From Deltaproteobacteria bacterium (GTDB taxonomy: Bacteria; Desulfobacterota; GWC2-55-46; UBA9637): a stretch of DNA of 32,662 bases. Position 1 is the first letter of the stretch. The number at the start of each line of letters is the position of its first letter. Below, in pieces: positions 1-32,662 of this stretch. The DNA is taken from the NCBI GenBank assembly GCA_016219285.1, contig JACRNJ010000047.1:1-32662 (forward strand), given 5' to 3'. Below the pieces are notes generated by a model, which saw only the letters and a list, made by a program, of their open reading frames with translations, was not told where the DNA came from and did no database searches. Both the position numbers and the translations under genes were made by a program.

Positions 1-138
1 CATCTCATTTTCCATACGGTCTTCCAGTATTTGCTTGATTGACTCTTTTGCTAATGCCTTAAAATCCCCCTCCCATTGAAAATAATTGACTTCTTTTAAT
101 GCTCGGTTTACATTTCTTACCGTTGCCTTGTGCAACAT
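1..138 (-). CDS. IS256/mutator-like transposase, N-terminal part (continues beyond window start)
   Basis: Reverse-strand ORF MLHKATVRNVNRALKEVNYFQWEGDFKALAKESIKQILEDRMENEM, open to the window edge, preceded by a strong AAAGGAGG ribosome-binding site. Its upstream end carries a 31-bp sequence that matches the end of a second transposase remnant at 14956. Confidence 0.55.
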   Translation of the reverse strand, partial: MLHKATVRNVNRALKEVNYFQWEGDFKALAKESIKQILEDRMENEM

Positions 139-206
139 GGTTGTATTCCTCCTTTGTTTTATTTTGCTGATAATACATGGAGAATACACCCTCTTTTTTT
201 ATGGTT

Positions 207-238
207 CAATGAATTTACACAGAGAAGTTTACATTACC
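207..238. repeat. Putative terminal inverted repeat (right end) of the IS256-like element
   Basis: Reverse complement GGTAATGTAAACTTCTCTGTGTAAATTCATT matches 26 of 31 bases of GGTAATGTCAATTCTTATGTGTAAATTCATT at 14956-14986. Confidence 0.6.
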
Positions 239-304
239 AAAAGGCAAAAAAATATTGACTTAAATTTTAATACATGATAGAAGTAAATGCTTTTTACGGC
301 AACC

Positions 305-523
305 ATGGGCGAAGATAACAATAGGGGTCTCCTTAAAAGGATGTTATGGATGTCGTCTATTGGCACATCCTTGGTAGTTGCTACATTTGTAGGTCTATAT
401 ATAGGTGTTTATCTGGATAGGTTATTTTCTACCAAACCATGGTTTACAATAGTGTTCTTGTTAATTGGCATAGCAGCAGGTTTCAGAAATATCTATGTAT
501 TGATAAAGAGATATGGTTTCTAA
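305..523 (+). CDS. atpZ: AtpZ/AtpI-type F0F1-ATPase accessory membrane protein
   Basis: Two-TM MGEDNNRGLLKRMLWMSSIGTSLVVATFVGLYIGVYLD... directly upstream of atpB; start moved from 287 to 305. Confidence 0.65.
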   Translation: MGEDNNRGLLKRMLWMSSIGTSLVVATFVGLYIGVYLDRLFSTKPWFTIVFLLIGIAAGFRNIYVLIKRYGF

Positions 524-914
524 ATCTATTACGGTTAATTTCAATGCGCTCTATCCAATATTTATGAAGGTTGGATTGGGAAATTTAATTGTCTCGGCAA
601 TTGCTTTTATTGTCAGCGCAATGGCAGCTTCTCTCTTCGCGGCTATAAGCGTTCTAATTGGAACCGCCATCGGCATAATAAATCTTTCGATAATGGCTAG
701 GACTGTAAAAAGCGGTTTTTTATTCAGGCCGGAGAAGGCGCATCTGTTTATTATGAAAAGATATTATATAAGGTTTTTTGCAACAATCTTTGTTGTGGGT
801 GTATTGGTTTCAAAAAATCTTGCAAATCCTGTAGGGCTTATAATTGGCTTTAGCATAATAATGTCAGCTACAATGGCATCCGCCATATATCTTGCAAAAA
901 AGGAATTGGTCTGA
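513..914 (+). CDS. ATP synthase subunit I-like membrane protein
   Basis: About four TM segments, position between atpZ and atpB, overlaps the atpZ stop. Confidence 0.6.
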   Translation: MVSKSITVNFNALYPIFMKVGLGNLIVSAIAFIVSAMAASLFAAISVLIGTAIGIINLSIMARTVKSGFLFRPEKAHLFIMKRYYIRFFATIFVVGVLVSKNLANPVGLIIGFSIIMSATMASAIYLAKKELV

Positions 915-915
915 T

Positions 916-1602
916 ATGCATCCAGAGATTATACTCCCTTTGTTTCATTTGCCGGCGCATACCGCTATAATGCTCTATATTATTCTGTGTCTTGGCCTGT
1001 TTGGTTATTTTGTTTCAAGAAGATTAAAGCTAATTCCCAATGGCGTTACCCAAAGTGTTGTAGAACTTCTTGTCGAAGGCATGAAGAATTTGGTAGAAGA
1101 GACCATGGGGCATCACGGCAAGAAATATTTTCCTTTTATTGCGACATTTGGCATATATATTCTTATTTCAAATATCTTAGGCCTGATACCAGGCATGCTT
1201 CCGCCTACAGCAAATCTTAATACCACGGCTGGTCTTGCTGTAATTGTGTTTATAGCTACCCATATAATAGGCATAAAAGAACATGGTTTTAAATACTTAA
1301 AGCATTTTATAGGACCGATTGGAGGACTTCCCGTTATCCTTATGATAGTTATGACCCCATTGATGATATTTGTGGAAACTATCAGCCATTTGGTCAGGCC
1401 TGTTTCCTTGTCGCTGCGTCTTTTTGGAAATATTATGGGACATGAACTTATTGTTGGCGTGCTGCTTCTGTTAATGCCGCTGGCATATCCACTGCTGGCG
1501 CTTTCCACCGCCCTTGGCGTGCTTGTGGCATTTATTCAGGCATTTATATTTTCTTTGCTCAGCATGATGTATATTGGAAGCGCATTGGAAGAGGCGCATT
1601 AA
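916..1602 (+). CDS. atpB: ATP synthase F0 subunit a
   Basis: MHPEIILPLFHLPAHT...; ends FIQAFIFSLLSMMYIGSALEEAH, with SLSLRLFGNIMGHE. ATG at 916 starts immediately after the upstream stop. Confidence 0.95.
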   Translation: MHPEIILPLFHLPAHTAIMLYIILCLGLFGYFVSRRLKLIPNGVTQSVVELLVEGMKNLVEETMGHHGKKYFPFIATFGIYILISNILGLIPGMLPPTANLNTTAGLAVIVFIATHIIGIKEHGFKYLKHFIGPIGGLPVILMIVMTPLMIFVETISHLVRPVSLSLRLFGNIMGHELIVGVLLLLMPLAYPLLALSTALGVLVAFIQAFIFSLLSMMYIGSALEEAH

Positions 1603-2041
<439 letters not shown>

Positions 2042-2047
2042 AAGAGA

Positions 2048-2076
2048 GGGGCAGAACAAAGCAATGCCTCTGCCCC
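2048..2076 (+). terminator. Possible stem-loop terminator after atpE
   Basis: GGGGCAGA-13 nt-TCTGCCCC perfect 8-bp stem just after the stop; no clear T-tract. Confidence 0.4.
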
Positions 2077-2215
2077 ACCCATCTCTCTGCTTAGCTCATT
2101 CATATCATGTTGAGAACCCCTAAAAAGATTTGCCAATATGCTGTCTCAATTTTGACTGATGTCAAGGTTTAGCCGGTAATATTGCCATCATATTTTTACA
2201 TGACAGGTGTGAATT

Positions 2216-3064
2216 ATGACACAGATTGCATTATCAAATTCTATTCAATCATATCTTATTCAGGCAAACAGATTCCCTCTGCTGTCAATGAAAGAGGAGT
2301 TTGAGCTTGCTGTCCGTTTAAGAAAGCAAAATGACCTAGATGCTGCCCATAAACTTATAACCTCAAATCTAAGATTTGTTGTGAAGATTGCAATGGAGTA
2401 CAGGGAGTATGGGTTCAGGCTGGCTGACCTTATACAAGAGGGGAATATCGGGCTTATGAAGGCGGTAAAGAAATTCGACCCTTTCAAAGGCTGCCGCCTT
2501 ATCACTTATGCAGTTTGGTGGATAAGGTCTCATATTCAGGCGTTTATACTAAAGAATTGGAATCTTGTTAATAAAGGCGCTGCCGCCCTTAAAAAGAAAC
2601 TTTTTTATCGTCTTGAGAGTCGCAAGTTACAAGACACAAGTCACAAGTCATCAGACGCAAGGCTTGAAACTGATGCCGGGAATCTGGCTACAGGTGACTG
2701 GGCAAAGGGAGAGAATGCCGAATACCGCGACCTTTCTCTGGACAACCACATATTGTCTGATGAAGGGGAAGAGGGGAATACTTACCTTGACATGCTTCCC
2801 GATACGTCACTTAACCCGGAGGATGCTGTTTTGGTTGTTCAGGAGCAAGGTGTTGTGAAAGATGAGATATTAAATGCCCTCTCAACTCTGAAAAAGAAAG
2901 AACGATATGTCATAGAAAACAGGATGATGAAAGAACCCTCCCTAACTCTGCAGGAGATAGGAGACAGGCTTGGTGTAAGCAGGGAAAGGGTGCGGCAGAT
3001 AGAAAAAGGAGCTGTAACAAAGCTTAAGAATATAAGAAGACTTAAGGTGTTGGCAAATTTATAA
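2216..3064 (+). CDS. RpoH-like sigma-70 family RNA polymerase sigma factor
   Basis: Region 2 (NLRFVVKIAMEYREYGFRLADLIQEGNIGLMKAVKKFDPFKGCRLITYAVWWIRSHIQAFILKNW) and region 4 (LTLQEIGDRLGVSRERVRQIEKGAVTKLK). Confidence 0.85.
   Translation: MTQIALSNSIQSYLIQANRFPLLSMKEEFELAVRLRKQNDLDAAHKLITSNLRFVVKIAMEYREYGFRLADLIQEGNIGLMKAVKKFDPFKGCRLITYAVWWIRSHIQAFILKNWNLVNKGAAALKKKLFYRLESRKLQDTSHKSSDARLETDAGNLATGDWAKGENAEYRDLSLDNHILSDEGEEGNTYLDMLPDTSLNPEDAVLVVQEQGVVKDEILNALSTLKKKERYVIENRMMKEPSLTLQEIGDRLGVSRERVRQIEKGAVTKLKNIRRLKVLANL
2620..2661. repeat. Six-unit heptanucleotide array inside the sigma factor gene
   Basis: TCGCAAG TTACAAG ACACAAG TCACAAG TCATCAG ACGCAAG, 42 nt in frame. Confidence 0.8.
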
Positions 3065-3319
3065 GATTATTCTGCTTAAAAATGTCCGGCCAGTGGCCCT
3101 GTGATCTGGGCGCCATGCGTTGTTCACATGTCTTGTTATTTTATCCCGCCCGATAACATCAATTTTTCTTTACCCTTTCCTGACTTTGGTTAGACTGATA
3201 AAACTTTACCCTGTTGCCCTATAAAAGGATATTAGAAAAAAGAAATTGGCAGATGGTTCAGGGAATATGGTATAAGGATAAACGAGATTGTTTTTCAGGA
3301 ATAAACAAGGATTATCTGC

Positions 3320-3508
3320 ATGGTTTTCATACTGTCAAAGATTATTCTCTTTATCCTTTTGCCACCTGCCAGCCTGATACTCATGATGGCATACGGCATC
3401 ATCTTTTTAAAAAGACACCCTCGTTTTGCCGGAGTTTTGATGATAGCGGGATTCGCGCTCCTCTATTTGTTGAGTATCCGGCCTGCGGCTGATGCTGCAA
3501 CAGGATAA
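3320..3508 (+). pseudogene. Truncated N-terminus of an ElyC/YdcF-like (DUF218) membrane protein
   Basis: MVFILSKIILFILLPPASLILMMAYGIIFLKRHPRFAGVLMIAGFALLYLLSIR parallels the N-terminus of the full-length paralog at 8445 and then stops. Confidence 0.6.
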
Positions 3509-3632
3509 GCAGGATGACTATGTGGTTGCAACCGGAGAGACCCATAGTGTAAGGGGTTTTGTTGAGGCATCATTTAAAGAAATAGGGATTGACATAGAGT
3601 GGTCTGGTATAAACTATTATAAAATCCAATAA
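3489..3632 (+). pseudogene. GDP-mannose 4,6-dehydratase remnant (internal/C-terminal piece)
   Basis: Frame LMLQQDKQDDYVVATGETHSVRGFVEASFKEIGIDIEWSGINYYKIQ* resembles the Gmd segment DDYVxATGETHSVREFVE; no N-terminal Rossmann domain is present. Confidence 0.65.
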
Positions 3633-3676
3633 ACGCAATTGGGCAGATAGATTATTGAAACCGAGGGGGTGTTAAA

Positions 3677-4546
3677 TTGAAAGGCATAATCCTGGCAGGC
3701 GGAAGCGGAACAAGGCTTTATCCTGTAACAAAGAGTGTCTGCAAGCAGCTTTTGCCGATATACGACAAGCCTATGATATATTATCCGCTCTCTGTGTTGA
3801 TGTTTGCAGGGATACGGGATATTCTTATAATATCAACTCCCCAGGACCTGCCGAGATTTAAAGAGATATTTGACAATGGTTCTCATCTGGGTTTGAATTT
3901 TTCATACATAGAGCAGGCCAATCCCAATGGCATAGCAGAGGCATTTATACTGGGGGCTAAGTTTATAGGCAAAGACAATGTATGTCTCATACTTGGAGAC
4001 AACATATTTTATGGTCACGGGCTGGTAGAGCTGCTTAAAAAGGCTGTTCAGGGTGTGGCAGCAGGAGGGGCAACAGTATTTGGCAGTTATGTTAATGACC
4101 CTGAGAGATATGGCGTGGTTGAGTTTGATAAGGATGACAGGGCTATTTCCATAGAGGAAAAACCTAAAAGTCCTAAATCAAATTATGCAGTAACAGGACT
4201 CTATTTCTATGATAATGATGTTATTGATATTGCCGGAAATCTTAAACCTTCCAACAGAGGCGAGCTTGAGATAACGGATGTAAATAGGACGTATTTGAAA
4301 AAGAGGAAGCTCAGGGTTGAACTGTTAGGCAGGGGCTATGCATGGCTTGATACAGGGACGCATGAAAGTCTTCTTGAGGCAGGGGAGTTCATCGCCACCA
4401 TAGAAAAGAGGCAAGGATTAAAGATAGCCTGCATAGAAGAGATTGCATACTCATTGGGATATATAACCAAAGAGAAACTTTTAAAACTGGCGGAACAATT
4501 TAAAAAGAACGGGTATGGACAATATCTTTTAAATATGGTCAAATAA
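3677..4546 (+). CDS. rfbA: Glucose-1-phosphate thymidylyltransferase
   Basis: [42 protein letters not shown]. Confidence 0.95.
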
Positions 4547-4616
4547 ATTATTTTACCAAACCCCCAAATAGACATTGATTTTACGGCCAAAGATTTTGGC
4601 GAGGTGATGAGCCCTT

Positions 4617-5171
4617 ATGCCTTTTAAATTCGAGAAACTATCTTTACCCTGCTCTCTGCTCATAAAACCTGATGTTTTTAAAGATGAGCGGGGTTTTTTT
4701 ATGGAAACCTATAAGTATTCAGAGTTTGCCAATGCAGGGATAAAAGAATATTTCGCTCAGGATAATTACTCTAACTCTAAACGGCATGTCTTAAGAGGCC
4801 TTCATTTTCAGAAGAACCCTATGGCACAGGGTAAGCTGGTGTATTGTTTAAAAGGAAGAATATTTGATGTTGCAGTTGATATAAGAAGAGGGTCTCATGC
4901 ATATAGCCAGTGGATTGGCCTTGAGCTTTCAGAAGGAAACAGGTTTATGATGTATATACCTCCTGGGTTTGCGCATGGTTTCGTTGTTCTCAGCGAGACT
5001 GCAGAGGTCATATACAAATGCACAGAAGAATATTCTCGTGATAATGAGAGAGGAATCATCTGGAATGACAATGACATAAAGGTCAAATGGCCTGTTGAGA
5101 ATCCAATTCTTTCAGAAAAGGATAAAAGGCTTCCTCTATTAAAAGATGCTGATAACAATTTCTCATATTGA
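4617..5171 (+). CDS. rfbC: dTDP-4-dehydrorhamnose 3,5-epimerase
   Basis: KPDVFKDERGFFMETYKYSEF...QDNYSNSKRHVLRGLHFQ...IPPGFAHGFVVLSE. Confidence 0.95.
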   Translation: MPFKFEKLSLPCSLLIKPDVFKDERGFFMETYKYSEFANAGIKEYFAQDNYSNSKRHVLRGLHFQKNPMAQGKLVYCLKGRIFDVAVDIRRGSHAYSQWIGLELSEGNRFMMYIPPGFAHGFVVLSETAEVIYKCTEEYSRDNERGIIWNDNDIKVKWPVENPILSEKDKRLPLLKDADNNFSY

Positions 5172-5182
5172 TAGGGGCCAAG

Positions 5183-6073
5183 ATGAAGATTCTTATAACA
5201 GGGGCTGACGGTCAGCTTGCAATGGAGTTTCAGAGGTATCTGGAAAAGGCCGATTGTTATCAGGCAACGGCATTGAATAAAGAAAAATTAGACATATCTG
5301 ATTTGAATGCTGTTTCAGAGGCCATTTTACACTCCAAGCCTGACATAGTTTTAAACTGCGCCGCATATAATCAAGTAGATAAGGCTGAAGATGACTGTAA
5401 TGCAGCATTCAAGGTAAATGCCGCCGGAATAAAAAATCTGGCATTCTCCTGTAAGAAAAATGATGCATTGTTAGTCCATTACAGCACAGATTATGTATTT
5501 GATGGGACAAAAGAAGATTTCTATACAGAAGATGATGTCCCAAATCCAATTAATAATTATGGGAAAAGCAAACTTGCTGGCGAGAGATTTTTGATAGAAG
5601 GAACCGACAATTTCCTGTTATTCAGGGTGAGCTGGGTATTTGGGCACGGCAAACAAAATTTTCTTTATAAGCTAACTGAATTGGCAAGGAAAGATAATAA
5701 GCTTAAGATAGTATGCGACCAGGTATCTGTCCCAACCTATACAGGGGATATTGTAATGATTACCATGTTGGCAATAGAAAAGAGGATTAGAGGTTTATAT
5801 CATTTGACCAATAGTGGATATGCTTCAAGGTATGAGGTTGCCAGATATTATTTTGAAAAACTCAAACTTTGCAATTTATTGCTTCCTGTAACTTCAAATC
5901 ATTTTCCTATGACTGCCAAGAGGCCTTATTTTTCCGCTATGTCCAATACTAAAATTTCAGAGGCCGTACACCAGAGGATTCCGGATTGGAAAGATGCTAT
6001 TGACAGATTTGTGAGTGGGGCGCAGAAGCGCTTAAACCCTGAAACAAGTTCAGGCCATGTTCTTAAGGTTTGA
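5183..6073 (+). CDS. rfbD: dTDP-4-dehydrorhamnose reductase
   Basis: MKILITGADGQLAMEF...VNCAAYNQVDKAEDD...HYSTDYVFDG...YGKSKLAGE. Confidence 0.93.
   Translation: MKILITGADGQLAMEFQRYLEKADCYQATALNKEKLDISDLNAVSEAILHSKPDIVLNCAAYNQVDKAEDDCNAAFKVNAAGIKNLAFSCKKNDALLVHYSTDYVFDGTKEDFYTEDDVPNPINNYGKSKLAGERFLIEGTDNFLLFRVSWVFGHGKQNFLYKLTELARKDNKLKIVCDQVSVPTYTGDIVMITMLAIEKRIRGLYHLTNSGYASRYEVARYYFEKLKLCNLLLPVTSNHFPMTAKRPYFSAMSNTKISEAVHQRIPDWKDAIDRFVSGAQKRLNPETSSGHVLKV
6038..6054. repeat. Short palindrome in the rfbD 3' end
   Basis: CCTGAA-acaag-TTCAGG; encodes the NPETSSG part of an unusual C-terminal tail. Confidence 0.5.
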
Positions 6074-6113
6074 GTTGCAAAACCGTAATTCAGGGCTTCA
6101 GCCTTGACAGAGG

Positions 6114-7118
6114 ATGGTTAATGGTGTGAATAAAATTCTTGTTACAGGCGGCGCAGGATTTATAGGAAGCGAGTTTGCGCGTCATGGTGTAAAAAAAGGA
6201 TACAAGATAGTAATTATTGATAAGCTTACCTATGCAGGCGATATTGAGAGAATAAAGGAAGTTGAAAAAGCAATTACTTTTTATAGGGCAGATATAACAG
6301 ATAAAAAATCTGTAGAGCGTATTTTCAAAACAGAAAGGCCTGATGCTGTTATTCACTGGGCAGCAGAAAGCCATGTGGACAGGAGCATACTGGATGCCTC
6401 TCCCTTTTTAGATACCAATGTAAAAGGGACCCAAGTCCTTTTAGAGACTGCGAGGATTTATGGAGTTGAAAAATTTATAAATATATCTACTGATGAGGTT
6501 TATGGTGAACTTGGCGAAGGCGGTCAGTTTTTTGAAACCACTCCACTCAATCCAAATTCGCCCTATTCGGTAAGCAAGGCATCTGCTGACATGTTCGGCA
6601 GGGCATATCACAGGACATACAATCTTCCTGTCATAACAGTAAGGCCGTCTAATAATTACGGCCCATGGCAGTATCCTGAGAAACTTATTCCTGTAGTGAT
6701 ACTAAAGGCATTAAATAATGAAAAGATTCCAGTCTATGGAAAGGGAGAAAATGTGAGGGAGTGGCTGTTTGTATCTGATTGCGCAGATGCGGTGTTTTTA
6801 GTTATGGATAAAGGGGAGGCAGGTGAAATTTATAATGTGGGCAGCGGGGAAGAAAGAAGAAATATAGAAGTGGTTAGGCATATCTTAAAATTATTGGGGA
6901 AATCAGAAGGGTTGATAGAGTTTACAAAAGACAGATTGGGGCATGACTTCAGGTATTCCTTAAATTCAGAGAAGATTAAAAACCAGTATGGCTGGAAAAG
7001 TCATGTATCATTTGATAAGGGCATAGAAGAAACCGTAAGGTGGTATATAGATAATATGGGGTGGGTGAAAGGCAAACTTGCCCATCTGAATAAGTATTGG
7101 GAAGCAGTGTATAAATAA
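6114..7118 (+). CDS. rfbB: dTDP-glucose 4,6-dehydratase
   Basis: KILVTGGAGFIGSEFARHG...NISTDEVYGELGE...PYSVSKASADM...RPSNNYGPWQYPEKLIP. Confidence 0.95.
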   Translation: MVNGVNKILVTGGAGFIGSEFARHGVKKGYKIVIIDKLTYAGDIERIKEVEKAITFYRADITDKKSVERIFKTERPDAVIHWAAESHVDRSILDASPFLDTNVKGTQVLLETARIYGVEKFINISTDEVYGELGEGGQFFETTPLNPNSPYSVSKASADMFGRAYHRTYNLPVITVRPSNNYGPWQYPEKLIPVVILKALNNEKIPVYGKGENVREWLFVSDCADAVFLVMDKGEAGEIYNVGSGEERRNIEVVRHILKLLGKSEGLIEFTKDRLGHDFRYSLNSEKIKNQYGWKSHVSFDKGIEETVRWYIDNMGWVKGKLAHLNKYWEAVYK

Positions 7119-7230
7119 ATATAGGGGTTTGAGCGGAATATCCGCCGCCAGCCCTTTTTTACAGGTGAGCCGTGTAATAATAAATTCCTTGCCGAGGAGA
7201 ACCATGCAGATTGTTGCAAGGTTCTTAAAC

Positions 7231-7256
7231 CCAAAAAATGCAGTTGCATTTTTTGG
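7231..7256. repeat. Perfect 12-bp inverted repeat, 2-nt spacer
   Basis: CCAAAAAATGCA-GT-TGCATTTTTTGG. Confidence 0.7.
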
Positions 7257-7281
7257 CAAACGCAATCTTTGGCCAAATACT

Positions 7282-7336
7282 GTAGTCTGCCGATTTATCG
7301 GCGTATTTTAAAAGCGCCCATAAATGGGCAGGCTAC
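7282..7336. repeat. GTAG...CTAC REP-like doublet (two hairpins)
   Basis: GTAG-TCT-GCCGAT-TT-ATCGGC-...-GCCCAT-AA-ATGGGC-AGG-CTAC. Confidence 0.75.
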
Positions 7337-7420
7337 TATACTTAAAACAGTATGCTCCGTTTTGTCCACGAAAAATAAAAATCAAATGCATTTTTCGGGT
7401 CAAGGATTTCACATCCATAT

Positions 7421-8452
7421 ATGAATGAGACTCTGCCGCTTGTATCTGTTGTCATAGTAAATTGGAACGGTAAAAGGTTTCTTGAAAAAAACCTGTCATC
7501 TATATTCAACCAGACCTATCGAACTTTTGAAGTAATTCTTGTAGATAACGGTTCGAGCGACGGCTCTGTTGAGTTTGTCGCAGAAAATTTTCCAAAAACA
7601 ATTATAATAAAAAATAAAGAGAACACGGGGTTTGCGGCAGCGAATAATCAAGGCATAAAGATTGCAAAAGGCAATTATGTCGCCACTCTGAATAATGACA
7701 CGGAATTAGACAAGGATTGGCTTAAAAATCTTGCAAGTGCGGCAGCGTCCTCTGATGTCCATGTCGGCATGTGGGCGCCAAAAATCCTTTCCCTGCAAGA
7801 TCCAAAACGGATAGACTCGGTAGGCGGTCTTCTCATCTATCGGGATGGGATTGCAAGGGGCAGAGGACGGCTTGAACAAGATAAGGGACAATATGATAAG
7901 GTGGAAGAGATACTTTTCCCAAGCGCATGCAGCGCCCTCTACCGCAAGAACATGCTGGATGAGATTGGCTATTTTGACGAGGATTTTTTTGCCTACTGCG
8001 AAGATACAGACTTGGGGTTAAGGGCCAGGCTTGCCGGGTGGAAGGCCATTTCTGTCCCACATGCCATAACCTTTCATCATTATTCAGGCACAACCGGTAA
8101 ATATTCGCAGACAAAGGCTTTTTTGGTGGAACGAAACCATATGTGGGCAGCGCTAAAGAACTTCCCGGTTACAATGGTTCTTACAATGCCTATTTATACA
8201 TTATGGAGGTGGCTAATCCAGACTATCAATGTAATACACGGGAAAGGCGCCACTTCACACTATGTCAGGAAGATATCGGCAATAAGTATTATTGCAGTCT
8301 TGTTCAATGCCTATGTTGCTGCCGCAAGGAATATTCCATGGATTTTAAAGAAAAGGTGGTATATTCAGAAGAAGAAGGCTGTTTCCAATAAAGAAATAAG
8401 ACAATGGTTCAAGAGATACGGCCTTTCGGCAAGAGGGGTTGTCAATGATTAA
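7421..8452 (+). CDS. Family 2 glycosyltransferase (rhamnosyltransferase-like)
   Basis: VSVVIVNWNGKRFLEKNLSSIFNQTY...LVDNGSSDGSVEFV...NNDTELDKDWL. Confidence 0.9.
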   Translation: MNETLPLVSVVIVNWNGKRFLEKNLSSIFNQTYRTFEVILVDNGSSDGSVEFVAENFPKTIIIKNKENTGFAAANNQGIKIAKGNYVATLNNDTELDKDWLKNLASAAASSDVHVGMWAPKILSLQDPKRIDSVGGLLIYRDGIARGRGRLEQDKGQYDKVEEILFPSACSALYRKNMLDEIGYFDEDFFAYCEDTDLGLRARLAGWKAISVPHAITFHHYSGTTGKYSQTKAFLVERNHMWAALKNFPVTMVLTMPIYTLWRWLIQTINVIHGKGATSHYVRKISAISIIAVLFNAYVAAARNIPWILKKRWYIQKKKAVSNKEIRQWFKRYGLSARGVVND

Positions 8453-9218
8453 TAGTTTTGTCATATCCAAGATATTTCAGGCTCTTCTTCTGCCGCCTGC
8501 AATACTTTTACTAATAATCAGCTTTGGGTTTCTGATAATCAGGAGACAGCCGCGTATTGGCAGGTGTTTCATTCTGACAGGCTTTTTCCTATTCTATCTT
8601 TTAAGCATTAGATTGGTCTCTGACTTTCTTATACTGCCTTTAGAATCAACTTTTCCGCCTTTTAAAGGCCCTTTATCCATAAATTCTGCAAGCGCTGTTG
8701 TAATTCTTGGAGGCGGTGTAACAGACCTTTCATGGCTTGGTGTCAGTCCACAGCCATCCAGAGCATCTTTATCAAGGCTTATTTATGGGTTAACTCTTTA
8801 CAGACAGATTCCAGGCTCAACCCTTGTTATCTCAGGCGGAAGCGGCGACTTTGAGAAACAAAATATCTCCGAGGCTGATGCAATGAAGGAGTGGGCTATC
8901 GCGCTTGGGGTAGAAGCCAAAAACATAATTGTTGAAAAAAATTCCAGAAATACCTCTGAGAATGCAACGGAAGTAAAAAGAATTATTAAAGACAAAAAAC
9001 CAATCCTTGTTACATCTGCATATCATATGAAAAGAGCTGCAGCCATGTTCAAAAAAACAGGGATGGATGTTACCCCGGCCCCAACAGATTATATAAATGA
9101 GCGCAAGGGTGTATCTTTTTATTCCTTCATTCCCCAAACCAGACATCTTTTAACCTCTACCATGGCGCTCTCAGAGTATATGAGTTTAATTTGGTACAAG
9201 CTTGTTGGCAGAATATAA
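8445..9218 (+). CDS. ElyC/YdcF-family (DUF218) envelope protein
   Basis: AVVILGGG...YGLTLYRQIPGSTLVISGGSG...SRNTSENATEVKRI...LVTSAYHMKRA. Confidence 0.88.
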   Translation: MINSFVISKIFQALLLPPAILLLIISFGFLIIRRQPRIGRCFILTGFFLFYLLSIRLVSDFLILPLESTFPPFKGPLSINSASAVVILGGGVTDLSWLGVSPQPSRASLSRLIYGLTLYRQIPGSTLVISGGSGDFEKQNISEADAMKEWAIALGVEAKNIIVEKNSRNTSENATEVKRIIKDKKPILVTSAYHMKRAAAMFKKTGMDVTPAPTDYINERKGVSFYSFIPQTRHLLTSTMALSEYMSLIWYKLVGRI

Positions 9219-9226
9219 ACTGAGCT

Positions 9227-9928
9227 ATGAATAGGGTCTTGGTTATAATTCCAGCCTATAATGAGGCTGAAAGTGTTGAGGGTGTAATTTCCTCTGTAAA
9301 GAAGGAGCTGCCGGATGCCGGCATACTTGTTGTAAATGACGGTTCAACGGATACTACCGGCCATATTGCTAAAAAGCTTGGCGCTACCGTTATAGACCTT
9401 CCATACAATATGGGAATAGGCGCTGCTATGCAGACAGGCTACAAATATGCGGCTAATATGGGTTATGATATAGCTGTCCAGGTAGATGCAGACGGCCAGC
9501 ACCCTCCCGACCAAATAAAGCATCTTATTGGCCCTGCTATGGAAGGAAGGGCAGATATGGTTATAGGCTCCAGATTTCTTGGAACAGGAGAATATCAGCC
9601 GTCGTTGGCAAGAAATATAGGCATAAAGGTTTTTGCAATGGTGGTGTCCATGATAACAGGTCATAGATTGACAGACACAACTTCGGGTTTCAGAGCTGCC
9701 AGTAAAGAGGCTATAAGGTTTTTTACTCAAACCTATCCTGAAGACTATCCAGAGGTAGAGGTGGTTGTTTTGCTTCATAAAGCAGGGTTTCATATCATGG
9801 AAGTTCCTGTAAACATGGAACCCAGGTCGGGCGGAAAATCCTCTATAACGCCTTTACAAGCCATTTATTATATGATAAAGGTTTTACTTGCAGTATTTAT
9901 AGATATGTTAAAAAAGGTTGAAAGGTAA
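9227..9928 (+). CDS. Family 2 glycosyltransferase (DPM1-like)
   Basis: VLVIIPAYNEAESVEGVI...VVNDGSTDTTGHIAKK...VQVDADGQHPPDQI. Confidence 0.92.
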   Translation: MNRVLVIIPAYNEAESVEGVISSVKKELPDAGILVVNDGSTDTTGHIAKKLGATVIDLPYNMGIGAAMQTGYKYAANMGYDIAVQVDADGQHPPDQIKHLIGPAMEGRADMVIGSRFLGTGEYQPSLARNIGIKVFAMVVSMITGHRLTDTTSGFRAASKEAIRFFTQTYPEDYPEVEVVVLLHKAGFHIMEVPVNMEPRSGGKSSITPLQAIYYMIKVLLAVFIDMLKKVER

Positions 9929-9933
9929 GCACA

Positions 9934-10290
9934 ATGCAGTCTATCCAAATTCTTGCTATCATCTTTAGCATAGGTGTTTTTGTAGGTATTGTAGACCTTA
10001 TAAGGCGCGGGATGCTTAAAGAGCAGTATGCCATCCTATGGTTGATATCCGCCGTCATTTTGTTGGTGCTTTCGGTGTGGAGAGGACTATTGGATAAGAT
10101 TGCCCGTGTTTTAGAAGTTGTATATCCGCCAGCCCTTCTCTTTCTTGTGGCTTTTGTATTCCTTCTCTTGATAGTGCTTCATTTTTCAGTTATTATATCA
10201 GATATCAGCGAGAAAAATAAGAAGATTAGCCAGGAGATTGCAATGCTTAAGACACGGCTTGAGGAAATGAGGAAAGGTGGAAAAAGGTGA
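9934..10290 (+). CDS. DUF2304 domain protein
   Basis: Small membrane protein next to a DPM1-like glycosyltransferase; LRRGMLKEQYAILWL-type motif. Confidence 0.7.
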   Translation: MQSIQILAIIFSIGVFVGIVDLIRRGMLKEQYAILWLISAVILLVLSVWRGLLDKIARVLEVVYPPALLFLVAFVFLLLIVLHFSVIISDISEKNKKISQEIAMLKTRLEEMRKGGKR

Positions 10291-10340
10291 ATCCGGTTAG
10301 AACTATAGTGAACGCATTAAATAAGTTGACATGGTATTAA

Positions 10341-10482
10341 GAAATCCTAAATCCTAATGTCTAATTTCTAATGAATGTCCAATGACTAAATTTCCAATGT
10401 TTTTTGACATTTGACATTTTATCCTTGACAGATATTCTTCCTGTCAAGGATTTATTAGAAATTAGGATTTAGAAATTAGAAA
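10341..10482. repeat. Large inverted heptanucleotide array with internal hairpin
   Basis: Left AATCCTA AATCCTA ATGTCTA ATTTCTA...; right TTAGAAA TTAGGAT TTAGAAA TTAGAAA; central ATCCTTGACAG...CTGTCAAGGAT. Confidence 0.8.
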
Positions 10483-10613
10483 TTTATTGTAGTATCTACT
10501 TATTATTTTTGTCGTTGACTATAATGGGGGCTACATTTATATTTCAATGGCTATAAAGGATAAGGGGACTTATTGTTAAACTACAGAAAACTCCCCAACA
10601 GGAGACTTAGAGG

Positions 10614-11903
10614 GTGAGCATAGAAAAGATATTTGAAAGCAGAAGATTTCATGTTGTGGCGGGTTTGCTGATTGCAATATCTGCATTTCTGGTATATTCC
10701 AATACCTTCAATGCCAGCTTCCACTTTGACGATACTACACAGATTGTGGAAAACTACAGCATAAAAAACTTAGGCAATTGGGTTGATATCATAAGAGGAC
10801 ATCGCGGCGTAGCAATGCTGACCTTTGCCATAAACTACGCCATAGGCGGGATGAATGTTGCAGGTTATCATATTGTAAACCTGGCCATACATATTATAAA
10901 CGGCATATTGGTTTATTTTCTGATTTTCTTTACACTTAATCGCATTGACATGGGGACAGATTTGAAATCTGTCCCCAGTAAAGCAAAAAAAATAGCCATC
11001 TATACAGCCATGCTTTTTGCTGTGCACCCTATACAGACACAGGCTGTAACCTACATTGTTCAGAGGATGGAAACACTTGCATCGATGTTTATGCTCATCG
11101 GTCTTTTATTGTTTATAAAAGGCGCAGATGTAACAACGAGGGCGCCTGCAAAGGTTCTGCTTTATGGCGCTGTGGCTATTTCATATGTATCAGGGTTTTA
11201 CTCTAAGGAGGTTGCCATCACACTTCCTGCCATTATATTCCTTTATGATTATTGTTTTTTTGCAAATGGCAGTGTGAGAAAACTTATACCGAGGCTGCCC
11301 ATATATATTATTCTTATTGCAATTTTTGTTTTTTTAGCTGCGCCAACATTCACCGGCCTTCAGGAGACGCCTGGTATCTCAACTGCTTCAGGCGCTTCAG
11401 CAGGCTTTAATGTTCAGAGCATAACACCAAAGGAATATCTGTTTACCCAGTTTAATGTGCTTATCTATTATATTACCCTTCTCTTTGTGCCTATAAATCA
11501 GAATCTGGATTATGACTTCCCTATATCAAAAGGGCTTTTTGAAGTTCCTATGGTAAAACAAGGAACCGTATTAAATTACCCTATTCCGCCAGCCTTTGTA
11601 TCCCTCATTGTCCTTATGGCAATTGTTGGATTTGCTTTATATCTTCTTCTCAAACGGACAACGGATAACGGTCACGGACAACGGTCTTTAATCGCCTTCT
11701 TTATATTGTGGTTTTTTATAATATTGTCTCCAACTTCCAGCTTTGTTCCTATAATAGATGTTATCTTTGAACACCGGCTCTATCTGCCATCGGTGGGCTT
11801 CTTTTTCCTATTCAGCCTAACCTTTGACCAGTTTTTTGAATATCTTGAAAGGAGGACTCCGAACTCAAAAGAGCAAGGTCTTCGAAGTGTCAAAGAGTCT
11901 TAG
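10614..11903 (+). CDS. TMTC/PMT-like multi-TM protein lacking a TPR domain
   Basis: NTFNASFHFDDTTQIVEN...MLTFAINYAIGGMNVAGYHIVNLAIHIING; GTG start; stop lies in a repeat. Confidence 0.7.
   Translation: MSIEKIFESRRFHVVAGLLIAISAFLVYSNTFNASFHFDDTTQIVENYSIKNLGNWVDIIRGHRGVAMLTFAINYAIGGMNVAGYHIVNLAIHIINGILVYFLIFFTLNRIDMGTDLKSVPSKAKKIAIYTAMLFAVHPIQTQAVTYIVQRMETLASMFMLIGLLLFIKGADVTTRAPAKVLLYGAVAISYVSGFYSKEVAITLPAIIFLYDYCFFANGSVRKLIPRLPIYIILIAIFVFLAAPTFTGLQETPGISTASGASAGFNVQSITPKEYLFTQFNVLIYYITLLFVPINQNLDYDFPISKGLFEVPMVKQGTVLNYPIPPAFVSLIVLMAIVGFALYLLLKRTTDNGHGQRSLIAFFILWFFIILSPTSSFVPIIDVIFEHRLYLPSVGFFFLFSLTFDQFFEYLERRTPNSKEQGLRSVKES
10951..10977. repeat. 27-bp near-perfect palindrome inside the TMTC-like CDS
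   Basis: TGGGGACAGATTT-G-AAATCTGTCCCCA, encoding MGTDLKSVPS. Confidence 0.8.
11653..11686. repeat. Heptanucleotide array inside CDS
   Basis: AACGGAC AACGGAT AACGGTC ACGGAC AACGGTC. Confidence 0.75.
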
Positions 11904-11978
11904 AGTCAAAGTTTTTATTCCGATGCTCTGACACTTTGCCACTATTAGCTTTGAGACTTGAGTTAGGTATAATAAAAT

Positions 11979-12593
11979 ATGCAGGCAAAAACGCCCCCGC
12001 TCAAATCGGATATTGAAGGAGCAACCCGTGTCCTGATTGCAGATGATAGTGCGGCAATCAGAAAATATCTTGCATCTCAGCTCGATGTAATGGGTTTTAA
12101 TATTGTCGCTATAGCAACTACAGGTGAAGAGGCAGTTGCCTTTTATGATGAATTTAAACCTGACCTTGTTATCATGGACATTAAAATGCCCAAAATGGAC
12201 GGGATTGAGGCAGCCAGGATTATCACTATCCGCCTGCCGGTTCCAATAATCCTTATAACTGGCCATTCCTCCGGCCCTCTGGTTGAGAGGGCGATAGAAA
12301 GCGGCGTGTTCGCCTATATTCTGAAGCCAATAACAAAGAAGGATCTCCTCCCTGCCATAAGGCTTGCCTTTGCCAGATTTAAGGAATTTACAGCGCTTAA
12401 GACAGAGGTTAGCGGTTTAAAAGATGCAATTGAGACAAGAAAGCTTGTTGAAAGGGCAAAGGGTATACTAATGAAGCGGCTGAATATTCCAGAAGATGAA
12501 GCCTTCAAGCTTCTCCAGAGTCAATCTCAGAAAGAAAATAAAAAGCTAAAAGATATAGCAGAAACTGTTATAACTGCAAGCAAGCTGATATAG
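11979..12593 (+). CDS. Response regulator with C-terminal ANTAR (RNA-binding) domain
   Basis: REC: VLIADDSAAIRKYLASQL...DLVIMDIKMPKMDGIEAA...LKPITKKDL; ANTAR: LVERAKGILMKRLNIPEDEAFKLLQSQSQKENKKLKDIAETVI. Confidence 0.9.
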   Translation: MQAKTPPLKSDIEGATRVLIADDSAAIRKYLASQLDVMGFNIVAIATTGEEAVAFYDEFKPDLVIMDIKMPKMDGIEAARIITIRLPVPIILITGHSSGPLVERAIESGVFAYILKPITKKDLLPAIRLAFARFKEFTALKTEVSGLKDAIETRKLVERAKGILMKRLNIPEDEAFKLLQSQSQKENKKLKDIAETVITASKLI

Positions 12594-12603
12594 CGGTATA
12601 TTT

Positions 12604-12632
12604 TTGACAAATCTGATTTAAGTTGCTACACT
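12604..12632 (+). promoter_or_regulatory. Sigma-70-type promoter for the FKBP gene
   Basis: TTGACA-17 nt-TACACT. Confidence 0.65.
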
Positions 12633-12682
12633 GTCGCCCGATAGTGGTTGCCTTTATACACCACTAAAAAAGGAGATGTAAG

Positions 12683-13399
12683 ATGAAGATACTATTGGCA
12701 GCGGCTTTAGGCATTGTGTTTTTGGCGGCTCAGGTAAATGCAGGCGACAACACAGTACTAAAGAATGAAAAAGACAAGATAAGCTATGGCATTGGGCTTA
12801 GTATTGGAAGCAATTTTAAAGGCCAGTCAGTGGATATCAATCCTGATGTCCTTCTAAGAGGTATAAAAGATGCCCTTTCCGGAAGTAAACCTTTAATGAC
12901 AGAGAAGGAGATTCAGGAGATCATGGCTGCCTTTCAAAAGGAAATGACAGCCAAGCAGGCTGAACGGATGAAAGTGCTTGCTGAAAAGAACAAGAAGGAT
13001 GGAGAGGCATTTCTTACGGAAAACAAGAAAAAAGATGGAGTGAAAACCACATCCAGCGGCTTGCAATACAAGATTATCAAGGCAGGCAGCGGCGCAAAGC
13101 CCAAGACAACAGATAGTGTGACAGTCAATTACCGCGGCACCTTAATAGACGGAAAAGAATTTGATAATTCTTATAAACGCGGGGAGCCTGCAACATTTTC
13201 TCTGAATGGTATTATCCCGGGGTGGGTAGAAGCGCTGCAGTTGATGCCAGTCGGCTCAAAATGGCAATTATTCTTGCCGCCCAGCCTTGCATACGGCGAA
13301 CGTGGCACAGGCAGAGAAATAGGCCCAAATACGGCGCTTATTTTTGAGATTGATCTGGTGTCAATTAATTCTGCAACAAAAAGTGAGTCCGGAAAGTAA
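12683..13399 (+). CDS. FKBP-type peptidyl-prolyl isomerase (Mip/FkpA-like)
   Basis: Signal peptide, N-terminal dimerisation domain, TTSSGLQYKIIKAGSGAKPKTTDSVTVNYRGTLIDGKEFDNSY. Confidence 0.93.
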   Translation: MKILLAAALGIVFLAAQVNAGDNTVLKNEKDKISYGIGLSIGSNFKGQSVDINPDVLLRGIKDALSGSKPLMTEKEIQEIMAAFQKEMTAKQAERMKVLAEKNKKDGEAFLTENKKKDGVKTTSSGLQYKIIKAGSGAKPKTTDSVTVNYRGTLIDGKEFDNSYKRGEPATFSLNGIIPGWVEALQLMPVGSKWQLFLPPSLAYGERGTGREIGPNTALIFEIDLVSINSATKSESGK

Positions 13400-13423
13400 G
13401 ACATCTGTAAACCATAAACCGTG

Positions 13424-13468
13424 TGGGTAGATTTTATGCTTAATCTCAATCTTTTTTAAATCTACCCA
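13424..13468. promoter_or_regulatory. Inverted repeat between the FKBP gene and cysS (terminator or regulatory hairpin)
   Basis: TGGGTAGATTT-23 nt-AAATCTACCCA, perfect 11-bp arms. Confidence 0.5.
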
Positions 13469-13483
13469 TGCGCACTATACCCC

Positions 13484-14920
13484 ATGCCTTTACTAATCTA
13501 TAATTCTCTCACCCGGCAAAAACAAGAATTTAAACCCATCAAAGCTGGCGAAGTTACCATGTATGTTTGTGGGCCTACTGTCTATGATCTGAGCCATATC
13601 GGTCATGCAAGAAGCGCTGTTGCCTTTGATGTGGTCTATCGCTATCTTAAATACAAAGGTTTTCGTGTCAAATACACAAGAAATTATACAGATATAGATG
13701 ACAAAATAATTAACAGGGCGAATAAAGATGGCGTGGCATGGAATGAAATCTCTGAAAGATATATAAAGGCATTTGATGAGGATATGGCTGCCCTTGGCGT
13801 GGAGCTTCCTAATTTCAGGCCGAAGGCAACAGAGACAATTCAGGAAATGATAGGTGTTATACAGGCATTGATTGATAAGGGCTTTGCATATGTGCTTGAC
13901 GGTGATGTTTATTATTCCGTCAGAAAATTCAACGGCTATGGCAAGCTATCCGGGAAAAACATAGAGGAGCTTGAGGCAGGGGCAAGGGTTGAGGTGGATG
14001 AGAGAAAAGAAGACCCATTGGATTTCGCCCTCTGGAAAAAAAGTAAACATGGCGAACCATGGTGGGATAGCCCCTGGGGCAGAGGCAGGCCTGGCTGGCA
14101 CATAGAATGCTCTGCCATGAGCCAGAAATTTTTGGGTGAGACAATAGACATCCACGGCGGAGGAAAAGATTTAATATTTCCGCACCATGAAAATGAGATA
14201 GCCCAGTCAGAAGGCGCTACTGGAAAGCCTTTTGTAAGATACTGGCTTCACAACGGGTTTGTGAATATTGAAAAGGAAAAGATGAGCAAGTCTCTTGGCA
14301 ATATCCTGGCCATAAGAGATGCGCTAAATAATTATTCTTTTGAAGCCGTGAGATTATTCCTTATTTCAAGCCACTATAGATCTCCTATAGATTACAGCCC
14401 GGATGCCTTAAGAGAGGCAGAGGTTGCCCTTGAAAGATATTACAGAACTTTAGAGAGAATGGAAAAAGACTGGCCTGATGTTGTGAATGCAAAGGTTAAT
14501 GAACAAAGAAAAAAACAACGGATGCAGCGCATAATCAATGCTATGGATGATGATTTCAATACCGCATATGCAGCAGGCTTTATCTTTGAAGAAGTTAATA
14601 CAGCCAATCGTTTGATGGATTCTGCTAAGACGCTTGGCACAAATGAGTTAGAAGAAGCCCTTCCTGTTATTAAAGCCATCTTCAAGGAAGCAGGTTCATT
14701 TCTCGGAGTTTTTCACAGAGGGCCGCAGGAATATTTTGCGGAAAAAAAGGGCAATCTTAAGGTATCGGAGGAGGAGATTGCCAGATTGGTGCTGGAAAGG
14801 AGTGAGGCAAAAAAGGACAAAGACTTTAAAAAAGCTGATGCGATAAGAAAGGAATTAGAGGAGAAGGGTGTTCTCCTTGAAGATACTCCAAAAGGAACGG
14901 TTTGGCGGATGAAGATATAG
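13484..14920 (+). CDS. cysS: Cysteinyl-tRNA synthetase
   Basis: MYVCGPTVYDLSHIGHARSAVAFDVVYRYL...MSKSLGN. Confidence 0.96.
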   Translation: MPLLIYNSLTRQKQEFKPIKAGEVTMYVCGPTVYDLSHIGHARSAVAFDVVYRYLKYKGFRVKYTRNYTDIDDKIINRANKDGVAWNEISERYIKAFDEDMAALGVELPNFRPKATETIQEMIGVIQALIDKGFAYVLDGDVYYSVRKFNGYGKLSGKNIEELEAGARVEVDERKEDPLDFALWKKSKHGEPWWDSPWGRGRPGWHIECSAMSQKFLGETIDIHGGGKDLIFPHHENEIAQSEGATGKPFVRYWLHNGFVNIEKEKMSKSLGNILAIRDALNNYSFEAVRLFLISSHYRSPIDYSPDALREAEVALERYYRTLERMEKDWPDVVNAKVNEQRKKQRMQRIINAMDDDFNTAYAAGFIFEEVNTANRLMDSAKTLGTNELEEALPVIKAIFKEAGSFLGVFHRGPQEYFAEKKGNLKVSEEEIARLVLERSEAKKDKDFKKADAIRKELEEKGVLLEDTPKGTVWRMKI

Positions 14921-14955
14921 TCTAAAAAATTTTCCTTGAAAAAACCTGTTGCAAT

Positions 14956-15088
14956 GGTAATGTCAATTCTTATGTGTAAATTCATTCAGAGGGTTATTCT
15001 CCCAGTTGACATTCAAATGATGAAAGACTGCAAATACAATCCTCTCCACGCTCTCCCTATTGGTAAACACCCCTGTAGGACGATAAAT
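14956..15088 (-). pseudogene. IS256-like transposase C-terminal remnant plus terminal repeat
   Basis: Reverse strand IYRPTGVFTNRESVERIVFAVFHHLNVNWENNPLNEFTHKN* followed by the terminal repeat at 14956-14986 shared with the element at 1-238. Confidence 0.6.
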
Positions 15089-15093
15089 CCGGC

Positions 15094-15297
15094 AAGGTTG
15101 TCCTGCTCACACCTACAGATACTGTAAAAGACAGGCTTGCAGCCTATTATCACTGGAACGACCCTCAGGCGCTGGAACAAGCCCTTATGGTTGCAAAAGA
15201 CCAAAAAGTAAATATAGCAGAGATAAAACGCTGGTCGGCAAAAGAAGGACATAAGGGAAAATGCAAGGTCTTTTTAGATAGGCGAAGTCTCTCATAA
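15094..15297 (+). pseudogene. Orphan C-terminal fragment of a conserved-looking protein (possibly nucleotidyltransferase/DUF6036-like)
   Basis: KVVLLTPTDTVKDRLAAYYHWNDPQALEQALMVAKDQKVNIAEIKRWSAKEGHKGKCKVFLDRRSLS*; no start or upstream domain. Confidence 0.35.
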
Positions 15298-15378
15298 ACC
15301 CATGCTGTTTTTTCAAATATCATTACAACGAAAAGGAACAGTGTGGCGAATCAAGGTGCATAATTTAAAAAATTTTCC

Positions 15379-15407
15379 TTGACATTCTACGCTAAGTAGA
15401 ATATATT
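15379..15407 (+). promoter_or_regulatory. blaI-M56 promoter with embedded operator
   Basis: TTGACA (15379-15384), 17-nt spacer, TATATT (15402-15407); the spacer is exactly TTCTAC-GCTAA-GTAGAA. Confidence 0.8.
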
Positions 15408-15413
15408 GGGACT

Positions 15414-15851
15414 ATGTTAACGGTATTGGCAAATAATTTTAGGCTAAAAAAGGCAGGGCTTGGCCGGGCGCTTGGCGACCTTGAGAAGAATATTATGGAT
15501 ATCCTTTGGTTTAGGGGAGAGGCTACCGGCAAAGAGATTTTTTCAGAGGTCAGGCAGTCAAGGGATATTGCCATTACAACGGTTCTTACGGTTCTTGAGA
15601 GGCTTGCCAAGAAGGGGATTGTAAGGAAGAGTAAGGGTGAAAGTGTTTATGTATATGTGCCGGTTTTTACCAAGACAGAGTTTACAGACATGGTTTCTCA
15701 AGAGGTAATGAAGGGTATTATGGATATATCTGCGAGTTCTGCCGTTGCATCACTGGTGGATATCCTTGCGGATACAGACCCGCATGAATTGGACAGGCTT
15801 TCCAAACTTATAGAAAAAAAGAAGAAGGAAATAAGGCAGAAGGCAGGATAA
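15414..15851 (+). CDS. BlaI/MecI/CopY-family winged-helix repressor
   Basis: LGDLEKNIMDILWFRGEATGKEIFSEVRQSRDIAITTVLTVLERLAKKGIVRKSKGESVYVYVPV. Confidence 0.92.
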   Translation: MLTVLANNFRLKKAGLGRALGDLEKNIMDILWFRGEATGKEIFSEVRQSRDIAITTVLTVLERLAKKGIVRKSKGESVYVYVPVFTKTEFTDMVSQEVMKGIMDISASSAVASLVDILADTDPHELDRLSKLIEKKKKEIRQKAG

Positions 15852-15855
15852 TGTA

Positions 15856-16788
15856 ATGATTTTATTTATACCAATCATTGTGGCATTGGCTTTGGCATGG
15901 CTTATCTATGCCTTTCCCCAGATGCTTGTATTTACAGCAGCCATGGCAGAATGGTGCCAGAGTCTCTTGCTTCAGTGCCTTGCATATTTATTGATTGTAA
16001 AAATATCTTTTCTGTGGCTGGGTTTTGGTATGGTGGCTGCTGCTTTTATGTATGCTTTTTTAAAGGCGGCCTTTATGCTAATGCGAACACAGAGGCAGAT
16101 TAAAAATCTTCCGCTGGCTGATTATGGCGATATCATGATTATCAGGGATGATAAGCTGAAAACAGCATTTACCCACGGCTTTTTTAATCCAAAGATCTAT
16201 ATATCCAGAGGCCTTATCAATTCTCTTGATAGTTCTGAATTTCAGGCAGTTTATCTGCATGAACTGCATCATAAAAATCGTAAAGACCCGCTAAGACTTT
16301 TTATCTTATCAATTTTAAGAGACGCATTTTTGTATATTCCAATAAGCAGATTTTTTGCAGAGTTTATTCATAGCAAGGCTGAGGCTGCGGCAGATGATGC
16401 GGTAGTTGCTCAGATGAAAGAGCCCCTAAGCCTTGCAGGCGCACTTTTGAAGATTGCAGGGCTTAACAAAGAAGTCAGAAGTCAGGAGTCAGGAGCCAGA
16501 ATTAATGTCATACTGCAACCTGCATCAATCAACGGATTTGGCTCTACAGAGGCAAGGATAAAAAGGCTTATTCAAGAGACAGAGGAGAGGGTCAACCTTC
16601 CTGCGATAAAGACAAGCATAGTAAGCATCTTGATATCAGGATTTTTGGCCATATCCCTCACCATGCCGTTCTATATATCTTTTCCAGCCATAGGGCAATG
16701 CGATACAAGCCACTGTGCTGTTCATATGAATAAACTGGGAAAAGATTGCCAGAGCCATTGCGAGACCTCTCAGAAGCACAACCACTAA
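15856..16788 (+). CDS. M56 (BlaR1-like) membrane metalloprotease with short Cys/His-rich C-terminal tail
   Basis: HELHH zinc motif in VYLHELHHKNRKDPLRLF; TM segments; tail QCDTSHCAVHMNKLGKDCQSHCETSQKHNH; no penicillin-binding domain. Confidence 0.88.
   Translation: MILFIPIIVALALAWLIYAFPQMLVFTAAMAEWCQSLLLQCLAYLLIVKISFLWLGFGMVAAAFMYAFLKAAFMLMRTQRQIKNLPLADYGDIMIIRDDKLKTAFTHGFFNPKIYISRGLINSLDSSEFQAVYLHELHHKNRKDPLRLFILSILRDAFLYIPISRFFAEFIHSKAEAAADDAVVAQMKEPLSLAGALLKIAGLNKEVRSQESGARINVILQPASINGFGSTEARIKRLIQETEERVNLPAIKTSIVSILISGFLAISLTMPFYISFPAIGQCDTSHCAVHMNKLGKDCQSHCETSQKHNH
16472..16499. repeat. Heptanucleotide array inside the M56 gene
   Basis: AAGTCAG AAGTCAG GAGTCAG GAGCCAG. Confidence 0.8.
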
Positions 16789-16806
16789 AAATTTTTTGGT
16801 GATATA

Positions 16807-16823
16807 TTCTACAGCATGTAGAA
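16807..16823. promoter_or_regulatory. Putative BlaI-type operator upstream of the metal efflux operon
   Basis: TTCTAC-AGCAT-GTAGAA, same half-sites and spacing as 15385-15401. Confidence 0.75.
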
Positions 16824-16842
16824 AAGAAGGGAAGGGTGAAAA

Positions 16843-17247
16843 ATGAAAATGATAAGAATCAGCGCAGTGTTTGGATTGGCGGTTGTTCTTGTGTTTTTCT
16901 GGATGCAGACAGCCTCTGCACAGATGGAACATAGGAGTGCCGGCGAAGCCAAGACAACAGACGGCATAAAGGCTGTATTAAAGGTTACTCCGTCTCAAAA
17001 CATGGTGGACTTGCTGTTGTATGATTTTAAAACCGGCAAGGCTATTACAGAGGCAAAGGTTGCTGTGAAGGTTAAAGGCCCTGACAACAAGGTTCAGGAA
17101 AAAGAGCTTCTTGGAATGCAAATGGGAGAGGAATTTTCCTTTATGAATAGGCTGGACACAGCAAAGAAAGGCAGCTATAGTTTTGCCATTGCTGTTGGGA
17201 TTGGAAAGAAGAATATCAAATTGAATTTTGTGTATGAGGTGAAGTGA
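16843..17247 (+). CDS. Small periplasmic FixH/YtkA-like protein, first gene of the efflux operon
   Basis: Signal peptide MKMIRISAVFGLAVVLVFFWMQTASA; beta-rich domain; overlaps the next gene (TGATG). Confidence 0.5.
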   Translation: MKMIRISAVFGLAVVLVFFWMQTASAQMEHRSAGEAKTTDGIKAVLKVTPSQNMVDLLLYDFKTGKAITEAKVAVKVKGPDNKVQEKELLGMQMGEEFSFMNRLDTAKKGSYSFAIAVGIGKKNIKLNFVYEVK

Positions 17248-18605
17248 TGCAGAAGCAAGAGTCAAGGGTCAAGGCACAGAGGATAATTTCGATTTTCGGT
17301 TTTCGATTTCAGAATTTAAAATCGCAAATCGTAAATCGTAAATCGCAACTCGTTTTGCTGCTTACTGCCTGCTGCTTAATGGTGGGCATAGCCCACCCTA
17401 CTTTTGCTGCGGATACCGTCTCCCTTTCCTCTCTTATTGACGAGGCTAAAAAGAACAACCCTGAAATTCAGGCCTATCAAAAAAGGATAAAGGCAAAAGA
17501 GCATAGGGCAAAAGTGGAGGGTGTTCTTGATGATCCGCAGTTCAAAGTTGAGGTAATGGATATACCGGGAGATAAACCATTTAATCTTGGAGACTCCATG
17601 CAGACCAGATACACCTTGAGTCAGATGTTTCCATTTCCAGGCAAGTTATCTTTAAAGCAAAAAGCAGCTATGAAAGAGGTTTTAATGGCAGCTTCTGAGG
17701 CCGCAAATAAAGAGCTTGAGGTTGTTTCAATGTTAAAACAGGCATATTTTGATTATGCCTATATTCTTGAATCAATAAAAATAACAAAAGAGGTAAAGGA
17801 AATCCTTTCCAAAATGGCGGATATTGCTCAAATAAGGTACTCAACAAATCAGGCCTCTCAGCAGGATGTTATAAAGGCTCATGTTGAGGTTACCATGCTG
17901 CAAAATGAGCTTATTTATCTTGAGGCTGAAAAGAATATTGTTATGGCAAAGCTCAATTCTATTTTGAGCAGAGATGCTGCATCTCCAATCGGAGAACCTG
18001 AAGATATAAAGACATACAGGATGACACTAACTCAAGGCTTAAGCCTTGAGCTGCAAAAAACAGCAATTGAAAAAAGTCCATCGTTAAGGGCAATGGAATA
18101 TGATATTCAGGCAAGGGATGCAGAAATTGAATTAAATAAAAAGAACTATTACCCGGATTTTATGGTTGGTGTTGCGCCGATACAGAGAAATGGCAGATTT
18201 GACACATATGATTTGATGTTTAGTGTGAATATTCCTGTTTGGTGGGGCAAATATGACAATCAGTTTTCAGAGGCAAGGGTGAATCTCGATGTCTTGAAAT
18301 CGAAACTCAAGGCAGAGCAGAATATAAAAATATTTGAGGTAAAAGAGTCTTTTATAAATGTTGAGGCGGCAAAAAGGGTAAGAGATTTATATGAGACAGG
18401 GCTTCTGCCTCAGGCTGAAATTTCTTTTCAATCCGCAATGGTCAATTATCAGACGAGCAGGGTTGATTTTCTTACAGTCCTTGACAGCCAGAGGATGCTT
18501 AAAAAGACAAGGGTTGAATATATAAAATCCATTGTTGAATACAGGAAGAATATTGCCATGCTTGAAAAAGCGGTGGGAGAAGATTTTGAAAACAGTAAGC
18601 AGTAG
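17247..18605 (+). CDS. TolC/CusC-family outer-membrane efflux protein
   Basis: LSSLIDEAKKNNPEIQAYQKRIKAKEHRAKVEGVLDDPQFKVEVMDIPGDKPFNLGDSMQTRYTLSQMFPFPGKLSLK. Confidence 0.9.
   Translation: MQKQESRVKAQRIISIFGFRFQNLKSQIVNRKSQLVLLLTACCLMVGIAHPTFAADTVSLSSLIDEAKKNNPEIQAYQKRIKAKEHRAKVEGVLDDPQFKVEVMDIPGDKPFNLGDSMQTRYTLSQMFPFPGKLSLKQKAAMKEVLMAASEAANKELEVVSMLKQAYFDYAYILESIKITKEVKEILSKMADIAQIRYSTNQASQQDVIKAHVEVTMLQNELIYLEAEKNIVMAKLNSILSRDAASPIGEPEDIKTYRMTLTQGLSLELQKTAIEKSPSLRAMEYDIQARDAEIELNKKNYYPDFMVGVAPIQRNGRFDTYDLMFSVNIPVWWGKYDNQFSEARVNLDVLKSKLKAEQNIKIFEVKESFINVEAAKRVRDLYETGLLPQAEISFQSAMVNYQTSRVDFLTVLDSQRMLKKTRVEYIKSIVEYRKNIAMLEKAVGEDFENSKQ
17256..17401. repeat. Composite repeat: three heptad arrays plus a GTAG-REP, in the TolC-like 5' coding region
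   Basis: CAAGAGT CAAGGGT CAAGGCA; TTTCGAT TTTCGGT TTTCGAT / AAATCGC AAATCGT AAATCGT AAATCGC AACTCGT; CTGCTTA CTGCCTG CTGCTTA; GGTGGGC-ATA-GCCCACC-CTAC. Confidence 0.8.
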
Positions 18606-18613
18606 GCAGACAG
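18593..18613. repeat. Heptanucleotide array spanning the TolC-like stop codon
   Basis: CAGTAAG CAGTAGG CAGACAG. Confidence 0.7.
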
Positions 18614-18626
18614 AGAGGAGAAAAAG

Positions 18627-19919
18627 GTGAAAAGATTTTTGATAGGTCTTTTGTTTTTGTTAATCGGTCTTGCCATCGGCGGTGTCGGAACATGGCTGTA
18701 TATTCAGAAGCCAGAAGTCAGAAGCCAGAAGTCAGAAGAGACAGAGAAAGCAAAAAAGGTCTTATTCTACCGCCATCCCATGAACCCCCGGGTTACATCC
18801 CCTGCTCCTCAAAAAGATGAGATGGGTATGGACTATGTGCCTGTCTATGAAGAAGATAGCGCAGAAACCGAGACGCCCGGCGCTGTAAGGATAAGCCCTG
18901 AAAAGATTCAGAAGATTGGCGTTAAATCAGAAGGGGCTAAGATAAGAAACCTGAAGAGGACAATAAGGACAGTTGGCAGGATTGAGCATGATGAATCAAA
19001 GGTCTTTGTGATTAACACGAAAGTAGGCGGTTGGATTGAAAGGCTCTATGCAAACAGGACTGACCTTATGGTTCACCCCGGTGAAAAACTTCTTGAAATC
19101 TACAGCCCAGAGCTGGTTGCAACGCAGGAGGAATATCTTCTGGCGTTTAAAAATATGGGAAAGTTAAAAGACAATCCATATCCTGAAATAAAAAAGGGCG
19201 CCGAATCCCTTTTGCAGGCGGCAAGGCAGAGGCTTAAATACTGGGATATTACCGAAGAACAGGTAAAAAGGCTTGAAGAAAAGGGAGAGATTACCAGGAC
19301 GATGGCTATCTATGCGGATGTGCACGGCATTGTGACTGAAAAGATGGTCAACCAAGGCATGAAAATAGAGGGCGGCGAAATGTTGTTTAAAATTATAGAC
19401 CATTCCGACGTATGGGTATATGGCGAGGTATATGAATATGAACTTCCGTTTATAAAGCTTGGGCAAAAGGCAAGGATTATCCCATCCTATACGCCAGCAG
19501 AGGTTTATACTGCTGCTATAAGCCACATCTATACTCATTTCGGCAGCGCCAGACATGAGGCAGAGGGGATGATGGAGGAGTCAAGGACTGCAAAGATACG
19601 GTTTGACCTGCCCAACCCTGAACATAAATTGAAGCTGGGAATGTATGTGAATGTTGAACTTGCCATAGATGTTGCAGCAAATGCCTTAACTGTTCCTGAT
19701 TCCGCTGTCATAGACACCGGCGAAAGACAGGTGATCTTTGTAGATAAAGGCGACGGCAGATTTGAACCAAGGGAGGTGACGGTCGGCGCACTGGCAGACG
19801 GCTACTATCAGGTTCTGTCCGGCATAAAAGCAGGAGAGAAGGTTGTCACATCAGCAAATTTTCTAATTGATTCCGAATCCAGTTTCAGGGCAGCCATAAG
19901 CGGAATGAAAGGTCACTAA
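18627..19919 (+). CDS. cusB: RND periplasmic adaptor (CusB-like)
   Basis: FYRHPMNPRVTSPAPQKDEMGMDYVPVYEED; VFVINTKVGGWIERLYANRTDLMVHPGEKLLEIYSPEL. Confidence 0.93.
   Translation: MKRFLIGLLFLLIGLAIGGVGTWLYIQKPEVRSQKSEETEKAKKVLFYRHPMNPRVTSPAPQKDEMGMDYVPVYEEDSAETETPGAVRISPEKIQKIGVKSEGAKIRNLKRTIRTVGRIEHDESKVFVINTKVGGWIERLYANRTDLMVHPGEKLLEIYSPELVATQEEYLLAFKNMGKLKDNPYPEIKKGAESLLQAARQRLKYWDITEEQVKRLEEKGEITRTMAIYADVHGIVTEKMVNQGMKIEGGEMLFKIIDHSDVWVYGEVYEYELPFIKLGQKARIIPSYTPAEVYTAAISHIYTHFGSARHEAEGMMEESRTAKIRFDLPNPEHKLKLGMYVNVELAIDVAANALTVPDSAVIDTGERQVIFVDKGDGRFEPREVTVGALADGYYQVLSGIKAGEKVVTSANFLIDSESSFRAAISGMKGH
18705..18739. repeat. Heptanucleotide array inside the CusB-like gene
   Basis: CAGAAGC CAGAAGT CAGAAGC CAGAAGT CAGAAGA. 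Confidence 0.85.
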
Positions 19920-22900
19920 TGCTAAAAAAAATTATAGAACTTTCCATAAACAATAAACTCATCATAATCCTCTTTACCCTTTTTGCGGCCGGCTGGGGTA
20001 TCTGGGCTGTCTATCGCACACCGCTGGATGCAATCCCGGATTTATCAGATGTTCAGGTTATTATTTATACTGACTATCCCGGGCAGGCGCCGCAGGTTGT
20101 TGAAGACCAGATTACCTATCCGCTCACAACCGCCATGCTCTCAGTGCCAAAATCAAAAGTTGTAAGAGGTTTTTCATTCTTTGGCGTATCATTTATCTAT
20201 ATTATCTTTGAGGACGGCACTGATATCTATTGGGCGAGGAGCAGGGTGCTTGAATATCTGAACTTTGCATCGGGAAAACTTCCCAAAGGTGTAACGCCGT
20301 CTCTTGGCCCTGACGCAACCGGCGTTGGATGGGTCTTTCAATATTCTATAGAAGGCAAAGGTTATAGTCTTGCCGAACTCAGAAGTATTCAGGATTGGTA
20401 TGTCCGTTATCAGCTTACCAAGGTTCCGGGTGTTTCAGAGGTTGCATCCATTGGCGGCTTTGTAAAACAGTATCAGGTGAATATAGACCCCAACAGGCTT
20501 CTCACCCATAACATTGCGCTCAGGGATGTGGTTGACTCAATTAAGATGGGCAATATGGATGTGGGCGGCAGGATTGTGGAATTAACCGAACGGGAGTATA
20601 TGGTCAGGGGTCTTGGCTATATCAAGAATATCCCTGATATAGAAAATATAGTTTTAAAGGTTGACAGAAGCGGGACGCCGATAAGGATAAAGGATGTGGC
20701 AAGGGTTGAACTTGGGCCCGATGAAAGACGTGGTATTGTAGAAAGAGACGGCGAGGGTGAAGTAGTGGGCGGCATTGTTGTGATGCGGTTTGGGCAGAAT
20801 GCCCTTAAAGTCATTGATGATGTAAAGAAAAAGATTGAAGAACTCAAACCAGGCCTTCCTCCGGGTGTTCAAATCATTACAACTTATGACAGAAGCCACT
20901 TAATCCATCGGGCAATTGAAACTCTAAAGGAAAAACTTATAGAAGAATCCATTGTTGTTTCTCTGGTGTGTATTATCTTCCTTCTGCATTTCAGGTCTGC
21001 CCTTGTTGCGATCCTCATGCTTCCTGTAAGCATCCTCATATCATTTATAGTTATGTATTACCTTAAAATCAACGCAAATATCATGAGCCTCGGCGGCATT
21101 GCCATTGCTGTTGGCGCTATGATAGATGGCGCAATTGTGATGATAGAAAATGCGCACAAGCATTTGGAAAGGGCTCAAGGGGTCGAGGGGGCAAGGGGTC
21201 AAGGAAAACAGGATGTAGGGTGGGCTGCGCCCACCGATAGATGGCAGATTATCGCTGATGCTGCAAAAGAGGTCGGCCCTCCGCTCTTCTTTTCCCTTCT
21301 TATCATTACAGTTTCATTTATACCTGTGTTTACGCTTGAGGCGCAGGAGGGCCGTTTGTTCAAGCCGCTAGCATTTACAAAGACATTTGCAATGGCTGCA
21401 TCAGCGCTTTTATCCATAACCCTGGCGCCTGTGCTCATGGGGTTTTTTATAAGAGGCCGTATTATGCCTGAAAAGAAAAATCCAATAACAAGGTTTTTAA
21501 TCTGGATATACAAGCCAATTATAAACCTTGTGCTCAAGGCAAAGCTCATTACCATTTTTATTGCAATTGCTGTGCTTATTGCAACCATATATCCTTTTAA
21601 AAAACTCGGCAGCGAGTTCATGCCAACGCTTTATGAAGGTTCTCTCATGTTCATGACTGCGACGCTTCCGGGTGTATCAAGCACAAAAATAAACGAAATC
21701 CTGCAGACAACAGACAGGATTATAAAATCATTTCCAGAGGTGGAGCAGGTCTTCGGAAAGGTCGGCCGCGCCCAGACAGCAACAGACCCTGCGCCATTAG
21801 AGATGTTTGAGACAACTATAAATTTAAAACCTGAGAGCGAGTGGCGGTCCGGCATGACTGTAGATAAACTTGTTTCTGAGATGAGCAAGGCATTAGAAAT
21901 GCCGGGCATCCCCATCCAGTGGTCAATGCCCATAAAAAACAGGGTTGATATGCTGGCAACAGGCATACGCACGTCTGTCGGTGTAAAGGTTTTTGGAAAG
22001 GATTTAAAGACCATTGAACAACTGGCAGTTGATATTGAAGCAGCATTAAAAATGGTTCCCGGCACAGCCAGCGCTTATGCAGAGAGGATTATCGGCGGAT
22101 ATTATGTTGACGTAAAGATAAAACGCGATGAGGCAGCAAGATATGGACTCAAGGTTGAAGACATCCAGCAGGTTATTATGTCAGCCATCGGAGGGGAAAA
22201 TATAACAACAACAGTGGAAGGCCTGGAGAGATACCCGATAAACGTCAGATACAAAAGAGAGCTTCGGGATAATGTTGATAAGATTGGAAGGGTGCTTATT
22301 CCAACAATGATGAATCAACATATACCTTTATCTCAGGTGGCCGACATAAAACTCAGCAAAGGTGTGGCAGGGATAAAAACAGAAAATGCCCTTTTAAACA
22401 CATGGGTATTTGTGGATGTGCGTGGCAGAGACATTGGCAGCTATGTTCAAGACGCAAAAAAGGCTGTGCTGGAGAATGTCAAGTTTCCTCCTGGCTATTA
22501 TGTTGCATGGAGCGGACAGTATGAATATATGGAAAGGGCGTATGCAAAATTAAAGGTTATTGTGCCGCTAACCCTCGCTATAATATTTTTACTGCTCTAT
22601 TTTAACTTTGGCAATATCACAGAAAGTTTGATTGTCATGCTTTCTTTGCCCTTCTCTCTGGTCGGCGGTATTTGGCTTATGTATATTTTAGGCTATAATA
22701 TGAGTGTGGCTGTGGGCGTCGGGTTTATTGCCCTTGCCGGAGTTGCCGCTGAGACAGGAGTTATAATGCTTATCTATCTGGATAGCGCGTATCAAGAGGC
22801 AAGAGGCAAGAGGCAAGAGGCAAGAGAAGAAATGAGCAAAAAGGATTTATATGATGCGGTGATTGAAGGCGCTGTTGAAAGAGTTAGACCAAAGATGATG

Positions 22901-23077
22901 ACAGTTGTCGCTATAATGGCAGGACTTTTACCTATTATGTGGGGGGCTGGCACAGGTTCAGAGGTTATGAAGCGCATTGCAGCGCCAATGGTGGGAGGCA
23001 TGATTTCATCAACAATATTAACGTTGATTGTTATCCCGGCGATTTACACATTGTGGAAGGAACGAAAGAGCAATTAA
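19919..23077 (+). CDS. cusA: Heavy-metal RND efflux pump (CusA-like)
   Basis: 1052 aa; TPLDAIPDLSDVQVIIYTDYPGQAPQVVEDQITYPL; VGAMIDGAIVMIENAHKHLE; SIPVFTLEAQEGRLFKPLAFTKTFAM. Confidence 0.96.
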   Translation: MLKKIIELSINNKLIIILFTLFAAGWGIWAVYRTPLDAIPDLSDVQVIIYTDYPGQAPQVVEDQITYPLTTAMLSVPKSKVVRGFSFFGVSFIYIIFEDGTDIYWARSRVLEYLNFASGKLPKGVTPSLGPDATGVGWVFQYSIEGKGYSLAELRSIQDWYVRYQLTKVPGVSEVASIGGFVKQYQVNIDPNRLLTHNIALRDVVDSIKMGNMDVGGRIVELTEREYMVRGLGYIKNIPDIENIVLKVDRSGTPIRIKDVARVELGPDERRGIVERDGEGEVVGGIVVMRFGQNALKVIDDVKKKIEELKPGLPPGVQIITTYDRSHLIHRAIETLKEKLIEESIVVSLVCIIFLLHFRSALVAILMLPVSILISFIVMYYLKINANIMSLGGIAIAVGAMIDGAIVMIENAHKHLERAQGVEGARGQGKQDVGWAAPTDRWQIIADAAKEVGPPLFFSLLIITVSFIPVFTLEAQEGRLFKPLAFTKTFAMAASALLSITLAPVLMGFFIRGRIMPEKKNPITRFLIWIYKPIINLVLKAKLITIFIAIAVLIATIYPFKKLGSEFMPTLYEGSLMFMTATLPGVSSTKINEILQTTDRIIKSFPEVEQVFGKVGRAQTATDPAPLEMFETTINLKPESEWRSGMTVDKLVSEMSKALEMPGIPIQWSMPIKNRVDMLATGIRTSVGVKVFGKDLKTIEQLAVDIEAALKMVPGTASAYAERIIGGYYVDVKIKRDEAARYGLKVEDIQQVIMSAIGGENITTTVEGLERYPINVRYKRELRDNVDKIGRVLIPTMMNQHIPLSQVADIKLSKGVAGIKTENALLNTWVFVDVRGRDIGSYVQDAKKAVLENVKFPPGYYVAWSGQYEYMERAYAKLKVIVPLTLAIIFLLLYFNFGNITESLIVMLSLPFSLVGGIWLMYILGYNMSVAVGVGFIALAGVAAETGVIMLIYLDSAYQEARGKRQEAREEMSKKDLYDAVIEGAVERVRPKMMTVVAIMAGLLPIMWGAGTGSEVMKRIAAPMVGGMISSTILTLIVIPAIYTLWKERKSN
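21176..21204. repeat. 7-8 nt tandem array inside cusA
   Basis: TCAAGGG TCGAGGGG GCAAGGGG TCAAGG. Confidence 0.7.
21215..21235. repeat. GTAG-REP palindrome inside cusA
   Basis: GTAG-GGTGGGC-TGC-GCCCACC. Confidence 0.75.
22793..22827. repeat. Heptanucleotide array inside cusA
   Basis: CAAGAGG x4 then CAAGAGA. Confidence 0.9.
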
Positions 23078-23142
23078 GAATTTAAAATTATGAATTAAGA
23101 AATTAAAAATTCATAATTCGTAATTCCTAATTCATAATTATA
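23072..23142. repeat. Inverted heptanucleotide array starting at the cusA stop
   Basis: AATTAAG AATTTAA AATTATG AATTAAG AAATTAA ... AATTCAT AATTCGT AATTCCT AATTCAT AATTATA. Confidence 0.85.
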
Positions 23143-23162
23143 AAAGAAAGGAGGTGATACCG

Positions 23163-23531
23163 ATGGGATTTTCAAGAATAGTTATTGCAGTTTTTTTGGC
23201 AGTTTCGCTTATGGCAATGCCTGTATTTGCTGATGAAAAGCACGGTGCAACAAGCGGAGGCATGATGGGCGAACATGGCATGATGGGTGAGGGGATGATG
23301 GGCAGCAAGATGATGGGAGAGCATCACAAGATGATGCAGGATACGATGGGCATGATGAAGGAGATGATGGAGATGATGAAAAATATGTTTCCTGCGCCAG
23401 GCGATGTACAGAAGAAAAGGCTTGACGAAATGATGATGAAGATGGATGGGATGATGAAGATGCACGATGAGATGTTTAAAAAGAAGGAAGAGATGAAGAA
23501 GAAAAAGATGGAAGAAAAGAAGGGGATGTAA
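23163..23531 (+). CDS. Met/His-rich periplasmic protein, putative metal-binding
   Basis: Signal peptide then GGMMGEHGMMGEGMMGSKMMGEHHKMMQDTMGMMKEMM; perfect SD AAAGGAGGTGAT. Confidence 0.8.
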   Translation: MGFSRIVIAVFLAVSLMAMPVFADEKHGATSGGMMGEHGMMGEGMMGSKMMGEHHKMMQDTMGMMKEMMEMMKNMFPAPGDVQKKRLDEMMMKMDGMMKMHDEMFKKKEEMKKKKMEEKKGM

Positions 23532-23627
23532 GCGGTTTGCGGGTGGGTGGCCATCCAGCTCAGTTGCCCTCTTTGCCACGATATGCTGTTTGAATGTTAT
23601 TAAATCTTAAAAATTTTTGGAGGCAGT

Positions 23628-23855
23628 ATGGAAATTGTAATGGGTATAGTATTGGCTGTTATGATAATTGGGTTTGTTTCAGGAGGCGGGATGATGGGCG
23701 GGATGATGGGCGGCCACGATAAAGATAAGCAGAAACAGGAGCATGTTATAAAGGACAATGGTCATAAGAAAAGCGACTGTAAGGCAGCCGGAGATGATCA
23801 GAAAGATAACGCTGCAGATAAGGACAATACTAATTGTGAAGAAATAAAAAAATAA
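23628..23855 (+). CDS. Small single-TM protein with Met/His/Cys tail
   Basis: MEIVMGIVLAVMIIGFVSGGGMMGGMMGGHDKDKQKQEHVIKDNGHKK. Confidence 0.65.
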   Translation: MEIVMGIVLAVMIIGFVSGGGMMGGMMGGHDKDKQKQEHVIKDNGHKKSDCKAAGDDQKDNAADKDNTNCEEIKK

Positions 23856-23972
23856 CTATATAAAGGCATTTTTTCAGTATCAACTAACTATCCCTAAACT
23901 CAATTGTTTTCAGGGATGCGCTATATGTGAAACATTCATGAGCCTTTGGCTCTCAAAAGATAATAAAAATCG

Positions 23973-24024
23973 GTAGTCGCACCCTTTATGGGTGCGTTTG
24001 CGCAGGCATAAAGCCTGCGGCTAC
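23973..24024. repeat. GTAG...CTAC REP-like doublet (two hairpins)
   Basis: GTAGT-CGCACCC-TTTAT-GGGTGCG-TTTG-CGCAGGC-ATAAA-GCCTGCG-GCTAC. Confidence 0.8.
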
Positions 24025-24042
24025 CACTATTGGGATTTTCAG

Positions 24043-25731
24043 GTGAAAACGACAATCTATCTTTTATTGGCTTTTACTGTTGCATCTCTGTCTGTTTTCT
24101 ATCTCGGCACGGCAGGTATGGTGGCAGTAATATTTTTCATAATAACAGGATTTGCATTAGTCGGCGCCAGCGCCTTTACTGCTTATTACTCAAAATTATT
24201 GGGTGAAAAAGGCGGCCAGCTCGCTACTATTATTTTAAGGAATCTCCTTGGCATCCCTTTGTGGTTTACAGGCTTTGTCCTCGCATGGCTTGAACCGTCA
24301 CCCTTTCTATTTGATTCCAATATAACATTTAAGCTCATTGGGTTATTCCTGATAATTTTAGGCTCTATCCCCTTTATATGGGGACACATTGAACTTGGCT
24401 GGCGCACGCACATGCCGTCTGTAAAAGATACGCTGGTGCGGCACGGATTATATGCATATGTGCGTCATCCCATATACGCAGGTGGGTTTTTGCTCTTGGC
24501 AGGGCTTGCGCTCCTGAGACCGACATATTCTTTTGTCATCGCATGCGTGTTAGGAGAAGTCTGGCTCATGATTCAGGCAAGGCTTGAGGAGATAGACCTC
24601 CTTCAGCGTATGCCGGATTATCGGGAATATATGAAACAGGTGCCTCGTTTCATACCACGATTTCGCAAGTCCCTGCTAGTATCGGGTATATGGCTATTGT
24701 TGGTATTGTTTTATTCTTCCACAACCACCTATGCCCTTTCTCAGGAAGAAGAGGCAAATATCAAGGTATATGAGGAGATAAGCCCGAGAGTTGTAAACAT
24801 CATAAATACCACTGTCTCGTATGACTTTTTCTTTAATCCCATCCCTCAAAGTGGCGCAGGTTCTGGTTCTCTCATTGATAAGAAAGGGCATATACTTACC
24901 AACTACCATGTGGTGGAAGGTGCACAAAGGCTTGAGGTCACCCTCTTTGACGGTAGTAAATGGGAGGCAAAGTTTGTCGGTGCAGACCCTGGTAATGACT
25001 TGGCAGTCATAAGGATAGATGCCCCTCCTGATAAACTAAAGCCGCTCCCCTTTGGTGATTCTTCAGGATTAAAGGTGGGACAAAAGTTATTGGCTATTGG
25101 CAATCCATTTGGTCTTGAACGGACACTTACTGTTGGGATTGTGAGCTCTCTTGGGAGAACAATGAGGGCTGCTAATGGAAGACTCATGAGGAGGATAATA
25201 CAGACCGATGCGGCTATAAATCCAGGGAATTCAGGAGGCCCACTTTTGGATAGTAATGGCAAGATGATTGGTGTCAATTCTGCCATCATTAGTCCTGTGG
25301 GTGCCAGTGTGGGGATTGGTTTTGCAGTCCCTGTGAATACTGTAAGGAGTGTTGTGTCGCAGTTGATAGAGAAGGGCCGTGTAGCAAGACCATGGCTTGG
25401 CATAACTGGACAGGATATAAACGCTGATATTGCGAGATTATTAAAACTGCCATCAGAAGGAGTTCTCATTGCAGAGATTGTAAATGGCAGTCCTGCAGAT
25501 AAGGCAGGTATCAGAGGAGGTAAAAGGATTGTAAGGACAGGAAACCTCCAGGTAGTTATCGGAGGCGATATGATAGTTGGTATTAGTGGAAAGACTATCA
25601 GGACAATGGATGAGTTAGTAGAGGATATAGAGTCAATGGCAGTAGGGCAGTCTATTGATGTTACTATTATGAGGGGTAGTCAGAGGAAGACTGTCAAGGT
25701 CTATCTCTCGGAGATGCCTCCTGAACAATAA
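24043..25731 (+). CDS. Fusion: isoprenylcysteine methyltransferase (ICMT/PEMT)-like membrane domain + HtrA/DegP-like serine protease with PDZ
   Basis: N-terminal ...LVRHGLYAYVRHPIYAGGFLLLAGLAL...ARLEEIDLL; C-terminal LTNYHVVEGA, GNDLAVIRID, NPGNSGGPLL triad and PDZ; one uninterrupted frame. Start set at GTG 24043, outside the REP-derived ORF extension. Confidence 0.85.
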   Translation: MKTTIYLLLAFTVASLSVFYLGTAGMVAVIFFIITGFALVGASAFTAYYSKLLGEKGGQLATIILRNLLGIPLWFTGFVLAWLEPSPFLFDSNITFKLIGLFLIILGSIPFIWGHIELGWRTHMPSVKDTLVRHGLYAYVRHPIYAGGFLLLAGLALLRPTYSFVIACVLGEVWLMIQARLEEIDLLQRMPDYREYMKQVPRFIPRFRKSLLVSGIWLLLVLFYSSTTTYALSQEEEANIKVYEEISPRVVNIINTTVSYDFFFNPIPQSGAGSGSLIDKKGHILTNYHVVEGAQRLEVTLFDGSKWEAKFVGADPGNDLAVIRIDAPPDKLKPLPFGDSSGLKVGQKLLAIGNPFGLERTLTVGIVSSLGRTMRAANGRLMRRIIQTDAAINPGNSGGPLLDSNGKMIGVNSAIISPVGASVGIGFAVPVNTVRSVVSQLIEKGRVARPWLGITGQDINADIARLLKLPSEGVLIAEIVNGSPADKAGIRGGKRIVRTGNLQVVIGGDMIVGISGKTIRTMDELVEDIESMAVGQSIDVTIMRGSQRKTVKVYLSEMPPEQ

Positions 25732-25762
25732 TGGCTGATAAATCTTTGTGAGGGTAGATGGA

Positions 25763-25966
25763 ATGGCAAAGGACCCTATATGCGGAATGGATGTTGATGA
25801 GAGGGATGCGCAGTTTATGACCCACATCGGGCATGAGACATTATACTTTTGTTCAAAGGTCTGTCAGGAGAGATTTGAGATAAAGGAAGGTATCATAAAG
25901 GAACCTAAAAAATGGTGGCAGAGGATATTAAAAGAGCCAAAAGAAAAGCCCCCGAAATGCCATTGA
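25763..25966 (+). CDS. YHS-domain protein
   Basis: MAKDPICGMDVDERDAQFMTHIGHETLYFCSKVCQERFEIKEG. Confidence 0.9.
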   Translation: MAKDPICGMDVDERDAQFMTHIGHETLYFCSKVCQERFEIKEGIIKEPKKWWQRILKEPKEKPPKCH

Positions 25967-26068
25967 CTTTTTTGCAGACAGGTAAAAATATAAAGAATAA
26001 ACCACTATGTTTATTTGAAAAGGAACCATCATGATGAAAAACAGGCCCTGGCATTAACAGGAGGGAAT

Positions 26069-26242
26069 ATGAACTATTCAACACTACTAATCATAATAAT
26101 CTTTGCGCTGGTCATGTTTTTTATGCACCGTGGCGGTGGCGGCATGGGGTGCTGCGGCGGTGGCCACTCTCACAAGGGAAAAAAAGAGCAAGATAGCGAC
26201 GAAAAAGAAGATGAGAAGGAAGGAGGCCATCATCATGGATAA
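26069..26242 (+). CDS. Small single-TM protein with Cys/His-rich tail
   Basis: MNYSTLLIIIIFALVMFFMHRGGGGMGCCGGGHSHKGKKEQDSDEKEDEKEGGHHHG; SD GGAGGG. Confidence 0.65.
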   Translation: MNYSTLLIIIIFALVMFFMHRGGGGMGCCGGGHSHKGKKEQDSDEKEDEKEGGHHHG

Positions 26243-27626
26243 GAAACAGGGTGACAATAAAAAATCAGGAACAACACTTCTTTTCATACTCGGCTGTCTT
26301 CTCCCTTTAATCATCCTTTTTGTTGTTTCCGGGCTTGGTTTCAGCATAAGCCCGTGGGTTTTCATCCTTATACTTTTACTATGCCCGGTTTTCTTATTCT
26401 GGATAATGGGACACGGGGATGAAATGGAAGACGTCGGAGAGTCTGATGGATCGGATGAGATCCAAAAAAAAGAAAAATCTCCTTTTGAAATAGAGAAAGA
26501 CAAGACGCTTGAGGAGATGGCCGAACTTTTTTCATGGGGTGTTTTTTTCGTAAAACGCAAAGAGGTTGCAGGAGATGCTTTTATCTTCGAAGGAAACCTG
26601 AGGGCAAGGCCCGAATCGGCTTTGGACATCTTAAAAGGCCGCTTTAAGGAGAAGTTTGGCAATAGATACCAGCTTCTTTTACAGCAGGATGCGGAAGAAA
26701 GGCCTGTCATAGTTGCCGTCCCTCTAAAAGATGTTGAAACCGGCGATAAAGCAAATAATACATCCAGCCCTTTGATAAACATAATTCTATTCCTTGCTAC
26801 TGTTGTAACGACCACCATTGCAGGGGCTTCGCATTGCGGCGTAAACCTGTTTCTTGAGCCTTCCAAATTTGCGCTCGGTCTTCCTTATGCCTTCGGCATT
26901 ATGGCTATACTCGGCATCCATGATCTCGGCCATTACATATTCGCAAGAAGGCATGGCATAGACACAACGCTTCCGTATTTCATACCAATACCATTCGGCC
27001 TCGGCACATTTGGCGCGGTTATCCGGATGAAGTCCCTTGTAAAAGACAGAAAGGCGCTCTTTGATACAGGCATAGCAGGCCCAATTGCAGGCCTTATTGT
27101 AACAATACCGCTTTTGTATTTAGGGCTTAAATATTCCACTGTTGTCAAAGACGGCAGTCAGGCAGGTGTCAGCCTCTCATCCTCGGTGCTTCTTGCGTTT
27201 ATCTCAAGGCTATCCCTCGGAGATACAGTGGCGGCAAGCCATACAGTAATCCTGCATCCGCTGGCATTTGCAGGATGGCTTGGGCTCATGATTACCGCGC
27301 TCAATCTTCTGCCTATAGGCCAGTTAGACGGCGGACATATAAGCCACGCCCTTTTCGGTAGAACAAAGGCCGGGATTATAGCTTATGTGGCTTTTTTTGC
27401 GATTATCCTCTTGGGGATATTCGTATGGTCAGGTTGGCTCATGTGGGCTATTATAGTGTTTTTCCTGTCAGGCGCAAGAGGGCTTCCGCCTGTAAATGAT
27501 GTTACGGAACTTGACCGCAAAAGGGTTGTAATCGGCACTGTTGCATTTGTTCTGTTATTTCTAATAATGTCGCCCTTGCCGCACGTATTTTACAAGACTC
27601 TTGGACTTCATTGTCCTTATCTTTAA
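26235..27626 (+). CDS. M50/site-2-protease-family (EGY-like) membrane protein
   Basis: LGIHDLGHYIFARRHGIDTTLPYFIPIPFGLGTFGAVIRMKS; NLLPIGQLDGGHISHALFG. Confidence 0.88.
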   Translation: MDKKQGDNKKSGTTLLFILGCLLPLIILFVVSGLGFSISPWVFILILLLCPVFLFWIMGHGDEMEDVGESDGSDEIQKKEKSPFEIEKDKTLEEMAELFSWGVFFVKRKEVAGDAFIFEGNLRARPESALDILKGRFKEKFGNRYQLLLQQDAEERPVIVAVPLKDVETGDKANNTSSPLINIILFLATVVTTTIAGASHCGVNLFLEPSKFALGLPYAFGIMAILGIHDLGHYIFARRHGIDTTLPYFIPIPFGLGTFGAVIRMKSLVKDRKALFDTGIAGPIAGLIVTIPLLYLGLKYSTVVKDGSQAGVSLSSSVLLAFISRLSLGDTVAASHTVILHPLAFAGWLGLMITALNLLPIGQLDGGHISHALFGRTKAGIIAYVAFFAIILLGIFVWSGWLMWAIIVFFLSGARGLPPVNDVTELDRKRVVIGTVAFVLLFLIMSPLPHVFYKTLGLHCPYL

Positions 27627-27638
27627 GGAGGTTTATTT

Positions 27639-27869
27639 ATGTCAATAGTCATGGGAGTCATGATAGTGTTTATGGTTGCAGGTTTTTTTGGTTTTGGTAT
27701 GCATCACAGCATGATGGGAGGCCGCGGGAAAGAAGAACAGAAGCAGGAAAAGGTCTTGCATGAACACGACAAAGAGATGTTGTGTCCTGAAGTAGATGGT
27801 CAAGCAGATTGTCCGTCTCATGCCATGCCGGAGAAAGAAAACAAAGGTTACTCATCGGAAGAAAAATAA
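27639..27869 (+). CDS. Small single-TM protein with Met/His/Cys tail
   Basis: MSIVMGVMIVFMVAGFFGFGMHHSMMGGRGKEEQKQEKVLHEHDKEMLCPEVDGQADCPSHAMPE. Confidence 0.65.
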   Translation: MSIVMGVMIVFMVAGFFGFGMHHSMMGGRGKEEQKQEKVLHEHDKEMLCPEVDGQADCPSHAMPEKENKGYSSEEK

Positions 27870-27927
27870 CAGAGATGATGAAAAGGCATAGCGGCACTAT
27901 AATTAAAAACAGAAAGGAGCTATCCGC

Positions 27928-29040
27928 ATGAACGAACTGACTGAAAAAGAGAAAAGGTTCAGGGTATATCTCGTAGTGCTGGCATTCGCTCTCTTCACCG
28001 TATTCCTTTTCGGCCTGGTCTACCTTGCAACTACTCCCGCGAAAACGCTGACGATGCTATTGTCATTTTCGGGAGGCATTTCCAATATCGTCCTTCCGTG
28101 TACACTTCCCCTCGTTTTTATAATCGTCCCGCTTGCGATGTCCGCAGGCAGCGCAAAGAAAGGCTTGGGCATGGCGGTTCTGTTCGGCGCGGGGCTGACC
28201 ATAACGCTTTCCATATATGGGGCCGCAATAGCGCAGGTCGGGAAATACTTGGGGCTTGATGACGCCACGAGGATTATGTACGGGCTTGCCGGACTTGCGG
28301 CCTTAATATTCGGCCTGAGCGAATTGAAGCTTATAAAGTTTGAATTGCCCACATATATGAGGATGCCGCAGTTCATACAAAAGCAGGGGGATTATGTAAA
28401 GGTTTTCCTCCTTGGGCTGCTGTTGGGAAACGCAGGGGTCGGCTGCCCGAACCCGGTAACCTATATCATCCTTACCTTTGCGGCCACGACAGGCGATTGG
28501 GCGCAGGGGGCGTTATTGATGGCAGTAAACGGAATAGGAAGGGTGGTTCCGTTGCTCTTTTTGACCGTCCTTGGAATATTGGGGGTCAATGCTATTGGCG
28601 GTCTGACGAAAAGAATGGAGGGGATTAGAAAATTTACAGCCTGGGTCCTCGTAGTGCTGGGGGCATTTATTATATTTAACGGAATCTATGGCCATCTGTG
28701 GTATGAAGGAGGAATATTCCATGAAGGCTTGAATTATGCCTTTATGAAAATAGGCGGGAAGATGGTCGGGGAGGCTGACATAGCCATAGGACAGTTTGAA
28801 AAAAAGGTCCCCTATGTCGAGTACGGCGCATGGATGAACCTCGCGATTACTCTTATTGTAGTCTTCTGGTATTGGCTCAAATACCCGGGCTCGCGTAAAG
28901 AGGCGCTGACGGTCTTCATAATATTTCTGGTGTGGGGTCTCATCCTGTTAGATGTAGGTCTTGACGCAATGAAGCTTGCAGGTTTGTCAGAGGGTCTGCC
29001 GGAGGAGATGCTAAAGGCAATGCCATGGATGAAAAAATAA
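27928..29040 (+). CDS. CcdA/DsbD-family transmembrane thiol-redox protein
   Basis: GGISNIVLPCTLPLVFIIVPLAMSAG and GNAGVGCPNPVTYIIL. Confidence 0.75.
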   Translation: MNELTEKEKRFRVYLVVLAFALFTVFLFGLVYLATTPAKTLTMLLSFSGGISNIVLPCTLPLVFIIVPLAMSAGSAKKGLGMAVLFGAGLTITLSIYGAAIAQVGKYLGLDDATRIMYGLAGLAALIFGLSELKLIKFELPTYMRMPQFIQKQGDYVKVFLLGLLLGNAGVGCPNPVTYIILTFAATTGDWAQGALLMAVNGIGRVVPLLFLTVLGILGVNAIGGLTKRMEGIRKFTAWVLVVLGAFIIFNGIYGHLWYEGGIFHEGLNYAFMKIGGKMVGEADIAIGQFEKKVPYVEYGAWMNLAITLIVVFWYWLKYPGSRKEALTVFIIFLVWGLILLDVGLDAMKLAGLSEGLPEEMLKAMPWMKK

Positions 29041-29080
29041 AGCGGCAGATTAAACCAAACTGAACTGAAAGGGGGGTTTT

Positions 29081-29227
29081 ATGGCAAAGGATCCGGTTTG
29101 CGGTATGGAAGTGGATGAAAAGAAGGCGGCCAAGGTCGTATATAAAGGCAAAACATATTACTTCTGCAACGCTAGTTGCCAGTGGGCTTTTGAAGCCAAT
29201 CCGGAACAGTTTATAAAGGAGGGATAA
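29081..29227 (+). CDS. YHS-domain protein (absent from ORF track, 48 aa)
   Basis: MAKDPVCGMEVDEKKAAKVVYKGKTYYFCNASCQWAFEANPEQFIKEG; SD AAGGGGGG. Confidence 0.85.
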   Translation: MAKDPVCGMEVDEKKAAKVVYKGKTYYFCNASCQWAFEANPEQFIKEG

Positions 29228-29228
29228 C

Positions 29229-29465
29229 ATGGCTGATGTTCAGATACTTACCACTCCTTCCTGCTCGAGTTGCGCGGTTGTTAAAAGGATGCTCGATAAA
29301 ATGGGCGTGAAATATGAATTGATAGACATTACAGCAAACCCTGAGATACTACAGAAGTATCCCATAATGTCCGCCCCCGGTGTTGTTATAAACGGCAAAC
29401 TCTAATTCATTGGAGTTCCAAGGGAGAAGGAATTAGCTGAAAAGATAAAAGTGTTTAAGGGGTAA
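29229..29465 (+). pseudogene. Small thioredoxin/glutaredoxin-like protein interrupted by one in-frame TAA
   Basis: MADVQILTTPSCSSCAVVKRMLDKMGVKYELIDITANPEILQKYPIMSAPGVVINGKL*FIGVPREKELAEKIKVFKG*; internal stop at 29403-29405. Confidence 0.7.
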
Positions 29466-29500
29466 TCCGGTTCCATCGGTAGAATAAAGCGGAGGTGTTT

Positions 29501-29704
29501 ATGGCAAAGGATCCTATATGCGGCATGGATGTAGATGAAAAAGACGCTAAATTTATGACCTACATCGGTCATGAAACATTCTACTTTTGCTCAAAGGTCT
29601 GTCAGGAGAGTTTTGAGGTAAAAGAAGGTCTCAGAGAGGAACCTAAAAAATGGTGGCAGAGGATATTAAAAGAGCCAAAAGAAAAGCCGCCAAAGTGTCA
29701 TTGA
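29501..29704 (+). CDS. YHS-domain protein, near-identical paralog of 25763-25966
   Basis: MAKDPICGMDVDEKDAKFMTYIGHETFYFCSKVCQESFEVKEG...EPKKWWQRILKEPKEKPPKCH. Confidence 0.9.
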   Translation: MAKDPICGMDVDEKDAKFMTYIGHETFYFCSKVCQESFEVKEGLREEPKKWWQRILKEPKEKPPKCH

Positions 29705-29738
29705 ATTAAAACTTTTCAATGCAGGTGTGGAGGTGAAT

Positions 29739-30377
29739 ATGCACGGTGAAAACATATCATACGCTTACGGTTTATGGTCTTTGGTTATAATCAATGTTGC
29801 CCTGTTCGCATTTTTTATCTTAAGCTACTTGGCCCCGGTCAGGAAGCGGGAATGGCGTTCAATGGGAGTGACATTAGCCTTCTTTGTCGCCCTGTTTACA
29901 GAGATGTATGGTTTCCCGCTCACCATCTATATCCTTACAGGTGTCCTTGGCAGCAGGTATCCTGCGCTGAATCCATTTTCCCATGCAAGCGGACACCTAT
30001 GGCTTACATTCTTTGGCGGTGGGACTTTGATGATGACAGTCATTCATCTTATAAGCAATGGTTTAACCATTATAGGTTTTGTAATAATGTGGAATAGCTG
30101 GAAATTGATACACGGCGCAAAAGGCGGACTTGTAACAGAAGGGGCGTACGCGTATGTCAGGCATCCTCAGTATTCAGGCCTTTTTCTCATCATGCTCGGC
30201 ATGCTCATCCAGTGGCCGACGATTATAACAGCCCTGATGTTCCCTGTGCTTGTTTTTGTCTATTATCGTCTGTCAAAGAGGGAAGAAGGCGAGATGATTA
30301 AAACATTCGGAGAAGAATATAAACAATACGCAGAAAAGGTTCCGATGTTTATTCCAAGGATTGGGAAAAGGGGGTGA
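29739..30377 (+). CDS. Isoprenylcysteine carboxyl methyltransferase-like membrane protein
   Basis: LVTEGAYAYVRHPQYSGLFLIMLGMLIQWPT...KREEGEMIKTFGEEYKQYAEKVPMFIPR. Confidence 0.85.
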   Translation: MHGENISYAYGLWSLVIINVALFAFFILSYLAPVRKREWRSMGVTLAFFVALFTEMYGFPLTIYILTGVLGSRYPALNPFSHASGHLWLTFFGGGTLMMTVIHLISNGLTIIGFVIMWNSWKLIHGAKGGLVTEGAYAYVRHPQYSGLFLIMLGMLIQWPTIITALMFPVLVFVYYRLSKREEGEMIKTFGEEYKQYAEKVPMFIPRIGKRG

Positions 30378-30381
30378 CAAT

Positions 30382-30552
30382 ATGGCAACAGACCCGGTTT
30401 GCAGGATGAGCATAAGCGAAGAAAAGGCGGTTGAAAAGACAGAATACAAAGGGAATACCTACTATTTCTGTGGAAAAGGGTGCAAAGAGAGGTTTGAAAA
30501 AGAACCTGAAAAGTATCTTGTGGGAGAAAAGAAAGACTGGATTAAGGGGTAA
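30382..30552 (+). CDS. YHS-domain protein
   Basis: MATDPVCRMSISEEKAVEKTEYKGNTYYFCGKGCKERFEKEPEKYL. Confidence 0.9.
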   Translation: MATDPVCRMSISEEKAVEKTEYKGNTYYFCGKGCKERFEKEPEKYLVGEKKDWIKG

Positions 30553-30730
30553 AAGATAAATGGGATGGCGTAATCTTTGTTTTCGGTGTAGAATGTGCCG
30601 TGAAGATAAGGAAAGGGTAATTGGGCCATGGCATTGCTTCCATGACCTGAGAAGTAACGTTGCCCTTTACTGATAACTAAAACCGTTGGAGATAAGCTTT
30701 AATGCTACCACAAGAAAGGAGGTGATACAG

Positions 30731-31090
30731 GTGAGTATTATAAAAATGGTTGTTTCAGCGTTTGTTTTGGTTTCGCTTGTTACAGTCCCTGCCATGGCAG
30801 ATGAGAAGAAAGGGGAGAAGAACCCATGCGGTATGATGGGCGAACATGGCATGATGGGCGGCAAAATGATGGAGATGAAAGAGCATCATAATATGATGCA
30901 GGATACCATGGGCATGATGAAGGAGATGATGGGGATATTAAAAGGTATGAATCATACTCCAAGTGATGCGCAGAAGAAAAGACTTGATGAGATGATGAAG
31001 AAGATGGACGACATGGTGAAGATGCACGAAGATATGATGAAGAAAAAGGAAGAGATGATGAAGAAAAAGATGGAAAAGAAGGGGATGTAA
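30731..31090 (+). CDS. Met/His-rich periplasmic protein, paralog of 23163-23531
   Basis: GTG start after AAAGGAGGTGATACAG; signal peptide; CGMMGEHGMMGGKMMEMKEHHNMMQDTMGMMKEMM...DAQKKRLDEMM. Confidence 0.8.
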   Translation: MSIIKMVVSAFVLVSLVTVPAMADEKKGEKNPCGMMGEHGMMGGKMMEMKEHHNMMQDTMGMMKEMMGILKGMNHTPSDAQKKRLDEMMKKMDDMVKMHEDMMKKKEEMMKKKMEKKGM

Positions 31091-31103
31091 GCAGTTTGCG
31101 GGT

Positions 31104-31145
31104 GGGCGGCGGCGAGCATTACGTTCAGCCGCCCTTTATTTTTGT
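31104..31145 (+). terminator. Rho-independent terminator
   Basis: GGGCGGC...GCCGCCC followed by TTTATTTTT. Confidence 0.8.
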
Positions 31146-31157
31146 CGGATTAAAAAA

Positions 31158-31380
31158 TCATTTTAAAGCAGGCTCTATTCCTCTTTGCTTTATCCAACCT
31201 CCTGTGCTACGGCAGACAGGTATGCCGTAGAAAACTCCTCTTGCCCTGTATTTTGTCTTTGTTTCGCTGTCTGCATAGCCTTTGTCTCCAAAAACGGCCT
31301 TTTCTTCTCCATGTAATAGCATGTAATAGTTCTTCCATTTTCACTCTGTCATGGACGCTTGCTGTGCTGGTCTGGACGCT
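31158..31380 (-). pseudogene. IS5-family transposase remnant, frameshifted
   Basis: Reverse strand SVQTSTASVHDRVKMEELLHA... then, in another frame, GEEKAVFGDKGYADSETKTKYRARGVFYGIPVCRSTGGWIKQRGIEPALK*. Confidence 0.6.
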
Positions 31381-31431
31381 ATAGCAAAACTCTAATCAAC
31401 ACCTGCTCAATGTACCAACTCAATATACACT

Positions 31432-31460
31432 TTGACACAATCCATTTTGTAAGCTATACT
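31432..31460 (+). promoter_or_regulatory. Sigma-70-type promoter
   Basis: TTGACA-17 nt-TATACT upstream of the DUF948 gene. Confidence 0.75.
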
Positions 31461-31478
31461 TTTTTTAAAGGAGGGAGT

Positions 31479-31856
31479 ATGATATTTGGTATTGCTATTT
31501 CCGAGCTGGCGTTTTTGTTAGTTGCCATAGCATTTTTTCTATTGATAATATATCTTATTCCTACAGTTATTCAACTTCGAAATACTGCTAAGGCAATTGA
31601 AGAATTTTTGCAAAAAGGGAAAGAAGCAATGGAAGGCATAAATTCGTTGGTAAAGAAGGTGAATGGCCATACCGATGATGTCGGCGGGATAGTAAAAAAA
31701 ATTGCAGAGGTAGCGCTTAAGCTTACCCATCTGGCTGATATAATAATAAACCGGCTAAGGGGGCCTATAATAACACTTGCAAGTATTATAGCCGGCATAG
31801 AGTTTGGTTTAAAACATTTCCGAAAGAAGGAGGGTGATAAAGATGTCAGAGAATAA
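31479..31856 (+). CDS. DUF948-like single-TM protein
   Basis: MIFGIAISELAFLLVAIAFFLLIIYLIPTVIQLRNTAKAIEEFLQKGKEAMEGINSLVKKVNGHTDDVGGIVKKI; SD AAGGAGGGAG. Confidence 0.65.
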   Translation: MIFGIAISELAFLLVAIAFFLLIIYLIPTVIQLRNTAKAIEEFLQKGKEAMEGINSLVKKVNGHTDDVGGIVKKIAEVALKLTHLADIIINRLRGPIITLASIIAGIEFGLKHFRKKEGDKDVRE

Positions 31857-32154
31857 CAACACCTTGAATACAATGTTTGCATTTCTTATTGGAGGGTTTG
31901 TTGGAGCAGGGCTTGCTCTACTTTATGCGCCATCATCAGGAGAAGAGATAAGGAAACGGCTAAGGGAGTATATGGCACGAAGGGAAGATGAATTAAAGCA
32001 ACGTTATGAATCAACAATAGATACTGTGGAAGAAGGCATTGGAAAGGTTAAAGAGATTATTGATGATAGGAAAAATGAGGCTGTGGCGGCTTATCAAGCA
32101 GGTAAAGAGGTCTATCAGAAAGAAAAGGCGCAACACTTAAAGGAAACTGTATAG
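31843..32154 (+). CDS. YtxH-like protein
   Basis: FLIGGFVGAGLALLYAPSSGEEIRKRLREYM. Confidence 0.85.
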   Translation: MSENNNTLNTMFAFLIGGFVGAGLALLYAPSSGEEIRKRLREYMARREDELKQRYESTIDTVEEGIGKVKEIIDDRKNEAVAAYQAGKEVYQKEKAQHLKETV

Positions 32155-32177
32155 TTTAACCCACATTGATTTTTTGG

Positions 32178-32251
32178 CAAACCTGCCTGTGCGTAGCACG
32201 CAGACAGGTCGCAGGTTTGTAAAATAGCGAGTGTTTCAATCGCTATTTTAC
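32178..32251. repeat. Two adjacent palindromes
   Basis: CAAACCTGC...GCAGGTTTG (9-bp arms) and GTAAAATAGCGA-9 nt-TCGCTATTTTAC (12-bp perfect arms). Confidence 0.75.
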
Positions 32252-32278
32252 GGGGGAAGAGATATTTAAGGATGGTGT

Positions 32279-32662
32279 ATGGAAGAAAAACAGATGCAGG
32301 AAGATGAAATAAATCTGTTGGATTACTGGATGGTTATATGGAAGCGGAAGGTTTTGATAATCATGCTGACATTTTTAACCGTGCTTTTCACAGCAGTGTA
32401 TTCTTTACGCTTGCCAGAGATATACCAGTCTAAGGCAGTTATTACACCAATAGGTAGCAAAGACTCAGGCGGCGGCGGTTTATCTCTCCTTGCACAATTT
32501 GGCGGCATTCCTGGGATAGCAATCCCTGGTTCGTCATCTGCAGCAGAAATAGTAAATCTTATGAAATCAAATATATTAAGGGAAAAGGTTATTGAAAGAT
32601 ATGAACTCTTGCCAATCTTGTTTTATGAAAGTTGGGATAAAGAAAAAAAGCAGTGGAAGAAA
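32279..32662 (+). CDS. Wzz/chain-length-determinant-family protein (partial, runs off window)
   Basis: EINLLDYWMVIWKRKVLIIMLTFLTVLFTAVYSLRLPEIYQSKAVITP. Confidence 0.85.
   Translation, partial: MEEKQMQEDEINLLDYWMVIWKRKVLIIMLTFLTVLFTAVYSLRLPEIYQSKAVITPIGSKDSGGGGLSLLAQFGGIPGIAIPGSSSAAEIVNLMKSNILREKVIERYELLPILFYESWDKEKKQWKK

Follow-up and report, generated by a model that had tools for sequence, protein, structure and literature searches.

The window, meaning the whole stretch of 32,662 nucleotides, belongs to a genome of 2.28 Mb in 84 contigs (99% complete). It holds a locus in which the gene for a BlaI/MecI-family repressor (blaI) is followed by the gene for an M56 membrane metalloprotease (m56) and by an efflux cluster (Table 1). 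An earlier sequence-only reading had proposed that blaI and m56 precede heavy-metal RND genes, and profile matches for BlaI, M56, CusC-, CusB- and CusA-type proteins bear this out. The same reading placed the second of two operators (O2) directly before the efflux operon. The position was correct, but a gene that had not been counted, encoding a putative periplasmic protein of 134 aa, lies between O2 and cusC. This protein is of the secreted type and carries the conserved-Met motif LxGMxMG...FSxMN, and a small Met-containing secreted-type protein also sits between O2 and cusC in many relatives. It is possible that it acts as a CusF-like copper carrier. Downstream of the pump (23154-31090) lies a cluster of likely metal-handling genes, which encode two Met-rich proteins (23154 and 30686), three YHS proteins, an M50-type protease, a DsbD-type protein and a methyltransferase-HtrA fusion frame (23992-25731).

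Table 1. Features of the blaI-m56-efflux locus (positions in the window)
Feature	Positions	Strand	Basis or remark
-35 hexamer TTGACA, blaI promoter	15379..15384	+	11/12 sigma-70 match together with -10
Operator O1, TTCTAC-GCTAA-GTAGAA (TTCTACGCTAAGTAGAA)	15385..15401	+	exact 17-bp site
-10 hexamer TATATT, blaI promoter	15402..15407	+	sigma-70 match, 17-bp spacer
BlaI/MecI-family repressor, 145 aa	15414..15851	+	PF03965, E 3e-24
M56 membrane metalloprotease with HELHH, 310 aa	15856..16788	+	PF05569
M56 codons 34-41, C34 and C41 loop (predicted periplasmic)	15955..15978	+	conservation
M56 codons 282-310, C-terminal Cys/His tail	16699..16785	+	conservation
A5T6 tract, overlaps m56 stop codon	16787..16797	+	last T 10 bp before O2
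Operator O2, TTCTAC-AGCAT-GTAGAA (TTCTACAGCATGTAGAA)	16807..16823	+	exact site, 18 bp past m56 stop codon
Putative periplasmic protein, 134 aa, conserved Met, no Pfam family	16843..17247	+	opens efflux cluster
Outer membrane channel, CusC/TolC-type	17244..18605	+	PF02321
Periplasmic adaptor, CusB-type	18627..19919	+	profile search
RND pump, CusA-type, Met triad M579/M629/M678	19919..23077	+	TIGR00914, residue alignment

BlaI/MecI repressors are cleaved after signalling by BlaR1/M56 proteases. The repressor of the window falls in this family as proposed (86 bits against PF03965 Penicillinase_R, cut-off 22.6) and, with no Cys and a single His, offers no cysteine ligands for a metal. It is the only BlaI-family protein encoded in the source genome, which makes it the natural ligand of the operators. 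In an alignment with MecI, its S113-L114 falls on the scissile bond N101-F102 that is cut by BlaR1. At this putative site the relatives carry Phe at P1' in at least 90% of cases and mostly Ser at P1, and BlaR1 likewise cuts itself at a Ser-Phe pair, S283-F284 (PMC9834060). The S113-L114 region is consistent with a protease cleavage site, and the Leu found at P1' in the window, unlike the Phe of the family, counts against the circuit proposed below.

Both O1 and O2 are exact copies of one operator, as the sequence-only reading had stated, and its expectation that the motif is not scattered was upheld by a genome-wide search. O1 and O2 are the only exact matches to TTCTAC-N5-GTAGAA in the 2.28 Mb, and a control search with the pattern read backwards gave zero exact matches in the same genome. 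Allowing one mismatch added a single site (C33) inside a polysaccharide-ABC gene region; it lies among polysaccharide-export genes and was judged a chance match. The operator was also recovered de novo, when the 120 bp that follow the m56 stop codon in 53 relatives were searched for every perfect 6-mer dyad with a spacer of 0-11. The TTCTAC dyad with spacer 5 was found in 40 of the 53 loci. Since unrelated dyads reached at most two loci and shuffled sequences at most one, the sites are not attributable to chance. Six further loci carry the operator after m56 with one mismatch or in a 16-bp form. The five spacer bases of O2 vary freely among relatives, in a count whose search pattern set the half-sites but not the spacers. 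The copy in the blaI promoter is exact in some families and reads TTCTAC-N5-GTCGAA in another. Across 61 genomes there are about 105 exact sites, compared with 34 for the reversed control. The single BlaI-family gene and the conserved half-sites point to one repressor for both operators. Tandem operators, 28-31 bp apart, were seen at three loci (L140, L144 and L150) before BlaI-only Cus operons or a methyltransferase gene.

O1 is the exact 17-bp spacer between the -35 and -10 hexamers of the blaI promoter. Both hexamers abut the operator in 42 of 47 rows of relatives, one row of the 47 (L078) being a downstream site on a short contig. Because O1 fills the promoter spacer, a bound repressor would exclude the sigma factor from both hexamers. 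In one relative (L175:3310-3557) a truncated second blaI, which has an operator and a promoter to itself, lies upstream of the intact gene at a distance of about 2.8 kb.

The internal operator is built differently. No sigma-70 hexamers abut O2, and the lack of a recognisable sigma-70 promoter there for the efflux genes counts against the circuit reading. A sigma-70 promoter within the 130 bp upstream of O2 was considered and rejected, with top scores matching those of shuffled sequences (7.1 vs 6.8), as was an intrinsic terminator before O2, whose stems were no better than chance (mean z -0.26, 2 of 40 below -2). What does recur is an A/T tract with no TpA step. In nearly all of about 40 relatives it stops 10 bp before the internal operator, and this register is constant although the distance from the m56 stop codon to the operator spans 16 to 49 bp. 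Three loci of family f1 end the tract one base earlier, at -11. A G stands at -9 in 32 of 40 loci. Among 122 distinct sites, 71 have an abutting -35 hexamer (8 of these also with an A/T tract), 47 have the tract only and 4 have neither.

These patterns allow a tentative and rather doubtful proposal of two operator kinds, one filling the spacer at promoters and one, at O2, where BlaI bound 10 bp behind the tract stalls polymerase. Bound BlaI would halt the elongating enzyme on a weak RNA-DNA hybrid, the tract being U-rich in the RNA. If such a roadblock exists, the pump would be gated by a repressor-dependent stop of transcription as well as by initiation. Alternatively, the tract could belong to a promoter that lacks a -35 and has its cryptic -10 (NATTCT) within the operator. 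Base -1 of the internal operator is A in 32 of 39 sites while the symmetric base at +17 is T in just 10, an asymmetry that appears to fit the cryptic -10 better than a pure polymerase roadblock.

The M56 protein matches the M56 profile with 41.7 bits (cut-off 31) and its HEXXH...E...D set (H135, E136, H139, D144, E176, D180) is invariant among relatives. H201, H205, D210, E242 and D246 of BlaR1 correspond to H135, H139, D144, E176 and D180 at a constant offset of 66. A fold search with the AlphaFold model (mean pLDDT 82.5, pTM 0.69) placed the BlaR1 cryo-EM structures 8exq, 8ext and 8exr on top, at query TM-scores of only 0.32-0.42. The retained catalytic residues and a conserved, sensor-like Cys/His tail agree with the earlier assignment to a BlaR1-type protease. 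A C-terminal penicillin-binding domain is absent, the protein stopping 28 residues past C282, and the score against blaR1_generic is 30 bits (cut-off 400).

All six Cys of the protein are conserved among 53 sequences, two in the loop (C34 92%, C41 98%) and four in the 29-residue tail (C282 100%, C287 98%, C298 98%, C302 100%), as are two His of the tail (H290 88%, H301 92%). The tail follows the pattern C-x4-C-x2-H-x7-C-x2-H-C. Hydropathy gives segments at 1-31, about 34-76 and 248-276; C34 and C41 lie just past the first hydrophobic segment and the tail past the last. If the HEXXH domain is cytoplasmic, as it is in BlaR1, loop and tail would face the periplasm. The six Cys (C34, C41 and the C282-C302 tail) likely make up a metal sensor. 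The tail has a pLDDT of about 50 and is too poorly modelled for the coordination geometry to be read. The sequence-only reading had missed the Cys/His tail, the A/T tract before O2 and the precise geometry of the blaI promoter. A sister M56 subfamily (L083-L085 and L193) carries a different tail, CNHxYC...C...C, and its m56 gene is followed in L084, L085 and L193 by a 16-bp operator, TTCTAC-N4-GTAGAA, which suggests a diverged sister circuit. The A/T tract keeps its usual register at these three loci. In the same phylum and another class, L217 has a BlaI beside an M56 protein of 345 aa with a Cys-rich C terminus (CTKIDCMKCTIC), possibly another sensor variant.

The metal handled by the circuit may be judged from the pump and from the regulon. 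The CusA-type protein scores 1279 bits against TIGR00914 (CusA/CzcA; cut-off 701) and is closest to E. coli CusA. The Met triad M573/M623/M672 of the latter, its Cu/Ag site, is kept as M579/M629/M678, and this supports a copper or silver signal. The E. coli residues are treated in the literature, for example in PMC8092243. Elsewhere in the class, most extra exact sites have the layout TTGACA-[operator]-TATAAT. Behind the extra sites lie genes for heavy-metal P-type (P1B) ATPases with YHS domains, which score above the TIGR01511 copper cut-off, for YHS proteins and for small proteins of periplasmic type that match TRASH weakly, as well as BlaI-only Cus operons. This regulon content (Cu-ATPases, YHS, TRASH-like and Cus proteins) places the signal in the copper/silver class, and the comparison gives fair confidence that copper or silver would be the physiological signal. 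The soft-metal pump of the sequence-only reading fits this picture. In the window genome the regulon is limited to O1 and O2. No operator precedes the Cu-ATPase gene (C21) of this genome, which counts against the circuit. The sequence-only reading had BlaI/M56 stand in for the usual CusRS system. In a whole-genome search with the CusR-family profile, no response regulator passed the cut-off of 279.2 bits; the best two came close, at 260.9 and 246.8, and neither adjoins the operon.

The module was surveyed in 147 related genomes. The M56 protein turned up in 53 of them. One of these lies outside the class of the window; within the class, 52 of 63 genomes have the protein. The relatives are not independent, and the percentages given throughout therefore stand for fewer independent observations than they suggest. 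The named relatives are recorded as MAGs from groundwater and sediment, under the label Deltaproteobacteria. In nearly all loci m56 lies directly behind blaI. The simple ORF caller set some gene starts in relatives wrongly. The neighbourhood survey of BlaI-M56 and CusA that the earlier reading had proposed shows synteny: 45 of 55 loci have cusC/cusB/cusA-like genes after m56 on the same strand. At 8 of the other 10 the contig ends within about 0.8 kb, and the last two have other genes; at L079 these are a long ORF containing YHS and the gene of a Met-rich protein. A phylum-wide search of 396 genomes found just weaker M56 relatives outside the class. Other phyla were covered through one pattern-based scan. 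A distant locus (L193), in a MAG labelled Nitrospirae, combines a related M56, the operator with 4-bp spacer and a Cus-like operon. Searches of viral contigs found no relatives, and plasmids yielded nothing beyond distant, partial M56 matches.

We consider it likely that the locus is a self-contained circuit of proteolytic derepression responding to copper or silver, in which cleavage of the repressor probably switches the pump on. The proposal of the sequence-only reading, an M56 protein that senses a soft metal and sets off cleavage of the repressor, is partly supported by the comparative evidence. BlaI dimers on O1 and O2 would restrict the locus to low, basal expression. The M56 protein would be a zinc protease in the cytoplasm whose periplasmic Cys/His cluster (the C34/C41 loop and the C282-C302 tail) replaces the penicillin-sensor domain of BlaR1. 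Excess periplasmic Cu(I) or Ag(I) would load the cluster and activate the protease, which would cut BlaI at S113-L114. The fragments would lose affinity, O1 and O2 would be cleared, and blaI, m56 and CusCBA would be expressed. Once the metal is exported, the protease would fall silent and fresh BlaI would close the circuit. The evidence is comparative throughout. Computation established the genes and sites, the geometry of the promoter, the conservation, the content of the regulon and the catalytic and Met-triad residues, and from these we infer BlaI binding, the identity of the metal, the tail as sensor and cleavage.

The sensing step could be assigned differently. The six predicted periplasmic Cys could form disulfides, and they would equally suit a redox sensor or one for Hg, Cd or As, which counts against the circuit as drawn. 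The cluster would then report oxidative or envelope stress or a non-copper thiophilic metal, with the copper pump as one output, and the variable tail of the sister subfamily could be read in the same way. The conservation of the two tail His argues against this, as do the recognisable targets, which are copper-handling genes, Cu-type ATPases and a CusA with its Met triad; we regard this explanation as unlikely. Far less probable still is direct sensing by BlaI, with M56 accessory or unrelated. CopY is a BlaI-family copper repressor, and TIGR02698 (CopY_TcrY) is the best NCBIfam match of BlaI by E-value, but its 59.9 bits fall below the equivalog cut-off of 121.95. The protein has neither Cys nor a C-terminal cysteine metal site, no conserved Cys column exists among 35 relatives, so that the CxC site is absent, and the constant place of m56 behind blaI speaks against an unrelated protease. 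CopY-type sensing was therefore rejected.

Weak M48/HtpX profile matches and secondary fold matches to ZMPSTE24/Ste24 raise the alternative of a constitutive or generic quality-control protease of the HtpX/Ste24 kind, with BlaI answering some other signal. The M56 profile and the BlaR1 structures match better, however, and the strict adjacency to blaI and the conservation of the tail together with the operator make this highly improbable.

Control of copper genes by a BlaI/M56 pair is not new in principle. According to a commentary and reviews (PMC7896320, PMC12292863 and PMC13421787), PetP of Synechocystis sp. PCC 6803 removes or degrades PetR when copper is present, and there too a BlaI-family regulator gene adjoins an M56 protease gene. 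There the pair governs the plastocyanin and cytochrome c6 genes; the targets described here are the CusCBA genes, joined in relatives by those for Cu-ATPases and YHS/TRASH proteins. Control of petE/petJ was not found in the window: CusCBA genes are the neighbours, and of the only two sites one belongs to blaI and the other to the efflux cluster. The apparent sensor may also differ. With the staphylococcal BlaR1/BlaI and MecR1/MecI systems the locus shares the repressor fold, the M56 fold with its HEXXH...E...D set, an autoregulated operon and a cleavage site of the S/N-F type. It departs from them in its Gram-negative host, in operator half-sites with TAC/GTA spaced by 5 and in carrying the Cys/His tail instead of a penicillin-binding sensor domain. 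CopY/TcrY likewise place a BlaI-family winged helix over copper efflux, but here the repressor has no CxC site, the signal is expected via the protease, and the target is an RND pump, with a P-type ATPase also in relatives. The E. coli CusCFBA system has the same CusA-type Met-triad pump, CusB and CusC, and its CusF may correspond to the small Met-containing protein; it uses the two-component CusRS where the pump of the window probably has BlaI/M56. BlaR homologues of unknown role have been noted in marine bacteria (PMC10141476). No paper tying a BlaI/M56 pair to a Cus-type pump was found in a non-exhaustive search of the open-access literature. What appears to be new, on a shared chassis, is the combination of a seemingly different sensor module with other targets and operators of two types.

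These observations suggest that periplasmic sensors can be exchanged on the BlaR1 protease chassis, the one used here being a small Cys/His cluster. With a tail of 29 residues, metal selectivity can be put to a direct test, and the operator is unusually clean, so that the regulon can be read from sequence. Proteolytic derepression has so far been known mostly from antibiotic resistance and from one cyanobacterial switch; the present survey suggests that it is the standard control of copper export across a whole bacterial class.
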